DNA from: a virus
Strand: one strand, 5' to 3'
Length of the DNA: 56,258 nucleotides
IMG/VR virus record: IMGVR_UViG_3300030106_005597
Coordinates: 2,959-59,216 of that record
In this document: positions 1 to 56,258 of the stretch, in pieces
Layout of the letters: every line of letters begins with the position of its first letter
Position numbering within the stretch: position 1 is the first letter of the stretch
Made by a program: the position numbers and the translations under genes
The notes under the pieces: model-generated
Told to the model about the DNA's origin: nothing
Databases searched by the model: none
What the model saw: only the letters and a program-made list of their open reading frames with translations

Positions 1-51
1 AGACGGTATAGAGACGGCATAGTACAATGGCTATACACAAAGGAGAAAATT

Positions 52-609
52 ATGGCTAGAACAACGTTTAGTGGACCAGTAAGATCTTTAAGAGGATTTT
101 TAGGTTCAGGGCCAGAAATGGCACAATCAATTTCAGGAACAGTTGATGGTGGAACAGACATCGCTGGAATTGATAAATATCAAGGTAAAATTATACAGGT
201 TGGAAATGCTAACACTGTGTTCAATTTACCTTCAATAATTGACACATCAACTCCTGCAGTAGCAGGTGCAGATGACCCAAATTCTACAAATAGAGTTGGA
301 ATAAATTATAAGTTTGTCATCACTACAAGTTTAACGAGTTCAAACACATTCGTTTTAAACGCTGGAACTGCAGCAGGTAGATCGACAGCCGATGTGTTTA
401 GAGGTTGCGCATTCTACAACAACACTGCAACTGATCCAGGAGCTGTAACTGCATTTAATGCAGGAGGCACTGATACTCTAACTTTAGATGCTACTACTAG
501 AGGTGGTCTCGAAGGTACTGTAGTTGAATGTCAAGCAGTTGACGGTTTGATATGGCAAATTACTGCATTACTAGTTGGTAATGGTACATTTGTTACACCT
601 TGGAGTTAA
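52..609 (+). CDS. Putative capsid-associated structural protein
   Basis: A 185-residue protein rich in Thr, Gly, Ala and Asn with no membrane segment, charged cluster or catalytic motif, a composition typical of beta-rich virion proteins. An AGGAG ribosome site stands seven bases before the start. It is the first complete gene of the window. The scaffold gene is at the other end, so if the genome is circular or continues, this gene sits a little downstream of the missing major capsid gene, where decoration or head-fibre proteins are often found. It is followed by a strong hairpin. The virion role is inferred from position and composition; I do not recognise a named family. Confidence 0.6.
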   Translation: MARTTFSGPVRSLRGFLGSGPEMAQSISGTVDGGTDIAGIDKYQGKIIQVGNANTVFNLPSIIDTSTPAVAGADDPNSTNRVGINYKFVITTSLTSSNTFVLNAGTAAGRSTADVFRGCAFYNNTATDPGAVTAFNAGGTDTLTLDATTRGGLEGTVVECQAVDGLIWQITALLVGNGTFVTPWS

Positions 610-619
610 TAATTAATTA

Positions 620-639
620 GTGGCTCCTTCGGGAGCCAC
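620..639 (+). terminator. UUCG tetraloop hairpin
   Basis: GTGGCTCC-TTCG-GGAGCCAC is a perfect 8-bp stem closed by a very stable UUCG tetraloop, 11 bases after the stop of the preceding gene. No T-run follows, so it is either a weak terminator or a 3' mRNA-stabilising and processing element separating two structural genes. Confidence 0.55.
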
Positions 640-656
640 AAACATAGGAGAATATT

Positions 657-956
657 ATGTCAGGTGGAGGAAGTTTTACATCGGATCAACTGTCGGTACA
701 CAAAGCTAGTGGTACCCATGTTATGATTACAGGTAGAGGAAGAATTACTAGCGTACAAGCTAAAGGACATGCAAGTGGTCAAGTTGAGTTTCATGACTGT
801 GCTACTACAGGTGCTGTAGCATCAGGAAACTTAAAATTAAAATATGTTTTCGGCACAGAGGGAATTGATATCTACATGCCTGGATCAGGTGTTCTGTTTA
901 AAGATGGTATTGTAGCAGTTATAGCTAATTCTTCAGTTACAATTACACACACGTAA
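657..956 (+). CDS. Small beta-rich structural protein
   Basis: A 99-residue protein starting MSGGGSF and made of short alternating hydrophobic stretches (VMITG, VEFHD, LKLKYVF, VAVIA) typical of an all-beta fold. It has no signal peptide, membrane segment or catalytic motif. An AGGAG site lies before the start and a UUCG hairpin separates it from the upstream gene. Its position next to the capsid region suggests a decoration or small fibre protein. No family was recognised. Confidence 0.55.
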   Translation: MSGGGSFTSDQLSVHKASGTHVMITGRGRITSVQAKGHASGQVEFHDCATTGAVASGNLKLKYVFGTEGIDIYMPGSGVLFKDGIVAVIANSSVTITHT

Positions 957-966
957 ACCATATTAT
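937..966 (+). promoter_or_regulatory. Sigma-70-like promoter for the 974 gene
   Basis: TTACAA (937-942), an 18-base spacer and TATTAT (961-966). The expected transcript start is about 973, one base before the ATG at 974, which has no Shine-Dalgarno sequence. This is one of several cases in the window that suggest a leaderless message. Confidence 0.45.
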
Positions 967-973
967 ACACGTA

Positions 974-1693
974 ATGTCTAATTACAAAAAACTAGTCGAT
1001 ATGGGTGGAAACGTTGGTTTTTCAACCAATGAAGATACTAAATATCGACTAAGTTTTGACACAGGGTTAAAAAAATACAAACCAAAAGAATATATTACAA
1101 AAAAAACTATTAAAGAGGACCTTAAAGGAAGTAGTTTAAATCCCACATTAACTATAGAAAGAACAAAAAGAGATAAAGGGAAAAAAACTGAGGGTAGTTC
1201 AACATTAGGTGTTGAATTAGGGCCTAAATTTAAAGGTATTTATTTTAAAAAAAAATTTGATAAAGGAGGATATTCAGAACAAGATTTTCCTATATTAAAA
1301 AAACCTATTAAAAAAGGGAGAAAACCATCATTATCAGAACAAGAGAAAGATTATCAAGAATTTGATTATGGTTTTGATAAAGATATTGATATTGTTGAAA
1401 TACCAACTTTTAAAAGAGGTGGCGATAATATGCCAGCTCGTAATAAAAAAAATTTTAGACCTACTGAAAAGGGAGCTGGGATGACACGTGCAGGAGTAGC
1501 TGCATATAGAAGAGCTAACCCAGGATCAAAATTAAAAACAGCTGTAACTGGTAAAGTAAAACCCGGTTCCACAGCTGCAAAACGTAGAAAGTCTTTCTGC
1601 GCTAGATCAGCAGGACAAATGAAAAAATTTCCTAAAGCTGCAAAAGACCCAAATTCAAGATTAAGACAAGCAAGAAGGAGATGGAAATGTTAA
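974..1693 (+). CDS. Basic protein with conserved marine-phage C-terminal domain
   Basis: A 239-residue Lys/Arg-rich protein with two parts. Residues 1-152 are low-complexity and charged. Residues 153-239 begin MPARNKKNFRPTEKG and end SRLRQARRRWKC, a conserved module I recognise from marine phages (probably DUF6321; the accession is from memory). The module carries Cys in an SFCARSAG motif and at the very end. The Met at 1430 has GAGGTGG just upstream and is where the stand-alone form would begin, so two products are possible. The start at 974 lacks a ribosome site but has a promoter placed for a leaderless transcript. Function unknown; a DNA- or capsid-associated role is a guess from the charge. 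Confidence 0.7.
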   Translation: MSNYKKLVDMGGNVGFSTNEDTKYRLSFDTGLKKYKPKEYITKKTIKEDLKGSSLNPTLTIERTKRDKGKKTEGSSTLGVELGPKFKGIYFKKKFDKGGYSEQDFPILKKPIKKGRKPSLSEQEKDYQEFDYGFDKDIDIVEIPTFKRGGDNMPARNKKNFRPTEKGAGMTRAGVAAYRRANPGSKLKTAVTGKVKPGSTAAKRRKSFCARSAGQMKKFPKAAKDPNSRLRQARRRWKC

Positions 1694-1761
1694 AAAAAAT
1701 AAAAAAAATAATAATGTGGCCGTTCAAAAAAATGAAAGAATGGTGGCATCATTGGGGATAG
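1687..1761 (+). CDS. 24-residue Trp-rich amphipathic peptide
   Basis: An AAGGAG site (1674-1679) lies seven bases before the ATG at 1687, which overlaps the previous stop (ATGTTAA). The stop is followed immediately by the next ATG at 1762. The peptide is Lys/Ile-rich at first and then Trp/His-rich (WPFKKMKEWWHHWG), resembling a membrane-surface amphipathic helix. The spacing and coupling to both neighbours argue for a real gene. It opens a series of membrane proteins, so a lysis or membrane role is plausible but unproven. Confidence 0.5.
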   Translation: MLKKIKKIIMWPFKKMKEWWHHWG

Positions 1762-2058
1762 ATGTTAGTAGATTTATTAAAAAAAAACATAGTAATGGTA
1801 CCTGTGGTGGCCTCACTGGTGGTGGGGACATTCACAGGTGTCAGATATGTTGTAAATCTTACAGATAGCATTAATCAATCAGAACAAGAAATAGTTAATT
1901 TACAAAGAGATTTATCAGTAGCTGAAGAAAAAATTACTGAAATAAATACAAGATTGTCGTCAGCAGAAGCAACATGGCAGATGGCAGAAAATTTATATAG
2001 ACAATTAGCAGACCAAGTCAGAGAACACGACTATGATATTAAAGATTTGAGTAGATAG
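1762..2058 (+). CDS. Membrane-anchored coiled-coil protein
   Basis: A 98-residue protein with one N-terminal transmembrane helix at about residues 10-32 (IVMVPVVASLVVGTF) followed by a coiled coil to the C-terminus (QSEQEIVNLQRDLSVAEEK and on). The layout, short cytoplasmic tail, membrane segment and long periplasmic coil, resembles an inner-membrane spanin or a membrane-bound lysis accessory protein. It begins directly after the stop of the 24-residue peptide and is followed by two more single-span proteins and an M15 peptidase. The lysis role is inference from topology and context. Confidence 0.6.
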   Translation: MLVDLLKKNIVMVPVVASLVVGTFTGVRYVVNLTDSINQSEQEIVNLQRDLSVAEEKITEINTRLSSAEATWQMAENLYRQLADQVREHDYDIKDLSR

Positions 2059-2085
2059 GATTTATGAACCATGGAGAAAGCCAGG

Positions 2086-2607
2086 ATGAATTATTTTTTT
2101 ACAGCGTTATTAATATCTTTACTTTGTATCATGGCAATATTTATGGAACCTGCTTATCCTAGAAATGAGTATCTCAATGACGGTACTAATACTTGTAGCA
2201 CTGGCTCTTTTGACATATCGATCGAACAAAGGGAGTCTGAATATTTCCATCGACACTACGATCCTACTGGTAATTATAGCAACCCTAGTGATGATCAATC
2301 GATAAGACTTACTTGGAGAAAGTATTTAGGTTCAGCCTGCACAAAAGAATTTAGAGAAGTACAGACAGAAAATGCACAACTGAAACAACAATTGGAGTTG
2401 ATGAAAATGTGTGGAAAGGTCAATAATAATCCTACCATCAAACGTAACCCTAACTTCGCATTGCTAGTACAAAAGTGTTCTGGTATAATTATACCTGAAA
2501 ACAAAAAACCTGAAGGAAGTCATTGGGATGATCTTAAGAATAATTACAAAAAAGAAAATCCTGATATAAAACTAATGGGCGACAAGTTTATAGGACCAAA
2601 TGAGTAA
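2086..2607 (+). CDS. Membrane-anchored periplasmic protein
   Basis: A 173-residue protein with a hydrophobic N-terminal segment (residues 4-20, FFTALLISLLCIMAIF), then a hydrophilic domain with several Cys (NTCSTGS, GSACTKE, MKMCGK, QKCSG) and a short coiled stretch (EVQTENAQLKQQLELMK). I prefer the ATG at 2086, with GGAG nine bases upstream, over the one at 2071. The last bases overlap the next gene. Four Cys in an exported domain suggest disulfides. It may be the partner of the neighbouring coiled-coil membrane proteins in lysis. No family recognised. Confidence 0.6.
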   Translation: MNYFFTALLISLLCIMAIFMEPAYPRNEYLNDGTNTCSTGSFDISIEQRESEYFHRHYDPTGNYSNPSDDQSIRLTWRKYLGSACTKEFREVQTENAQLKQQLELMKMCGKVNNNPTIKRNPNFALLVQKCSGIIIPENKKPEGSHWDDLKNNYKKENPDIKLMGDKFIGPNE

Positions 2608-2998
2608 TAAACCATTAAAAATTTCTGAGCAAGCTGCCGTGCAGATGCCTATGAAAACGGTTGCCTCTTTGATCGCGATGGTAGCGATTGGCACCTGGGC
2701 ATATTTTGGTCTTCACGAAACACTCAACAAGCACAGCACACAAATAGAATTGATGCAGAAAGACTTAGAACAAAACTCTGAGTTTAGGATTAAATATCCT
2801 CGTGGAGAACTTGGTCAATCAAGTGGAGAGGCGGAGCTTTTCATGTTGGTGGAACATATCGCAGGATTGTTAGAGGACATAGATTCAGAAGTAAAAAGCA
2901 TGAGAAACAATGCAGTTAACATAGAATTTTTACAAGAAAGAACAAAGAAACTTACAGAAGATGTAGAAAAATTAATTAGAAACGGGAGTGGACACTGA
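2600..2998 (+). CDS. Single-span membrane protein with coiled coil
   Basis: A 132-residue protein with a conserved pattern I know from marine phages: a short basic N-terminus, a transmembrane helix at about residues 19-38 (TVASLIAMVAIGTWAYFGL), then a coiled coil with ELFMLVEHIAGLLEDI and NIEFLQERTKKLTEDVEKL. It overlaps the upstream gene by eight bases and the next start by one (TGATG). Its place in the membrane-protein run before the M15 peptidase suggests a lysis or tail-associated membrane role; neither has been shown. Confidence 0.65.
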   Translation: MSNKPLKISEQAAVQMPMKTVASLIAMVAIGTWAYFGLHETLNKHSTQIELMQKDLEQNSEFRIKYPRGELGQSSGEAELFMLVEHIAGLLEDIDSEVKSMRNNAVNIEFLQERTKKLTEDVEKLIRNGSGH

Positions 2999-3213
2999 TG
3001 ATTGAATTAGTTTTTGCGCTTTTATTAATACAAGATCATAAAATTATAGAGCATCGTTATCACGAGTCCTTATCTAGTTGTATGAAAGCTAGACGTTATG
3101 CTATGAAGGACCGTAGTCCTACAGATAGAGTCATTTTTAAGTGTATACAATCTAAAGCAAACGTGGAAGTATATATGGGAGAGAAAAAAATTACTTCACT
3201 AATATTAGACTAA
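2998..3213 (+). CDS. Small exported-looking protein
   Basis: A 71-residue protein whose first 11 residues (MIELVFALLLI) form a short hydrophobic segment without a clear cleavage site, followed by a charged body with two Cys (SSCMKARR, FKCIQSK). The start overlaps the previous stop as TGATG and the stop overlaps the next ATG, so it is translationally coupled on both sides. Possibly a small periplasmic or membrane-attached member of the lysis group. Function unknown. Confidence 0.55.
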   Translation: MIELVFALLLIQDHKIIEHRYHESLSSCMKARRYAMKDRSPTDRVIFKCIQSKANVEVYMGEKKITSLILD

Positions 3214-3854
3214 TGGCATATTTAAATGCAAACATACCACCAATTTATTGTAAGATAAGAAAGGAATATTTATATGACATGGACAAAAATTATATTGAAC
3301 AAAGTAGTGAATGTGTGGTCTTCGGTATTACAAGTATTTCAGGGCGTGCTATCTTATTTAATATCATGTTACCCAATGGTGCGTGCTATTGGAGGTTGCC
3401 TATCTCAGCGTTTTTCCAAAAATCTTATGATAGAGCCAAGGTGCCGGATATGCAGCCACACGAGTTGGAATTGTGGAACTGTTTTAGTTATTGGCCTAGT
3501 GTTCATTGCTTTGATTGGTTGGATGGTTTAAACGGAAAATATTTAGGATTAGATAAAAAATTTTATCATGGAAAATATTTATTCACGATTGATTGGGCTC
3601 ACCCAGATACTAACATATTGGATACAGAGCATTCTGAAATACCTCAAGAACATAAGTGTGCGCATATATTGGCTCTTAATAACGGTAATTATGCAGCTCA
3701 GCCTAATAATCGTTGTTTGTGGCACGTTAACAGTTACACTACTGATAGCTCTTGGCCTGACTATAAAGTCCAAACTACTTACTGGGATGCAGAAGATAAT
3801 GAAATGGTTACAGAAGATACAGATAAAATGTTTTACGAAATGGAGAAGAAATGA
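3213..3854 (+). CDS. Conserved marine-phage protein of unknown function
   Basis: A 213-residue soluble protein starting MAYLNANIPPIYCKIRKEYL, a start I recognise as widely conserved in marine phages, with later motifs CVVFGITSISGRAILF, WRLPISAFF and LELWNCFSYWP. The high Trp, Tyr and Cys content (Cys at CYWRL, WNCFS, HCFDW, HKCAH, RCLWH) suggests a compact beta-rich fold, perhaps binding a ligand or metal. It sits between the membrane-protein run and the peptidase with one- and four-base overlaps. Its molecular function has not, to my knowledge, been defined. Confidence 0.65.
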   Translation: MAYLNANIPPIYCKIRKEYLYDMDKNYIEQSSECVVFGITSISGRAILFNIMLPNGACYWRLPISAFFQKSYDRAKVPDMQPHELELWNCFSYWPSVHCFDWLDGLNGKYLGLDKKFYHGKYLFTIDWAHPDTNILDTEHSEIPQEHKCAHILALNNGNYAAQPNNRCLWHVNSYTTDSSWPDYKVQTTYWDAEDNEMVTEDTDKMFYEMEKK

Positions 3855-4327
3855 ATCTGACACGTAATTTTACCCTCTCAGAATTAATTAAATCAGATAC
3901 CGCTATCAGGATGGGTATAAACAATAATCCAAGCGCAGAACAAATAGAAAAATTAAAAGCCCTTTGTGAAAATATTTTACAGCCAGTGCGTGATCACTTT
4001 GGCAGAGTAAAGGTCACTAGTTGTTTTCGTAGTGTAGATTTGTGCCTAGCCATAAAAAGTTCAGCAAATAGTCAACATGCCCGTGCAGAAGCGGCAGATT
4101 TTGAAGTGATGGGCACAGACAATGCTGAATTAGCTGACTGGATTTATAAAAACTTAAATTTTGATCAATTAATACTAGAGTTCTATACTCCAGGTGAACC
4201 TAATAGTGGGTGGATACACTGCAGCTATACTCCTGATCAACCAAGAAAACAATTCTTGCATGCGTTTAAATCAGAGGGTAAAACTAAGTATAAACCAGTA
4301 ATAGGAAAGGCAAAAGATTTAGTATGA
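3851..4327 (+). CDS. M15A-type peptidase (probable endolysin)
   Basis: A 158-residue protein of the peptidase M15A / D-Ala-D-Ala carboxypeptidase-like family, zinc enzymes that cleave peptidoglycan peptides. The zinc-site pattern is visible: SQHARAEAAD supplies His76 and Asp83, and WIHCSY supplies His123. The N-terminal FTLSELIKSDTA and VTSCFRS stretches are typical of phage members. Ala replaces the usual Gly of the S-x-H-x-x-G-x-A-x-D motif. The length fits a catalytic domain without a cell-wall-binding module, and no signal peptide is seen, so it would need a holin. It closes the membrane-protein run, consistent with endolysin; a virion-borne role is the alternative. Confidence 0.85.
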   Translation: MNLTRNFTLSELIKSDTAIRMGINNNPSAEQIEKLKALCENILQPVRDHFGRVKVTSCFRSVDLCLAIKSSANSQHARAEAADFEVMGTDNAELADWIYKNLNFDQLILEFYTPGEPNSGWIHCSYTPDQPRKQFLHAFKSEGKTKYKPVIGKAKDLV

Positions 4328-4602
4328 AAGACCCATTAAAAGGCACAGGCAAAAAACCAAAAGGATCTGGAAGAAGATTATATACAGATGAGAATCCTCG
4401 AGATACTGTAAAAATAAAATTTGCAACACCTGCTGATGCACGTGCCACAGCTGCAAAGGTTAAAAAAATTAATAAACCATTTGCTAGAAAAATACAAATT
4501 TTAACTGTAATGGAGCAAAGAGCTAAAGTAATGGGTAAATCAGGAGTAGTAAACATTGCAAAAAAAGCCAAAGAATCCATTCGTAGAAGCCGTAAGGTCT
4601 AG
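4324..4602 (+). CDS. Conserved small basic phage protein
   Basis: A 92-residue basic protein starting MKDPLKGTGKKPKGSGRRLY, with the middle motif FATPADARATAAKVKKINK, a pattern I recognise as widespread in marine phages. The N-terminus is Gly/Lys-rich and flexible; the C-terminal half looks helical. It overlaps the peptidase gene by four bases and has a smaller gene nested over its own end in another frame. The strong charge suggests nucleic-acid or virion contact. Function unknown. Confidence 0.65.
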   Translation: MKDPLKGTGKKPKGSGRRLYTDENPRDTVKIKFATPADARATAAKVKKINKPFARKIQILTVMEQRAKVMGKSGVVNIAKKAKESIRRSRKV

Positions 4603-4699
4603 AACATTCCGAATAAGAGTGCTATTATCTAAGAAGTTGTACAACCGCAAAAAGGAGAAGATCAACACTCTCAAAGCGGCCGCTAAAAAGGAGGATTGA
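4556..4699 (+). CDS. 47-residue basic protein with TTG start
   Basis: The reading frame gives MQKKPKNPFVEAVRSRTF followed by RIRVLLSKKLYNRKKEK, a K-NPFV-x-A-V-R ... K-YNRKK pattern I recognise from small proteins of other phages. No ATG or GTG exists in the open part of this frame; TTG at 4556 is the natural start, with AGGAG nine bases upstream at 4542-4546. It overlaps the end of the preceding gene by 47 bases in another frame and its stop overlaps the next ATG (TGATG). Function unknown, possibly RNA or DNA binding by charge. Confidence 0.65.
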   Translation: MQKKPKNPFVEAVRSRTFRIRVLLSKKLYNRKKEKINTLKAAAKKED

Positions 4700-4983
4700 T
4701 GGCGAAACAAGGACCCTGTTGGGACGGTTACGTTCAGAAAGGTATGAAGAAGAAAGGTAATAAGATGGTGCCTAACTGTGTGCCTGCTGGCAAGAAAGTA
4801 ATTAAAGCTGCTATGGGTAGAGCTGCATTCTCTGAAACAACATCAAAAGCACCTGGAACAAAAATGAAAGAGGATTCATATATAGGTTCTTATATGCACT
4901 CCGAGCTTGCTGGTAAAAAAGTAAGCAACCCAAGTCTTGTAAAATATTATGGACCTTTATTAAAGGGATTTAAAAATGGCTAA
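4699..4983 (+). CDS. Small virion-type protein with Cys motif
   Basis: A 94-residue protein starting MAKQGPCWDGYVQKGMKKKG and continuing KMVPNCVPAG. The CW-x-GY-x-x-x-G-x-K ... PNCVP motif is one I know from many marine phages. A perfect AGGAGG site marks the ATG at 4699 as the start rather than the TTG three bases earlier. The C-terminal half (YIGSYMHSEL ... LVKYYGPLLKGFKNG) is less conserved. The two Cys could bind metal or form a disulfide. It is clustered with other small basic proteins ahead of the tail adaptors. Role unknown, probably structural. Confidence 0.6.
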   Translation: MAKQGPCWDGYVQKGMKKKGNKMVPNCVPAGKKVIKAAMGRAAFSETTSKAPGTKMKEDSYIGSYMHSELAGKKVSNPSLVKYYGPLLKGFKNG

Positions 4984-5317
4984 AAAAGATATAAAAACTG
5001 TTGATCTTATTAATAGGTTTGGCAAAGACAAAGTTTTAAAAGCTTTAACAAAAAGAAGATTTACTAATAAAAAAAGAGTTGAAGAAAGGAAGACAGGTCA
5101 AAAACATATGGGATTTAAAAAAGGTAAAAAAATAATAGTACCACCAAAAAAACCTAAATTTCAATCAGAAGAAGATTTACCTAGATCTATGAAAATAGAT
5201 ACAACAACAAGTGCATATGGAGATGCAGGTAAAGGTAGACCAGTTCCTAGTTTTAAAAAAAGTAAACCAGGAAAAAAAATAGGTGGCTTAGTTGATTACT
5301 ACAAGGATATTTTATAA
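4976..5317 (+). CDS. Basic protein with GG-x-x-DYYKD terminus
   Basis: A 113-residue strongly basic, low-complexity protein (KKGKKIIVPPKKPKF) whose last residues are IGGLVDYYKDIL. The same kind of C-terminal tag, GGMADYYKDLM, ends the unrelated protein encoded at 53101-53514, so the tag is a shared feature of separate proteins. It overlaps the previous gene by eight bases and the next start by one. A shared C-terminal tag suggests a common partner, maybe a virion component. Function unknown. Confidence 0.55.
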   Translation: MAKKDIKTVDLINRFGKDKVLKALTKRRFTNKKRVEERKTGQKHMGFKKGKKIIVPPKKPKFQSEEDLPRSMKIDTTTSAYGDAGKGRPVPSFKKSKPGKKIGGLVDYYKDIL

Positions 5318-6018
5318 TGGCAACATCAGGAACAACAGCTTTTAATTTAGACATAGATGATATAATTCAAGAGGGTTATCAAAGATGTGGAGTAAGAACA
5401 AACTCTGGTTATGATTTAAGATCAGCGAGAACAAGTTTAAACTTATTATTTGCTGAATGGGGTAACAGAGGTATTCATCTTTGGAAAGTTGAATTAGATG
5501 AAAAAACTTTAGTTGCTGGCCAAGCAACTTACACAGTGTCAGATGACGTAAGCGATGTTTTAGAGGCTTTTATTTCTACAACTGTTGCGTCTAATGATAG
5601 TTCTTCAACTCAGGATGTATCTTTAACAAAAATAGATAGATCTACTTATGCTGCAATACCTAATAAATTATCAACAGGCACACCGTCTCAATATTATGTA
5701 GACAGACAAACAACACCTAAAATTAGTTTATATCAAACACCAGACGCTGGCACTTACACAGCTCTTAAATATTACGTTTTAAAAAGAATAGAAGATGCGG
5801 GTGCTTATACTGACCAAGCTGATGTTGCTTACAGATTTCTACCATGTATGGCTGCAGGTTTAGGTTATTACCTATCCATGAAAATGAATCCACAATTAGT
5901 ACAACAAAATAAAATGATATATGAAGATGAATTAAAAAGAGCATTAGATGAGGATGGTCAAAGAACTTCAACATTTATCACTCCACAATCATTCTACCCT
6001 AACGGATCAGGAGCATAA
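5317..6018 (+). CDS. Head-tail adaptor-like protein
   Basis: A 233-residue protein resembling phage head-tail connector or tail accessory factors: an N-terminal helical part (DIDDIIQEGYQRCGVRT, then LRSARTSLNLLFAEWGNRG), a beta-rich middle (VAGQATYTVSDDVSDVLEA) and a C-terminal helical part (PCMAAGLGYYLSMKMNPQL). This arrangement is typical of the P22 gp4 type of adaptor, which sits below the portal ring. It is immediately followed by another conserved gene and a second adaptor-like protein. The family call is from pattern, not a search. Confidence 0.65.
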   Translation: MATSGTTAFNLDIDDIIQEGYQRCGVRTNSGYDLRSARTSLNLLFAEWGNRGIHLWKVELDEKTLVAGQATYTVSDDVSDVLEAFISTTVASNDSSSTQDVSLTKIDRSTYAAIPNKLSTGTPSQYYVDRQTTPKISLYQTPDAGTYTALKYYVLKRIEDAGAYTDQADVAYRFLPCMAAGLGYYLSMKMNPQLVQQNKMIYEDELKRALDEDGQRTSTFITPQSFYPNGSGA

Positions 6019-6458
6019 TGGCTAAGTACGCAACAGGTAAACATTCAAAAGCAATATCTGATAGATCAGGTATGGAGTTTCCATATTCAGAAATGGTTAA
6101 AGAGTGGAATGGTTCTTTTGTACATTATTCAGAATTTGAACCTAAACAACCACAAATAAGACGAAGAAGAATTACAGCAGATGCTATAGCACTACAAAGT
6201 CCTAGAGGTATGAAGTTTCAACAACCTACTTTAGAATTTCCTAATGACCAAACTAAATCAGATTCTGGTGGAGCTTCAGTTGGTGTAGCAAATTTAAGTT
6301 TACCAGGACAGTTTGCATTTCGCACACAAGATTTTCCAGTAATAAGAAATGGTGTAACAACTATTATGCATTCAATGATACCTGAAGATCCTTCTTTACA
6401 AAATATTAGAAGACAAGCTGATATTAGAGTCGGTAATGTAACAGTGAGTATAACATAA
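6018..6458 (+). CDS. Conserved head-tail region protein
   Basis: A 146-residue protein starting MAKYATGKHSKAISDRSGME with FPYSEMVKEWNGSFVHYSEF and PKQPQ; this start is very well conserved among marine phages in my recollection. It lies between two adaptor-like genes with one-base overlaps at both ends (TAATG), which points to a part of the neck or portal-tail junction. The middle is rich in Arg (RRRRIT) and Pro. No catalytic motif. Exact function unknown. Confidence 0.65.
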   Translation: MAKYATGKHSKAISDRSGMEFPYSEMVKEWNGSFVHYSEFEPKQPQIRRRRITADAIALQSPRGMKFQQPTLEFPNDQTKSDSGGASVGVANLSLPGQFAFRTQDFPVIRNGVTTIMHSMIPEDPSLQNIRRQADIRVGNVTVSIT

Positions 6459-7123
6459 TGGCAATATCACATTCAGCATTTTTAACACAAGTAAGGGACT
6501 ACACAGAAGTAAGTAGTTCTGTATTGTCTGATTCAATAATTCAAGAATTTATAAGAAGTGTAGAATTAGATGTTGCGGGTAAAGTAGACTATGATGATAC
6601 TAGAAAATATGCAACATCTACTTTTACCGCTGGAAACAGAGCAGTTTCTATGCCTTCTGATTCTCTATATTTGAGATCTGTAGAACATGTAGGATCTGGT
6701 GGGACAAGGACTTTTTTAGAAAAAAGAGATATAAGTTTTATTTCAGAATTTAACAGCACAGGAAAACAGGGCACACCAAAATATTTTGCAAATTATGACG
6801 CTTTTAATATATTAGTTGCACCCACACCTGCAGCTGCTGATACGGTGCAGATAAACTACGTAAAAGATCCACCAGAATTTACTTCAACTAATCAAACCTT
6901 TCTAGCTAAATATCAAGAATCTATGTTGTTACATGGTGTCTTAACTGAGGCTTATAGCTTCTTAAAAGGACCCGACAACCTATACAATCTATATAAAGGT
7001 AAGTATAATGAAGAATTACAAAATTTTGCTCTACAACAAATGGGCAGAAGAAGACGTGCGGAGTATGATGATGGTGTTTCAAGAGTAAAAATACCTTCTC
7101 CATCTCCAAACACAACAATTTAA
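6458..7123 (+). CDS. Second adaptor-like structural protein
   Basis: A 221-residue protein with an N-terminal helical domain (FLTQVRDYTEVSSSVLSD, then IIQEFIRSVELDVAG), a beta insertion (ADTVQINYVKDPPEF) and a C-terminal helical region (LLHGVLTEAYSFLKGPDN), the usual build of phage adaptor proteins such as the SU10 adaptor family. The Arg cluster QQMGRRRRAEY near the C-terminus is also typical. Together with the 5317 gene it suggests two stacked connector rings or an adaptor plus nozzle. Confident that it is structural, less so about which ring. Confidence 0.6.
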   Translation: MAISHSAFLTQVRDYTEVSSSVLSDSIIQEFIRSVELDVAGKVDYDDTRKYATSTFTAGNRAVSMPSDSLYLRSVEHVGSGGTRTFLEKRDISFISEFNSTGKQGTPKYFANYDAFNILVAPTPAAADTVQINYVKDPPEFTSTNQTFLAKYQESMLLHGVLTEAYSFLKGPDNLYNLYKGKYNEELQNFALQQMGRRRRAEYDDGVSRVKIPSPSPNTTI

Positions 7124-7135
7124 TAAGGAGAAAAA

Positions 7136-7588
7136 ATGGCAATAACAACCAATGCAATATGCAATTCTTTCAAAAAAGAATTGTTAGAAGGAGCTCACAA
7201 ATTTCAAGCAGCTCCTAACGGAAGCACTTACAAACTTGCAATGTTTACAAACTCTGCAACTTTAGGAAAATCTACTGTAGGATATGCAACATCAAACGAA
7301 GTAACATCACCATCAGGTTACACTGCTGGAGGAAAAGCACTTGTCAATGTTGGAACATCTTTAGCAACAAATACAGCTATCACAGATTTTGCTGATCTTT
7401 CATTTGTCGGAGTAACTTTGACTGCAAGAGGAGCTTTAATTTACAACACAACTACTGCTGGTGGATCAAGTACCACTGATGCCGTGGCTGTATTAGATTT
7501 TGGTGGAGACAAAACTGCAACTTCAGGAACTTTTACAATTCAGTTCCCTGCATTTACAACCTCTGCCGCTATATTAAGAATAGCATAA
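7136..7588 (+). CDS. Tail-fibre-associated structural protein
   Basis: A 150-residue Thr/Ala/Gly-rich protein starting MAITTNAICNSFKKELLEGA, with YKLAMFTNSATLGKSTVGY and YTAGGKALVNVG, a pattern common in marine phage tail regions. The body looks all-beta. It has a good AAGGAG site and lies just before the repeat fibre gene. It probably forms a small fibre or baseplate-like element. No enzymatic motif is visible. Confidence 0.6.
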   Translation: MAITTNAICNSFKKELLEGAHKFQAAPNGSTYKLAMFTNSATLGKSTVGYATSNEVTSPSGYTAGGKALVNVGTSLATNTAITDFADLSFVGVTLTARGALIYNTTTAGGSSTTDAVAVLDFGGDKTATSGTFTIQFPAFTTSAAILRIA

Positions 7589-7607
7589 TGAATGGAATCT
7601 GTGACGG

Positions 7608-8906
7608 ATGGCTAATACATGGGGATCACTAACATGGGGAAATAATTTATGGGGCCAACAAGGTAACGTAAATCAATCCGTCACAGGTCAATCTTTAACC
7701 TCATCAATAGGGAACGAAACTGTAACTGGAAATGCAACCGTAACAGTTTCAGGAATAGCGTTAGCATCTTCTGTAGGAGCAGCTAGTGGTTTTTCTCTAC
7801 ACACTCAATCAGTAACAGGTCAAGCAAGCACCTTATCTCAAGGATCAGTTGTGCCTGGTACAGGAGATATTGTAAATTTAACAACGGCTGGTTTACTTCA
7901 AACTTCAATAGGGAACGAAACAGCTGAAGGTGTTATTCAAGTCGGATGGGGTGGAGACACTTGGGGTGAAAATGAATGGGGAGATTTATCAGGATCTCAA
8001 CCAACTATTACAGGAATAAGTTTAACTTCATCTATTGCAAGTGTCACTCTTCAAGCTAATGCAGATGTAGCAGTAACTGGAACTGCAATAACATCTTCAA
8101 TCGGATCAGAAATCGCTGGTATTTCATTCTTATTTAGTGCAACAGGATTATCATTAACTACAAGTTTAGGTGAAGAAGTTATCGACATAGGTGTGCCTGT
8201 AACAGGTATTGCTTCATCAATGTCAGCAGGACAAACCACGATCGATCCTACTTTCTTAGTGGGTGAAGGTTGGGGTAGAGATACTTATGGAAACTTAGGT
8301 TGGGGTGTAAATTTCTCAGCTCAGAATACTGCAGGTTTAGCATTAACTTCTGCAATTGGATCTGAAACAGCGTTTACTGATGTAACGGTTTCTATTACTG
8401 GCCAAGCATTAGCATTAACGTTTGGAGTTTACTCAGTACAAGCAGATGCTGATTTATCAATAACAGTCTCTGAACATACCATGACCTCTGCGATTGGGAC
8501 TCAGAGTTTGGTTCAAACAACCACAGAACCTGTAACAGGTCAAGTAGCTACAACATCCATTGGAAATACAATAGCTGGACTATTTTTAGATGTCCCTGTA
8601 ACAGGCGTTTCTTTAGCATCGTCAATAGGAAATCAAAGTTTAGTACAATCAACAACTGAACCTGTATCAGGCCAAGCGTTAGCATCTAGTATTGGCACTA
8701 TTACACAAATTCCACAGGTATTAGTAGGTGTTTCAGGTATCGCAATGACAATGTCATTAGGATCAGAGGCTACACAATCTAACGCAAATGCTTTCCCTAC
8801 AGGCATGTCATTGACAAGCTCAGTTGGCAGCCCTAATATAACACCTTGGCAAGAGGTTGATTTAGGAGTTACAAATACATGGACTACAGTTGATTTGGCT
8901 GCTTAA
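7608..8906 (+). CDS. Repeat-containing tail fibre protein
   Basis: A 432-residue protein built from about sixteen copies of a 13-residue unit approximating V-T-G-x-x-L-T-S-S-I-G-N-E, separated by linkers of varied length. Three Trp/Gly-rich segments interrupt the repeats: near the start (WGSLTWGNNLWG), near residue 110 (GWGGDTWGENEWG) and near residue 225 (GWGRDTYGNLGWG). Regular short beta repeats suggest an elongated, probably trimeric fibre; the aromatic segments could be binding loops or caps. It lies between two other tail genes. Host-recognition function is inferred. The ribosome site is weak (GACGG). Confidence 0.65.
   Translation: MANTWGSLTWGNNLWGQQGNVNQSVTGQSLTSSIGNETVTGNATVTVSGIALASSVGAASGFSLHTQSVTGQASTLSQGSVVPGTGDIVNLTTAGLLQTSIGNETAEGVIQVGWGGDTWGENEWGDLSGSQPTITGISLTSSIASVTLQANADVAVTGTAITSSIGSEIAGISFLFSATGLSLTTSLGEEVIDIGVPVTGIASSMSAGQTTIDPTFLVGEGWGRDTYGNLGWGVNFSAQNTAGLALTSAIGSETAFTDVTVSITGQALALTFGVYSVQADADLSITVSEHTMTSAIGTQSLVQTTTEPVTGQVATTSIGNTIAGLFLDVPVTGVSLASSIGNQSLVQSTTEPVSGQALASSIGTITQIPQVLVGVSGIAMTMSLGSEATQSNANAFPTGMSLTSSVGSPNITPWQEVDLGVTNTWTTVDLAA
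7680..8835 (+). repeat. Sixteen-fold 13-residue coding repeat
   Basis: The repeats are conserved mainly at protein level (V/I-T/S-G ... S-I-G-N/S-E). At DNA level the copies are diverged, so this is an old array rather than a fresh tandem duplication, although short stretches such as TCAATAGG and GTAACAGG recur. Confidence 0.7.
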
Positions 8907-8918
8907 CAAATGTATAAT
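8890..8918 (+). promoter_or_regulatory. Strong sigma-70-like promoter
   Basis: TTGATT (8890-8895), 17-base spacer, TATAAT (8913-8918) with TG directly before the -10 box. It starts inside the end of the fibre gene and would drive the 8942 gene and the following tail genes, leaving a leader that contains the AGGAG site. Confidence 0.6.
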
Positions 8919-8941
8919 ATAGATAATTAGGAGAATTTTTT

Positions 8942-9637
8942 ATGTCAAGTTATTCAAGCGATCTTAAAATTGAATTAATGGTTACTGGCCAAAACGCTGG
9001 TACTTGGGGTGACAAAACAAACACAAATTTAAATTTAGTTCAACAAGCAATTGCTGGTTATGAAGCAATAGATTGTGCATCTGCTGACGTTACATTGGCA
9101 ATGACCGATGGAACAATTTCAAACGCAAGAAATGCAACTTTAAAATTAACTGGAACTCTAGCAGCTAACAGAACAGTAACTGTCCCTGACAGTATTGAAA
9201 AAGTTTATAACGTTGTTGATGGAACAGACCACGCAGGATTTACATTGACTTTTAAAACAGCGAGTGGAACAGGAGTTTTACTTTGTGAAGGAAATTGTTA
9301 TGTATTATATGCTGACGGAACTAACGTAGAAAAAGCAAACGAATATAGAAAATGGAGAACAATCACAGCATCAGAAACTATTCAAGCTGGTGCGAAACTT
9401 TTTGTTGATACAAATGGTGGAGCTGTTACAGCAACACTACCTGCATCGCCAGCAGTTGGTGATGAGGTTCACTTTATAGATTCAAGATTTACATTCGACT
9501 CTAATGCGTTGACTGTAGGAAGAAATAGTTCTAAAATTGCCAATGCGTCTTCAGATTTAGTTGTTAACACTGAGGGTGCAGGTTTTGGATTAGTTTATTC
9601 TGGTTCAAACGTTGGTTGGACTTACATGGAGAAATAA
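8942..9637 (+). CDS. Tail fibre / virion protein
   Basis: A 231-residue protein whose N-terminus (SDLKIELMVTGQNAGTWG, then DKTNTNLNLVQQAIAGY) is a well-conserved signature of marine phage tail-fibre or structural proteins. The rest is beta-rich, with VTVPDSIEKVYNVVDG and ATLPASPAVGDEVHFID stretches resembling repeats of fibre shafts. It has a clean AGGAG site and its own promoter. It is followed by a collar-domain protein. The receptor-binding or shaft role is inferred. Confidence 0.7.
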   Translation: MSSYSSDLKIELMVTGQNAGTWGDKTNTNLNLVQQAIAGYEAIDCASADVTLAMTDGTISNARNATLKLTGTLAANRTVTVPDSIEKVYNVVDGTDHAGFTLTFKTASGTGVLLCEGNCYVLYADGTNVEKANEYRKWRTITASETIQAGAKLFVDTNGGAVTATLPASPAVGDEVHFIDSRFTFDSNALTVGRNSSKIANASSDLVVNTEGAGFGLVYSGSNVGWTYMEK

Positions 9638-9638
9638 T

Positions 9639-10220
9639 ATGTCAAATTACGAAGCAACAAGATACGATTTTACTGGAGCAAACCTTACAGGTATCGAAGG
9701 AATTCCTACAGCGACTATTGTGCCGTGGTCTTCTTCTTCAGTGCCAACAGGTTTTTTAGAGTGTGATGGATCAACGGTTTCAAGATCAACTTACTCAGCT
9801 TTATTTGCAATCATAGGCACAACTTATGGATCAGGTGATGGTTCATCTACTTTTGGACTACCTGATTTACAAGATAATGTTGCAGTTGGAAAATCTAATA
9901 ACAAAGCTTTGGCATCAACTGGTGGAGCCAACACTGTGACCTCAACTGGAAACGTTGCCGGTTCAACAGCTAATGCTACACTGTCTGAATCACAACTTGC
10001 ATCTCACGATCATGCAGCAAACAGAACTAATAGTGGTCCTGGAAGTGATGCTAATTTTAATATTAATAACGCTGGTTTAGTATCTCAAGGTTCAAGTTCA
10101 AATACAAGAAATGCTGGTTCAGGGAATGGTCACGCTCATAACATGAGTGCAAACTTTGCAGGTGACGCAACATCGGTTTTACAACCTTATTTAACAATTA
10201 TTTATATTATTAAGACTTAG
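9639..10220 (+). CDS. Phage tail collar domain protein
   Basis: A 193-residue protein with a tail collar domain (PF07484 type) near the N-terminus: VPTGFLECDGSTVSRSTYSA, then LFAIIGTTYGSGDGSSTFGL and PDLQ. The C-terminus QPYLTIIYIIKT is the usual end of such proteins, and a His-rich stretch (SHDHAANR, GHAHNMS) before it may bind metal, as in fibre tips. I chose the ATG at 9639, two bases after the upstream stop, with GGAG at 9628. It probably forms the distal tip of a tail fibre. Confidence 0.85.
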   Translation: MSNYEATRYDFTGANLTGIEGIPTATIVPWSSSSVPTGFLECDGSTVSRSTYSALFAIIGTTYGSGDGSSTFGLPDLQDNVAVGKSNNKALASTGGANTVTSTGNVAGSTANATLSESQLASHDHAANRTNSGPGSDANFNINNAGLVSQGSSSNTRNAGSGNGHAHNMSANFAGDATSVLQPYLTIIYIIKT

Positions 10221-10228
10221 GAGAAAAT

Positions 10229-10573
10229 ATGGCAACAAACTCAAATTGGACAGTAGTATTTGAAGACAAGCTTATCATTAAACAAAGTGGAGATGGTGCT
10301 GATCAATACGTTATTGATGATGATGCATTTTGGGGTCAATCTAAATTTTCAAATATTTGGGCTATTCAATATGGAACATCAAATCCTAGTGACGCTGTAG
10401 AATATAGAGATACTACTCCGCACTCTACATGGGAAGATGCTAACCTAGGTGATTTTCAAGATTTTATAACTAAATGGGACGCAGCACATTTAGCTCAGTT
10501 ACAAGCTAACTGGGATAATGATCCAAGAGAAGAATCTGAAAAAGGTGCAAGACCTACATCATATTCATCTTAA
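10229..10573 (+). CDS. Conserved small tail-region protein
   Basis: A 114-residue acidic, Trp-rich protein (NSNWTVVFEDKLIIKQSGDG, later WAIQYG and WEDANLGDF) that I recognise as accompanying collar and fibre genes in marine phages. An AGGAG site precedes it. Its stop overlaps by four bases the end of a minus-strand oxygenase gene, so the two transcription units converge here. A fibre accessory or chaperone role is possible; unknown. Confidence 0.6.
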   Translation: MATNSNWTVVFEDKLIIKQSGDGADQYVIDDDAFWGQSKFSNIWAIQYGTSNPSDAVEYRDTTPHSTWEDANLGDFQDFITKWDAAHLAQLQANWDNDPREESEKGARPTSYSS

Positions 10574-11055
10574 TCCTTCAAATTAAAAGCATAACAAACT
10601 CTAGTTTCTTTTCTTTCTTCAGGTAAAACGTAGTGTAAGAGATCGTAAGGAAAAATTAAATAATCAAAAAGTTTAGGTTTAATTTCAAAAACATCATTAT
10701 CCCTAGCAAAATTAATATTGTTGTTATTGTTGGATAGATACAAAACTCCAGCCATCTTTACATCTTTTCCTATATGATTGTGAGGTTTGTTATAAGATTT
10801 ATTTTTTAAAACATTTAACCATCCAAACATTAACTTTAAATGATAAACACTAGATACATAATTATCTATAATCTTATTTAATTCTTTTTTACCATTAAAA
10901 TTACCATGGTATTGAAATCCATCGACACAAGAAATAGTATTCTGCTCTTTATAATTTTCTTCTATGTATTTTAATATTTTTTTGTGTATGTCTACTGGAA
11001 CAATAATTTTACCGTGAAATAAGCGTACAGCAAACAGGTTATAAGTATTACTCAT
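10570..11055 (-). CDS. 2OG-Fe(II) oxygenase-like protein
   Basis: A 161-residue protein of the 2-oxoglutarate/Fe(II) dioxygenase superfamily, closest in pattern to the phage group PF13759. Seen are the proximal iron motif region (NKPHNHIGKDVKMAGVLYLS), the distal histidine (FPYDLLHYVLP) and the 2OG-binding Arg (KETRVCYAF). I place the start at 11055, where ATGA overlaps the stop of the upstream gene. It is last in a three-gene minus-strand oxygenase operon. The substrate is unknown; hydroxylation of protein, nucleotide or sugar are all possible. Confidence 0.7.
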   Translation of the reverse strand: MSNTYNLFAVRLFHGKIIVPVDIHKKILKYIEENYKEQNTISCVDGFQYHGNFNGKKELNKIIDNYVSSVYHLKLMFGWLNVLKNKSYNKPHNHIGKDVKMAGVLYLSNNNNNINFARDNDVFEIKPKLFDYLIFPYDLLHYVLPEERKETRVCYAFNLKD

Positions 11056-11645
11056 CGTAACAGCATCCAAGAAGTCAATATATATTTTTCACCAGATAAT
11101 GGTGGATTACCTCTATGTAGATATGGGAACGCTGCAGGCCAAATAACTATCCTACCTGTCTTAGGTTTAACTCTTTTTGAAAAATGCAAAAACTCTGTCT
11201 CTCCTCCTTCTTCTACATCGTTTAAATAAACAGAAAAAACAAAAGCTCTAGATTCATTTTCAAAACCTTTACCATGTTCGATATGCCAAACATGATAACC
11301 CTCTGTTGGTAAAGTTTTTTGAATCTTTAATCCTGTAAAATGAAAAGGATTATCATCATAAGCCTCTTTAGCCCCTACATTTTTAGCGTAGTGATTCCAA
11401 GCTAGATCAAAATTTACCATCATTGATTTTAATGAGTCCCACCATACATTAATGTTATAAGATCCTGCAAAATATTGTTGATCTTGTTTTGATAAAATAG
11501 ATTGATTTTCAGAAGAGAGTCTGTTCATTGTTCGATTAAATTTATGTTGATCTTCAAATAATTTAATTGCTTTATTACACTCTTCTTTTGTTATGTAATT
11601 ATCATATACTGCTATAAAATTACTTACACTAAATGTTTTTTCCAT
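11052..11645 (-). CDS. Prolyl-4-hydroxylase-like 2OG-Fe(II) oxygenase
   Basis: A 197-residue protein of the 2OG-Fe(II) superfamily, P4H-like branch. The core is GYHVWHIEHGKGFENESRAF with a metal pair His121-x-Glu123, then LNDVEEGGETEFL, the distal His177 (YLHRGNPP) and Lys187 (GEKYILTSWM), the usual 2OG-binding residue in this branch. The proximal acidic ligand is Glu instead of the usual Asp, which some active members tolerate. It overlaps both neighbours in the minus-strand operon. It would hydroxylate a protein or small molecule; the substrate is unknown. Confidence 0.8.
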   Translation of the reverse strand: MEKTFSVSNFIAVYDNYITKEECNKAIKLFEDQHKFNRTMNRLSSENQSILSKQDQQYFAGSYNINVWWDSLKSMMVNFDLAWNHYAKNVGAKEAYDDNPFHFTGLKIQKTLPTEGYHVWHIEHGKGFENESRAFVFSVYLNDVEEGGETEFLHFSKRVKPKTGRIVIWPAAFPYLHRGNPPLSGEKYILTSWMLLR

Positions 11646-12186
11646 TATTCTCCTTGTCTATAAATATTTGAATTGTTTTTCTAGGAATTATTGAATTCAT
11701 AACAGGTGTTACTTTATGTGATAAAGGAGCTTTAACAATAACTAATGAGTTACCAACTAAAGGTATAAAACCACTAGCGTTTTCACTCGTAAATAAAAAC
11801 TCACCTCCAAATTTTAAATTCCATCTTCTATTAATATAGAATGTAATTCCATATGAATATATTGCATCATTATGCCAATTGATACCTGACCCATCATTCA
11901 TTGAATGAATAAGAGGCTTATAATTTTTTATTTTAATTTTATGAAAAGAATTATTTTCCAATAAAATTTTAATTTTTTGCAATGGTTTATAATTAATATC
12001 TAAACCAGTATTTTTAACATATTTTTTATGTCCATGTTTCAATTCTTTATCCCATTCTTTTTTAGTAGAATTTAATTTAATTAATTTACTTCTAAATACA
12101 TCGTAATGTAATTTTTTATAAGTAAGATAATCTAAAAAATTTTGAATATAATACAATTTATTAGGTATTTGATATACTAACTTCAT
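11629..12186 (-). CDS. 2OG-Fe(II) oxygenase, divergent paralogue A
   Basis: A 185-residue 2OG-Fe(II) oxygenase with His105-x-Asp107 (GINWHNDAIYSYG), distal His157 (APLSHKVTP) and Arg169 (IPRKTIQIF). Every one of these positions is identical in the plus-strand gene 76 bases away (12262-12795), and both begin MKLVY-x-IPNKL; the two are clearly paralogues. It heads the minus-strand oxygenase operon. AT content is high even for this genome (Lys, Asn, Ile rich). No Shine-Dalgarno is seen. Substrate unknown. Confidence 0.8.
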   Translation of the reverse strand: MKLVYQIPNKLYYIQNFLDYLTYKKLHYDVFRSKLIKLNSTKKEWDKELKHGHKKYVKNTGLDINYKPLQKIKILLENNSFHKIKIKNYKPLIHSMNDGSGINWHNDAIYSYGITFYINRRWNLKFGGEFLFTSENASGFIPLVGNSLVIVKAPLSHKVTPVMNSIIPRKTIQIFIDKENNGKNI

Positions 12187-12261
12187 ATATTTTTTCTAAA
12201 TGGTCCATAATTATGATACTTTCATTGTCTATAAAACTAACATATAGTCTTTATCATAGCT

Positions 12262-12795
12262 ATGAAATTAGTATACACAATTCCTAATAAACTTTGGTGG
12301 ATTCAAGACTTTTTAGATGCAAATGCTTACAAAGATTTGCATAACGCTATAATTAAACAAAGACGCGAACTTAATCTAAAAACAGCTGAGGGCGTTTGGG
12401 ATAAAAGATTACATAGAAACTTAAAAGCACCTGATAGGGTACAGGTATCTCAGTATCCACCATTTGAAGCATTGAAACAAAAAGTAATAAATAACACATT
12501 TTTTAAATTACCTGTGGTTGAAAAGATAACCACTACAATTCACTACATGAAAAATAGATCAGGGATTAATTGGCATTGTGATGATTCTTGGAAATACGGT
12601 GCAACTTATTATATCAATAGTAGATGGAATATTCATTGGGGTGGTGAGTTCATGTTTGCTGATACTCACGCTCATGGGTTTTTACCGACCACCGGAAACT
12701 CATTAGTCATTGTAAAGGCACCCTTAGATCATAAAGTAAATCCTGTATTAAGTCCCATAATGCCTAGAATATCTGTCCAAATGTTTATGAAGTGA
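12262..12795 (+). CDS. 2OG-Fe(II) oxygenase, divergent paralogue B
   Basis: A 177-residue 2OG-Fe(II) oxygenase with His105-x-Asp107 (GINWHCDDSWKYG), distal His157 (APLDHKVNP) and Arg169 (MPRISVQMF), the same spacing as its divergent partner at 11629-12186. The shared core also includes YINSRWN ... WGGEF and GNSLVIVKAPL. It stands alone on the plus strand just before the 716-residue tail gene. The 75-base spacer between the two paralogues holds overlapping -10-like boxes (TATCAT at 12252 on the plus strand). Substrate unknown; a different substrate from its paralogue is possible. Confidence 0.8.
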   Translation: MKLVYTIPNKLWWIQDFLDANAYKDLHNAIIKQRRELNLKTAEGVWDKRLHRNLKAPDRVQVSQYPPFEALKQKVINNTFFKLPVVEKITTTIHYMKNRSGINWHCDDSWKYGATYYINSRWNIHWGGEFMFADTHAHGFLPTTGNSLVIVKAPLDHKVNPVLSPIMPRISVQMFMK

Positions 12796-12803
12796 TATAA
12801 ATA

Positions 12804-12812
12804 TGCTATAAT
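12804..12812 (+). promoter_or_regulatory. Extended -10 promoter of the tail gene
   Basis: TG-C-TATAAT, with the -10 box at 12807-12812. The expected transcript start is at about 12819, which coincides with the ATG at 12818. That gene has no Shine-Dalgarno sequence, so a leaderless mRNA is likely. Confidence 0.5.
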
Positions 12813-12817
12813 TAGCC

Positions 12818-14968
12818 ATGCCGTTAACAAATGTACAAATAAGACCAGGATTTAATAAACAAGTCACTGCCGTTGGAGCAGAGGGACAGTGGATTGATGG
12901 AGATAATGTAAGATTCAGATACGGGCTTCCTGAAAAAATAGGAGGTTGGGAACAGCTTACTAGCAAAACTTTAATTGGTGCAGTAAGGCAACAACACACT
13001 TATGCTGACCTTGATGGAAATGTTTATGCTGTTCTTGGGACTAATCGAACTTTAATTGTATATTATGGTGGAGATTTTTATGACATCACACCTTTAGGCA
13101 CCGCTGTTACTGGTGCAACGTTTACAACTATCAATAATGACCCAACTGTAACTGTTAATAAAACTAATCACGGAGTAGAGGCAGGAGATTTAATTACCTT
13201 TACGTCTGTTACTCCACCAACAGGAGCGGGTTACTCATCAGCAAATTTTGAGGATCAACCTTTTGAAGTTATTTCAGCTCCAACTATAAACACCTTTACA
13301 ATTACAATGGCCACTAACGCGGGCACTAGTGTATCAGCTAGCGGTTCAGCCACAATCGTTCCTTATGTAAAGGTTGGACCATTAAATCAAACAGGAGGCT
13401 ATGGGTGGGGCACATCAACCTATGGTGGAGCTTCTGGGCTTACCAATACTTTGAACGGTTTATTACAAGATGATACCGCAGGAACAGGAGGCTCAGGAAC
13501 AAGCATAACTTTAACCTCTACCACGGGGTTCCCAACATCAGGCACTATAAAGGTAGGAACAGAATTTATTTCGTATACTGGGATATCATCAAATGACTTA
13601 ACTGGTATAACAAGGGGTGTGGCGGGCACACGAACTGCGCATGCAAGCGGAGCCTCTGTTGAATTTTTTACTGCGTGGGGATCACAATCTTTGACAACAA
13701 ATGTAACACTTGAGCCTGCTGGTTGGTCTCTTGATAATTTTGGACAAACTTTAATTGCTACTATTAAAAATGGAAATACTTTTTCATGGAATCCAATAGC
13801 TTCAAACGCAAGTGCTTTGACCACTAGAGCTACAGTAGTCTCTGGAGCACCAACTGCATCAATGATGTCAATAGTTTCTGAAAGAGACAGGCATTTGTTT
13901 ATGCTTGGAACAGAGACAACTATCGGAAGTGCAGGAACTCAAGATAAAATGTTTATTAGATTTTCTGATCAAGAAGATATAACAAGTTATGCCCCAACAT
14001 CTATTAACACTGCAGGAACTTTGCGACTAGATTCTGGTACAAAAATTGTGGGAGCGGTGCCTGGAAAAGATTACATGTTGATATTAACAAATACCTCAGC
14101 TTACGCTGTTCAATTTGTAGGACCACCTTTTACGTTCTCAATACAACAAGTTGGTTCTAATTGTGGAGCCATAGGTCAAAATTCAATTAGATATGTAGAT
14201 GGTAAAGTGTATTGGATGGGTATAGCTGGAGGCTTCTTTTTATATGATGGTACAGTAAAAAGTTTACCTTGTTTAGTTGAAGATTTTGTTTTTACAAACA
14301 AGGGTGATAATTTAGGTATTCAATACAATTCTGGTGAATTAGTTTATGCAGGTTTAAATACTTTGTATTCAGAGATAAATTGGTTTTATCCTAAATCTGG
14401 CTCAGATACTATTGATAGAGTTGTAACTTACAATTACGATGAGAATACTTGGACAACAGGAACATTGGCTCGTACCACTTGGGTAAACTCCAGTTTGTTC
14501 GAAGTTCCTTATGCTACAGAATTTACTTCAACGGGCACCGGAACTTTTCCAACAGTTCAAGGTGTAACAAGTTCTAACGGATCAACAATCTACTACGCGC
14601 ATGAAGTTGGTAATAATCAAGTTGATTCTACTGGAGCTAAAACAGCAATTACATCATTTATTCAGTCGGGTTCTTTTGATTTGGATGTTGAAGGTAATGG
14701 TCAATTTTTTATGTCCATGAGAAGGTTTGTACCTGATTTCAAATTAATATCAGGTAATGCACAAGTTACAATTAACCTTACAGACTTTCCAACGGACACC
14801 GCAACCTCATCTCCTTTGGGACCGTTTACAATCACTAGCAGCACTGATAAAGTAGATACCCGTGCTAGATCTAGATTTGCAAGTTTAAAAGTAGCAAACA
14901 CATCAGTAGATGAGAGTTGGAGATATGGCACTTTTAGGGCAGACATACAACCTGATGGACAAAGATAA
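12818..14968 (+). CDS. Large tail/stabilisation protein
   Basis: A 716-residue protein starting MPLTNVQIRPGFNKQVTAVG with GQWIDGDNVRFRYGLPEKIG. This N-terminal signature is common in marine podovirus-type phages and is usually annotated as phage stabilisation or tail tube/nozzle protein (P22 gp10-like). The rest is beta-rich with Gly/Thr repeats, including a SITLTSTTG-like domain around residues 220-290 and NYDENTWTTGTLARTTW near 545. No catalytic motif. Its position between fibres and ejection proteins fits the tail hub. The next gene starts at its stop (TAATG). Confidence 0.75.
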   Translation: MPLTNVQIRPGFNKQVTAVGAEGQWIDGDNVRFRYGLPEKIGGWEQLTSKTLIGAVRQQHTYADLDGNVYAVLGTNRTLIVYYGGDFYDITPLGTAVTGATFTTINNDPTVTVNKTNHGVEAGDLITFTSVTPPTGAGYSSANFEDQPFEVISAPTINTFTITMATNAGTSVSASGSATIVPYVKVGPLNQTGGYGWGTSTYGGASGLTNTLNGLLQDDTAGTGGSGTSITLTSTTGFPTSGTIKVGTEFISYTGISSNDLTGITRGVAGTRTAHASGASVEFFTAWGSQSLTTNVTLEPAGWSLDNFGQTLIATIKNGNTFSWNPIASNASALTTRATVVSGAPTASMMSIVSERDRHLFMLGTETTIGSAGTQDKMFIRFSDQEDITSYAPTSINTAGTLRLDSGTKIVGAVPGKDYMLILTNTSAYAVQFVGPPFTFSIQQVGSNCGAIGQNSIRYVDGKVYWMGIAGGFFLYDGTVKSLPCLVEDFVFTNKGDNLGIQYNSGELVYAGLNTLYSEINWFYPKSGSDTIDRVVTYNYDENTWTTGTLARTTWVNSSLFEVPYATEFTSTGTGTFPTVQGVTSSNGSTIYYAHEVGNNQVDSTGAKTAITSFIQSGSFDLDVEGNGQFFMSMRRFVPDFKLISGNAQVTINLTDFPTDTATSSPLGPFTITSSTDKVDTRARSRFASLKVANTSVDESWRYGTFRADIQPDGQR

Positions 14969-15783
14969 TGAGTTTACAAGAAGAATATTTAGCTGAGTAT
15001 TTAAACAATCCTGCTCTTCAAGCAGTGTATGGTGATTACCCGACATACAGAAATTTTAAAATACAACAAGCAAATTTAACACAAGCACAAATGGATAACC
15101 AAGGGGGAATTCAACCAATTTATCAAAATGCTTTAACTAGTAATATTTTAAAATCAAGTAAGAATTATATAAAAAATAAAATATTTGAAAAAATATCTAA
15201 CTTTCAACCACCCACTTTAGCAATGATGGCAGCTATGTTGCCTAAAGAAGATCCTGTTATAACTCAATCAAGAGATTATTATTCTGGATTATATGGTCTT
15301 GATAACATAGGTCGTATTCAACAAGGCGAACTTATGGCAGGATATAGTCCTATTTCTGGAGGTGGTTTGTATACTTTGAGTGGTGGTAAGTTTGGTGATC
15401 CACCAACTGTTGGATTAGATAAAGCTTACCAAAAAAGAATAGATACAAGAACTAGTCCAAAAACTTTAGAAAGAATATCGAAATTACCTAAAGAAAGACA
15501 AGATGCTTTCTTTGAAAAAACAAAAGCATTACAAGATGCACAAGCAGCAGATAATAAAGTTATGCAACAAATAAAATTAGCAAACGCAACAGCTCAACAA
15601 CAACAAACAATACAAGATTTTAAAAATAAAAAAATTAATGCTAATTTGCCTGAACAACCTACCAGCACTGGTGGTGGAGGTAATAATAATCCAGGAGCTG
15701 CAATTACAACAGGCACATATACTGGTGGTAAAGTTATTGATTCCCCTAGCACACCAGGAGGAAGATACGGATCTCCTAGATAA
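14968..15783 (+). CDS. Unknown protein, probable virion component
   Basis: A 271-residue protein with an N-terminal part rich in Tyr, Asn and Gln (EYLAEYLNNPALQAVYGDY), a middle Gly-rich stretch (SPISGGGLYTLSGGKFG), a coiled, Gln-rich segment (about 190-225) and a disordered Gly/Pro/Thr tail ending GGRYGSPR. It is coupled to the tail gene by a TAATG overlap and to a 54-residue gene downstream. It resembles low-complexity virion or ejection proteins, but I do not recognise a family. Confidence 0.55.
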   Translation: MSLQEEYLAEYLNNPALQAVYGDYPTYRNFKIQQANLTQAQMDNQGGIQPIYQNALTSNILKSSKNYIKNKIFEKISNFQPPTLAMMAAMLPKEDPVITQSRDYYSGLYGLDNIGRIQQGELMAGYSPISGGGLYTLSGGKFGDPPTVGLDKAYQKRIDTRTSPKTLERISKLPKERQDAFFEKTKALQDAQAADNKVMQQIKLANATAQQQQTIQDFKNKKINANLPEQPTSTGGGGNNNPGAAITTGTYTGGKVIDSPSTPGGRYGSPR

Positions 15784-15947
15784 TGGCTAAAATTAATATT
15801 TACATACCTGAACCAAAAGACACTTATGAACCTTCAAATTTTAGGCAGATAATAGAAGCATTAACAACTTTGAAAACTCAATTAAATTTTTCTTTTCAGT
15901 TTGATATTAAGGAAGAACAAGATAGTTTTAACTGGTTCATGTCATGA
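15783..15947 (+). CDS. 54-residue conserved phage protein
   Basis: MAKINIYIPEPKDTYEPSNF followed by a helical stretch (RQIIEALTTLKTQLNF) and KEEQDSFNWFMS. This pattern, including the EEQ-D-x-F-x-WF end, is one I know from tail regions of marine phages. Its ATG overlaps the upstream stop (TAATG) and its own stop overlaps the next start (ATGACA). The small size, position and coupling suggest a tail-assembly accessory protein. Function unknown. Confidence 0.7.
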   Translation: MAKINIYIPEPKDTYEPSNFRQIIEALTTLKTQLNFSFQFDIKEEQDSFNWFMS

Positions 15948-16285
15948 CAATACAATATAAAAATCAAGGCATTAATTTAAATTCAACAGGAACAATAAGT
16001 GTTTTAACATGTCCTTCTGATGCAACTGTTTTAATAAAACAAATACAAATAAATAACGGATCTAGCAGTTCAATAAATCTTAACGTACAAGTCACAGATT
16101 CGTCAGCCTCTGCAACTTTTAGAATTTTCAACGAGCCCGTTACAGGAGCAGCTACTAAAGATATTACAAACTATACACTAGTTTTAGAAGCAGGTGATAT
16201 TTTAAAAATGACAGCGGGCACTGCAGATGAAATCCAAGGGATCATATCTTATGCATTGTTAGATAGATCACAACAAAATGGCTAG
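15944..16285 (+). CDS. Small beta-rich structural protein
   Basis: A 113-residue protein with short alternating strands (GTISVLTCPSDATVLIKQI, INLNVQVTDSSASATFRIF, YTLVLEAGDILKM) typical of a jelly-roll or fibre domain. It overlaps the 54-residue gene by four bases and the following small basic gene by eight. The context is tail and virion genes. Possibly a decoration or fibre-attachment protein. No family recognised. Confidence 0.55.
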   Translation: MTIQYKNQGINLNSTGTISVLTCPSDATVLIKQIQINNGSSSSINLNVQVTDSSASATFRIFNEPVTGAATKDITNYTLVLEAGDILKMTAGTADEIQGIISYALLDRSQQNG

Positions 16286-16403
16286 AAAATTTAAAGCATA
16301 CGTTGAAAGACCTAAGCCGAGAAAACGACCGGGCAGGCATAAAAAAAGTCTTTCCAAAAATGAGAAAAGAGATTATAAGAAATATAACCGACAAGGACGA
16401 TAA
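16278..16403 (+). CDS. 41-residue basic protein, conserved in marine phages
   Basis: MARKFKAYVERPKPRKRPGR followed by HKKSLSKNEKRDYKKYNRQG, about half Lys, Arg and His. The K-RPGRHKKS ... NEKRDYKKY pattern is very conserved in marine phage tail operons in my recollection. It overlaps the upstream gene by eight bases. The extreme charge suggests binding of nucleic acid or of an acidic virion protein. Function unknown. Confidence 0.7.
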   Translation: MARKFKAYVERPKPRKRPGRHKKSLSKNEKRDYKKYNRQGR

Positions 16404-16405
16404 TT

Positions 16406-16606
16406 ATGAGTGATGAGTTACCAAGAATACCAGCAGAAGCTAAGGAAGTAATCAAGCATAAAAAGACAGGACAGGTTTACGAATCTAAAGCCGCTTTTGA
16501 TGCAGACGTAGCAGATCCAAATACGGAAACTACTGAAGATGATTTTTCTCAACATGTAGAAATTACAGTTGCAAAACTTACTTTGTTTGGTAGCACAAAA
16601 GAATAA
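16406..16606 (+). CDS. Small acidic conserved protein
   Basis: A 66-residue protein starting MSDELPRIPAEAKEVIKHKK with GQVYESKAAFDADVADPNTE and an acidic middle (TETTEDDFSQHVEI). It follows the 41-residue basic protein by three bases and overlaps the glycosyltransferase start by one. Similar small proteins accompany tail genes in marine phages. The paired basic and acidic small proteins might interact, which is a guess. Function unknown. Confidence 0.6.
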   Translation: MSDELPRIPAEAKEVIKHKKTGQVYESKAAFDADVADPNTETTEDDFSQHVEITVAKLTLFGSTKE

Positions 16607-17547
16607 TGCAACCCAGAGGTGGAACGGAATTACAACTTGAGATGTTGTATAAGCATTGTGATAATGCATTATTAGATCAAGCACAAATATGTACTTCTAT
16701 ACCATATAAGGTGCCTTTAGACCCAAATAAATTAAACATATTGTGGCAAAAAAATTCTTACGATCAACCAAACCTTTTTGATTTTTTTAACAATCCTATT
16801 AATCATAATAAATATGATTGGTATATATTTAACTCACATTGGAACTACGAAAAGTTTAGACACTATTTTAAAATACCTACTGAAAGAAGCATGGTTATTA
16901 AAAATGGTTGTTATCATTTTCCAAAGAGAAAAGTTTATAAAAAAGGCGACCCAATAAAATTAATATATCATTCAACTCCATGGAGAGGTTTAAGTGTAAT
17001 TTTAGGGGCAATGCAATACATAAAAAATCCAAACGTAACTCTTGATGTTTATTCAAGTACAAAAATATATGGAGAAGAATTTCATAAAGAAAACGAACAT
17101 TTATATAAACCTTTATTTGAACAAGCCGAATATTTAAAGAATGTAAATTACATAGGATACAAGCCACATGAATATATATTAGATAGAATTACAGATTATC
17201 AGATGTGGACTCACCCAAGTGTATTTGAAGAAACATTTGGTATTGGTGCTCTGGAAGCAATGAGTTCTGGACTGTATTTAATAACAACAAATTTTGGAGC
17301 TTTGTTTGAAACTTGTTCAGAATGGCCTATTTATGTAAATTATACAAATAATCTTGAAGCTTTAGCTCAAAGGTTTGCGCATGCTATAGATATGGCATGT
17401 GACTCATTACATGAGGATTACATACAAGAACATATTGAAGAACAACAAAAATTTGCTAAAAGATTTTATTCGTGGGAAAAGAAAGGAAAAGAATGGGAAA
17501 CATTTTTGAAAGGAGCTTTACATGAGCGACAACCCACAAGGTTATGA
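16606..17547 (+). CDS. GT-B glycosyltransferase (GT4-like)
   Basis: A 313-residue protein with the GT-B glycosyltransferase pattern. The N-terminal acceptor side begins with a GGTE motif (MQPRGGTELQLEML). The C-terminal nucleotide-sugar side shows YHSTPWRGLSVILGAM, NVNYIGYKPHEYIL and the diagnostic THPSVFEETFGIGALEAMSS followed by LITTNFGA, where E-x7-E binds the nucleotide sugar. It would transfer a sugar to a virion protein, phage DNA or host surface polymer. It is followed with a 26-base overlap by a second transferase, so the two probably act in one pathway. Confidence 0.8.
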   Translation: MQPRGGTELQLEMLYKHCDNALLDQAQICTSIPYKVPLDPNKLNILWQKNSYDQPNLFDFFNNPINHNKYDWYIFNSHWNYEKFRHYFKIPTERSMVIKNGCYHFPKRKVYKKGDPIKLIYHSTPWRGLSVILGAMQYIKNPNVTLDVYSSTKIYGEEFHKENEHLYKPLFEQAEYLKNVNYIGYKPHEYILDRITDYQMWTHPSVFEETFGIGALEAMSSGLYLITTNFGALFETCSEWPIYVNYTNNLEALAQRFAHAIDMACDSLHEDYIQEHIEEQQKFAKRFYSWEKKGKEWETFLKGALHERQPTRL

Positions 17548-18418
17548 TCACGATGCGGTAAGAAAACCAATTTGGAAAGAAAAACCTGAAGACCAAACTA
17601 AAGTATATACAAACGAAGATACTTATCAAACTATAAAAGAAGCTAGAAATACAACTAATGAACATGGTGATTTACATTTGTTTGTGGCCACACCTTGTCA
17701 TTCAGAGGTATCCATGCATTATGTGAATGCTATAATTAGCTTAACCAAAGCATGTCATAAAAGAAATATACCTATAGAGTTTTCATTAATTAAATCTTCA
17801 TTAGTTACACAGGGACGTAACTTATGTGTATCAGGTTTTTTAGACTCAAAAGCTTCACACTTACTTTTTATAGATTCTGACATATTTATAAATTCATCTA
17901 CTATATTTAAAATGGTAAAAGCGGATAAAGACGTAATTTCTGTGCCATATCCTCTAAAAGCTTTTTTGTGGGATAAGTCATTACAACAAGTTAAAGAGGG
18001 GTTAATAAAAACACCTGAGCAATTAGCACAAGCTGGTAATACTTATCCAATGAGAGTTCCAGATAAAAAAGATATTCAAATAAATAATGGTGTCATAGAA
18101 GTAACTCATAGCCCAACAGGAGCAATGCTAATTAAAAGATCAGTTTTTGAAAAAATGATTAAAGCCTATCCTGATAAAGAAATAAGACAGAACACCGTGA
18201 TAAATAGCCAATTAATAACAAAAAAGAATATGTGGAACTTCTTTGATACAATACATGACCCAATAGATAAGTCATATTTAGGAGAGGATTTTGGTTTTTG
18301 TAGACTTTGGAAAGACATAGGAGGCAAGTGCCATGCTTATGTGCTTGATGAAATCACACACGTTGGGGAGCATCAATATATAGGTAAATTCGCTGATGAG
18401 TTGATAAAGATTAAGTAA
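17522..18418 (+). CDS. GT-A glycosyltransferase-like protein
   Basis: A 298-residue protein with a GT-A-type core: LHLFVATPCHSEVSMHYVNA at about residue 51, the metal-binding DSD in HLLFIDSDIFINSS near residue 120, and the C-terminal GEDFGFCRLWKDIGGKCHAY with DEITHVGEH, whose Glu-Asp is typical of the catalytic base region. Related proteins are frequent in marine phages. The N-terminal 45 residues are charged and probably flexible. It overlaps the GT-B gene, implying co-expression. Substrate unknown; glycosylation of tail fibre or capsid is the likeliest guess. Confidence 0.75.
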   Translation: MSDNPQGYDHDAVRKPIWKEKPEDQTKVYTNEDTYQTIKEARNTTNEHGDLHLFVATPCHSEVSMHYVNAIISLTKACHKRNIPIEFSLIKSSLVTQGRNLCVSGFLDSKASHLLFIDSDIFINSSTIFKMVKADKDVISVPYPLKAFLWDKSLQQVKEGLIKTPEQLAQAGNTYPMRVPDKKDIQINNGVIEVTHSPTGAMLIKRSVFEKMIKAYPDKEIRQNTVINSQLITKKNMWNFFDTIHDPIDKSYLGEDFGFCRLWKDIGGKCHAYVLDEITHVGEHQYIGKFADELIKIK

Positions 18419-18429
18419 AATGGTATCAT
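18401..18429 (+). promoter_or_regulatory. Sigma-70-like promoter for the ejection-protein genes
   Basis: TTGATA (18401-18406), 17-base spacer, TG-G-TATCAT with the -10 box at 18424-18429. It overlaps the end of the transferase gene and would start a transcript at about 18436 with an AGGAG site before the ATG at 18463. Confidence 0.6.
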
Positions 18430-18462
18430 TATAAACTTAGATCTAAAAGGAGAAAATTTTAT

Positions 18463-19422
18463 ATGGCCATTCAAGCTTTAATACCTTATGCGTTAGGAGC
18501 ACTAGGGGCATATCAGGGATACAGAAGTGCAAAAGAAAGTGGTGCATCAGGAATTGGTAGATTATTAGGTGCAGGTTTAGGAGGTTTTGGTGGTTACACT
18601 GCGGGAACATCATTAGCGGGTATGTTTCCAGGACAAGCAGCAGTTACGGGGCAACGAATTGCAGGAATAACACAAGGTGCTAATCCAAAATTTTTAGGAG
18701 CCGATAAAGGTGGTAGCCTGGTTCTTAATCCAGACTTTGTACAACCTAAAAGTCAGGGTAATTTATTAGATGTGTTTTTTAGAAAAAGTCCTGGTGGCGA
18801 TATAGATCCTCTCAAGTTAGCATTAACAACAGCAGGTGGTGCGTTTGTATCAGGAGCTTTCAATCAAGGACCTACGGATATTTTTATGCCAGGATATAAC
18901 ATGAGTTATCTTGAGCTTCAAAAACAAAGAGGTAATTTTAAATACATTGACCCGGAAACCGGACAAGAGAAAGAATATCAATCAGTCTACGCACCTGAGC
19001 AGCAAGGTCTAGAAGACAGAAGAATTGGTCCATATTCAATGAGCGTGGAAAGATTAAATACAGGTGGCCTTGCACAAATAAAAAAATTTAATTCAGGAGG
19101 TATAAATTATTTACCTTCAAAAGTTTCACATGATGAAAATGACTCTAACAACTACGTAAGAGCAAGTGGTTATGTAGAAGACGGTTCTGGAGCAGGAGAT
19201 AAAGACGAGGATACGATGTTAGCTCAATTAGCAGACGGAGAGTTTGTAACAAGAGCAGATGGTGTATTAGGTGCTGGTATCATAGCTGGAGGAAATCCAA
19301 ATAGCATTAAAGATATGAGAGAAAAAGGTGCCCAATACTTTTATGAACAACAAAAAAGATACAAACGTGTATTTGATTTATTGAAGGAAAGTAATGGCAA
19401 CAGTAAGCAAAAAGAAAATTAA
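18463..19422 (+). CDS. Gly/Ala-rich virion protein
   Basis: A 319-residue protein with a Gly/Ala/Leu-rich, weakly hydrophobic N-terminus (ALGALGAYQGYRSAKESGAS, then LLGAGLGGFGGYTAGTSLAG), a middle with GGLAQIKKFNSGGINYLP, and a conserved C-terminal module, ADGEFVTRADGVLGAGIIAG, that I know from marine phage virion proteins. It has its own promoter and a good ribosome site and starts the ejection-protein block. The hydrophobic N-terminus could insert into membrane during DNA entry. The function is inferred. Confidence 0.6.
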   Translation: MAIQALIPYALGALGAYQGYRSAKESGASGIGRLLGAGLGGFGGYTAGTSLAGMFPGQAAVTGQRIAGITQGANPKFLGADKGGSLVLNPDFVQPKSQGNLLDVFFRKSPGGDIDPLKLALTTAGGAFVSGAFNQGPTDIFMPGYNMSYLELQKQRGNFKYIDPETGQEKEYQSVYAPEQQGLEDRRIGPYSMSVERLNTGGLAQIKKFNSGGINYLPSKVSHDENDSNNYVRASGYVEDGSGAGDKDEDTMLAQLADGEFVTRADGVLGAGIIAGGNPNSIKDMREKGAQYFYEQQKRYKRVFDLLKESNGNSKQKEN

Positions 19423-19855
19423 ACCTCTTGTAAGCGTTTTACCAATAGAACCTAAAGACATAGAAAGGTTTTGGCCTTTATGTGAATTTATGGTAGCTGA
19501 AGCTTTAGCATTTTCTGGTAAATACGCAGATCCTGAATTTATTTTTAGAGAATTAAAAAAAGATATTATGCAATGTTGGATTATGTTTGGTTCTGATGAA
19601 ACAGAAGAGAATAAAGTATTTGGTGTTTGCATTGGAAGAATAGCAGAACTTCCTAATTTTAGACAATACGAAATAGTTATATGCACTGGTAAGAGAAGAG
19701 AGTTTTGGGAAACACAATTAGTAAATCAAATAACAGAATTTGCAAAACATAACACGTGTAAAAGATTAAGTATAATGGCAAGACCTGGTTGGGAGAGAGT
19801 ATCAAAACAATGGGGTTGGAAAAAGAAACACGTACAATTAGAAAAATGGTTATAA
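19394..19855 (+). CDS. GNAT-like internal virion/assembly protein
   Basis: A 153-residue protein with an acetyltransferase-like shape: an N-terminal beta strand and helix (IEPKDIERFWPLCEFMVAEA), central strands (KVFGVCIGRIAELP, YEIVICTG), a late helix (VNQITEFAKHNTCKRLSIMA) and the terminal GWKKKHVQLEKWL. Such proteins occur beside internal virion genes in marine podoviruses and resemble T7 gp13-type assembly proteins. No clear acetyl-CoA P-loop (Q/R-x-x-G-x-G/A) is seen, so catalysis is doubtful. It overlaps the upstream gene by 29 bases. Confidence 0.6.
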   Translation: MATVSKKKIKPLVSVLPIEPKDIERFWPLCEFMVAEALAFSGKYADPEFIFRELKKDIMQCWIMFGSDETEENKVFGVCIGRIAELPNFRQYEIVICTGKRREFWETQLVNQITEFAKHNTCKRLSIMARPGWERVSKQWGWKKKHVQLEKWL

Positions 19856-19856
19856 T

Positions 19857-20720
19857 ATGAGTTTTTTTGGAGGAGGAAGATCATCGGCACCTAGCACACC
19901 ATCGACACAAACATCGATTGTTAGAGAAGCCCCTGGTATAGAGGAAAGAAAAATTGAGTTGATGGATATAGCGAGACAGGTCGCTGATCAACCAATTAAT
20001 CTTCCTGATATTCAAGTTTCGCCTTTTACTACATTAGAACAACAAGGTTTAAGTGCAGCAGGAAATATTGGTGTTGGTGCTCCTACAACAACTGCGGGTA
20101 TAGGTTCAATATTGAGTGCACAACAAGCAGCCGGTCAAGGTCCTAATATTTCACAATTTTTTAATCCGTACCAAGATTTTGTAACTAACGAGATTTTAAG
20201 ACAGGGTGCTGGAATGCAAAATCAATTAGCAGCTCAGGCGGTAAGATCAGGGGCATTTGGTGGAGGCAGAGAAGGTGTTCAACAAGCAGAATTGCAAAAT
20301 AGAATTTTAGATGCAGTTGGTAGATCCAGACAAGCAGGTTTTGGAACTGCACTTGGTGCAGCTCAAAGACAACAAGCACAAGAAATTGCAACTGATTTGT
20401 CAGCAGCTCAAGCTCTAGGTGGTGCAGGTATGCAACAACAACAAATGGCTCAAGCTGATATTAATCAATTGATGGGTGCAGGTGGTGTACAAAGACAATT
20501 AGCTCAATCAGTTTTAGATGCCCAAAGACAGTCAACTTTACAACAACAGTTTGAACCTTTCCAAAGAGCTGAATTCTTAGCAAACTTATATGCTGCTGGA
20601 CCTAAAACACAATCAGGAGTTACGATGGGCACCACTCCAACAACAAGCCCATTAGCTCAATCTATCGGAACAGGCATAGGAGCATTCGCAGCTTATCAAG
20701 GTGCAAAACAACCAGCATAG
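19857..20720 (+). CDS. Gln/Ala-rich ejection-type virion protein
   Basis: A 287-residue protein of very high Gln, Ala and Gly content with long predicted helices (LAAQAVRSGAFGGGREGVQQ, then QAQEIATDLSAAQALGG). The NPYQDFVTNEILRQ ... AFGGGREGV pattern is a signature I know from marine phages, near internal or ejection proteins. The N-terminus is Ser/Pro-rich and flexible. It lies between the GNAT-like protein and two giant internal proteins. It probably belongs to the particle and perhaps enters the cell with DNA; this is inference. Confidence 0.65.
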   Translation: MSFFGGGRSSAPSTPSTQTSIVREAPGIEERKIELMDIARQVADQPINLPDIQVSPFTTLEQQGLSAAGNIGVGAPTTTAGIGSILSAQQAAGQGPNISQFFNPYQDFVTNEILRQGAGMQNQLAAQAVRSGAFGGGREGVQQAELQNRILDAVGRSRQAGFGTALGAAQRQQAQEIATDLSAAQALGGAGMQQQQMAQADINQLMGAGGVQRQLAQSVLDAQRQSTLQQQFEPFQRAEFLANLYAAGPKTQSGVTMGTTPTTSPLAQSIGTGIGAFAAYQGAKQPA

Positions 20721-20728
20721 GAGAAAAA

Positions 20729-23119
20729 ATGAATAAAGTTTTAAATAGACCTATGTTTAGACAACAGGCATTGAGAAAAGGAGATTTAAAACCCATACAT
20801 GCCCAAACTGGAGTCATGGTTGGTGCACCAACACAGGACATAAGAAATACACAATTTAGACCACCTGCAATAAATAGACAGGGTTTTGTTGGGCGACAGG
20901 TAAGACCTAGATTACAAAGATTTGCAAACATTGCCGGTAAAACTATTGCGGATATTAAAAATTTTCCTACTAGTTCAGTTGGACAAGTTACCAGACCAAA
21001 TGTAAAAATACCTTTTGGTATGGGAGGAGGTGTAGGAAGATTGTTAGGAGGTACAGGTCTTTACCAAGGTGTATCTAATGTTACTTCTAAATTAGGTTTT
21101 AAAGACGACAGTCTGTTAAAATCAGGTATAGATTTAGGCATATCTGGTTTACTTTTTATGAATCCTTATGCAAGAGCTGCGGGTTTAGCTTATGGTGGAT
21201 TTAATTTAGCAAGAAGTGCTTTAGGTGCTGGTGTAGATTATGTTGCACAAAAACCACCTGGCACTACTAAGGCAGCTTTATCGATAGATCAAGGAGAGCC
21301 AATATTTGAAGAAGGTGTGTTAGAGACTGGTATTAAAAATTTATTTACACCTATTGATGGTTCTAGAAAAAGAAGAAAAGATCCAAAACGTTTAGAGGTA
21401 ATGAATCAAAAAATTCAAGAAAATATAGCAGCACAAGAGGCAGCAGGATTGTTACCGAGAAGCAGATCAAGAAGAGAAGCTGTTGTTGAAAGAATGAAGA
21501 GACTTAATTTTGAAAAAGAGGGTAAGGCTATACAAGAAGCTATGGAAAAAGGAGAAGAATATAATAAAAGACTTGCAGACGAGGGAGATCAAATAGCACA
21601 AAATGCAAATGAAGAGGGTGGAGCTGCCAATTTGAATGTTATTCAACAAGACGGTATTACAAACTACGAAGACACACCTCTTGAAGCACAAGAAAGAGGA
21701 GAGGCTATAGGTGAAGCACTGAACAGATTGAATACTAAACTTCCTGAAGAAGATCCAAAAGAAAAAAAACAAATTGATGAAAACGACACAAGAGTAGGTG
21801 ATAATAATATCAATTTTGGTGGCGCATCTTCAGATCCAGATTTTAACAAAACTCAACAACTTGCAAGAAAATATTATAAAGAATTAAGAGCTGGTGAGGG
21901 TTCACAAGCAAATTTAATATTTCTTGCTAACTTAGCATCGGGATTGTTAACTGGTACAACAAGAAAAGCTGGTGTGGGAGGAGCCCTTGAGGTTCTAGGT
22001 CAAGCATTAGGTCCTGCTGTAAATAACTATGCCACTATAAAATTAAAAGAAGGTGAGCTTAGAGCAAATGCTAGAGAGGCATCATTAAGTGCTGCTCTTG
22101 ATCATATGAAAGCTTTAAACACCGCTGCTGAGATAGATTATCCAGATAGAACTTCAGGTGTAATACAAATAACAGGGGCAGATGGTGAGCTGCAAAACAT
22201 TAACGGATTTCAATTAAAAGATGGGACTATACAGATTGCAACAGGAATAGATAGAAACACAGGGAGAGAGACATTCTCATCAATATCTCAAAGTGAACCA
22301 CTTACAGTAGATGGTAAAGTGATTGGTACATTTACAAACTTCTTACCTAAGAAAGCCATACAGGAAAGATTGTTTGACATATCAGATACACTTGGAAATA
22401 GATACACAGCATATGCAACTTCTTTAGATGTTCTTAAAACGTTAAATCAACCAGATAGAAACGTTAAAGCCGGTGCTGCACTTACTGTAGATGCTGTTGT
22501 AAGAAGATTAGGTGGAGCTGCTGCAGAATTATTAGGTAGAGATATATCAGGTGCCTCAGTAGATCAAATGAAAGAATTAGGCAAAAAATTAATGCAAGAT
22601 GAATTTGATGCAATAGATAGATCAGACTTAAGTGACGAAGCTAAAGAAAAAGCTAAAGAAGAAATAAGTTTTGATTCAATATATGGTAAAGCACTCGCAA
22701 GAATTCAAAAAGGTGACAAAGGTGGTTTCTTATCTGGTTTAACAAGAGAGGAACAAGAAAGATTAGCTGTACAAGAAGTTACACTTGTATACGCTCTAGC
22801 AAATACATTTAAAGATCAAGACAGATTAACACAAAGAGATATTAATGCTGCTAGAGAAATCGTAAATATCTTCTCATTAACAAGATCTTCTGCAGATGTA
22901 AAAGCTTCAATCAAAGCTATTTCAGAAAATTTAGAAAAAGATATTAGAAGACAAGAAAGATTGTTTACTGCAGCAGGTGGCTTAACATCATCGATTAACC
23001 AATTAAGAAAACTAAAAGGATTTGACACTGATATTGCAAATATAGAAGGCTCTTTATATGAAGCTCTAGGAGAAAAAGAATTTCTAGATGAGTTTAACAA
23101 ACAAATGGGTAATTTATAA
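20729..23119 (+). CDS. Large internal virion protein 1
   Basis: A 796-residue protein with a Gly-rich weakly hydrophobic N-terminal part (GMGGGVGRLLGGTGLYQGVS, LLFMNPYARAAGLAYGGF), a long charged helical middle (about residues 215-350) and a C-terminal helical domain. No lytic transglycosylase motif is evident. It has an AGGAG site and runs into the next giant gene with a one-base overlap. Size, position after the GNAT-like gene and composition fit DNA-ejection proteins of podoviruses. Function by analogy only. Confidence 0.6.
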   Translation: MNKVLNRPMFRQQALRKGDLKPIHAQTGVMVGAPTQDIRNTQFRPPAINRQGFVGRQVRPRLQRFANIAGKTIADIKNFPTSSVGQVTRPNVKIPFGMGGGVGRLLGGTGLYQGVSNVTSKLGFKDDSLLKSGIDLGISGLLFMNPYARAAGLAYGGFNLARSALGAGVDYVAQKPPGTTKAALSIDQGEPIFEEGVLETGIKNLFTPIDGSRKRRKDPKRLEVMNQKIQENIAAQEAAGLLPRSRSRREAVVERMKRLNFEKEGKAIQEAMEKGEEYNKRLADEGDQIAQNANEEGGAANLNVIQQDGITNYEDTPLEAQERGEAIGEALNRLNTKLPEEDPKEKKQIDENDTRVGDNNINFGGASSDPDFNKTQQLARKYYKELRAGEGSQANLIFLANLASGLLTGTTRKAGVGGALEVLGQALGPAVNNYATIKLKEGELRANAREASLSAALDHMKALNTAAEIDYPDRTSGVIQITGADGELQNINGFQLKDGTIQIATGIDRNTGRETFSSISQSEPLTVDGKVIGTFTNFLPKKAIQERLFDISDTLGNRYTAYATSLDVLKTLNQPDRNVKAGAALTVDAVVRRLGGAAAELLGRDISGASVDQMKELGKKLMQDEFDAIDRSDLSDEAKEKAKEEISFDSIYGKALARIQKGDKGGFLSGLTREEQERLAVQEVTLVYALANTFKDQDRLTQRDINAAREIVNIFSLTRSSADVKASIKAISENLEKDIRRQERLFTAAGGLTSSINQLRKLKGFDTDIANIEGSLYEALGEKEFLDEFNKQMGNL

Positions 23120-26100
23120 TGGCAACTCTTAAAGATATACAAGATGCAATTGATAATAAAACTTTTGATCCTTCAAAATTAACATTAGGTCAAAAAAGAG
23201 TTGTCAATGAAGCCATTAGAAGGGGCTTAATCAAAGGACCAACAACAAGTCAATTAGAATTACAAAGAGGTTCGGCTGCAAAAGATGTTGCAATAATGAG
23301 TGCAGCAGAGAAAGATCCAATAGGGACTCAATTACAATTAGAGGACAGTGCTATCAAAGGTAGAAACTCAGCTATATTAGGCGGTGATATAACAGGATCA
23401 ATAACACCTTATGTTTTAATGAGAAAAAAAATATTTAGTGCTGCAAAATCTAAAGTGCCTGGAAACAAAAACACTGGTCTTTTTGCAAGAACAAATTATT
23501 TTAAAAATGCAGCAAACAATCTTACACAACGGCTACCGGGCAGATATAAATTATTTGGTGGTGCGATGCAATTATTAGCTAAAGTAGCGGATCCTACTGT
23601 TGGAAGACTTTTAAAAAGTCCTTTAGGAAGAGCAGAGGTATATTCTGTTTTGGGAGGGACTGCAGGTGCAGGGGCTGGTTCAATCACTTATGATGTATTA
23701 AATGAAACAGCAGGTGTGCAGGTGATGGACGCTATAGCAGATGATTTAGGAAATATGCCTCCAAGAGAAGTTAACACAGACATTACGGCTAATGCACTAG
23801 ATGCAACATTCACAGCATTAGCTTGGAATGCAGGAGCAGCAACTCTTACTCCATTAATATTAAAAAGTTTTGGTAAGGTTGGTAGGTTAGCAATCGGTGC
23901 AAAATCAAAAGATGCAAAACAACTTGTCAACATTGCTAGAGATAAAGGATTACCAATTCCATTAGTTATGACAGCAAGAGAGGGAGTTGGTTTGTTAGGT
24001 GGATTTTCAAATAAATTTTTTAAAGTTCTAGGTATAATGCCTTTTGTAAATGGTATAGGTAGGGAAGCTCTTCAAGGTGCTGAGCAAGCTGCAGGTAAAC
24101 AATATTTAAATACAAGTGTTTTAAACTATGGCCCATTGATCAAAACAGGAATGTTATCATCAGTATTATTTAAACAAGCAGATGAGGCTTTTAAACAAAA
24201 CTCTGCTTTAATTAATTCGTCCTACGCAGGTTTTGAATCACTAGCAAATGTAATAGGTAATCCAAGATTGATACCGACTGAAAAAACAAAAAAATTTGCT
24301 AAAGAAATGGTTGATGAGTTAGCTATGTCCTTTCCAGGAATAAGAGAATATGCAGAAGATAAATTAGGTAAAATAGATATAAATGAATTACAAAAATTAG
24401 CAGGCACAGCAGACCCATTAGCTTTATTTTACAGATATGTAAATCAAATAGGAGATTTTGTTACACCTAAAGAATACAAAGGTTTGATTGGTCAATTAAA
24501 TGCAGCTATAGAAAAAACAGCTTATCAAAATATAAGACCACAATTGTGGACAATCAGAGAAGCTTTAGAAAATGATTTGAATTCTTTTGGTGGTAAAATT
24601 ACAAAAGAAAATTTTTTAAAAGATGAGGGAATAAAAGCGGCATACGATGGCGCAGTAAAGACACAAGGTAAAGAAGCTGCAGAATTAGAACTTTCTAAAA
24701 AATTAAACGAGGCTAAAAAATTAAGAGATAAACTATACAACGCAAACGATACCTTTTCATCTATTATGGATTTTTATCAAAGAGCAAATATTACAAAGGT
24801 ATTTAAACAATTTGATAATACAAAATTTACAAACAAAGCACTTGCAGGCATAAGAGGTTTAGAAAAAGATAAGCCTGGTAATTTTTTTAAAGCACTTGCA
24901 AATGATGTTTTTACAAATGGAACACCAGAGTCTATTGATCAATTAAGAAAAATATTAGGAGCTACTGCCATAACATCAAGAAAAACTGGTCAAGCAATAG
25001 GTATTACTAAAGGTGGTGGGGAGGCTTTGTATAATGCAGCTAAAGCTAAATGGATGTTTAACGCTTTTTATAAAGGTTTCGATTCTTCATTAACACCAGG
25101 CGGTAGAACTATGATGGATGAAATATTAGAAGAGTCAACTGTAAAAGCAGGTGTTGATGGCGTTACTGATGCTATGCAGGGAATGGTAAATGTTGCAACA
25201 AGACAAGGTGAAGAAATATTAGATTTTAGCATAACCAAAGCAAAATCATCAGGCGGAATTTTAGATGCAACAAAAATTAAATTTAGTCCGAGAGATACTC
25301 AACAGTTTAATATAAACAGATTTTTAAGAATTCTTGGTATTGCTGATGTTGAAAATGATTTAGCAAAAGATAGATTAGTTAAAATATTAGGAGGACCACA
25401 AGCAGCAAAACCATTTGAAGAATTTATAACTTACATGAAAGCGATAAGTGATACACCTATTGCAGACACATCAACCTTTATGCAAAGAAGACTACAATTA
25501 GGTGGACTAAATTCATTTGCAGGAGCTGTTGTTCTCGGTGGATCTGCAGCTATAAATCCATTTGCACCAGCTTTGTTTGTGTTACTTGCTAGAAGAGCAG
25601 GACAAATTCTTACAGATCCAATTGCTATGAAAGCATGGAATGATGCATTAAATCCATCTGAACAGATTGGTTTATTGATGGGTAAAAAAGTTGGGCAGGG
25701 AGTGCCTGGATTGTTAGGCATAGGTAGAAGATATTTTAAAGGAAGAGATATACAAACTGCTGCAAACATTTTAAAATCTCCTGGCGTTGTAGGAAGATTA
25801 GGTTTAACTCAAAAGAGAGAAGCTTTTGCAAGAGTTATGAATTATTTAAATGATAGCGATAGTGATGTTCCTAGAATAGATCCAAAAAATGTTACACCAC
25901 AAGAAATTACTGAGAGACTTTTACAATTAGATAGTAAAGTACCTGAACCTGCTTATGATCAAAGAACATTACCAAAAAACACTTATGAAACATTGATGGC
26001 ATACGAATCAGCAGAGCCATCTGGAAATATTGATGTTGATAATAATGCAGTTACTTTTCTTCAAAGATCAGCACAAAATGAAGTTGCAGATGAAGTTGAA

Positions 26101-26298
26101 ACTGCTGAAGTTGAAGCAGAAGATGAACAATCAATTATGGATGACATTGAATTAGAAAATCCTGTGTTAAGTCAAAATAATCAATTACCTGGATCTTTAC
26201 CTGTACCAGGACAAGACGTAAATCCACAAACGGTAAAGGCTTTATTTCCATTTGATACTACATTAGCTGCTGCAGCAGATAGGAGAGGTCGTGGTTAA
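23119..26298 (+). CDS. Large internal virion protein 2
   Basis: A 1059-residue protein, the largest in the window. It is mostly helical, with hydrophobic Gly/Ala segments near residues 170-190 (VLGGTAGAGAGSITYDVL) and 790-840 (FAGAVVLGGSAAINPFAPAL, FVLLARRAG). The C-terminus ends QTVKALFPFDTTLAAAADRR, a pattern shared by internal proteins of marine phages. Length and membrane-prone segments fit a T7 gp16- or P22-type ejection protein that forms a channel across the envelope. No transglycosylase motif is apparent. It is translationally coupled to the preceding gene. Confidence 0.6.
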   Translation: MATLKDIQDAIDNKTFDPSKLTLGQKRVVNEAIRRGLIKGPTTSQLELQRGSAAKDVAIMSAAEKDPIGTQLQLEDSAIKGRNSAILGGDITGSITPYVLMRKKIFSAAKSKVPGNKNTGLFARTNYFKNAANNLTQRLPGRYKLFGGAMQLLAKVADPTVGRLLKSPLGRAEVYSVLGGTAGAGAGSITYDVLNETAGVQVMDAIADDLGNMPPREVNTDITANALDATFTALAWNAGAATLTPLILKSFGKVGRLAIGAKSKDAKQLVNIARDKGLPIPLVMTAREGVGLLGGFSNKFFKVLGIMPFVNGIGREALQGAEQAAGKQYLNTSVLNYGPLIKTGMLSSVLFKQADEAFKQNSALINSSYAGFESLANVIGNPRLIPTEKTKKFAKEMVDELAMSFPGIREYAEDKLGKIDINELQKLAGTADPLALFYRYVNQIGDFVTPKEYKGLIGQLNAAIEKTAYQNIRPQLWTIREALENDLNSFGGKITKENFLKDEGIKAAYDGAVKTQGKEAAELELSKKLNEAKKLRDKLYNANDTFSSIMDFYQRANITKVFKQFDNTKFTNKALAGIRGLEKDKPGNFFKALANDVFTNGTPESIDQLRKILGATAITSRKTGQAIGITKGGGEALYNAAKAKWMFNAFYKGFDSSLTPGGRTMMDEILEESTVKAGVDGVTDAMQGMVNVATRQGEEILDFSITKAKSSGGILDATKIKFSPRDTQQFNINRFLRILGIADVENDLAKDRLVKILGGPQAAKPFEEFITYMKAISDTPIADTSTFMQRRLQLGGLNSFAGAVVLGGSAAINPFAPALFVLLARRAGQILTDPIAMKAWNDALNPSEQIGLLMGKKVGQGVPGLLGIGRRYFKGRDIQTAANILKSPGVVGRLGLTQKREAFARVMNYLNDSDSDVPRIDPKNVTPQEITERLLQLDSKVPEPAYDQRTLPKNTYETLMAYESAEPSGNIDVDNNAVTFLQRSAQNEVADEVETAEVEAEDEQSIMDDIELENPVLSQNNQLPGSLPVPGQDVNPQTVKALFPFDTTLAAAADRRGRG

Positions 26299-26491
26299 AG
26301 TAGATCCAGCATTACAAAGAATAGAGTCGCATGAAAAATTGTGTCGAATCATGCAAAAGCAAACTCAAGATGATATAAAATCATTAAAACAAGACATAGC
26401 TAGAATAGAAAAAATAATGTTGACATCGGCAGGCGTATTAATTACTGGTATGGCAGGAGTTATATTAGTATTAATTACAAAAGTTTGGTGA
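26291..26491 (+). CDS. XhlA-like small membrane protein
   Basis: A 66-residue protein with a coiled coil (KQTQDDIKSLKQDIARIEK) followed by one C-terminal transmembrane helix (LTSAGVLITGMAGVILVLIT). This order is the hallmark of the haemolysin XhlA / holin-accessory group. It starts at GTG 26291 with AGGAG just before, overlapping the giant virion gene by eight bases, and its stop overlaps the next start. It may act in lysis or anchor ejection proteins. Family assignment is from topology. Confidence 0.6.
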   Translation: MVKVDPALQRIESHEKLCRIMQKQTQDDIKSLKQDIARIEKIMLTSAGVLITGMAGVILVLITKVW

Positions 26492-27162
26492 AATTAGTTT
26501 TAAATAAAAAATATCCGTACAAACACTATAATAGATTTTCAGATACAACTGGACGTAAGTATCTTGTTGATAACATAAAAGTACCTTCAGTAACCACCAT
26601 ATTAGGTGCCACTAAAGATATGAGACAATTAAATAATTGGCGTAGAAGAGTAGGAGAAAAAGAGGCTGACAGGATTATGAATCAAGCATCTACGATTGGT
26701 ACTGAAATGCATCAAGTGTTAGAATATTATCTCACAGGGCAAGGTTACTATAACGATCAAGAAGAAGGCAAAAAGCCAAGAATGATGGCAAAAACTATAT
26801 TAGATAATATAAAACTAGATGAAGTTTGGGGTAATGAAATAAGTCTTGAATATCAAAACAAATTCGCTGGCACTTGCGATTTAACGGCAGTAGCCTACGG
26901 AAAACCTAGTATAGTCGATTGGAAGCAATCAAATAAGCTTAAAAAAGAAGAATATGTTGAAGACTACAAGCATCAGCTAGGTGCCTATTATTTAGCCCAT
27001 ACAACGAATTACGGGCCCATAGAGCAGGGTGTAATCAGTATTTGTACCAGAGACCTACAATATCAAGAATTTAAGCTCTCAGAGCCTGAATTGATTGAAT
27101 ATGGTGATAAATTTTTAGAAAGATTAGAAAAATATAATAAATTACAACAGCCAACTTCTTAA
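26488..27162 (+). CDS. PD-(D/E)XK exonuclease (Cas4/RecB-like)
   Basis: A 224-residue nuclease with the RecB-family signature: GTEMH (His75), FAGTCDL (Asp131), the PD-(D/E)XK pair as SIVDWKQ (Asp144 and Lys146) and the helical Q-x-x-x-Y motif HQLGAYYLA. No four-Cys iron-sulfur pattern is present, so it is closer to phage RecB-like nucleases than to Cas4. I use GTG 26488, which overlaps the upstream TGA (GTGA). It likely trims DNA ends in recombination or replication. It converges with the SNF2 helicase gene, overlapping its end by 21 bases. Confidence 0.85.
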   Translation: MKLVLNKKYPYKHYNRFSDTTGRKYLVDNIKVPSVTTILGATKDMRQLNNWRRRVGEKEADRIMNQASTIGTEMHQVLEYYLTGQGYYNDQEEGKKPRMMAKTILDNIKLDEVWGNEISLEYQNKFAGTCDLTAVAYGKPSIVDWKQSNKLKKEEYVEDYKHQLGAYYLAHTTNYGPIEQGVISICTRDLQYQEFKLSEPELIEYGDKFLERLEKYNKLQQPTS

Positions 27163-28569
27163 GTCCTCTTCACCTAATGTTTTAGCTGCAATTTGGCCTT
27201 TGTTTATTAATGATTTCATTATAGCCTCGTCCAAAGTATTTTTAGCCACAATATCAACATAAACTACAGTTCCTTTTTGGCCCATTCTATGAGCACGATC
27301 CTCTGATTGCATTCTAACTTCAAGGTTATAATTATTAGAAAAGTAAACAACTGTGTTACAAGCTGTAAGTGTTAATCCAAAACCACCAGTTGTTGGATTT
27401 CCAACAAAAAAACGTACATTAGAATCATTCTGAAATAGCTCTACAGCTTTTTTTCTATCTTCAACACCAACTTCACCAAATATACTAACCACTGATTCTT
27501 CGCCATATTTTGATTTTAAAGAGTGAATAATTTGGTGTATATTCCAAAGGTAATTAGCCCATATTATGATTTTGCCATCTGATTCTTCAATTACTTCATG
27601 TAAAGTTTTAATTTTTTGATCATGTAGAGGTAGCATTTTACCATCATCATCTTTAGTAAACCCATTACAAACTTGATGTAATTTAATAATTTCTGTTAAT
27701 TTGTTTGAGAATGATATTGTGCTATCTTCTACTATAGCGAGCGCACTTGTTCGTAGTCTATCATATATTTTTTTGCTCTCACCCTCTAATTCAATATATC
27801 TTTTTGATCTTACCTTTGGCTTTAAATCTAAACATTGATCTTTTCGTATTCTAGTTGCAAATTGCTTTAATTTAATTTCAAGCTCCTCCAGTCTTTTATA
27901 ATATTTAGGAACCGATATAAATCTACCCGAGCCTACTGGTATGTCAGTCATTTCAGCATATCTATTTCTAAAAGCTAAATAACTACTAAATCCTAATAAT
28001 TCTGGACTTAGAAACTGACATTGTGTAAATAAATCTAATGGAGATTTTGTTATTGGGGATCCTGTTAATATACGCCTCATATGAGATAATTTTCTTAATC
28101 CTAAAATATTTTTTGTTCTTTTTGCTGATTTGTTTTTTATTGTGGTTGATTCATCCAATACTACAAAGTTTAATTTATTTTTAGTCAAATAATCAACACA
28201 TGCATCAAACCCCCTTTTGGTGGACAAAGCTTCTACGTTTATTAGAAAGATTCTAAGGTGTTGAAATTCATTTAATTTATAATAGTCTTTTGGTTTATCT
28301 AAATTCCATTTATAAATACTTTTTTTTAATACATCGGGCATGTGTGTTTCTATCTCTGTTTCCCAAATCGTATAAACTGATTTTGGTGCAATTATTAAAG
28401 CTGCGTTTATTTTTCTTTGAAAAAACAAATAAGACATATTATCAATGGTGACTTTTGTTTTGCCAGTACCCATTTCCATGAAATAAGCCCATTGAACTTT
28501 TTCTGCAGATTCATTGAGAGCGTCCCTCTGATGTTTGTAGGGTTTTGTTTTATACGGATATTTCCACAT
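27142..28569 (-). CDS. SNF2-family helicase/ATPase
   Basis: A 475-residue superfamily 2 ATPase of the SNF2 type. Motifs seen: the Q-like YKHQRDAL, Walker A MGTGKTK (Lys37), Ia IIAPKSV, Walker B LDEST (Asp139, Glu140; the phage variant of DExH), III LTGSPITKSP, and C-terminal TTGGFGLTLTACN and QSEDRAHRMGQKG (motif VI). There is no extra DNA-binding domain. Such proteins are common in phage replication modules and probably remodel DNA or strip proteins. It is the only minus-strand gene inside the replication block and has its own promoter with a three-base leader. Confidence 0.9.
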   Translation of the reverse strand: MWKYPYKTKPYKHQRDALNESAEKVQWAYFMEMGTGKTKVTIDNMSYLFFQRKINAALIIAPKSVYTIWETEIETHMPDVLKKSIYKWNLDKPKDYYKLNEFQHLRIFLINVEALSTKRGFDACVDYLTKNKLNFVVLDESTTIKNKSAKRTKNILGLRKLSHMRRILTGSPITKSPLDLFTQCQFLSPELLGFSSYLAFRNRYAEMTDIPVGSGRFISVPKYYKRLEELEIKLKQFATRIRKDQCLDLKPKVRSKRYIELEGESKKIYDRLRTSALAIVEDSTISFSNKLTEIIKLHQVCNGFTKDDDGKMLPLHDQKIKTLHEVIEESDGKIIIWANYLWNIHQIIHSLKSKYGEESVVSIFGEVGVEDRKKAVELFQNDSNVRFFVGNPTTGGFGLTLTACNTVVYFSNNYNLEVRMQSEDRAHRMGQKGTVVYVDIVAKNTLDEAIMKSLINKGQIAAKTLGEEDLRSWLL

Positions 28570-28578
28570 CTAAAAAAA

Positions 28579-28606
28579 TATATAATTTTTTTATTGCAAA
28601 GATCAA
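28579..28606 (-). promoter_or_regulatory. Minus-strand promoter of the SNF2 gene
   Basis: On the minus strand, TTGATC (28606-28601), 16-base spacer, TATATA (28584-28579). The expected start is at about 28572, only three bases before the ATG at 28569, which lacks a Shine-Dalgarno site. A TATAAT box at 28581-28586 on the other strand may serve the 28639 gene, but its -35 is poor. Confidence 0.45.
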
Positions 28607-28638
28607 GAAGATAATTTACAGACACTACAGGAGGAAAT

Positions 28639-29178
28639 ATGGATATAGAAAAAATGTCATCCATTGACATTAGTCAGGAAAATATAAAATCAATTACTGA
28701 TAAATGTCACCAACTACAACAACTCCAAAAGCAATATAAGGAAAAAGAGGAAGAGCTTTCAAAGATAAAATCTCAAGTAAGAGATATGGAAGAACGAATC
28801 ATTCCTGAAATGATGCAGGAAGCTGGTGTGTCAAAAATTAAACTCAAAGATGGCACAGAAGTAGAGGTTAAACCTTTCTACGCAGCAAAAATTCCTGAAT
28901 CAAGAGTTGACGAAGCTTTCGGTTGGTTGAGAGGGCAGGGCTTTGAAGATCTTATTAAGAACACAGTCACTGCTAATTTCAATCGAGGCCAGGACAACCA
29001 AGTGTCGGAGCTTATAAAAGTTTGTGAGGAACATGGATTTGCTTATTCTAAAAAAGAAAAAGTTGAGCCTATGACTTTAAAAGCTTTTGTAAGAGAACAA
29101 ATTGAAAGTGGTAATAAAATACCTTTTGATTTGTTTGGCGTTTATATTGCAACTAAAACAAAAATAACAAACAAATAA
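28639..29178 (+). CDS. Replication-module coiled-coil protein
   Basis: A 179-residue acidic protein with an N-terminal coiled coil (QLQQLQKQYKEKEEELSKIK) and a conserved body (VSKIKLKDGTEVEVKPFYAA, GFEDLIKNTVTANFNRG, PMTLKAFVREQIESG) that I know from marine phage replication clusters. It has a strong AGGAGG site and opens the plus-strand replication operon. A role as an accessory or loader protein is plausible, but I know no demonstrated function. Confidence 0.65.
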   Translation: MDIEKMSSIDISQENIKSITDKCHQLQQLQKQYKEKEEELSKIKSQVRDMEERIIPEMMQEAGVSKIKLKDGTEVEVKPFYAAKIPESRVDEAFGWLRGQGFEDLIKNTVTANFNRGQDNQVSELIKVCEEHGFAYSKKEKVEPMTLKAFVREQIESGNKIPFDLFGVYIATKTKITNK

Positions 29179-29188
29179 CGGAGAACAA

Positions 29189-29980
29189 ATGAAAATAAAA
29201 GACGGACAATCAAGTGCAGTAGCGACTAAAAAAGAAGCTGGTGCTGTTGCCAATTTTAACATTGAGCAATTTGCCGATGCTGGTTTTGATAATGTAGACT
29301 CTAAAAGTTTAGCATTACCATTTCTTAAAGTGCTTGGACAATTATCACCGCAAGTAACACAAGGTGATAGTAATTTCATACCAGAAGCAAGAGCAGGTAT
29401 GATTTACAACACTGTTACTGATGAACTTTATGATGGTCACAAAGGTATCACAGTAATACCTTGTTTCTACAAATTAGAGTACATCGAATGGAGAGACAGA
29501 GATAAAGGTGCTGTAGCTCCAGTAAATGTTTATCCAAGTGATTCAGATATCATGAGTAAAACAACCCGTGGTGATGATGGTAAGGATAGACTAGAAAATG
29601 GAAACTATATTGAGGAAACAGCATCTCATTATGTAATGGTTGTTGAAGCTAATAAAACATCAACAGCTCTTATCACAATGAAATCCACACAGAGAAAAAA
29701 ATCTAAAAAGTGGAACTCCATGATGATGTCACTAAGGCAGCAGAGAAAAAATGGAAAAGGTTTTTTTAAACCAGCACCATTTACTCAGCTTTACAGTATG
29801 AGCACAGTCCTTGAAAAAAATAATCTTGGATCTTGGTTTGGTTGGGAGATATCTCACATAGGACCAGTGCAATCAGAGGAGGTTATGAAATCAGCTTTCG
29901 AGTTTTATGAAAGTTGTAAGAAGGGGTCCGTGAGAGTCAATCACGGAAAAGAAGAACAGGTAGCTAAAACTCCATTCTAA
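29189..29980 (+). CDS. Possible ssDNA-binding or recombination protein
   Basis: A 263-residue protein found in many marine phages next to primase and helicase genes. The centre holds beta strands (YDGHKGITVIPCFYKLEYIE, HYVMVVEANKTSTALITM) and a basic patch (STQRKKSKKWNSMMMSLRQQ) that could bind DNA. The C-terminus ends KTPF, faintly like the PF tip of single-strand binding proteins but without the acidic tail. The position directly before the primase is the main argument for a replication role. Not certain. Confidence 0.5.
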   Translation: MKIKDGQSSAVATKKEAGAVANFNIEQFADAGFDNVDSKSLALPFLKVLGQLSPQVTQGDSNFIPEARAGMIYNTVTDELYDGHKGITVIPCFYKLEYIEWRDRDKGAVAPVNVYPSDSDIMSKTTRGDDGKDRLENGNYIEETASHYVMVVEANKTSTALITMKSTQRKKSKKWNSMMMSLRQQRKNGKGFFKPAPFTQLYSMSTVLEKNNLGSWFGWEISHIGPVQSEEVMKSAFEFYESCKKGSVRVNHGKEEQVAKTPF

Positions 29981-29981
29981 T

Positions 29982-31553
29982 ATGGACCTACTTGACAAAA
30001 CCCTGGAGGAGTTTGTATTACTCTTCCAGGGCTCAACTACATATTTTGGTGTATCAAAACCTACGGGTAAGAAGAACTCGAAGGGTAAGGCGGAATTCAA
30101 ACATTGGCTTGAACCTTCTTCAATGACGATAGAACATTGGAGGCAACATTTAAAAGGAGAAGCTTACTATGGATCCGTTCCCATTCGAGATGATAATACA
30201 TGCAGTTGGGGGGTCATCGATGTTGATCGTTATAATATACGGCATCAAGACCTTATATCCATTATTCGTAAAAGAAAATACCCGCTCGTCCCGTTCAGAT
30301 CAAAATCCAACGGACTCCATCTAATTTTATTTATTGAAGGTGTAATAGCTGCATCTTCAATGAGAAAAAAATTAATCGAGATAGCATCTGACTTAGGTAT
30401 TAACGATACAACAACAGATATTTTTCCTGCACAAGATGAAGTTGATTTGTCTCCCGAAAAGTGGGACGAAAAAAGAAAAGGTAACTTTGTTAATTTGCCT
30501 TATCAAAAAGCACATATGACTACAAGAGTTGCAATGGATGATGAATGCAACGCAATTCAAATTAAAGATTTATATAATTTTGTAAAAAAATTTAAAGTTA
30601 CACCACAACAATTTAAAAAAATTAAAATATTTCAAGATGATGAAACAAAAGATTATCCACCTTGCATAGTAAATTTTATGAAAAACAAAGTGCAAAAAGG
30701 TGAGGGTAGAAATGATGCTATGTTCAATGTTGCTGTTTTAGCAAAAAAAATTAATCCAGACCCTATAATGTATGAGGAGTGGACAAGAGAGATGATGCTT
30801 AAAGTATGTTCTGAAAAGCTACATCCAAAAGAATTACAAGCTATATTTAAAGGTGTTGAAAACAAAGATTATGCCTACAAATGTAAAACATCTATTGCAA
30901 GAATGCACTGCGTATCTAGTGAATGCATAAAAAGAAAATTAGGTATTGGAGCAAATGAAGCTTTACCTGAAGTAGGAAAATTAATTAAAGTAAATTCTTA
31001 TCCTGAACCATATTGGATTTTACCCATACAAGGAAAATCTATAAGATTATCTACAAAACAATTATATCAACAACAATTGTTAGGAGAGCAATTATTAAAT
31101 TTTGATATCGTTTGGAGACCACTCAAACCAACCAAAAGAGATCCGGATCCATATCGAGATTGGTTAGAGGAACTTGTATCTAACAAACAAGATATGGAAG
31201 GCTATGATGAGCATGAAGAAAGAGAAGATGTTTTTAATTCAAGAATGTCTAGATTTCTTGAAGATGTTGAGGATACCACCGAGTTTGATCAAATAGACTC
31301 TGGGAATATTTGGAAGGATGAAAGTGAGATGAGATTTAAATTAGAAACTTTTAGATCTTTTATGAAAAAAATGGGTTACAATTGGAATGAAAAAGAGTGT
31401 ACAAGATTTTTAGAAACTGGTGGAGCACAACCTAAAAAGAAGTTTCAAAATATAAGCAGCAGACATTGGGTTGTAAGTTTACCAAAACAAACAGAGCACA
31501 AAAATAAAGATGTCAAATTCACTAAAACAAAAGCTTCGTGGGAAGACAATTAA
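29982..31553 (+). CDS. Archaeo-eukaryotic-type primase
   Basis: A 523-residue protein with an AEP primase domain of the TOTE/primase-polymerase kind. Seen are the metal pair in SWGVIDVDRY (Asp80, Asp82) and the sxH-type motif RSKSNGLHLILFI (His113). The DIFPAQDEVDL ... GNFVNLPY stretch continues the catalytic domain. A C-terminal part includes Cys residues spaced as a small zinc site (YKCKTSIARMHCVSSECIKR). No helicase domain is fused, so the separate UvrD-like or SNF2 proteins must unwind. It would prime DNA synthesis for the family A polymerase. It overlaps the helicase gene by 44 bases. Confidence 0.8.
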   Translation: MDLLDKTLEEFVLLFQGSTTYFGVSKPTGKKNSKGKAEFKHWLEPSSMTIEHWRQHLKGEAYYGSVPIRDDNTCSWGVIDVDRYNIRHQDLISIIRKRKYPLVPFRSKSNGLHLILFIEGVIAASSMRKKLIEIASDLGINDTTTDIFPAQDEVDLSPEKWDEKRKGNFVNLPYQKAHMTTRVAMDDECNAIQIKDLYNFVKKFKVTPQQFKKIKIFQDDETKDYPPCIVNFMKNKVQKGEGRNDAMFNVAVLAKKINPDPIMYEEWTREMMLKVCSEKLHPKELQAIFKGVENKDYAYKCKTSIARMHCVSSECIKRKLGIGANEALPEVGKLIKVNSYPEPYWILPIQGKSIRLSTKQLYQQQLLGEQLLNFDIVWRPLKPTKRDPDPYRDWLEELVSNKQDMEGYDEHEEREDVFNSRMSRFLEDVEDTTEFDQIDSGNIWKDESEMRFKLETFRSFMKKMGYNWNEKECTRFLETGGAQPKKKFQNISSRHWVVSLPKQTEHKNKDVKFTKTKASWEDN

Positions 31554-33135
31554 AATATTTGGACCACCAGGCACAGGTAAAACAGAAAATTTATTGAAAC
31601 GTGTAAAACGTTATCTTGAAAAAGGTTATTCACCAGATGAAATTTGTTATGTTTCATTTACAAATAAAGCTGTAAATGAGTGTGTGAGTAGAGTTAGAAC
31701 AAAATTTAAAGATTATGATGAGGATGCTTTTAAATATTTTAGAACTTTACATAGTTTAGCTAGACAACAATTTGCAGAGATACCTGTATTAGATCCTAAG
31801 GCAGATCTTCTTATGTTTCATACCCAGTATGGAACTGTAAAGATTGGTTTTAAAGATACTTGGGATGATCAAAAAGTATATAACAATTGGTCTCTACAGA
31901 TTTACGATAGAGCTAGAAATATGAAGGTAGATCCTGTTGCTCTTTACAAACAACAACCTAGAAAGTCTGTAAGACTACAACAGTTTAAATCTATCATTGC
32001 AGGATACGAAGAATTTAAAACTATGGAAACGCCCACAGGACAACGGACACCAGACAGATTAGACTTCACAGATATGGTAGAAAGATACATAACCGATGGT
32101 TTAGTTATACCTTTTAAAGTTTTGATGGTGGATGAAGCTCAAGATCTTACGCCTTTACAGTGGGATATGATTGTAAAGATAGCAGGGGCAGTTGAGAGAG
32201 TGTATATTGCAGGCGATGATGATCAAGCTATCTATGAATGGAATGGAGCTGACGTAAATTTATTTCAAACTTTTCCTGGTCGAGCTTTAGTTTTAAAAAA
32301 GTCTGTGAGACTTAATAAGAATATACATTTTTTTTCTAAATGTTTATTGGCTAGTATGGGAGATAACAGAGTCGCTAAAGAATTCTATTCTAATGGATCT
32401 AATGGTGCTATCTATCGATGGACTGGATTAAAAAAAATACCTTGGGATTTAGATGGTAGTTGGATGGTATTGGCTCGTATCAATGATGTTAAACGAGAGC
32501 TGCAGCAGGAAGCTCGTAATCTTTCTTTATATTATCAGGATGTAAAAGGTAATAAATCCTTTGACCCGAATCAATTTTTAGCGATAGAGTATTGGAATAA
32601 AATTTGTGACGGTGGTGCTATTGGTAGAGAAGAAGCGTGCACCATGTATGAATATTTATTAAACATAGATCACGGATACCGGTCATCGGACAGTAAGAAA
32701 TGGAGTTTTGCTCATCCGAATCAAGTGTTTACATTTGATGAATTACATTTAAGGTGTGGTATGCGTGATGAAAAAGCACCATGGGATCAAGTATTTATGA
32801 GAAAATTTAAAGATAAAGATAAAAAATACTTTGATAAATTAATGAAAGAGGGTGTTGATCTTACGGCTCCACCAAAAATAATTATAGATACGATACATCA
32901 AGTCAAAGGTGGAGAGGCAGACAATGTTGTTCTGGCTAGTAAATGTAACTTCCCATCACATTTTGATAAAAAAAATTTACAAGAAAAGGTAAAAGAACTT
33001 CGGGTTTGGTATACAGGTGCCACCAGATCCAAACAAACTTTACATTTGTTAGGCACTTATCATCAATATAATTTTCCATTAGGAAAATATTTTAAAACAT
33101 ACGAGGCAAACTATGACAGACAAAGACATGTTTGA
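31510..33135 (+). CDS. Superfamily 1 UvrD/Rep-like helicase
   Basis: A 541-residue SF1A helicase. Motifs: Walker A FGPPGTGKTE (residues 17-26), Ia YVSFTNKAVNECVSRV, Ib-like RTLHSLA, Walker B LMVDEAQDLTPLQ (Asp208, Glu209), III GDDDQAIYEWNGA, motif V TIHQVKGGEADNVVLAS and VI YTGATRSKQTLHLL. It is shorter than cellular UvrD, with reduced 1B/2B insertions. It probably unwinds DNA 3' to 5' during replication. Being the only clear processive helicase here, it may replace a DnaB-type enzyme. It overlaps the primase and DUF3310 genes. Confidence 0.9.
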   Translation: MSNSLKQKLRGKTIKIFGPPGTGKTENLLKRVKRYLEKGYSPDEICYVSFTNKAVNECVSRVRTKFKDYDEDAFKYFRTLHSLARQQFAEIPVLDPKADLLMFHTQYGTVKIGFKDTWDDQKVYNNWSLQIYDRARNMKVDPVALYKQQPRKSVRLQQFKSIIAGYEEFKTMETPTGQRTPDRLDFTDMVERYITDGLVIPFKVLMVDEAQDLTPLQWDMIVKIAGAVERVYIAGDDDQAIYEWNGADVNLFQTFPGRALVLKKSVRLNKNIHFFSKCLLASMGDNRVAKEFYSNGSNGAIYRWTGLKKIPWDLDGSWMVLARINDVKRELQQEARNLSLYYQDVKGNKSFDPNQFLAIEYWNKICDGGAIGREEACTMYEYLLNIDHGYRSSDSKKWSFAHPNQVFTFDELHLRCGMRDEKAPWDQVFMRKFKDKDKKYFDKLMKEGVDLTAPPKIIIDTIHQVKGGEADNVVLASKCNFPSHFDKKNLQEKVKELRVWYTGATRSKQTLHLLGTYHQYNFPLGKYFKTYEANYDRQRHV

Positions 33136-33355
33136 GGATGCATTCCCGCAAGATAAACAAATCGGAGGATCTCATTACAAACATTTTACCATTCAACCAT
33201 ATGAATTTATTGCAAAAAATAATCTTTCATTCTTTCAAGGAAATATTGTGAAATATGTTTGCAGGTATTTATTTAAAAACGGAATAGAAGATTTAGAAAA
33301 AATTATACATTATTGCCAATTAGAAATTAAAAAAATAAAAGACACAAAAAAATGA
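33113..33355 (+). CDS. DUF3310 protein
   Basis: An 80-residue protein of the DUF3310 family (PF11753), frequent in phage replication modules. Recognisable are GGSHYKHFTIQPYEFIAKNN, then FFQGNIVKYVCRYLFKNG and EDLEKIIHYCQLEI. Similar domains are sometimes called nucleotide-kinase-like, but I know no proven activity. It overlaps the helicase gene by 23 bases and the next small gene by four (ATGA). Confidence 0.85.
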   Translation: MTDKDMFEDAFPQDKQIGGSHYKHFTIQPYEFIAKNNLSFFQGNIVKYVCRYLFKNGIEDLEKIIHYCQLEIKKIKDTKK

Positions 33356-33444
33356 CAATCGTTTATGGTCTAGGTATGTTGCTTCTAGGAGTAGTTGCAA
33401 TTTTAATAGCAGCAGTTATAACTTATTATATAATTAATAGATGA
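33352..33444 (+). CDS. 30-residue transmembrane peptide
   Basis: The frame encodes MTIVYGLGMLLLGVVAILIA followed by AVITYYIINR, nearly all one membrane helix with a single positive end. The ATG overlaps the DUF3310 stop and its TGA overlaps the polymerase ATG, both as ATGA, so the frame is held on both sides by translational coupling. Such precise packing argues that it is a real gene. Possibly it tethers or signals at the membrane; function unknown. Confidence 0.65.
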   Translation: MTIVYGLGMLLLGVVAILIAAVITYYIINR

Positions 33445-35309
33445 CACATCAATTAAATTTTATTTATAACGATTCTGATTGGGTATGCCCTAGTGAATAT
33501 CCTGACTTATCAAAAGCAAAAGAAATAGCGATTGACCTGGAGACTAAAGATCCAAATATAAAAGCAAAAGGTTCTGGTTGGGCTACATTTGATGGACATA
33601 TTGTTGGTTTCGCTGTGGCTGCATTTGATCAACAATGGTATTTTCCTATACATCATGATGCTGGTGGTAATATGGATGAAGGTATAACCATCGGTTGGAT
33701 GCAAGAAGTTTTAAAAACACCAGCAACAAAAGTTTTTCATAATGCAAGCTATGATGTCGGTTGGTTGAAAATAAATGGTTTTCAAATTAATGGCCCCATT
33801 GTTGACACAATGATAGCAGCTGCATTAGTTAACGAGAATAGATTTAGTTTTAGCCTAAACGCCTGTGCAAAAGATTATTTAGGCGAAATCAAAAATGAAA
33901 CGTTTTTAAATGAAAAAGCAAAAGAGTGGGGAATTGATGCAAAAGCTGACCTCTGGAGACTACCTGCGGGCTACGTAGGCTTCTATGCTGAGCAGGATGC
34001 AGGGCTTACCCTACGACTTTGGCAACACTTTAAAACAGAGATTTCTAAACAAAGTTTACATGATGTTTGGGAAATGGAGATGGAGCTCTTGCCTATTTTA
34101 ATTAATACAAGAATGAGAGGTATAAGAGTTGATGAAGAAAAAGCTGCAAACTTAAAAAAAGAATTTGTTTCACGTGAAAAAACAATTTTAAATAAAATAA
34201 AAAAACAAACTACAATGGGAGTTGATATTTGGGCAGCAAGATCTGTTGCTCAGGTCTTTGATAGAATAGGTGTTGATTACCCACGGACAGCGAAAACTGA
34301 CGAACCAAGCTTTACGCAAAATTGGCTAGTAAATTGTAATAACCCGATAGCGCAACTAATAAGACAAGCAAGAGAAATAAATAAATTCCATTCAACATTC
34401 ATTGACTCCATTCAAAGGTATGTTCACAAAGGTAGAATACATTCTGAAATAAATCAACTAAGAAGTGATCAAGGCGGAACTGTATCTGGTCGTTTAAGTT
34501 ATTCTAATCCTAACCTGCAGCAGATCCCTGCAAGAAATAAAGAGTTCGGAGATAAAATAAGAAGTTTGTTTTTACCTGAGGAAGGTAAACAATGGGGTTC
34601 GTTTGATTATAGCCAACAGGAGCCTAGATTAGTAGCTCACTATGCTGCTAGTGTAGATAATAGTTTTACAGGAGTTGATGAGTTTATTGAAGCATATAAA
34701 AATGAAGCTGCTGATTTTCACCAAATAGTTGCAGACATGGCAGGGATAAGTAGGACAAACGCTAAAACAATTAATCTTGGATTATTTTATGGAATGGGAA
34801 AAGCAAAATTAGCAAAAGAATTAGGAATTTCAAAAGATGCAGCTGATAATCTTTTAGTTAAATATCATTCAAGAGTGCCTTTTGTAAAAAAATTAGCTGA
34901 AGCTGTTACTAACTCTGCATCAAAATATGGTTTTATTAGAACTGTAGGTGGTCGTAAATGCCGATTTGATATGTGGGAGCCTGCTACATTTGGAATGAAT
35001 AAGGCAATGCAATATGAAGAGGCTAAGGCAATTTATGGTAACAACATTAGAAGGGCCTTTACTTATAAGGCTTTAAATAGGTTAATACAGGGTTCTGCTG
35101 CTGACCAAACAAAACAAGCTATGATTGATTGTTATAAACAAGGGTATCAACCTTTACTTCAAATTCATGATGAATTATGCTTTTCAATAAATGAAGAAAC
35201 TGATATTAAAGGTGTTAAGGAGGTTATGGAAAATGCAATTGAAAATCTCAAAGTCCCGTTTAAAGTCGATGTCGCTATCGGCAAAAGCTGGGGTGAAGCA
35301 AAAGAATAA
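33441..35309 (+). CDS. polA: Family A DNA polymerase
   Basis: A 622-residue Pol I-type polymerase. A 3'-5' exonuclease domain comes first, with AIDLET (Asp32, Glu34), FHNASYDVGWL and YAEQDAGLTL. The polymerase follows: motif A FDYSQQEPRLV (Asp389), motif B RTNAKTINLGLFYG (Arg438, Lys442, Leu446, Tyr450), motif C QIHDELC (His576, Asp577). There is no 5'-3' exonuclease. The residue equivalent to E. coli Phe762 is Leu446. It replicates the phage genome with the upstream primase and helicases. The start overlaps the previous stop (ATGA). A parS-like palindrome lies within it near 34170. Confidence 0.95.
   Translation: MTHQLNFIYNDSDWVCPSEYPDLSKAKEIAIDLETKDPNIKAKGSGWATFDGHIVGFAVAAFDQQWYFPIHHDAGGNMDEGITIGWMQEVLKTPATKVFHNASYDVGWLKINGFQINGPIVDTMIAAALVNENRFSFSLNACAKDYLGEIKNETFLNEKAKEWGIDAKADLWRLPAGYVGFYAEQDAGLTLRLWQHFKTEISKQSLHDVWEMEMELLPILINTRMRGIRVDEEKAANLKKEFVSREKTILNKIKKQTTMGVDIWAARSVAQVFDRIGVDYPRTAKTDEPSFTQNWLVNCNNPIAQLIRQAREINKFHSTFIDSIQRYVHKGRIHSEINQLRSDQGGTVSGRLSYSNPNLQQIPARNKEFGDKIRSLFLPEEGKQWGSFDYSQQEPRLVAHYAASVDNSFTGVDEFIEAYKNEAADFHQIVADMAGISRTNAKTINLGLFYGMGKAKLAKELGISKDAADNLLVKYHSRVPFVKKLAEAVTNSASKYGFIRTVGGRKCRFDMWEPATFGMNKAMQYEEAKAIYGNNIRRAFTYKALNRLIQGSAADQTKQAMIDCYKQGYQPLLQIHDELCFSINEETDIKGVKEVMENAIENLKVPFKVDVAIGKSWGEAKE
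34166..34181. promoter_or_regulatory. parS-like palindrome inside polA
   Basis: TGTTTCACGTGAAAAA matches the bacterial parS consensus TGTTTCACGTGAAACA at 15 of 16 positions, with a perfect 12-base palindrome TTTCACGTGAAA at 34168-34179. It lies in coding sequence, so chance plus codon constraint cannot be excluded. A ParB-like protein is encoded 2.9 kb downstream, which is why it is listed. Confidence 0.35.
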
Positions 35310-35376
35310 AAAAGAAGTTGAAGGATATTATTTTGATGGCAAGAAGCTACAAACGCTTTATAAAAAGAAACGTTAA
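35293..35376 (+). CDS. Possible 27-residue protein after polA
   Basis: The frame from GTG 35293 reads MKQKNKKEVEGYYFDGKKLQ and ends TLYKKKR. It overlaps the polymerase end by 17 bases. Its TAA meets the stop of the minus-strand gene below in a shared TTAA, a neat convergent arrangement. The EVEGYYFDGKKL stretch has a protein-like composition rather than random translation. An alternative start is the ATG at 35267 in the same frame. Not certain; function unknown. Confidence 0.35.
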   Translation: MKQKNKKEVEGYYFDGKKLQTLYKKKR

Positions 35377-35486
35377 TCTTCTTCTTTATTTTGTTCTTGC
35401 TCTTCTTCTTTTTCTAATTCTTTCTCTGCTTCCTCTCTCAACTTTTTAAGTTCTTTGTAATAGTTAGGGTGTTTCCATTCAAACAT
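35373..35486 (-). CDS. 37-residue charged helical protein
   Basis: MFEWKHPNYYKELKKLREEA continues with EKELEKEEEQEQNKEED, a single highly charged helix. An AAGGAG site stands before the ATG on the minus strand, and an extended -10 promoter lies 30-38 bases upstream. These signals make this strand more likely than the Leu-rich reading of the opposite strand. Acidic small early proteins of phages often inhibit or mimic host factors, but no evidence exists here. Confidence 0.6.
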   Translation of the reverse strand: MFEWKHPNYYKELKKLREEAEKELEKEEEQEQNKEED

Positions 35487-35515
35487 TTTTTGCTCCTTGT
35501 TTTTTTTTATTTACT

Positions 35516-35524
35516 ATTATACCA
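35516..35524 (-). promoter_or_regulatory. Minus-strand extended -10 promoter
   Basis: On the minus strand the sequence reads TG-G-TATAAT with the -10 box at 35521-35516. It is placed to start transcription near 35509 for the 37-residue gene. The -35 region is poor, as expected for extended -10 promoters. Apart from this site I see nothing in the 35487-35677 gap except A/T-rich runs and a short CCAGC-TTTA-GCTGG hairpin at its right edge. Confidence 0.5.
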
Positions 35525-35677
35525 CGAGCACTTTTTATAAATCGTTTACTATTCAACAAAGTCATCAAACAGAAAAAATAAATATTGTTTATCAATCTGT
35601 ATAACTTAAAGAAAATGTTTTTTTGGAAAATTTAGAGCGCAGTAGTCTTAGGGAAAAAATTTATTTTTTTACCAGCT

Positions 35678-35866
35678 TTAGCTGGCTATGTCTAAAAGAC
35701 CTTCTTTTGCGTCTTCCACACTTTGATCATTAATCTTAACTTTAAGATTTTTGATCTTGATATCGATCCACTTCATGTCAGGTGTTACTCTGCCCTGTTC
35801 CAACGCTTTGCTGGCCCACTTGGACTCCAACTGAAGTTTTTCCGAGATTAACTTTTGTAGTTGCAT
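35678..35866 (-). CDS. Small charged protein
   Basis: A 62-residue protein starting MQLQKLISEKLQLESKWASK, helical and charged, with PDMKWIDIKIKNLKVKIND in the middle. GAGG stands nine bases upstream of the ATG. It overlaps the end of the next minus-strand gene upstream by 89 bases in another frame, unusually long for this genome, so one of the two may end or start elsewhere. Its stop is within a CCAGC/GCTGG hairpin. Function unknown. Confidence 0.5.
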   Translation of the reverse strand: MQLQKLISEKLQLESKWASKALEQGRVTPDMKWIDIKIKNLKVKINDQSVEDAKEGLLDIAS

Positions 35867-36050
35867 CTCTGTCTACCTCCTCAAATGTTACGTAGGTTCG
35901 GTTGCCATAAAAGCTTTCATTCTTACCTACAATTTCCCCTGAGGTTACGCCATTTGCAAACGCCTCAAGAGCAGCTGTATCGTTCTCTGCCTCAAGCATC
36001 TTATTAAAATATATATTCTTACATCTTGCTTGGACGCGATACAACTTCAT
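35778..36050 (-). CDS. Small early-type protein
   Basis: A 90-residue protein starting MKLYRVQARCKNIYFNKMLE, with AENDTAALEAFANGVTSGEI and YGNRTYVTFEEVDRDATTK, a pattern I have seen in marine phages. The last part (GVQVGQQSVGTGQSNT) is low-complexity and overlaps the start of the 62-residue gene. A TTGCAA-18-TATAAT promoter puts the transcript start right at the ATG, so it may be leaderless. Function unknown. Confidence 0.55.
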   Translation of the reverse strand: MKLYRVQARCKNIYFNKMLEAENDTAALEAFANGVTSGEIVGKNESFYGNRTYVTFEEVDRDATTKVNLGKTSVGVQVGQQSVGTGQSNT

Positions 36051-36055
36051 GTATT

Positions 36056-36085
36056 ATTATATACCATAATAAGTGCTCATTGCAA
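36056..36085 (-). promoter_or_regulatory. Minus-strand promoter with leaderless start
   Basis: On the minus strand, TTGCAA (36085-36080), 18-base spacer, TATAAT (36061-36056). The expected start is about 36049-36050, on the ATG of the 90-residue gene. Confidence 0.55.
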
Positions 36086-36355
36086 CTATGTGGGTATTTT
36101 GGGTTTTTGTGGGGGTACTATTTCTTTTACTTCAATCGCTTTACATTCAAACCTTACTGCAATTCTACTGTTTTCTATGTACTCAGGAGTAAATTCTTCA
36201 TGCATTTCTAAATTTCTAAAAGTTCCGTATGCAGCTCTGTATCCATATTCAACGCATGCAGTGTGGGTATCAAACGAATAACCTGGATAATGACTACTAG
36301 GACATTGACCACTTAATTGGCTACACATGTATAAAATTAAAGCAAATTTAGTCAT
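36086..36355 (-). CDS. Small exported Cys-containing protein
   Basis: An 89-residue protein starting MTKFALILYMCSQLSGQCPS, then SFDTHTACVEYGYRAAYGTF and a body ending PPQKPKIPT. The start is one I recognise from marine phages. The first 12 residues are hydrophobic, like a weak signal sequence, and four Cys suggest disulfides or metal. A GATAAT box (36369-36364, minus strand) would give a two-base leader. It is divergent from the 36452 gene. Function unknown. Confidence 0.6.
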   Translation of the reverse strand: MTKFALILYMCSQLSGQCPSSHYPGYSFDTHTACVEYGYRAAYGTFRNLEMHEEFTPEYIENSRIAVRFECKAIEVKEIVPPQKPKIPT

Positions 36356-36385
36356 TTTCTCATATTATCCTATATAATTTAATCC

Positions 36386-36413
36386 TTGCATATCCCATGA
36401 AAATGTTTATATA
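36386..36413 (+). promoter_or_regulatory. Plus-strand promoter
   Basis: TTGCAT (36386-36391), 16-base spacer, TATATA (36408-36413), placed to start a transcript near 36420 with an AGAGG site before the ATG at 36452. The minus-strand gene starts 31 bases away, so the gap works as a divergent promoter region. Confidence 0.45.
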
Positions 36414-36451
36414 CAATTCATGTTTTTACAAATACTAACAAAGAGGTTATC

Positions 36452-36739
36452 ATGAAAACAGAAAAAACAACAGGGGCTGAGTCATCAACAGCAGAAGTAG
36501 AGCCGTTGGTTTTAAAACCAGAATGGATGATTGACCACCCAAAAGAAGTTGAAAAACTTCACACTTTTACTGTGAGTTTTAATGAGACTACAAAACGGAT
36601 AGACCTAACTGTTAATGGAGAAGAATATAGATCCATGAATGTTAGAGATAAATTATCTGGTATGCGTAAGTATCACGAAGCCATAGATAAAATTGTAAAA
36701 CTATTCAGTGATTGGGGTTTCTATGAAAACCAAAATTAA
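36452..36739 (+). CDS. Unknown early-type protein
   Basis: A 95-residue acidic protein with a flexible N-terminus (MKTEKTTGAESSTAEVEPLV) and a core with LHTFTVSFNETTKRIDLTVN and YRSMNVRDKLSGMRKYHEAI, probably a small alpha/beta fold. AGAGG precedes the start, and the end overlaps the next gene by 17 bases. The 36 kb block holds several unrelated small genes, typical of early host-takeover regions. Function unknown. Confidence 0.55.
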   Translation: MKTEKTTGAESSTAEVEPLVLKPEWMIDHPKEVEKLHTFTVSFNETTKRIDLTVNGEEYRSMNVRDKLSGMRKYHEAIDKIVKLFSDWGFYENQN

Positions 36740-36989
36740 CTGTGACTCACAAGTGTTCGTGCAGTGGGTAGCGAAGGTTGAGAAAATACTGAACCGCATT
36801 CCAATAGTAACGGCCAACGGACACATGCCAGTTGAATATGGTGACGAAGAGTTTCAACAAGGCATGCAACAACTTCAACAATGTGCAATGCGATTTGATG
36901 ATATGCCAATATATCCAATCAACGAAGCAATCGCAAAAAGACTTGTTGAAGATCAACTACAGGGGGCAAATGACAGATCTGATCATTAA
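36723..36989 (+). CDS. Unknown small protein
   Basis: An 88-residue protein starting MKTKINCDSQVFVQWVAKVE; GGGG stands five bases before the ATG at 36723, better than the GTG at 36708. Later segments EEFQQGMQQLQQCAMRFDDM and NEAIAKRLVEDQLQGANDR look helical. It overlaps both neighbours by about 20 bases. No family recognised. Confidence 0.5.
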   Translation: MKTKINCDSQVFVQWVAKVEKILNRIPIVTANGHMPVEYGDEEFQQGMQQLQQCAMRFDDMPIYPINEAIAKRLVEDQLQGANDRSDH

Positions 36990-37077
36990 GATGTTTATAT
37001 TAGCCCTTTTATTAACAATACCGCCAAAAATAATATTACTTATTGTTGGTGGTTTAACTTATCTTGTAATTAACTAA
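36970..37077 (+). CDS. 35-residue membrane peptide
   Basis: The frame encodes MTDLIIKMFILALLLTIPPK and IILLIVGGLTYLVIN: two short hydrophobic helices broken by a PPK turn. AGGGGG stands three bases before the ATG, and it overlaps the previous gene by 20 bases. The ParB-like gene follows 12 bases later. It resembles other very small membrane proteins of this genome. Function unknown. Confidence 0.55.
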   Translation: MTDLIIKMFILALLLTIPPKIILLIVGGLTYLVIN

Positions 37078-37089
37078 GGAGGAAAAGAT

Positions 37090-37881
37090 ATGGCAAGAGC
37101 AGTAAATAATAAATTTTTTGAAACAAAAGATTATTCTATGTTCAAAAAAATTAGAGGCAATCGTCCAGTAGACGAGTCACACGTCAAGCAATTGAAAAAA
37201 TTAATTGCAGAAAAGGATCTTATGGATCCGATACGTGTAAATCAAAACAAAGAGGTAGTGGATGGTCAACATACATTACAAGCGAGAAAGGAACTAGGTT
37301 TACCTGTCCCTTACATCATAATTAATTCTGATGATCCGCTTGATGTAGCAAGACTTAATCAAGGCAGAAAGAATTGGTCCATGGATCATTTCTTGGGCCA
37401 CCATTGTGCAAGAGGTAAAATGGATTACAAAATTTGTAAATCTAAAATGCAACAATTTGGTCTGCCAGTATCAGAAACTATGATTCTGTTACTTAAAATT
37501 ACTTCTAGGTGGAGATTGATCACAGAACAATTTAAGCAGGGAGATTTTAAAATTCCTGCTGGAGGTATACAAAACTGTGATCGAATAGGTAATCAACTTA
37601 TGTATCTTAAAAAATATCTTGTAGGCATAGACAACACCAACAGGAGAATAAAAAGACAGATCATAACTGCTTACATAATTGCAGACAGACACCCGAAGTT
37701 TAGTTTTGATAGGTTTAGAACAGCTATAAAGACTAAGTCCGCATGGTTGTTGTCTGGAACTTCAGCACGTGATTATATACAGATCTTCCAGAAAATCTAC
37801 AATTCTGGTTTGGCACCAAAGAAAAGAATAAATCTACTTGATTTCTTTGATACCAGAGAATATACCGAAGTAGAAGAATAG
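37090..37881 (+). CDS. ParB/sulfiredoxin-domain protein
   Basis: A 263-residue protein with a ParB N-terminal domain: NRPVDESHVKQLKKLIAE, then MDPIRVNQNKEVVDGQHTLQ and ARKELGLPVPYII, where the DGQHTLQAR box replaces the usual nucleotide-binding GERR-type motif. The C-terminal 170 residues do not resemble the HTH/dimerisation part of chromosomal ParB. Phage members of this family can be nucleases or NTP-binding regulators. It has an AGGAGG site and is followed by an RHH-sized protein. DNA-binding specificity is unknown. Confidence 0.75.
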   Translation: MARAVNNKFFETKDYSMFKKIRGNRPVDESHVKQLKKLIAEKDLMDPIRVNQNKEVVDGQHTLQARKELGLPVPYIIINSDDPLDVARLNQGRKNWSMDHFLGHHCARGKMDYKICKSKMQQFGLPVSETMILLLKITSRWRLITEQFKQGDFKIPAGGIQNCDRIGNQLMYLKKYLVGIDNTNRRIKRQIITAYIIADRHPKFSFDRFRTAIKTKSAWLLSGTSARDYIQIFQKIYNSGLAPKKRINLLDFFDTREYTEVEE

Positions 37882-37889
37882 GAGAGACA

Positions 37890-38105
37890 ATGGACATCAA
37901 CAAATGGAAATCTTGTGCGGTTGATATCGAATCATACACACTGATAAGAGCAATGGGAAAAGCAGGCTTTAGAAGACCTGGATCTATGATTGCTAAGTTA
38001 GTTGATGAAGAGGTTAGAAAGATAGCGAAGAAAGAGGGGAAGAGCTATCAAAAAATGAAAGAGAATTTACTAGCAGAAGGCAACAAACTTCTCAATGGTA
38101 AATAA
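37890..38105 (+). CDS. Small basic helical protein
   Basis: A 71-residue basic protein starting MDINKWKSCAVDIESYTLIR, with GFRRPGSMIAKLVDEEVRKI. The size and a strand-turn-helix feel (SYTLIRAMGKAGFRRPGS) are compatible with a small DNA-binding protein of ribbon-helix-helix type, but no diagnostic match is seen. It follows the ParB-like gene by eight bases and ends just before a hairpin, so the two probably form one transcript. Confidence 0.5.
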   Translation: MDINKWKSCAVDIESYTLIRAMGKAGFRRPGSMIAKLVDEEVRKIAKKEGKSYQKMKENLLAEGNKLLNGK

Positions 38106-38114
38106 ACCCTAGGT

Positions 38115-38138
38115 ATGGCCCTGGGAGACTAGGGCCAT
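38115..38138 (+). terminator. Terminator-like hairpin
   Basis: ATGGCCCT-GGGAGACT-AGGGCCAT is a perfect 8-bp stem followed by TTATT. It lies between the stop at 38105 and the start at 38144. It is probably a terminator or attenuator ending the ParB-like operon. Confidence 0.6.
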
Positions 38139-38143
38139 TTATT

Positions 38144-38716
38144 ATGCTTACATTACAAGAAACAAAAATATTTATAAAAAATTTTGCAGACCACCAACCG
38201 TTAAATAAAAAATTAAAAAAAGAAATTTTAGAAGCTAGAAAATCAAACTTATTAGCTATGCCAAATTCTAATGAAAACTGTTGGCGGAGTGTATATAAAT
38301 ACAAGTGTGAAGAAGAACTACTAAAGCCAATTAATTTAATCTTGGCAGAGTATATAAATCATTATTTTAAAAGAAATGATATGAACTGTAAGATTTTGTA
38401 TTGGACCAATATTAATGGTTTTGGTGGTGGTAACTTGTTTCATACGCATTATAGAGCTGATTGTGATTTATCTGGAGTTTATTATGTTCAAGGTGAAAAC
38501 ACAGGAACTATAAAATTTGCAACACATGAACAAATGTATTTTATGATCCCACCTTATATGCCAAATGCAAAAATGATTGCTCATGATCCAAAAGATGGTG
38601 ATATTCTTTTGTTTCCTTCATACTTACTTCACGAGGTATCAGTTAATACTAGTGCTAAAAATAGAATCACCGTAGGTTTTAACATAAAATTAGACTTGCA
38701 AGATCCTTCAAAATAA
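38144..38716 (+). CDS. 2OG-Fe(II) oxygenase (PF13759-like)
   Basis: A 190-residue oxygenase of the phage group that includes T4-like hypothetical hydroxylases. Seen are the iron region GGGNLFHTHYRADCDLSGVY with YVQGENTGTIKF, the distal part GDILLFPSYLLHEVS and the Arg-containing end AKNRITVGFNIKLDL. The proximal motif is H-x-H rather than H-x-D, usual for this branch. It lies between two hairpins, so it may be separately expressed. It is the fifth 2OG enzyme of the window and is not closely similar to the 10.6-12.8 kb set. Substrate unknown. Confidence 0.75.
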   Translation: MLTLQETKIFIKNFADHQPLNKKLKKEILEARKSNLLAMPNSNENCWRSVYKYKCEEELLKPINLILAEYINHYFKRNDMNCKILYWTNINGFGGGNLFHTHYRADCDLSGVYYVQGENTGTIKFATHEQMYFMIPPYMPNAKMIAHDPKDGDILLFPSYLLHEVSVNTSAKNRITVGFNIKLDLQDPSK

Positions 38717-38749
38717 GTATTAATTGAATCACGTATTTCCTTAGCCTAA

Positions 38750-38784
38750 ATGAAAAGGTGGGGCTTTAAACACCTTATTTTCAT
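38750..38784 (+). terminator. Imperfect hairpin after the oxygenase gene
   Basis: AAGGTG pairs with CACCTT, and the flanking ATGAAA with TTTCAT across a small bulge, enclosing a 10-base loop. It lies 34 bases after the stop at 38716 and is likely to end that transcript. Confidence 0.45.
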
Positions 38785-38823
38785 ATAACAACGAACGCTA
38801 AATTTAACTTAATAGGAGAATTA

Positions 38824-39075
38824 GTGGCTAGATATGTTCGAAAGAGCAGTCCAGAAGCATTAGATCAAGCTTTAGAAAAGCTTGTTATGATTAGTCCAAA
38901 TAAGAAAACTTATGATGAGATGACTAGTCTTATGTTTCAGTTGTATTGTGGAAATGATTTTGGTTTAGGAAATTTTAATCTTTCATTCCTTGATAAAGTC
39001 GAGGGGTGTTGGCGGTCAGGCAGAAAAAAAGCTGCTTCGGTAAAAGGTTTAAAACTGGTCGTCAAAAATGCCTAA
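38824..39075 (+). CDS. Unknown small basic protein
   Basis: An 83-residue protein starting at GTG 38824 with AGGAG at 38814. Recognisable text is SPEALDQALEKLVMISPNKK, TYDEMTSLMFQLYCGNDFGL and CWRSGRKKAASVKGLKLVV. It looks helical with a basic C-terminus, which might bind nucleic acid. It ends inside the left arm of a 12-bp inverted repeat. No family recognised. Confidence 0.5.
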   Translation: MARYVRKSSPEALDQALEKLVMISPNKKTYDEMTSLMFQLYCGNDFGLGNFNLSFLDKVEGCWRSGRKKAASVKGLKLVVKNA

Positions 39076-39120
39076 CCACGGTGTAATTCCACATCCATAT
39101 CTTTTCCCACACCGTGGTTA
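39073..39120. repeat. 12-bp perfect inverted repeat
   Basis: TAACCACGGTGT (39073-39084) and ACACCGTGGTTA (39109-39120) are exact reverse complements around a 24-base pyrimidine-rich loop. The left arm contains the stop region of one gene and the right arm runs into the ATG at 39120 of the next. It may be a terminator, an operator, or an RNA switch hiding the start codon. Confidence 0.65.
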
Positions 39121-39320
39121 TGGTAATGTCAGAGCTAGATCCTGAATTTATAAAAGCATCCGTTAAAATATGTAAAGGTTTAAAAGGCCCAGAGCGAACT
39201 GACTTTATTGAAGAAGCCTTAGTAGACTATAAATGGACTGCCTACGTTAGATCTCCGAGAGAGGTACAAAGGCATTTTAGGAATGTATTCACCAAACTTG
39301 TTAAAAATTTTGGGCACTAG
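39120..39320 (+). CDS. Unknown small protein
   Basis: A 66-residue protein reading MVMSELDPEFIKASVKICKG and PERTDFIEEALVDYKWTAYV, then SPREVQRHFRNVFTKLV. The ATG at 39126 (MSELDPE) is an equally good start. No ribosome site is seen; the start is at the edge of the preceding inverted repeat, so expression may be controlled by that structure. It looks all-helical with an Arg/Lys-rich second half. Function unknown. Confidence 0.5.
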   Translation: MVMSELDPEFIKASVKICKGLKGPERTDFIEEALVDYKWTAYVRSPREVQRHFRNVFTKLVKNFGH

Positions 39321-39321
39321 T

Positions 39322-39696
39322 ATGGCTGCTGAAGTTTTAAGTCCTAAAACCAGTTCTGAACAGCGATTGTTTCAAGCCATAGTATTGCAAGCTTTTGAAG
39401 ATGCCTTGACTACACAAGGCAGCAAACAAGAATCTTATCTTAAAAAAGATGCTCATGATTGGTTTTTAGAAAAAAATAAAACATTTGATAGTGTATGTTG
39501 GAACGCTGGTTTTGACCCTGATTTAATACATGAAAAATATAAAAAGTTACTTAAAGATGGTAAAGTTGTGTTTACAGAACTGCAGAGGGAATGGGTTCGG
39601 TATCGAGGATTATATAGAGATTATAGGGCTGCTGATAATAGTAAGGATAGAAAAAATATAATGTTAAAAATTACAAGAGTTAAATTAAAAAGGTAA
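39322..39696 (+). CDS. Conserved phage protein of the small-terminase region
   Basis: A 124-residue protein with SSEQRLFQAIVLQAFEDALT, KKDAHDWFLEKNKTFDSVCW and NAGFDPDLIHEKYKKLL, a pattern I know from phages of several hosts. ATG 39322 directly follows the stop of the previous gene and is preferred over 39283. The C-terminal helical part is Arg/Tyr-rich (REWVRYRGLYRDYRAADNS). A DNA-related function is suggested by charge but undefined. Confidence 0.6.
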   Translation: MAAEVLSPKTSSEQRLFQAIVLQAFEDALTTQGSKQESYLKKDAHDWFLEKNKTFDSVCWNAGFDPDLIHEKYKKLLKDGKVVFTELQREWVRYRGLYRDYRAADNSKDRKNIMLKITRVKLKR

Positions 39697-39750
39697 TCAT
39701 GGTGGACGTAAATATTTAACCCACGGGGGGAGCAAAAAAAGTCTAAGTTC

Positions 39751-39930
39751 ATGATGACTAAAAACCCCCGCAGGTCTGAAATTAGCATTTTTATACGAAA
39801 ACATGCTGATATGATTTATACAGCAATAACGGACAACGGACAAATGAAAAATCTATTATATAGATTATCTAGACACTTGATTAATAAAAAGTACCCCAGG
39901 GGGTCAAACAGGTGTCCCTGCTGTCCCTAA
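39751..39930 (+). CDS. 59-residue protein with CPCC terminus
   Basis: The frame reads MMTKNPRRSEISIFIRKHAD, then MIYTAITDNGQMKNLLYRLS and RHLINKKYPRGSNRCPCCP. The helical body with EI-x-x-F-I-R-K ... A-I-T-D-N-G-x-M-K-x-L-x-Y-x-L-S resembles small proteins I recall in marine phages. The Cys-rich end may bind metal. The start may be either of two adjacent ATGs. Its last codons contain the first TGTCCCT repeats of the array that follows. The rest of the 39697-40088 interval holds the repeat array and a promoter. Confidence 0.55.
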   Translation: MMTKNPRRSEISIFIRKHADMIYTAITDNGQMKNLLYRLSRHLINKKYPRGSNRCPCCP

Positions 39931-40017
39931 AGAACTATTAGTGAGATATACCAACGATAATAGCATGATTTAGTGGTGTCCCTATGGTGTCCCTATGGTG
40001 TCCCTCAGGGACACCAC
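39911..40017. repeat. TGTCCCT direct-repeat and palindrome array
   Basis: TGTCCCT occurs five times in direct orientation: two close copies at 39913-39927, then an 11-base unit GGTGTCCCTAT repeated twice plus a partial third copy (39975-40005). An inverted copy follows. The last pair forms GGTGTCCCT-C-AGGGACACC (39997-40015), and GTGGTGTCCCT at 39973 also pairs with AGGGACACCAC ending at 40017. Such tandem plus inverted copies are typical of iterons or clustered operators. Confidence 0.75.
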
Positions 40018-40050
40018 TTGCGGGAACGCAACCAGAAGTTTTTACTATAC

Positions 40051-40079
40051 TTACTTTATGATGAAATAATCTATATAAT
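40051..40079 (+). promoter_or_regulatory. Sigma-70-like promoter
   Basis: TTACTT (40051-40056), 17-base spacer, TATAAT (40074-40079). The expected start is at about 40086, three bases before the ATG at 40089, which lacks a Shine-Dalgarno site. It lies just downstream of the TGTCCCT array, which could regulate it. Confidence 0.6.
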
Positions 40080-40088
40080 GAAAATATC

Positions 40089-40550
40089 ATGATGAAAAAA
40101 TTATTATTATTGAAAAGGGGAGTTGATGTCATCCGTGGCACAAGCAAGAAAAAAGGCGAATCATCAGCAATTGGTAATATTATAAATGAAAAATTTCAAG
40201 GCAGATATTTTTTTGAAAGAGCTAAAACAAAAAAAGCAGATAAACATAGAGTTAGAGCAGCAAAATCTTATGCAAAATCTGTGCCAGATAGCTCTGCAAG
40301 ATTTGGTATAAAAACCTCAAAAGCTAAAGATAGATTAATATTAAAAACAAAATTAACAGCAAGAGAAACTGCTGTTGGTAGGAGATTATTTGAAAAATTT
40401 GCTCCAAAAAGAAATCCAGGTGGTCCAAAATCTCAAAGGCAAGGAAGATATGGTAGAATCATTGTACCAAAATCAGCTCTTAAAAGAGTAAAGGTTGATA
40501 GAAAATTGACTAGAGAAGTGCGTAAAGAACAAAAAGGTGGTATTGTTTAA
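40089..40550 (+). CDS. Unknown basic protein
   Basis: A 153-residue very basic protein (KADKHRVRAAKSYAKSVPDS, FAPKRNPGGPKSQRQGRYGR) with no recognised domain. The N-terminus MMKKLLLLKRGVDVIRG is similar in style to that of the next protein (MMKKLIESGLKV). Both may be virion or DNA-associated proteins expressed late from the promoter just upstream. The message appears nearly leaderless. Function unknown. Confidence 0.5.
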   Translation: MMKKLLLLKRGVDVIRGTSKKKGESSAIGNIINEKFQGRYFFERAKTKKADKHRVRAAKSYAKSVPDSSARFGIKTSKAKDRLILKTKLTARETAVGRRLFEKFAPKRNPGGPKSQRQGRYGRIIVPKSALKRVKVDRKLTREVRKEQKGGIV

Positions 40551-40553
40551 GCT

Positions 40554-41141
40554 ATGATGAAAAAATTAATTGAGAGTGGGTTAAAGGTAACGGCAACAAA
40601 AGAAGGCCGTAAAATGGCTAAAGAGGCTTTTAGGAAGGTATTTAAAAAACATAAAGCTGAAATTAGAAGAACTAAGAAAACAAAAGGAGCTGTACCAACT
40701 ATACCTTATCAATTAAAAAAAGCAGATCTTAAGAAAAAAATTAAGGGAACAAAGTTATTAACTAAAGCTGACATAAAAGCTGTTCCAGGTGCGAGAAGAA
40801 GAATTATTTTAAGAATTGAAAAAGCAAAGAAAGAAAGAAAAAGAGGTGGAAGACCTATTATATTTGGTAAGGCCTATGCATCTGATAAACGTGGTAAAGG
40901 TATGCAAATACCACTTGTATCTAAATTAGATAGACGTAAGATACAATCTGATATAAGTGAAAGTGTAAGAGCGTTTATGAAAAAGAAAACAGGTTTTAAA
41001 AAAGGAGGGGTTAAAAATGGTTATCGTAAGGGCGGGGATGTTGCAGCTCTTAAAGTTGTTGCAGCAAAACTCAAAAAAGCTTCCAAAGCTCACGCAGGTC
41101 AATCAAAAGTCCTAAAAAGAATTGTATCTAAATATGTTTAG
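40554..41141 (+). CDS. Basic protein with GGDVAALK motif
   Basis: A 195-residue Lys-rich protein. The C-terminus carries KKGGVKNGYRKGGDVAALKV followed by KLKKASKAHAGQSKVLKRIV, a module I recognise from marine phage structural proteins. The middle holds Arg/Lys clusters (KAKKERKRGGRPIIFGKAYA). It resembles the other Gly/Lys virion proteins of this genome at 46698 and 53101. It lies just before the terminase small subunit and overlaps a small gene by eight bases. Probably a virion component. Confidence 0.55.
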   Translation: MMKKLIESGLKVTATKEGRKMAKEAFRKVFKKHKAEIRRTKKTKGAVPTIPYQLKKADLKKKIKGTKLLTKADIKAVPGARRRIILRIEKAKKERKRGGRPIIFGKAYASDKRGKGMQIPLVSKLDRRKIQSDISESVRAFMKKKTGFKKGGVKNGYRKGGDVAALKVVAAKLKKASKAHAGQSKVLKRIVSKYV

Positions 41142-41259
41142 ATTAATAGAATTGTTTAAAAATCTTTTAAACTTAGATTATAGAGTTAGAAGATTAGAAC
41201 GTGCAAAATATTGGAAAGAGAAATATCATGGGACTAAAGAAAAAAGCATTAAGAACTGA
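41134..41259 (+). CDS. 41-residue amphipathic basic protein
   Basis: The frame reads MFRLIELFKNLLNLDYRVRR and LERAKYWKEKYHGTKEKSIK: an amphipathic N-terminal helix followed by a basic helix. It overlaps the previous gene by eight bases and the terminase small subunit by 32. Small proteins of this kind precede terminase genes in related phages in my recollection. Function unknown. Confidence 0.55.
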   Translation: MFRLIELFKNLLNLDYRVRRLERAKYWKEKYHGTKEKSIKN

Positions 41260-41752
41260 ATCAGATCTTACTCCTAAACAAAAAATGTTTGTTGAGATCT
41301 ATGTCAAAGATTGGGGATCTATTACACAAGCTGAGGCTTTAAAACGTGCTGGCTATGTTTGTAAAAATGAAAATGATTATGGATCCATTGCATCAAGATT
41401 GCTTTCAAGAAAAGCAAACCCTCATGTTGCGAACTATTTTGATAAAAGATTTAGTAAAGAACTTAAAATGTATGAAGGTGACAACCTCAGAAGATTCAAA
41501 AGATTAGATAGGCTTGCAGATAAAGCTGAGAAGAAAGATCAATACGCAGCTGCGATCAATGCAGAATATAGATCTGGACAATTAGCTGGTGCCTATGTTG
41601 ACAGAAAAGAAGTTAGAGTAACAGGTCTGGAGGGTATGTCACGTGAAGAACTTGAAAACAAACTCAAAGAGCTTGACAAAAAAATCGATGGTTACAACGC
41701 CAAAACGATTGAAGTTGAGCCAGAGCACGTTGAACAAATTGAAAAAAGCTAA
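41228..41752 (+). CDS. terS: Terminase small subunit
   Basis: A 174-residue protein of the Terminase_2-like family that recognises phage DNA for packaging. The N-terminal helix-turn-helix region is seen in DLTPKQKMFVEIYVKDWGSI, TQAEALKRAGYV and ASRLLSRKANPHVANYFDKR; the middle is a coiled coil for oligomerisation (LRRFKRLDRLADKAEKKDQY) and the C-terminus is acidic. I use ATG 41228 (GGAAAGAG upstream). It is unusually far, about 3.5 kb, from the large subunit gene, with the GC-rich island between them. Confidence 0.75.
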   Translation: MGLKKKALRTESDLTPKQKMFVEIYVKDWGSITQAEALKRAGYVCKNENDYGSIASRLLSRKANPHVANYFDKRFSKELKMYEGDNLRRFKRLDRLADKAEKKDQYAAAINAEYRSGQLAGAYVDRKEVRVTGLEGMSREELENKLKELDKKIDGYNAKTIEVEPEHVEQIEKS

Positions 41753-41852
41753 TTGGTCTGAGTGGGTCAAAGCTTTTAATCAAGTACATAACTCTACCAT
41801 GTTTACTTCTATTGGAATTATAAATGTAAACATAGATGAAGAAAAAAATTAG
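41739..41852 (+). CDS. 37-residue protein with TTG start
   Basis: The frame gives MKKANWSEWVKAFNQVHNST and MFTSIGIINVNIDEEKN, which looks like a real small protein with NWSEWVKAFN and SIGIINVNI motifs I have seen in marine phages. No ATG is available upstream in frame; TTG 41739 or TTG 41730 must serve. It overlaps the end of the terminase small subunit and, by 17 bases, the next gene. Function unknown. Confidence 0.5.
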   Translation: MKKANWSEWVKAFNQVHNSTMFTSIGIINVNIDEEKN

Positions 41853-42132
41853 CATACCTAAAAAAGTTAGAAGTGAAATTGAGAAATATCCAATGGTCTC
41901 GGTTGAGTGGTATGATATTGTATCCGACAGCTCATGGAGTACATTTGACCAGCTCAGGAAGGCGAAGCTGGCGACTTGTATAACCAAAGGACATTTGCTT
42001 AGTCAAACAAAAGGTGTTACTAGAGTATTTGGTGACTACTCATTTGGTGATGATGGTAAGAGTATTGAGTCAATAGGAAATACCACTGTTATCCCTAATT
42101 CTGTAATCAAAGATATAAAAAAACTGACTTGA
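41836..42132 (+). CDS. Conserved marine-phage protein
   Basis: A 98-residue protein with KYPMVSVEWYDIVSDSSWST, KLATCITKGHLLSQTKGVTR and VFGDYSFGDDGKSIESIGNT, a pattern widespread in marine phages; the WYDI-x-SDSSW stretch is characteristic. The fold is probably a small beta barrel. It overlaps the upstream small gene and its TGA overlaps the nuclease ATG. Function unknown, though it is regularly found near small nuclease genes. Confidence 0.65.
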   Translation: MKKKISIPKKVRSEIEKYPMVSVEWYDIVSDSSWSTFDQLRKAKLATCITKGHLLSQTKGVTRVFGDYSFGDDGKSIESIGNTTVIPNSVIKDIKKLT

Positions 42133-42533
42133 TGAAACGAAATATAAACCAAGAAAAATTACTATGGCATAGAACTAAAAAAGGCCTGACTGAATGCTAT
42201 CTAACCCGCATAGAAACTAGCACAATCAATGGTGTTCCTGATGTTCATGGTGTTCACAAAAGCGGAATATTTTGGATTGAATTAAAATCAGATCAACTCA
42301 GTTATCCCAAGCTTAATAAATGGCAAATAGTATGGATTAATAAATATATTAAGGCAGGTGGTAATGTTTTTATCTTGAAAGAGACCCTCTCGAAGAGGTC
42401 TCTTAAACTCTACAGACCAGTGTCCGTGTTTACGGATCCTCGTTCACTGGTGCCGTGTCGCTCGTTCTCGTTTCCTTTACGATGGCCAACGGTGCAGCAG
42501 GAGCTGGTGAATCTTCTCCAGGAGGCAGCGTGA
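42132..42533 (+). CDS. VRR-NUC nuclease
   Basis: A 133-residue nuclease with the VRR-NUC fold: NGVPDVHGVHKSGIFWIELK gives the catalytic PD and E-x-K, followed by YPKLNKWQIVWINKYIKAGG and VFILKETLS. Phage members process branched or recombining DNA. The natural domain ends near residue 93; the last 35 to 40 residues (PVSVFTDPRSLVPCRSFSFP on) are read through two hairpins and the first CTCGTTCTCGTTT repeat into the GC-rich island, and probably are not part of the fold. The start overlaps the previous stop (TGATG). Confidence 0.8.
   Translation: MKRNINQEKLLWHRTKKGLTECYLTRIETSTINGVPDVHGVHKSGIFWIELKSDQLSYPKLNKWQIVWINKYIKAGGNVFILKETLSKRSLKLYRPVSVFTDPRSLVPCRSFSFPLRWPTVQQELVNLLQEAA
42380..42403 (+). 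other. Hairpin inside the nuclease gene end
   Basis: AGAGACCCTCT-CGA-AGAGGTCTCT pairs along 10 bp with one bulged C. It lies at the end of the conserved VRR-NUC domain coding region and may be an internal terminator or the start of the structured island. Confidence 0.55.
42416..42451 (+). other. Nested hairpin
   Basis: An outer stem ACCAGTG/CACTGGT (42416-42422 with 42445-42451) encloses an inner hairpin TCCGT-GTTT-ACGGA (42423-42436). Perfect pairing in both stems suggests selection for RNA or DNA structure although it is in a reading frame. Confidence 0.55.
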
Positions 42534-42840
42534 AGCTCGTTCTCGTTTCAAGACCTCCTTCCTCGTTCTCGTTTATAGACACAGAACAGGGGCCCCTGGA
42601 TCTGCAGCTGGGGCTAACCCCCCAGGGAAGCTCGTGTCGTTTCTCGCCCTCGTTTCTTTCCCTCTTTGTTAGTTAGCGGGGGCAAGAAACGACATCCCCT
42701 GCAGCTGGATCTCGTTCTCGTTTCAAAGGACACCGAAACCTCGTCCTCGTTCTACTAGGATAGCACCCCCCTGGATCTCCCAAAGCTGGGGAGCTACCCC
42801 CCAGCACCACAGATGTTCACCACATCTCGTTTACGTTAAC
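42461..42840. repeat. GC-rich island with two repeat families
   Basis: CTCGTTCTCGTTT is present in four exact copies (42461, 42536, 42562, 42711), with variants at 42740 and 42826. CTGCAGCTGG occurs at 42602 and 42699, and again at 42884. Two similar G/C hairpins, CTGGGG...CCCCAG (42608-42625) and GCTGGGG...CCCCAGC (42785-42805), follow this pattern, and a long stem pairs GTCGTTTCT at 42636 with AGAAACGAC at 42685. I see no convincing gene between 42534 and 43061. The base composition differs sharply from the AT-rich surroundings. Confidence 0.75.
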
Positions 42841-42945
42841 AAATGTAAAGGTTTGATACCTCGTTTTAGGAGGGGACTGGCACCTGCAGCTGGAGGCTGA
42901 TGACATCTAGGACTCCGCTGCTGGTAAAAGCTCGAAAGAAAGGAC

Positions 42946-42974
42946 TTGACATCTATCCCATCATATCTTATGTA
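42946..42974 (+). promoter_or_regulatory. Promoter within the GC-rich island
   Basis: Consensus TTGACA (42946-42951), 17-base spacer, TATGTA (42969-42974). The expected start is about 42981, which is exactly the first base of the structured leader below. Confidence 0.6.
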
Positions 42975-42980
42975 AGCATA

Positions 42981-43038
42981 GATCCTTGTAGCTGGTGCCT
43001 GTGCAACGAAGGGCAAGCCCTACCAATGCGCAAGGATC
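42981..43038 (+). promoter_or_regulatory. Candidate structured RNA leader
   Basis: GATCCTTG (42981-42988) pairs perfectly with CAAGGATC (43031-43038). The enclosed 42 bases contain GGGC-AA-GCCC (43011-43020) and a possible GGT/ACC pairing. The transcript from the promoter at 42946 would begin at the first base of the outer stem, and the AGGAGG site of the 43062 gene lies 13 bases after it. It could be a riboswitch-like leader, a processing signal or a small RNA. It matches no riboswitch class that I recognise. Confidence 0.5.
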
Positions 43039-43061
43039 CTTAACTAACAAAGGAGGATCTC

Positions 43062-43355
43062 ATGATCAGTAAAAAACTAATAAATCAAATGAACGAGTAT
43101 TACGGATGTGAATACATTGTTACGGAAAAGCCGAAGAAGCAAAAGCTGCCGAAGAAGCAAAAGCTCAAGACAATTGTTGAACAAATCAACAAAGAGAATG
43201 CGCCACCGGATGGCTGGAGAAAGGAAGATGCCGCACCGAAGGATCCTGGTCCTCGCCCGGGTAAAGTATACGCTTTGACTGGCGGACCCGGCACAGCATG
43301 CATCGCTGCAGGTAACAGCTGGGAAGAAAGTGTGGTGAAGGAGGATGAAGCCTGA
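43062..43355 (+). CDS. Unknown protein in the GC-rich island
   Basis: A 97-residue protein with AGGAGG five bases before the ATG. The N-terminal third is AT-rich in codon use and Lys-rich (EYIVTEKPKKQKLPKKQKLK). The C-terminal half is GC-rich and Gly/Pro-rich (PGPRPGKVYALTGGPGTACI), unlike neighbouring genes. A structured leader and a consensus promoter stand upstream, so it is probably expressed. No family recognised. The change in composition within the gene suggests that it was joined to, or has been altered by, the surrounding island. Confidence 0.5.
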   Translation: MISKKLINQMNEYYGCEYIVTEKPKKQKLPKKQKLKTIVEQINKENAPPDGWRKEDAAPKDPGPRPGKVYALTGGPGTACIAAGNSWEESVVKEDEA

Positions 43356-43366
43356 CCTGGCTAGTG

Positions 43367-43456
43367 ATGTACCTCATCGTGCTTTTCATATGGCCAACCT
43401 TCGCGTTGGCCATAGGTGCAGCTGTCGTCCTCGCGCTCGTTGGGGTGCTCGGGTGA
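43367..43456 (+). CDS. Possible 29-residue membrane peptide
   Basis: The frame encodes MYLIVLFIWPTFALAIGAAV and VLALVGVLG, a near-perfect membrane helix. It opens 11 bases after the stop of the 43062 gene. A CTG at 43352 in the same frame is best spaced from an AGGAGG site (43339-43344), so the true start may be upstream of the ATG. Because GC-rich DNA gives chance hydrophobic frames, this is a tentative call. Confidence 0.35.
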   Translation: MYLIVLFIWPTFALAIGAAVVLALVGVLG

Positions 43457-43596
43457 GTCTCGCTCGTTTGAAGCAGGAGCTGCTGGATCCAGGAACTGCT
43501 GGTGGTGAGCTTCCCCCCGTGCTGTACATGATTCTGATGCAAGTTCATAGATTCGCTTTTTAGAATGGTTCTAAAAAATAATTGTTGTAATGCTCG

Positions 43597-43611
43597 TGGG
43601 ATTTGATAAGA
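43597..43611 (+). promoter_or_regulatory. 15-bp repeated promoter-region motif, copy 1
   Basis: TGGGATTTGATAAGA occurs here and, exactly, at 44391-44405. A TTGTTG lies 14 bases upstream. It is found in the spacer before the 43696 gene, about 85 bases from the start. Within 43457-43695 I otherwise see only A/T-rich sequence and the end of the island. Confidence 0.55.
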
Positions 43612-43695
43612 GAATGATGCGACTATCTTTTTTGGAAGTTTTAGATAGCACCTAAAGAAAAACTTTCATACTAACAATTAACAAAAGGAAAAGAT

Positions 43696-44133
43696 ATGGG
43701 ACTAGATCAACACGCACATCTTCGAGGTCATAAGGTAGATTGGGAAAAATACTACTCGGACAACGAAGTTGAAAGTAAAGACGAACATGAAAAAGTTTTT
43801 GTTTGGCGAAAGCACGCTCGACTTCAACAGTTCATGTCAGCAAAGTGGGATGAACAAAACACCAACCACAACCACGAAGGACACCTTGCACATCTGGGCT
43901 TTAACGCAGATCAAGACGCACCTGTCTATATAACAGAAAAGGTCGCTAAAGAGTTAGCCGAGCAAATACAAGAGGGCTATAAAGACTATGTCGCTGAAGA
44001 TGGTTTCTTCTGGGGTCAGCAGTTCCAAGAAGAGAGTGTCAAGGAGTACAAGGAACAAGACATCAAGTTCTTGAAGTTCTGTGAACAAGCTATCAACGAC
44101 AAGAAGGTCGTTGAATATTGGTGTAGTTGGTAA
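43696..44133 (+). CDS. Conserved phage protein of unknown function
   Basis: A 145-residue acidic, His- and Trp-rich protein starting MGLDQHAHLRGHKVDWEKYY, with KVFVWRKHARLQQFMSAKWD and GFFWGQQFQEESVKEYKEQD. The MGLDQ-x-A start and WRKH-x-x-LQ pattern are ones I know from many marine phages, sometimes in early regions. An AAAGGAAAAG site stands upstream. The His cluster (NTNHNHEGHLAHLG) could bind metal. It has the duplicated TGGGATTTGATAAGA motif upstream. Function unknown. Confidence 0.65.
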   Translation: MGLDQHAHLRGHKVDWEKYYSDNEVESKDEHEKVFVWRKHARLQQFMSAKWDEQNTNHNHEGHLAHLGFNADQDAPVYITEKVAKELAEQIQEGYKDYVAEDGFFWGQQFQEESVKEYKEQDIKFLKFCEQAINDKKVVEYWCSW

Positions 44134-44375
44134 TGAAGTTTAAAATTAAAAGCGAGGCGACAGGTGTCGCCTCGCCTCGCTCGTCATCTCGTAAGTTGAA
44201 TGGTAATAAAAAAATTAAAACTGGGGAACAGCACCAGAGGGAGTTCACCAAAATGATTGATAAATTGTTTGATGAAATAGACGCACAACTAGAAGTTGAG
44301 CCTAAAGGGGTAAGAATTACACCAAAAACAATTATTAATATGATTAATAAAAAAGATAAAAAAAAGTTAAATTAG
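44133..44375 (+). CDS. Unknown small basic protein
   Basis: An 80-residue protein reading MKFKIKSEATGVASPRSSSR, then KTGEQHQREFTKMIDKLFDE and a Lys-rich end. The ATG overlaps the previous stop (TAATG). A perfect GC-rich hairpin lies in codons 7-15, so the true start might instead be ATG 44254 (MIDKLFDEIDAQL), which has GGGAG upstream. The body looks helical. Function unknown. Confidence 0.45.
   Translation: MKFKIKSEATGVASPRSSSRKLNGNKKIKTGEQHQREFTKMIDKLFDEIDAQLEVEPKGVRITPKTIINMINKKDKKKLN
44152..44175 (+). terminator. GC-rich perfect hairpin
   Basis: GCGAGGCGAC-AGGT-GTCGCCTCGC is a perfect 10-bp, almost all-GC stem, 19 bases after the stop of the 43696 gene. It could terminate that gene or block translation of the overlapping frame. 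It is followed by CTCGCTCGTCATCTCG, reminiscent of the CTCGTTCTCG repeats. Confidence 0.55.
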
Positions 44376-44390
44376 CTATTGCAATAAGTA

Positions 44391-44405
44391 TGGGATTTGA
44401 TAAGA
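44391..44405 (+). promoter_or_regulatory. 15-bp repeated promoter-region motif, copy 2
   Basis: An exact second copy of TGGGATTTGATAAGA, preceded by TTGCAA, 46 bases before the ATG at 44451. Both copies are in spacers ahead of early-type genes, which suggests a shared promoter or operator. Confidence 0.6.
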
Positions 44406-44450
44406 CAAGCAAGTATTCATAAGAATACATAACTTAACAAAGAGGTAAAA

Positions 44451-44783
44451 ATGCCAAATGCAATAAAGAGAGTTAAGCAAGAAGAAAAAAAAGTTATTCT
44501 TGCATATGCTCAATTAAAGCTAAAAGCAAATAGACTATCTAAAGAGTTGGACACAATGAAACAGAATGTTGTTGATGTGTTCGAGAGGTCTAATCAAAAC
44601 TTAATTATTGTTCAAGATGAACATGGCAATAATTATGGACTACAAAAAATAAATCGTAAGAGAAAGAAATTTGAAACAGCAAATTTCAAGATTGCTCACA
44701 ATGATTTATTCAACAAGTTCTGTACTGAAATAGAATATCAAGAGTACAAAGCAATAGGGAGTGATGCTGATGCCCAACAATAG
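44451..44783 (+). CDS. Unknown helical protein
   Basis: A 110-residue protein with a coiled N-terminal half (AQLKLKANRLSKELDTMKQN) and IVQDEHGNNYGLQKINRKRK. An AGAGG site precedes the ATG, and the repeated 15-bp motif lies upstream. It overlaps the next gene by 14 bases. No family recognised; small coiled-coil proteins of this type may bind host factors. Confidence 0.55.
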   Translation: MPNAIKRVKQEEKKVILAYAQLKLKANRLSKELDTMKQNVVDVFERSNQNLIIVQDEHGNNYGLQKINRKRKKFETANFKIAHNDLFNKFCTEIEYQEYKAIGSDADAQQ

Positions 44784-45036
44784 TTTAATCAACATTGCTC
44801 AAGTATTAGCAAATAGAGTTGGCGAGAAATCGCCAACCCAACTATCTGATATGCTTATTAATAATGGTGCAAAAAAACAACTCAACTATGAGATCATGTT
44901 TCAATTATTAATGGGAGAGTGTGAAAAACATATATTAGAGAATGTAGGCAACCCAACTGTTGACGAATTTAAAAATAATATACTGACTAAATTCTCAACG
45001 TTGGTTCAGCAACTACACCCAACTAACGAAGAATAA
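44770..45036 (+). CDS. Unknown helical protein
   Basis: An 89-residue protein starting MPNNSLINIAQVLANRVGEK, with SPTQLSDMLINNGAKKQLNY and HILENVGNPTVDEFKNNILT. I chose ATG 44770, with GGGAG eight bases upstream. The PTQLSDMLINNG stretch resembles a small helix-turn-helix but is not diagnostic. It ends seven bases before a strong hairpin, which would close the operon ahead of terL. Confidence 0.5.
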   Translation: MPNNSLINIAQVLANRVGEKSPTQLSDMLINNGAKKQLNYEIMFQLLMGECEKHILENVGNPTVDEFKNNILTKFSTLVQQLHPTNEE

Positions 45037-45042
45037 ACCAAC

Positions 45043-45068
45043 AGCGTGGCCACTAGCGTGGCCACGCT
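45043..45068. terminator. Combined direct and inverted repeat before terL
   Basis: AGCGTGGCCA is directly repeated at 45043 and 45055, and the first copy pairs perfectly with TGGCCACGCT (45059-45068) around CTAGCG. No T-run follows. The remaining spacer to 45210 has a 12-base palindrome ATTTTTAAAAAT (45110-45121) and a mini-hairpin AGCG-AAA-CGCT. It could be a terminator, a terminase recognition site or both. Confidence 0.6.
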
Positions 45069-45167
45069 ACCACCACGCCTTAGAAGGCTCACAATCTTAA
45101 ACAACCTGCATTTTTAAAAATCGACAACCCGACCGCGTTGCCTGGACTGGCTTGCTGAGCGAAACGC

Positions 45168-45195
45168 TTTACAAAGCAATATACATAAATATACT
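45168..45195 (+). promoter_or_regulatory. Promoter of the large terminase gene
   Basis: TTTACA (45168-45173), 16-base spacer, TATACT (45190-45195). The expected start near 45202 leaves a leader of only about nine bases, with no clear Shine-Dalgarno before the ATG at 45211. Confidence 0.5.
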
Positions 45196-45210
45196 AGGGT
45201 CCCAAACGGT

Positions 45211-46689
45211 ATGAATTTAGAAAATCTAACAACAGATGAAATAAAAGATATAATTTTGCAAAAGCAATTGCAGTGGATCAAGTTATGCCAGGATAATTTT
45301 ATTATTTTTGCAGAGACTGTGTGGGAAGATTTTATTTATAGAAAAACAAAGGACCCAAAAAACTATGGGCACCACCAAATTATTGCTGAATCTTTTCAAG
45401 ATATTGCTGACGGTGATGCTAAGAGGCTCATCATTAATATGCCTCCAAGACATACTAAATCTGAATTTGCATCTTATCTTTTTCCTGCTTGGTATATTGG
45501 AAAGTATCCTAAGAAAAAAATAATGCAGGTATCACACAACGCTGAACTTGCTTCTAGATTCGGTAGTAAGGTTCGTAATTTAATGAACACAGCTGAGTAC
45601 AAACAAATTTTTGGAAATGTAACTTTAAGAGAAGATAGTAAGGCAAAAGGACGTTGGGAGACCAATCATGGTGGGGAATATTTTGCAGCGGGTGTTGGCG
45701 GTTCTATCACAGGACGAGGGGCGGACTTACTTATTATTGATGACCCACATACTGAACAAGACTCAATGTCGGATTCTGCCATGGACAGAGCTTACGAGTG
45801 GTATAGTTCAGGACCCAGACAGCGTTTGCAACCAGGTGGTCGTATCTTAGTTGTAATGACCCGGTGGGCGGTAGACGATCTTACTGGAAGGCTCATCAAG
45901 GCACAATCAGAACCAAAAGCGGATAAGTGGGATATAATTGAGTTTCCTGCAATATTACCAAACGACAATCCTGTTTGGCCTGAGTATTGGTCAAAGGAAG
46001 ATTTAGATTCTGTCAAAGCTTCAATCTCAATGAAAAATTGGAATGCACAGTATATGCAGGACCCAACTTCAGAAGAAGGAGCTATTATTAAAAGAGAATG
46101 GTGGCAACCATGGAACGAGGAACAACTTCCAAAACTGTTACACGTAATACAAAGTTATGATACTGCATTTTCCAAAAAAGAGTCTGCGGACTACTCAGCT
46201 ATAACAACATGGGGAATATTTGAACCTGTTGAGGGTTATGAAAAATGTATAATACTTTTAGATGCTATGAAGGGAAGATATGACTTCCCAGATTTAAAAA
46301 ATGTTGCTTTAGAGCAATATCAATATTGGGAACCGGAAACCGTAGTTATTGAGGCTAAAGCTTCAGGACAGCCTCTGATACACGAGCTAAGACGTGCAGG
46401 TATACCTGTAATAGATTATGTGCCTGCAAGAGGTAGAGACAAGCATACACGTATAAATAGCTGTGCACCTGTCTTTGAGTCTGGCATGGTTTTTGCACCT
46501 ACAGATGAACATTTTGCACAAGAGGTTATTGAGGAATGTGCAGCATTTCCTAATGGCCAGTATGACGACTATGTAGACAGTATGACCCAAGCTGTGTTAA
46601 GATATCGGCAAGGTGGATTTGTAAGTACCTATTCTGATGATTGGGATGACCCACCAATAAAATTAGAAAAGGAATATAAATATTATTAG
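45211..46689 (+). CDS. terL: Terminase large subunit
   Basis: A 492-residue packaging motor. The ATPase half shows the Walker A-like NMPPRHTKSEF (residues 76-86), Walker B LLIIDDPH (173-180), and VVMTRWAVDDLTGRLI. The RNase H-like nuclease half shows QSYDTAF (Asp317), VIEAKASGQPLI (Glu381) and YDDYVDSMTQA (Asp453/Asp456). It binds the portal at the capsid vertex and cuts DNA. The Walker A has Thr where related terminases usually have Gly (RHGKS). It has its own promoter and starts the morphogenesis block. TerS lies 3.5 kb upstream. Confidence 0.95.
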   Translation: MNLENLTTDEIKDIILQKQLQWIKLCQDNFIIFAETVWEDFIYRKTKDPKNYGHHQIIAESFQDIADGDAKRLIINMPPRHTKSEFASYLFPAWYIGKYPKKKIMQVSHNAELASRFGSKVRNLMNTAEYKQIFGNVTLREDSKAKGRWETNHGGEYFAAGVGGSITGRGADLLIIDDPHTEQDSMSDSAMDRAYEWYSSGPRQRLQPGGRILVVMTRWAVDDLTGRLIKAQSEPKADKWDIIEFPAILPNDNPVWPEYWSKEDLDSVKASISMKNWNAQYMQDPTSEEGAIIKREWWQPWNEEQLPKLLHVIQSYDTAFSKKESADYSAITTWGIFEPVEGYEKCIILLDAMKGRYDFPDLKNVALEQYQYWEPETVVIEAKASGQPLIHELRRAGIPVIDYVPARGRDKHTRINSCAPVFESGMVFAPTDEHFAQEVIEECAAFPNGQYDDYVDSMTQAVLRYRQGGFVSTYSDDWDDPPIKLEKEYKYY

Positions 46690-46697
46690 GAGATATT

Positions 46698-48014
46698 ATG
46701 CCATTAAGAATTATAAAAGAAGATAGAAAAGAAAGAGAAGATGAACAACGAAGAAGAAAAATGGGTAGAAGAAAGCAGGGACCTGTAGGAGGCACTGCGA
46801 GAAAACCTGGAAAACCTCCAAGACCTTCAGCTGGCCCAGGGTCACTAATGTCTAAACCAAAGAAACCAAAAGTTATGGTTTCAGAGGGCCCAAGTTTTAA
46901 TAAAAACTCTGGACTGACAAAACAGGGTGAGAGAAGAGTAAAAAGTAGAATGACAGGTGGTGATTACACAGATGTTTTATTTCCAAATGTATACCTTACA
47001 GGAGGCCAAGCAAAATTAGATAAGAATAAAAATAATAAAATAGATGCACAAGATTTTAAAATACTTAGAGCTGAAAAAGCAAAAGGCAGAGGTCAGGGTT
47101 TACAAGATGAAAAAATGAAACCTGGAAAAGTAATGAAAGCAAATCTTGGTTTAATGTTTATGAAAAAAGCAAAAGATAAAGGTGCAAAGGGTGCTGAGTT
47201 TTTATCTCCACTAGCCATGATAAAAAGAATGTCAGGTAAAAAGAGTGGTGGTAAAGTTATGAAAGCTAGAAAAGGTAGGTTTACTAAAGACCAAAAGAAA
47301 AAATACCCAGGTTTAGCTAAAGCTGGATCGGTAAGTGAATTTTTAAAAAGAAGAAAAGAATTATCGGGCACTGGCACATTTGGTTTTAGTGAAAAAATGA
47401 AAGCACAGGAGCAAGGTTTAATTGATAAAAAAACTGGAGCAGGTGCAAAAGATTTAATGAAAAGAGCAAAGTCTGTTAAGTTTGGTAAAAGACTTCTTAT
47501 TCCAATTGCAATTGGTATCGCTGGTGTTCAAGCTTTGAAATCAAAAATGAAAAAGAAAAAAGAAGAACCTAAGAAAAAAATGGGTGGCGGCATGATGAAG
47601 AAATACAAAAGAGGTGGTGGTGCTGACACTTTGGACAAAAGAAAAGTTAATAAAGTAATTAGAAAAGTGTTATTGAAATCTAAATTCAAAAACAAAAAAA
47701 TGGGTGGAGGCATGATGAAACGTCCTATGTATAACAAAGGTGGTGGTGCAGACATGTCTAAAGAACCTACTTCAAAAATGAAAGCTTCAGAAAGAGCAAG
47801 AACATATGCGTTAGCACAAAGCATGAAAGACAAAGATAGACTTACTGAAAGAGATATAGCTACTGCGAAAAAAGCAGTATCTAAAAAAATGGGTGGTGGC
47901 ATGATGCAAAGACCTATGGGCATGCAAAGACCTATGGGTATGATGAAAAAAGGTTCGATGGTTAAAGCCCGTGGTGGCGGAATGGCGAGAACAAAACCTA
48001 CTAAAATGTTCTAG
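46698..48014 (+). CDS. Lys/Gly-rich repeat protein with EF-hand-like loop
   Basis: A 438-residue very basic protein. Residues 108-119 form an EF-hand-like calcium loop (DKNKNNKIDAQD), and the C-terminal third has recurring KKMGGGMM(K/Q) boxes, with three good copies plus shorter relatives, and RGGG/KGGG stretches. One weakly hydrophobic segment (LLIPIAIGIAGVQAL) lies near residue 277. This style is shared by other small proteins of the genome. Its position between terL and portal suggests a virion protein; such repeats may be signals for assembly or membrane contact. Function unknown. Confidence 0.6.
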   Translation: MPLRIIKEDRKEREDEQRRRKMGRRKQGPVGGTARKPGKPPRPSAGPGSLMSKPKKPKVMVSEGPSFNKNSGLTKQGERRVKSRMTGGDYTDVLFPNVYLTGGQAKLDKNKNNKIDAQDFKILRAEKAKGRGQGLQDEKMKPGKVMKANLGLMFMKKAKDKGAKGAEFLSPLAMIKRMSGKKSGGKVMKARKGRFTKDQKKKYPGLAKAGSVSEFLKRRKELSGTGTFGFSEKMKAQEQGLIDKKTGAGAKDLMKRAKSVKFGKRLLIPIAIGIAGVQALKSKMKKKKEEPKKKMGGGMMKKYKRGGGADTLDKRKVNKVIRKVLLKSKFKNKKMGGGMMKRPMYNKGGGADMSKEPTSKMKASERARTYALAQSMKDKDRLTERDIATAKKAVSKKMGGGMMQRPMGMQRPMGMMKKGSMVKARGGGMARTKPTKMF

Positions 48015-48022
48015 GAGGGACT

Positions 48023-49930
48023 ATGTCCCTAAAGGGTCTTTTAAAATTCGGTCAGAGGTTGCTGAGAGGTAGAAAAGAATCAGCGACACCGACTACCGGA
48101 CAACAGACAAAATTATTAACTTACGAAGGTAAAGGCTCACAGGCCACCGGCCAAGAACTTGCTCGTCAAGAAATTAGAAACCCACCAATAGTTCTTAACA
48201 AAACAGAATCGTTACACATGGGGGATAAAACAGCTCCTGCTTTTGGTTCCTCCACATATGATTGGGTGATGAGAAAAGGTCGAGGTCAGTACACTGCTGA
48301 CGAATGGGTTGATCATCTTACATCTACAAGAAAAGAAAATTTTGAAATATTTGGAAAACCTGCAACTAGATTAGTACGAGGGGAAAAAAGATTTAAGTAC
48401 GATCAAGGGCCGTTTGCTGGAAAAGAAGTTACGATTAACAAAGAAGAGTTATTTGATTCTAATGTAGCAATTTTTGATGCTGGTGGTAATTTAAGTGGTG
48501 GTCTTCTTTATGCTGCAAAACAATCAGGTAATAAATTAGATGCTAATACGATCGGTAATATGATTAAAATGAATCCTGTTAATAGACTAAAACCAACAGA
48601 ATTTGGTTTACCTGCTGGTGCTAAAGAAAATTTCCTAAAAAAAAGTGAAGATGTTAAACAACAGTTAGAAGCTTTAAAACAAAAATATATAAATAATGAT
48701 AATATTGTAAATAGCGTTGACGAAATAAATTATCAACTTAAAGGGTTAAATCAAGCTCTAGACACAAGATCTTTGACAAATGTAACAGGTGAATTAAAAG
48801 ATTTACGTAATAATCCTTTCCTTACTGCTGACGCTAAAAAAAATATCAATAAATTAATAGGTGAGCTAGATGAGGCTGTGAGACCATTAAAAAATAAGAA
48901 GACATATTATCAAGGTGAAACAAGCTACACTTTTCAAGGTGGTAAAGATTATAAAGAAGTTGTTTTTAATCTAGACGAAGCTATACCGACAAATCAAGCA
49001 GCTTTTAAAACTGGCGGACATTTTGGAGATACAGGTTTGAAAAATCAAATTTACCATTTACGATATGATACTAGATTTACACCAGATGGTAAAAAAGGAT
49101 ATCTTATTCACGAAATACAATCTGATGTAAACCAAAGAGTTGCTAAAAATTATGCTAAGGCAGATTTATTGGGAGGTGATGTTAGAGCTAATCCATTTAA
49201 TGCAGATATTGAATTAGCAGCTTTATCAAATCAAAGATTTAATATTTTAAGACAAATAGAAGATGGTATTGCAAAACAAGACAGTACCAAGGTTTTAGCA
49301 TTACAATCTAACTTAAAAAATGTATTAAAAAAAATTGAAAAGATGCAGACAAGAAGAGGCACCAAAGAAGATTATTTTCCTTTAGTTGAAGCTGATGCCT
49401 ATGGTGATCATGCTTTAAAATATTTGGTACAAAAAGCTGCAAGAGAAGGTGTAGATTTTGTAGCTGTTGCACCATTTAATAAATTACATTTTAGACAAGG
49501 ATACAAAGCAGGTAATGAAAGATTTTATGGTTATCCATCAGGTAAAGGAATTGATAATAAGGGTAAAGCGGTTATGCCAGATCTTATGAAAAAACTAAGT
49601 AGACTTTATTCTACAAAAGCAGGTTCACAAAAATTAACTTTATCAGATCCAAAGCTACCGTATAAATCTGTTAAAAAAGATACGTTTAAATATAAAGATA
49701 AGGGAGATAAACAAGGAAAAAGCATTACAAGTACATATCATGAAGATGCTGTTAAAGATCCAAAAAAAGGATACAAACTTATTTTAGAAAATGACCCAAG
49801 GTTGTATTTTGATGCTTTTGCGATTAAGGTAGTCCCTGCAATGAGAGGTACACAAAAAACCTACAAGAGAACAGGTGGACTTGTGGTAGATATATTTAAA
49901 CCTATGAGGTACAATAGACCATGGCTGTAG
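48023..49930 (+). CDS. Unknown large protein between terL and portal
   Basis: A 635-residue protein with no motif I can name. Notable stretches are GDKTAPAFGSSTYDWVMRKG near the N-terminus, a long coiled region at about residues 205-295, GTKEDYFPLVEADAYGDHAL near 455 and a C-terminus with DPRLYFDAFAIKVVPAMRG. It has an AGGAGG-like site and overlaps the portal gene by ten bases. Marine phages often have a large unnamed gene here; it might be a virion enzyme or an internal protein. Confidence 0.55.
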   Translation: MSLKGLLKFGQRLLRGRKESATPTTGQQTKLLTYEGKGSQATGQELARQEIRNPPIVLNKTESLHMGDKTAPAFGSSTYDWVMRKGRGQYTADEWVDHLTSTRKENFEIFGKPATRLVRGEKRFKYDQGPFAGKEVTINKEELFDSNVAIFDAGGNLSGGLLYAAKQSGNKLDANTIGNMIKMNPVNRLKPTEFGLPAGAKENFLKKSEDVKQQLEALKQKYINNDNIVNSVDEINYQLKGLNQALDTRSLTNVTGELKDLRNNPFLTADAKKNINKLIGELDEAVRPLKNKKTYYQGETSYTFQGGKDYKEVVFNLDEAIPTNQAAFKTGGHFGDTGLKNQIYHLRYDTRFTPDGKKGYLIHEIQSDVNQRVAKNYAKADLLGGDVRANPFNADIELAALSNQRFNILRQIEDGIAKQDSTKVLALQSNLKNVLKKIEKMQTRRGTKEDYFPLVEADAYGDHALKYLVQKAAREGVDFVAVAPFNKLHFRQGYKAGNERFYGYPSGKGIDNKGKAVMPDLMKKLSRLYSTKAGSQKLTLSDPKLPYKSVKKDTFKYKDKGDKQGKSITSTYHEDAVKDPKKGYKLILENDPRLYFDAFAIKVVPAMRGTQKTYKRTGGLVVDIFKPMRYNRPWL

Positions 49931-52251
49931 AAAAGAACGAAGAAATAATCGCTGAAGAGGCGCAAGTCGATAAAGTTGAGGAGCAACCTGAAGGTTTACC
50001 TATTGATGTTACAGTTGAAGGTGAAGAGATTGTTGAAGAAAGACCTCAAGACGATTTTAATGCAAATTTAGCAGAAGGTATGGACGAGAGGACATTAAGA
50101 GAAATGTCTTCTGAATTAATAGAAGAATACAAAAAAGATAAAGTTTCAAGAAAAGATTGGGAAGATGCCTATATAAAAGGATTAGATTTATTAGGTACAA
50201 AATATATTAATGTTACCAGACCTTTTAAAGGTGCCTCTAATGTTACTCACCCTATGTTATCTGAAGCAACGACACAATTTCAAGCACAAGCTTATAAAGA
50301 ATTAGTTCCTTCAGATGGTCCTGTAAGAACTCAAACTGTTGGATTAAAAACACCTGCAGTTGAACAACAAGCGGAACGTGTAAAAGAGTATATGAATTTT
50401 CTTCTAATGGAAGAGATGGAAGAATTTACAACAGACATGGATCAGATGTTATTCTATTTACCATTGTCTGGCTCTACTTTTAAAAAAGTTTACTATGATG
50501 AATTGCTTGGTAGACCAGTTTCAAAATTTATACCTGCAGAAGATATAGTTGTCCCTTATTATGCATCTGATTTAAAAGATTGTGAAAGAATAACTCATGT
50601 TGTTAAGATGACAAAAAATGAAGTTATAAAAAAACAAGCAGCAGGTTTTTACAGAGATATAGAATTAACTGAAGGATCATCTGAGCAAAGTCAATTATCA
50701 AAAAAAATTAGCGAGCTTGAAGGAGTAAAAAGCACAGGATCCGATTATCTACACACAATTTTAGAAATGCATGTAGATTTAAATTTAGATGATTATGAAA
50801 ATTTTGATGACAAAGCAAAAAAAATAAAAATTCCGTACATTGTAAGCATTGATGAGGGTTCTGGAGAAATATTATCAATTTACAGAAATTATCAACTAGA
50901 CGATTTAAATTATACAAGAATAGAATTTTTTGTTCATTACAAATTTTTACCTGGTCTAGGTTTTTATGGTTTTGGTTTAACGCACATGATCGGTGGTTTA
51001 TCAACAGCAGCGACTCAAGCTTTAAGACAATTGATTGATGCAGGGACTTTAAAAAATTTACCAGCAGGATTTAAGTCTAGAGGCATAAGAGTTAGAGATG
51101 ATGATCAACCTATACAACCTGGAGAGTTTAGAGATGTCGATGCACCAGGCGGAAACATAAGAGATCAGTTTTTTAATTTACCTTTCTCAGAGCCAAGTAC
51201 AACTTTATACAATTTACTTGGCTTTGTAGTGCAAGCAGGACAAAAATTTGCAGCTATCACAGACACAGCGGTGGGTAATGATACACAAAACAGAGCTGTA
51301 GGCACAACAGTTGCACTCATGGAACGTGGTTCACGTGTTATGAGTGGTGTTCACAAGCGATGTTATTATGCAATGAGACTTGAATTTAAAATTTTATCAA
51401 GAATTTGTGCAGAATTTTTACCAGCTGAGTATCCTTATGATGTCTACGGTGGCCCAAGACAAATAAAATCTGCAGATTTTGACGGTAAAGTAGATATTCT
51501 ACCAGTTGCAGATCCAAATATCATGTCGATGGCACAAAGAGTGACATTAGCACAAACACAATTACAAATTGCAAGCTCTAATCCACAAATTCACAACATA
51601 CATGAAGCTTATAGAAGAGTTTATGAGGCACTTGGTACAAAACAAATAGAAACTTTACTAAAACCTGCACCAAAACAACCAGAACCGATGGACCCTGCAA
51701 AAGAAAATGCAAGAGCATTGCAAATGAGGTTATTAACTGCTTTCGAATTTCAAGATCATGACGCACATATTGCTGCTCACATGGCTTTTATGGCAACAAG
51801 AATGGTTCAAATAAATCCACAAGTGTACGCATTGTTGCAATCACACGTATCCGATCACATTTCTTTTAAAGCAAGAGCTGAAGTTAACGCTGTAATGGCT
51901 CAAGATCCACAAATGGCAGAGATGCAACAAGCAGATCCAGAACAATTTCAAATAATGTACGATTCTGAAGTGGCAAAAAAAACTGCGCAGATAACATCTG
52001 AACTTGCACAAACAGAAATGCAAGCAAATGCTGCTAAACAAGACCCATTAGTAAGAATTAAACAACAAGAAGTTGATTTAAGAGCTATGGACATGCAAAG
52101 AAAAGCTGAAGAGACACAATTTAAACAAGCACAAGAAAATCAGAGAGCAGCAGATAGATTAGAATTTGATTATGATAGATTAGCTACACAAGATCAGCAG
52201 TCAGATGAAAGATTAAGGGTAGCAAGGGAAAAAATAGATGCAAAAAAATAG
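49921..52251 (+). CDS. Portal protein
   Basis: A 776-residue protein of the large podovirus-type portal group that forms the dodecameric DNA channel at the capsid vertex. Recognisable are the acidic N-terminus, then NVTRPFKGASNVTHPMLSEA, MDQMLFYLPLSGSTFKKVYY and PAEDIVVPYYASDLKDCERI, the clip/stem part GLTHMIGGLSTAATQALRQL, VGNDTQNRAVGTTVALMERG, and a long Gln/Glu-rich helical barrel at the C-terminus. Its length is close to P22-like portals. It follows terL by two genes, consistent with packaging. Confidence 0.9.
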   Translation: MAVEKNEEIIAEEAQVDKVEEQPEGLPIDVTVEGEEIVEERPQDDFNANLAEGMDERTLREMSSELIEEYKKDKVSRKDWEDAYIKGLDLLGTKYINVTRPFKGASNVTHPMLSEATTQFQAQAYKELVPSDGPVRTQTVGLKTPAVEQQAERVKEYMNFLLMEEMEEFTTDMDQMLFYLPLSGSTFKKVYYDELLGRPVSKFIPAEDIVVPYYASDLKDCERITHVVKMTKNEVIKKQAAGFYRDIELTEGSSEQSQLSKKISELEGVKSTGSDYLHTILEMHVDLNLDDYENFDDKAKKIKIPYIVSIDEGSGEILSIYRNYQLDDLNYTRIEFFVHYKFLPGLGFYGFGLTHMIGGLSTAATQALRQLIDAGTLKNLPAGFKSRGIRVRDDDQPIQPGEFRDVDAPGGNIRDQFFNLPFSEPSTTLYNLLGFVVQAGQKFAAITDTAVGNDTQNRAVGTTVALMERGSRVMSGVHKRCYYAMRLEFKILSRICAEFLPAEYPYDVYGGPRQIKSADFDGKVDILPVADPNIMSMAQRVTLAQTQLQIASSNPQIHNIHEAYRRVYEALGTKQIETLLKPAPKQPEPMDPAKENARALQMRLLTAFEFQDHDAHIAAHMAFMATRMVQINPQVYALLQSHVSDHISFKARAEVNAVMAQDPQMAEMQQADPEQFQIMYDSEVAKKTAQITSELAQTEMQANAAKQDPLVRIKQQEVDLRAMDMQRKAEETQFKQAQENQRAADRLEFDYDRLATQDQQSDERLRVAREKIDAKK

Positions 52252-52420
52252 AAAAGGACTAAGCGGTGGTGTAAAATCAGGGCCACCTCCAAAATCAGGA
52301 CCAAACCCACAAGGTCTAAAAGCAGGAGGATGCCCACATCGAGAACCAGGAGCTAAATCTGATATCAAAGGAATTAAAGACATACAAGTTACCGGAAAAA
52401 AGTTCATCGGTTTACGATAA
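52238..52420 (+). CDS. 60-residue Gly/Pro-rich conserved protein
   Basis: The sequence MQKNRKGLSGGVKSGPPPKS continues with PNPQGLKAGGCPHREPGAKS and ends GIKDIQVTGKKFIGLR; I recognise this as a highly conserved short protein of marine phages. It overlaps the portal end by 14 bases. The Gly-Cys-Pro-His could bind metal. Just behind its stop, in the +1 frame, a homing endonuclease domain begins without a start codon of its own. Function unknown. Confidence 0.7.
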   Translation: MQKNRKGLSGGVKSGPPPKSGPNPQGLKAGGCPHREPGAKSDIKGIKDIQVTGKKFIGLR

Positions 52421-52757
52421 ACTTAACGAAAAAGAAAAAATTATTTTTTTATCTGGTGTTTTTGATGGAGAAGGTAGTTTCGGAATCTGGTCTAAGCTAA
52501 AAACCAAAAAATATTTTGCCTGTTCCGTAGAAATGACCGATAAAGACATGGTTAAGAGATTTCATGACTTTTTTGGTGGTGCATTTTACCTTTGTAAGCG
52601 TAGACAGGAACATCATAAAGATACCTGGAGATGGCGCATCAATGGTAAGGGGGCTTTAAATACAATCGATAAGATGATAGATTATCTTAGTAAAAGACGT
52701 AAGGAGAAATTTAAAAATGTGGTTAAGTGCCTTAAAATTAGGATTGAACGCAGCTAG
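52416..52757 (+). CDS. LAGLIDADG-type homing endonuclease, no normal start
   Basis: The frame begins DKLNEKEKIIFLSGVFDGEG with SFGIWSKLKTKKYF, where SGVFDGEG is the LAGLIDADG catalytic helix, followed by CSVEMTDKDMVKRFHDFFGG and HHKDTWRWRINGKGALN. The length fits a single-motif homing endonuclease acting as a homodimer. The frame is open back to 52320, but there is no ATG, GTG or TTG before the motif; the first ATG, at 52533, lies after the catalytic helix. It may be made by +1 frameshifting from the preceding gene (CGA-TAA-A at 52414-52421), from a rare start, or be inactive. Confidence 0.7.
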   Translation, partial: DKLNEKEKIIFLSGVFDGEGSFGIWSKLKTKKYFACSVEMTDKDMVKRFHDFFGGAFYLCKRRQEHHKDTWRWRINGKGALNTIDKMIDYLSKRRKEKFKNVVKCLKIRIERS

Positions 52758-53100
52758 TCATATCTACAAAAAGAAACAAGAGACTAAAATGGCTATGGCA
52801 GATGCACAACACATGCATGCTTCTAAGATGGCGAAAGGCGAAACAGAGTACCAAGGTAAACTTTTAGAAGCAAGACAATCGGACTGGAAAGACGAATTCG
52901 TGTTGGTCGTTCTCACGCTCCCGATATTAGTGATTGCTTACGGGGTCTTCAGCGAGGATCCGGCAGCGTCTGAAAAAATAAAAGAATTTTTTGTACAATT
53001 CCAACAGCTGCCAAGTTGGTTTACAAATTTATGGATCCTTGTCGTGGCGAGTATTTATGGTATAAAGGGAACACAAATCTTTAGAGGAGGAAAAAAATAA
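52717..53100 (+). CDS. Holin-like membrane protein
   Basis: A 127-residue protein with an amphipathic N-terminus (MWLSALKLGLNAASHIYKKK), a charged linker (QGKLLEARQSDWKDEFVLVV), and two membrane segments (about residues 63-79, VLVVLTLPILVIAYGVF; and 103-117, LWILVVASIYGI). The WKDEF box before the first helix is typical of the three-span GTA-type holin family (PF11351-like). It would permeabilise the inner membrane for the M15 peptidase. It overlaps the homing endonuclease by 41 bases and ends just before the next gene. Confidence 0.7.
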   Translation: MWLSALKLGLNAASHIYKKKQETKMAMADAQHMHASKMAKGETEYQGKLLEARQSDWKDEFVLVVLTLPILVIAYGVFSEDPAASEKIKEFFVQFQQLPSWFTNLWILVVASIYGIKGTQIFRGGKK

Positions 53101-53514
53101 ATGACTAAATTATGTCCAAGAGGAAAAGCCGCAGCGAAGCGAAAATTTGCCGTATATCCCTCAGCATATGCTAATGCATACGCGTCAAAAATATGTGCGG
53201 GTAAGATTAAAGATCCATCTGGTGTAAAGAGAAAAGATTTTAAAGGACCTAAAAGAGCAGCTTCAGGTGCTCTAATAAACGCAAAAAGAATGATAGAAGA
53301 AAAATCACCAAAACCTGGTGCAGCATTTGAATTAAGAAAAAGACTAACAGGCAAAAAAATAGGTGGAATAGCAAAAACTGCAGGTGCACAATCTGCTTTG
53401 GGTCGTCTAGAAAAATCTGGAATGAATAAAGGTGGTTTGAAAGCTGAACTAAATAATCCTGCAAAAGGTTATACTGCAGGTGGAATGGCTGATTATTACA
53501 AAGATTTAATGTAA
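53101..53514 (+). CDS. Conserved basic virion-type protein with DYYKD tag
   Basis: A 137-residue protein starting MTKLCPRGKAAAKRKFAVYP and continuing SAYANAYASKICAGKIKDPS, a conserved marine phage pattern with two Cys. It ends GGMADYYKDLM, the same kind of C-terminal tag as the 4976 gene. Lys/Gly/Ala-rich tail segments (LTGKKIGGIAKTAG, GMNKGGL) resemble other virion proteins of this genome. It starts directly after the holin stop. Probably structural; molecular role unknown. Confidence 0.65.
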   Translation: MTKLCPRGKAAAKRKFAVYPSAYANAYASKICAGKIKDPSGVKRKDFKGPKRAASGALINAKRMIEEKSPKPGAAFELRKRLTGKKIGGIAKTAGAQSALGRLEKSGMNKGGLKAELNNPAKGYTAGGMADYYKDLM

Positions 53515-53786
53515 TGCAAAAAAATATCCAGTACATGAAAGAGGGAGGCCTTAAAAAATGGTTTTCTCAAAAATGGGTGGATATTGGTTCAAAGAAAAAA
53601 GGTGGAGGATTTAAACCATGTGGAAGAAAATCTGCAAGTGGATCAAAAAGAAAATACCCCAAATGCGTGCCTGCTGCAAAAGCCGCCCGAATGACCGAAT
53701 CGCAAAGGCGTTCTGCGGTTGCAAGGAAGAGAAGTAAAGCACAAGGTGTCGGTGGTAAACCAACCAACGTAAAAACGTTTGCATAA
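53514..53786 (+). CDS. DUF5872-like small protein
   Basis: A 90-residue protein with GGLKKWFSQKWVDIGSKKKG, then GGFKPCGRKSASGSKRKYPK and CVPAAKAARMTESQRRSAVA, the signature I associate with DUF5872 in phages and algal viruses (name from memory). The two Cys (PCGRKS, PKCVPA) are spaced like a possible metal site. It overlaps the preceding stop as TAATG. The conserved CVPA end resembles that of the 4699 protein. Function unknown. Confidence 0.7.
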   Translation: MQKNIQYMKEGGLKKWFSQKWVDIGSKKKGGGFKPCGRKSASGSKRKYPKCVPAAKAARMTESQRRSAVARKRSKAQGVGGKPTNVKTFA

Positions 53787-53812
53787 TACTTAAAAATTCT
53801 TATAGTCACCAC

Positions 53813-54013
53813 ATGCGTGATGTAATCTTAAAAGCTTTAGAAGATAAATATAATGCCGATATATCAGAGGCAGAAGCAAATCTTAAAGTATATCTTGAAA
53901 ATCCTGTTGGAGTTGCAGAACACCCAGATGTCGTAATAGAAGCCGATAAACTTGTTGCAAAAATTGCAGAAGCAGAGGATAAGCTTGGTATATTAAAAGA
54001 ATTTAATGATTGA
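53813..54013 (+). CDS. Small conserved helical protein
   Basis: A 66-residue acidic, helical protein, MRDVILKALEDKYNADISEA and ANLKVYLENPVGVAEHPDVV, then KIAEAEDKLGILKEF. I know this pattern from marine phages, where it often lies between portal and scaffold genes. It overlaps the methyltransferase gene by eight bases. The helical-hairpin look suggests an assembly chaperone or scaffold accessory. Function unknown. Confidence 0.65.
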   Translation: MRDVILKALEDKYNADISEAEANLKVYLENPVGVAEHPDVVIEADKLVAKIAEAEDKLGILKEFND

Positions 54014-54599
54014 AGGCGATAGTATAGAATACGATTTAATCGAAAAGATTTGTAAACTAATCATGAGTGAAAATCCTTTTACTTGTGAGATTGGCGTAAG
54101 GTTAGGTAAAGGCTCACATACAATATTAGAATCACTAAAACATAAAAATCATTGGCATATAGGAATAGATCCATATGGCGATATAGACTATGATCATTTT
54201 GACAAAGACTCGACTGTACAACACACAAGTGGTGTTTCGCCTACTTATCCAAACTCAATGAAAACAACTTTACTTCAAAATTTGCATTTTGATAATTTTA
54301 CTTTATTTCAAATGAGTGATGATGATTTTATGTCAAGGTTTAGTGATGGTGTGCCAATTTATAAAGATAAAAGAGTTGTTAGAAATGATTATGATTTAGT
54401 GTTTTTAGATGGACCACATAAAACAATTGATGTTTTAAAAGAAATAATCTTTTTCGGAGAAAGGTTAAATATAAAAGGCTTTATAATTTTAGATGACTAT
54501 GAATCTTTTAAATCGCCTATGTGTGTACAGGTAGCTGAATTGATGAATATTAAACCTATGCATATCGGTAAAAATAAAATAGTATTAAGAAAATATTAA
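54006..54599 (+). CDS. SAM-dependent methyltransferase
   Basis: A 197-residue class I methyltransferase, close to the Methyltransf_24 type. Motif I is FTCEIGVRLGKGSHTIL (E-x-G-x-x-x-G-x-G/S), the acidic second strand is WHIGIDPYG, and motif IV is YDLVFLDGPHKTIDVLKEI, followed by GFIILDDYES. It overlaps both neighbours by a few bases. Such enzymes modify sugars, small molecules or proteins; a role with the two glycosyltransferases in surface modification is conceivable, yet they lie in different operons. Confidence 0.75.
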   Translation: MIEGDSIEYDLIEKICKLIMSENPFTCEIGVRLGKGSHTILESLKHKNHWHIGIDPYGDIDYDHFDKDSTVQHTSGVSPTYPNSMKTTLLQNLHFDNFTLFQMSDDDFMSRFSDGVPIYKDKRVVRNDYDLVFLDGPHKTIDVLKEIIFFGERLNIKGFIILDDYESFKSPMCVQVAELMNIKPMHIGKNKIVLRKY

Positions 54600-54817
54600 T
54601 GGATTTAAATACAATTTCACTACTTCAAAACTTAATTAAAAAGCGACTTGAGAGGTATAAAGAAGCCGCTATATATAGTGTTGACACCATCGACCAACTA
54701 CAATATGTTAGAGGGCAAATCAAATCTTTAGAAGATTTGCAACAGGAACTAAGAGACCTGCTGAACAAACAGGAGTTAGAAGATGACAATGTCCACGGTG
54801 AAACCGAAACGGGCTGA
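54599..54817 (+). CDS. Small coiled-coil protein
   Basis: A 72-residue protein, helical throughout (LLQNLIKKRLERYKEAAIYS, QLQYVRGQIKSLEDLQQELR) with an acidic end. It is a conserved small protein next to capsid genes in marine phages as I recall. The start follows the methyltransferase stop by overlap and the end overlaps the GroES gene by 35 bases. Possibly an assembly factor; unknown. Confidence 0.6.
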   Translation: MDLNTISLLQNLIKKRLERYKEAAIYSVDTIDQLQYVRGQIKSLEDLQQELRDLLNKQELEDDNVHGETETG

Positions 54818-55232
54818 CAAAAAACTTGAAGACTCGTATAAAAACGAAGAAGAAGTAAAAACAGTCCTTGATCCCAAATCAATAGATGACAAATTATTAG
54901 ATAGATTACCAACACCTACAGGTTACAGATTATTGGTATTACCATATGCTGGTCCTAAAAAAACAAAGGGTGGTATAATTTTATCTGATCAAACTGCAGA
55001 AACAATACAGATGACAACCGTCTGCGGTCTAGTCCTCAAAATGGGTAATCTTTGTTATAGAGACAAAGAAAAATTTCCGTTAGGGCCTTGGTGTAAACTA
55101 CACGAATGGATAATATTTAGTAGGTATGCTGGTTCAAGATTCAAAATTGAAGGTGGTGAAGTAAGAGTGTTGAATGATGATGAAGTTATTTCAACAATTA
55201 AAAATCCACGTGATATTTTGCACCATTACTAA
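54783..55232 (+). CDS. GroES-like co-chaperonin
   Basis: A 149-residue Cpn10-family protein: LPTPTGYRLLVLPYAGPKKT starts the domain, KGGIILSDQTAETIQMTTVC is the mobile-loop region, and VCGLVLKMG, WIIFSRYAGSRFKIEGGEVR and NDDEVIST complete the barrel. It has a charged extension of about 40 residues before the domain. Phage GroES relatives (T4 gp31, RB49 CocO) adapt host GroEL to fold the capsid protein. It lies immediately before the scaffold and the expected major capsid gene. GGAG precedes the ATG. Confidence 0.85.
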   Translation: MTMSTVKPKRADKKLEDSYKNEEEVKTVLDPKSIDDKLLDRLPTPTGYRLLVLPYAGPKKTKGGIILSDQTAETIQMTTVCGLVLKMGNLCYRDKEKFPLGPWCKLHEWIIFSRYAGSRFKIEGGEVRVLNDDEVISTIKNPRDILHHY

Positions 55233-55241
55233 GGAGGATAA

Positions 55242-56234
55242 ATGGCTGAAGAAAATAAATCTCCCGAAGTGGAGTTAGATACTGATGGTGTCAACGAAAC
55301 AAACGTTGATGTACCTGAAGCAAAAGAACCCGATGAATCTTTTGCTCAAAAAGAAGATGTTGACTTAGGTTACACAGATGTAACTGGTGGTAAAACAGCA
55401 AAAGAACTTTTACAGGAAGCTAAAGAAGAACCTAATGAACCTGAACCAAAGCAAGTAGAGCAAAAGGTTGAGGAGGATAAAGGTGATCTTGAAGAATATT
55501 CTGACAAAGTTCAAAAACGTATAAAAAAACTTACCTTTCAAATAAGAGAAGCTGAAAGAAGAGAAAAAGCAGCTCTTGAATATGCAAAAGGTATTAAGGA
55601 CAAGTACGACACTGTTGATAAAAAGCTTGATGAAACAGATACTAATTATCTCAAAGAGTATGACGCTAGAATTGATTCTGAAAGAGATAAAGCAAAAAAT
55701 AGTCTTAAATTAGCACTAGAAGCACAAGATGCTGAGCAGATTATGGAAGCTAATGATCAATTAACTAAACTAGCTGTTGAGAAAGAAAAAGTTTCAATGT
55801 CTCTAGGTGAAAAAGAGGCAAAGAAAAAAGATGCTGAATCACAACCTAGTCAACCTGTAGAACAACCTCAGGCACCAATTAGTCCAAAGGCTCAGAAATG
55901 GGCTGAAGACAATGATTGGTTTGGGACGGATAGAGTTCTGACAGGAGCTGCTATGAGTATACACGAAGAGCTTGTACAGCAGGGAATTGACGGGAATACT
56001 GATGAGTATTATAATCAAATAAACAAACGTATGAAGGAATATTTCCCTCAGAAGTTTGCCGAATCTTCAACTGAAGAACCAACAAAAGCTGCACCCGTCC
56101 AGAACGTGGCTTCTGTGAGTAGAAGATCAGGTGGACGCAAGTCTGTGAAGCTCACCAAATCACAGGTAGTTATCGCTAAGAAATTAGGGGTGCCACTAGA
56201 GGAATACGCAAAATACGTGAAGGAAGGAGTATAA
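55242..56234 (+). CDS. Capsid scaffolding protein
   Basis: A 330-residue acidic protein with a disordered N-terminus rich in Glu, Asp and Pro, a long coiled coil at about residues 85-200 (VQKRIKKLTFQIREAERREK and on), a Pro/Gln linker, and a C-terminal helix-rich part ending KSQVVIAKKLGVPLEEYAKY, typical of scaffolds that bind the capsid protein through a small C-terminal domain. It follows GroES by nine bases with an AGGAGG-like site. The next gene begins just after it. Confidence 0.8.
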   Translation: MAEENKSPEVELDTDGVNETNVDVPEAKEPDESFAQKEDVDLGYTDVTGGKTAKELLQEAKEEPNEPEPKQVEQKVEEDKGDLEEYSDKVQKRIKKLTFQIREAERREKAALEYAKGIKDKYDTVDKKLDETDTNYLKEYDARIDSERDKAKNSLKLALEAQDAEQIMEANDQLTKLAVEKEKVSMSLGEKEAKKKDAESQPSQPVEQPQAPISPKAQKWAEDNDWFGTDRVLTGAAMSIHEELVQQGIDGNTDEYYNQINKRMKEYFPQKFAESSTEEPTKAAPVQNVASVSRRSGGRKSVKLTKSQVVIAKKLGVPLEEYAKYVKEGV

Positions 56235-56236
56235 CA

Positions 56237-56258
56237 TGGAAAAAATAAAAACTTCACG
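56237..56258 (+). CDS. Start of next gene, cut by the window end
   Basis: An ATG at 56237 with AAGGAG upstream, followed by codons for MEKIKTS before the sequence stops. Position directly after the scaffold makes the major capsid protein, or a small protein before it, the obvious candidate; the fragment is too short to tell. Confidence 0.5.

Follow-up and report, generated by a model that had tools for sequence, protein, structure and literature searches.

Results

A GC-rich island between the terminase genes

The window, the whole 56,258-nucleotide stretch of DNA that we analysed, is part of a 59.2 kb virus record. TerL homology and the gene order terS-island-terL place it among the HTVC023P-type pelagiphages; its TerL is 70% identical over the full length to that of HTVC023P and 63.5% identical to that of HTVC027P. 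These phages are an abundant group of viruses of SAR11 ocean bacteria. The island lies in the interval between terS (41201-41752) and terL (45211-46689), where an earlier note on this DNA had rightly placed it. The features of the island, and those elsewhere in the window that bear on it, are as follows.

42380-43560, no strand: GC-rich island, present at this position in each of the 47 relatives that contain both flanks
42132-42533, + strand: gene for a VRR-NUC (Holliday-junction-resolvase-like) nuclease, whose 3' 150 nt form the left part of the island
42439-43468, + strand: CTCGTT repeats, 15 copies, single or in tandem pairs
42636-42693, + strand: conserved hairpin RNA containing a 1x1 mismatch (z = -4.7; covariation; covariance model score 54.2 bits, E 1e-10)
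42653-42676, + strand: loop of the hairpin, TTTCTTTCCCTCTTTGTTAGTTAG, whose sequence is antisense to ribosome-binding leaders
42946-42974, + strand: promoter TTGACA (42946-42951), 17 nt, TATGTA (42969-42974), with a conserved spacer element TCCCAT, seen in the sequence and in relatives
43041-43052, + strand: leader of island ORF 43062, TAACTAACAAAG, 12 nt exactly complementary to the loop
43062-43355, + strand: small conserved cargo ORF of 97 aa, with homologues in most relatives
43364-43456, + strand: micro-ORF of ~30 aa, a single hydrophobic helix, with a similar ORF in 45 of 47 islands
43582-43610, + strand: promoter-like TTGTTG, 17 nt, GATAAG, with conserved TGGGATTT, before gene 43696 (alignment of relatives)
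44435-44445, + strand: gene 44451 leader, TAACAAAGAGG, matching the loop complement over 11 nt and, judging from the relatives, the best conserved candidate target
36434-36446, + strand: leader of gene 36452, ACTAACAAAGAGG, 13 nt exactly complementary to the loop

The raised GC reported earlier for 42380-43560 was borne out. GC makes up 51.6% of the island, whereas the mean for genome windows of the same size is 35.0% (sd 3.3); the next GC-richest window of the 56 kb outside it reaches 40.6%, and no other kilobase is as rich in GC. A TerL search in IMG/VR gave 80 relatives, and 47 contigs hold both flanks. In all 47, the interval from the VRR-NUC gene to gene 43696 measures 890-2145 nt and has 42-52% GC, between flanks of 31-36%. 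The island is real and no assembly artefact: misassembly, which the earlier note had named as a finding that would undo its reading, is excluded because dozens of independent contigs hold the island. As it lies at the same place in every relative tested, the island is old in the lineage; the suggestion of a recently acquired element is, as it was put, not supported, though the cargo genes do vary.

Nor is the island nearly gene-free, as had been thought. About 46% of it is coding, made up of the 3' end of the VRR-NUC gene, ORF 43062-43355 and the micro-ORF at 43364-43456, and the truly non-coding DNA is 42534-43061 together with the tail beyond 43456. The VRR-NUC gene, which has weak matches to Hjc and to PHROG endonucleases and helicases, spans the GC step, and its tail (LYRPVSVFTDPRSL...) is kept in frame among relatives. 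ORF 43062-43355 has a conserved C-terminal motif, YALTGGPG.RCIANGNSW, and a protein model of low confidence. The model of gene 44451, two genes before terL, is a helix and a beta-hairpin, matching only unnamed phage proteins; neither gene 43062 nor gene 44451 has an antirepressor match in Pfam or PHROGs. The micro-ORF is unannotated, with a consensus near LLFMFPxxTLAxTGILxLSLVGIL, and its only likeness to small membrane peptides of phages or type I toxins is in size.

Other islands hold extra genes, some of the DUF7222 kind (Pfam E 3e-11) and some DUF2314-like (E 6e-4, which misses the cut-off); extra cargo of these two types was seen in the islands of L012, L019, L021, L025, L015, L018 and L029. 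Because the small genes vary between islands, the island is a cargo site, and because some islands have further promoter copies, they look like arrays of small cassettes. The earlier note would have given up its reading had related phages shown ordinary coding genes here: small genes are indeed present, but so is the RNA hairpin described below.

The consensus promoter noticed earlier held up. Its pattern, TTGAC..TCCCAT....TC(T/G)TAT, is kept in nearly all relatives, though a generic promoter scanner omitted the site at 42946-42974 from its list. ATCCCAT or ATGGGAT also occurs in the spacer or -10 region of the promoters at 42946-42974 and 43582-43610 and of those in L200 and L201, and is possibly the site of a phage transcription factor. 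The structured leader proposed for ORF 43062 is weak (z = -1.5) and varies in length among relatives, and we therefore see no conserved structure there. The terL leader region (window 45037-45210) has a conserved hairpin in relatives, for example ACCAATGGCG...CGCCATTGGT, with no Rfam match; in the relatives it is followed by TTTACA-16 nt-TATACT and then by AGGGTCCCAAACGG just before the start codon.

Both families of short exact repeats noticed earlier were found. The island's + strand has 15 copies of CTCGTT and its - strand has one; dinucleotide shuffles lead one to expect 0.3 on the + strand, and the highest count among 300 of them was 3. All 15 + strand copies of the 56 kb window fall in the island. 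(C)CTGCAGCTGGA makes up the second family. The relatives' islands contain the tandem CTCGTTCTCGTT 111 times in their 5' portions and 0 times on the other strand.

A structured RNA in the island

The earlier note had listed several perfect hairpins. One short perfect hairpin does lie at about 42785-42805, but there is a single strong one, of 18 bp and 89% paired. Its z score (42635-42694) is -4.7, and none of 200 shuffles was equally stable. The alignment of islands contains one near-invariant block, TTTCCCTCTTTGTTAG, which is always in the loop of a strong hairpin with a changing stem. We picked 78 segments by loop and place only, leaving folding energy out of the choice, and 74 of them are built alike, with a lower stem, a 1x1 mismatch and an upper stem whose length is 7-14 bp, in most cases 9-11. 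The mismatch is kept (U.U in 42 and C.A in 26 of the 74), and there are 20 distinct upper stems in which pairing is kept.

A covariance model built from 10 sequences matches the sense strand of 67 of 68 relatives. Compensatory change affects 15 of 17 stem pairs across 64 distinct sequences, and all measures lie above those of all 500 shuffles and all slid versions; the alignment behind these values has 70 rows, three of them antisense, and was fitted to the structure. The + strand is more stable in 73 of the 78 segments, which together have 154 G-U pairs on the gene strand and 41 on the other, and the true contrast is larger because a C.A mismatch reads as G-U on the other strand. Such a strand bias is absent from a DNA palindrome, so the conserved molecule is an RNA transcribed with the genes. 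The hairpin at 42636-42693 is thus shown by computation to be under selection as RNA, read in the gene direction, and the covariation and G-U bias support the earlier guess of a non-coding RNA locus.

We searched for this RNA among known families. Rfam gave nothing above gathering for the whole window or, at lax thresholds, for the island, where the best weak match, to a microRNA model (27.6 bits against a gathering score of 98), is the hairpin itself. No tRNA or tmRNA was found in the window, blastn of the island against phage records gave no match, and the literature searched on HTVC023P-type phages mentions neither a non-coding RNA nor an intergenic island. The hairpin is a real, previously unlisted and well supported structured RNA in a conserved cargo island.

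Two other identities were tried and rejected. An intrinsic terminator calls for a GC-rich stem and a T-run, and there is no terminator-like site at the hairpin on either strand. A minus-strand RNA or gene, with the loop as its ribosome-binding site, is contradicted by the lack of a following start codon and by the + strand G-U bias.

The loop and the leaders of phage genes

The exact loop occurs in 56 IMG/VR contigs, of which 55 belong to the HTVC023P-type phage group and carry it beside VRR-NUC; the islands of L065, L075 and L077 have no loop match. Its reverse complement, CTAACTAACAAAGAGGGAAAGAAA, resembles the phage's own translation leaders. The three longest exact + strand matches in the window all fall on gene leaders, 13 nt at gene 36452, 12 nt at gene 43062 and 11 nt at gene 44451, and the - strand of the window has no match of at least 10 nt to the loop complement except the hairpin itself. 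Shuffled genomes give 0.8 matches of at least 11 nt each, so the numbers of matches alone are unremarkable; it is their positions that are remarkable. An energy-only target scan with RNAduplex was unselective because of G-U pairs and purine-rich DNA, and we therefore used exact complementarity.

Across relatives, the leader of gene 44451 is antisense to the loop over 10-17 nt in most genomes, and other genes' leaders typically share ~5 nt with it. Pairing between the loop and gene 44451 is poor in L008, L011 and L088. When loops were exchanged among 50 distinct loop/leader pairs for gene 44451, the pairing of the genomes' own loops was equalled in 2 of 10000 trials by energy and in 4 of 10000 by match length. 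For three leaders, own pairing beat exchanged pairing in every trial (0/5000 each). Several lineages have parallel variants of loop and leader, for example AACAAAAAGG in L060 and L094 and AACAAACAAAGAGG in L043. Controlled for VRR-NUC distance, the association between loop and leader is weak but positive (partial Mantel r 0.18, p 0.035). Shine-Dalgarno-like leaders do invite pyrimidine-rich complements. By computation, then, the loop is shown to be antisense in sequence to the ribosome-binding leaders of 44451, 43062 and 36452. The positions of the matches and the own-pair advantage, with an association that is weak after control for kinship, leave the antisense reading about evenly balanced.

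Sister clades

The covariance model gave outgroup matches in HTVC027P (18.9 bits, E 0.016), 023Pt_psg01 (17.7 bits, E 0.033) and L277 (27.0 bits, E 0.0014), and no credible match in HTVC023P. The HTVC027P hairpin lies on the minus strand of MN698241, at about 18049-18100. The island is inverted in HTVC027P, relative to VRR-NUC, and in 023Pt. A direct search for the mismatched stem found 22 hairpins in the HTVC027P clade, where each genome has one or two; they follow the pattern RCUGAUCCC-U-G...C-U-GGGAUCAGY, their upper stems covary and their loops are unrelated. Their G-U pairs favour the sense strand by 54 to 19, which is weaker evidence here because the search itself required standard pairs. 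In the DNA searched, the HTVC027P and 023Pt loops show no antisense relation to phage leaders, and comparison of the HTVC027P-clade loops with their own locus and with SAR11 rRNA gave scattered short matches, the longest of 12-13 nt to rRNA.

Some further observations concern these phages. The outer stem CTGATCCC with a U.U mismatch is common to L201, L202 and 16 loci among L264-L326, and the loops of this clade measure 16-55 nt, some with an inner hairpin. In the published transcriptome of HTCC1062 infected by HTVC027P the island genes gp33 and gp34 form an 'extra temporal cluster', high at 6-9 h (PMC12753301). The terS-terL interval of HTVC027P and five relatives also contains the Flavobacterium-1 RNA (RF02976, 88-92 bits), inside the island or just before terL, and the window has no match to that covariance model. 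The Rfam matches to RF02976 are as follows.

L201, 6175-6295, - strand
L264, 7699-7816
L265, 3295-3417
L269, 5485-5606
L272, 394-515, - strand
L277, 3597-3714

Discussion

Our best explanation, to which as a whole we give roughly even chances, is that the island, a cargo locus of long standing and variable content, encodes a small structured RNA as well, and that this hairpin yields a c4-like antisense RNA switching off nearby phage genes. Such an antisense function is plausible. The hairpin would be part of, or cut from, a transcript running out of the terS/VRR-NUC operon; it lies on the same strand as ORF 43062, 0.35 kb upstream. Its loop would pair with the leaders of 44451, 43062 and 36452, cover the Shine-Dalgarno region and block translation, much as the c4 RNA of P1 and P7 does on ant mRNA. 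The block would last until the genes' own promoters, that at 42946 in the case of the island ORF, make an excess of mRNA. As the sister clade keeps the stem and changes the loop, the mismatched stem may be what stays constant, possibly as a site for a protein or an RNase, with specificity residing in the loop.

The same behaviour of the sister clade can be read in another way. The main rival is a role in cis, since conservation of the stem plan reaches further than that of the loop: the hairpin would be an element of a read-through mRNA, marking the end of the terS operon as either a transcription insulator or a site of RNase III-type processing, with a protein recognising its mismatched stem, and the anti-leader likeness would come from a pyrimidine-rich loop set against purine-rich leaders. 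The stem plan and mismatch persist in the HTVC027P clade with completely different loops, the hairpin sits just past the VRR-NUC stop and ahead of a new promoter, and the partial Mantel signal is weak, all of which fit this role. We nevertheless think it somewhat unlikely, because conservation within the window's clade is highest in the loop while the stem varies, and because the match of the loop reaches past the Shine-Dalgarno sequence into the AACTAAC part of the leader and is not found in other genes' leaders. The oriented repeats offer a different explanation, in which they are DNA sites, either an iteron replication origin or a pac site bound by the adjacent small terminase, and the hairpin is incidental. 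Fifteen short direct repeats on one strand adjoin terS, and HTVC027P and 023Pt appear by eye to have different oriented repeats of their own at the same place. However, the CTCGTT copies are spread over ~1 kb and partly within genes, the region is GC-rich, unlike most origins, cumulative skew makes no turn at the island, and the hairpin is conserved as RNA; we regard this explanation as improbable.

A target in the host seems more doubtful still. The loop would be antisense to the leader of a SAR11 gene for a TRAP-transporter solute-binding protein and silence that gene during infection. In a genome collection of 84,980 species, one genome per species, the 18-nt loop has 14 matches; three of these are in Pelagibacteraceae, and all three are antisense to the leader, TTTAACTAACAAAGAGGGAAAA, of the same TRAP gene. 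The window loop matches the TRAP leader over 19 nt, longer than any phage leader of the window. This leader varies among SAR11, though, and the motif is present in only 3 of 297 Pelagibacteraceae genomes, once at the TRAP gene, which weakens the case for host TRAP leaders as a general antisense target of the loop. The three matching strains are related, so that the match counts as about one event, and chance may account for it. We consider silencing of this host gene very unlikely. The genomes whose TRAP leader carries the 18-nt loop complement are the Pelagibacteraceae single-cell genomes L330, L337 and L343.

If the antisense reading is true, the hairpin is a translation-level switch that precedes the packaging and structural genes, and targets could be read out along the natural series formed by the sister clade's exchangeable loops. 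A more speculative idea, which we put forward as a long shot, is that HTVC023P-type phages carry a new class of regulatory RNA, with a constant chassis stem (its central U.U or C.A mismatch probably bound by protein) and exchangeable guide loops. The window's clade would have one fixed anti-leader loop; each genome of the HTVC027P clade would have one or two, changing fast and directed at other phage RNAs or at those of competitors or hosts. The terS-terL interval of HTVC023P-type phages deserves RNA annotation.

Comparison with known systems

Local hairpins sequester ribosome-binding sites in the early read-through mRNAs of T4-type phages. There, as would be the case here, an upstream transcript could carry a start-site mask that is absent from the mRNA made from the gene's own promoter; the mask in those phages is local, whereas the window hairpin would need a reach of 0.35-1.8 kb, unless it worked in trans.

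In phages P1 and P7 the loops of c4 RNA cover the ribosome-binding region of a phage mRNA (PMC12197685). Like c4 (RF01695), the window hairpin belongs to a phage, has a loop whose sequence complements ribosome-binding regions of phage mRNA, and is encoded on the same strand as one candidate target, upstream of it. It has no RF01695 match, either at gathering or, in the island, to E 5. It is a single hairpin with a conserved U.U or C.A mismatch, and its loop has a longer contiguous complementarity (10-17 nt) and several possible targets. c4 controls an antirepressor in the immunity region of temperate phages; the window hairpin lies outside any such region, beside the terminase genes and between terS and terL, in phages described as lytic, and its candidate targets have no antirepressor match. 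The hairpin would work like c4 if our inference is right, but it is not a member of that family.

The Flavobacterium-1 RNA is likewise a structured RNA in the terS-terL interval, in phages of the HTVC027P clade, but it is a different RNA, of ~120 nt, and was not detected in the window. HTVC027P and 023Pt differ from the window in their inverted islands and other hairpin loops, and GP88 proteins occupy the island of HTVC027P and HTVC023P, where they replace the cargo. HTVC023P, HTVC027P and 023Pt_psg01 nevertheless belong to the same phage group as the window, with TerL 60-70% identical, and share with it small genes in a terS-terL region of raised GC.
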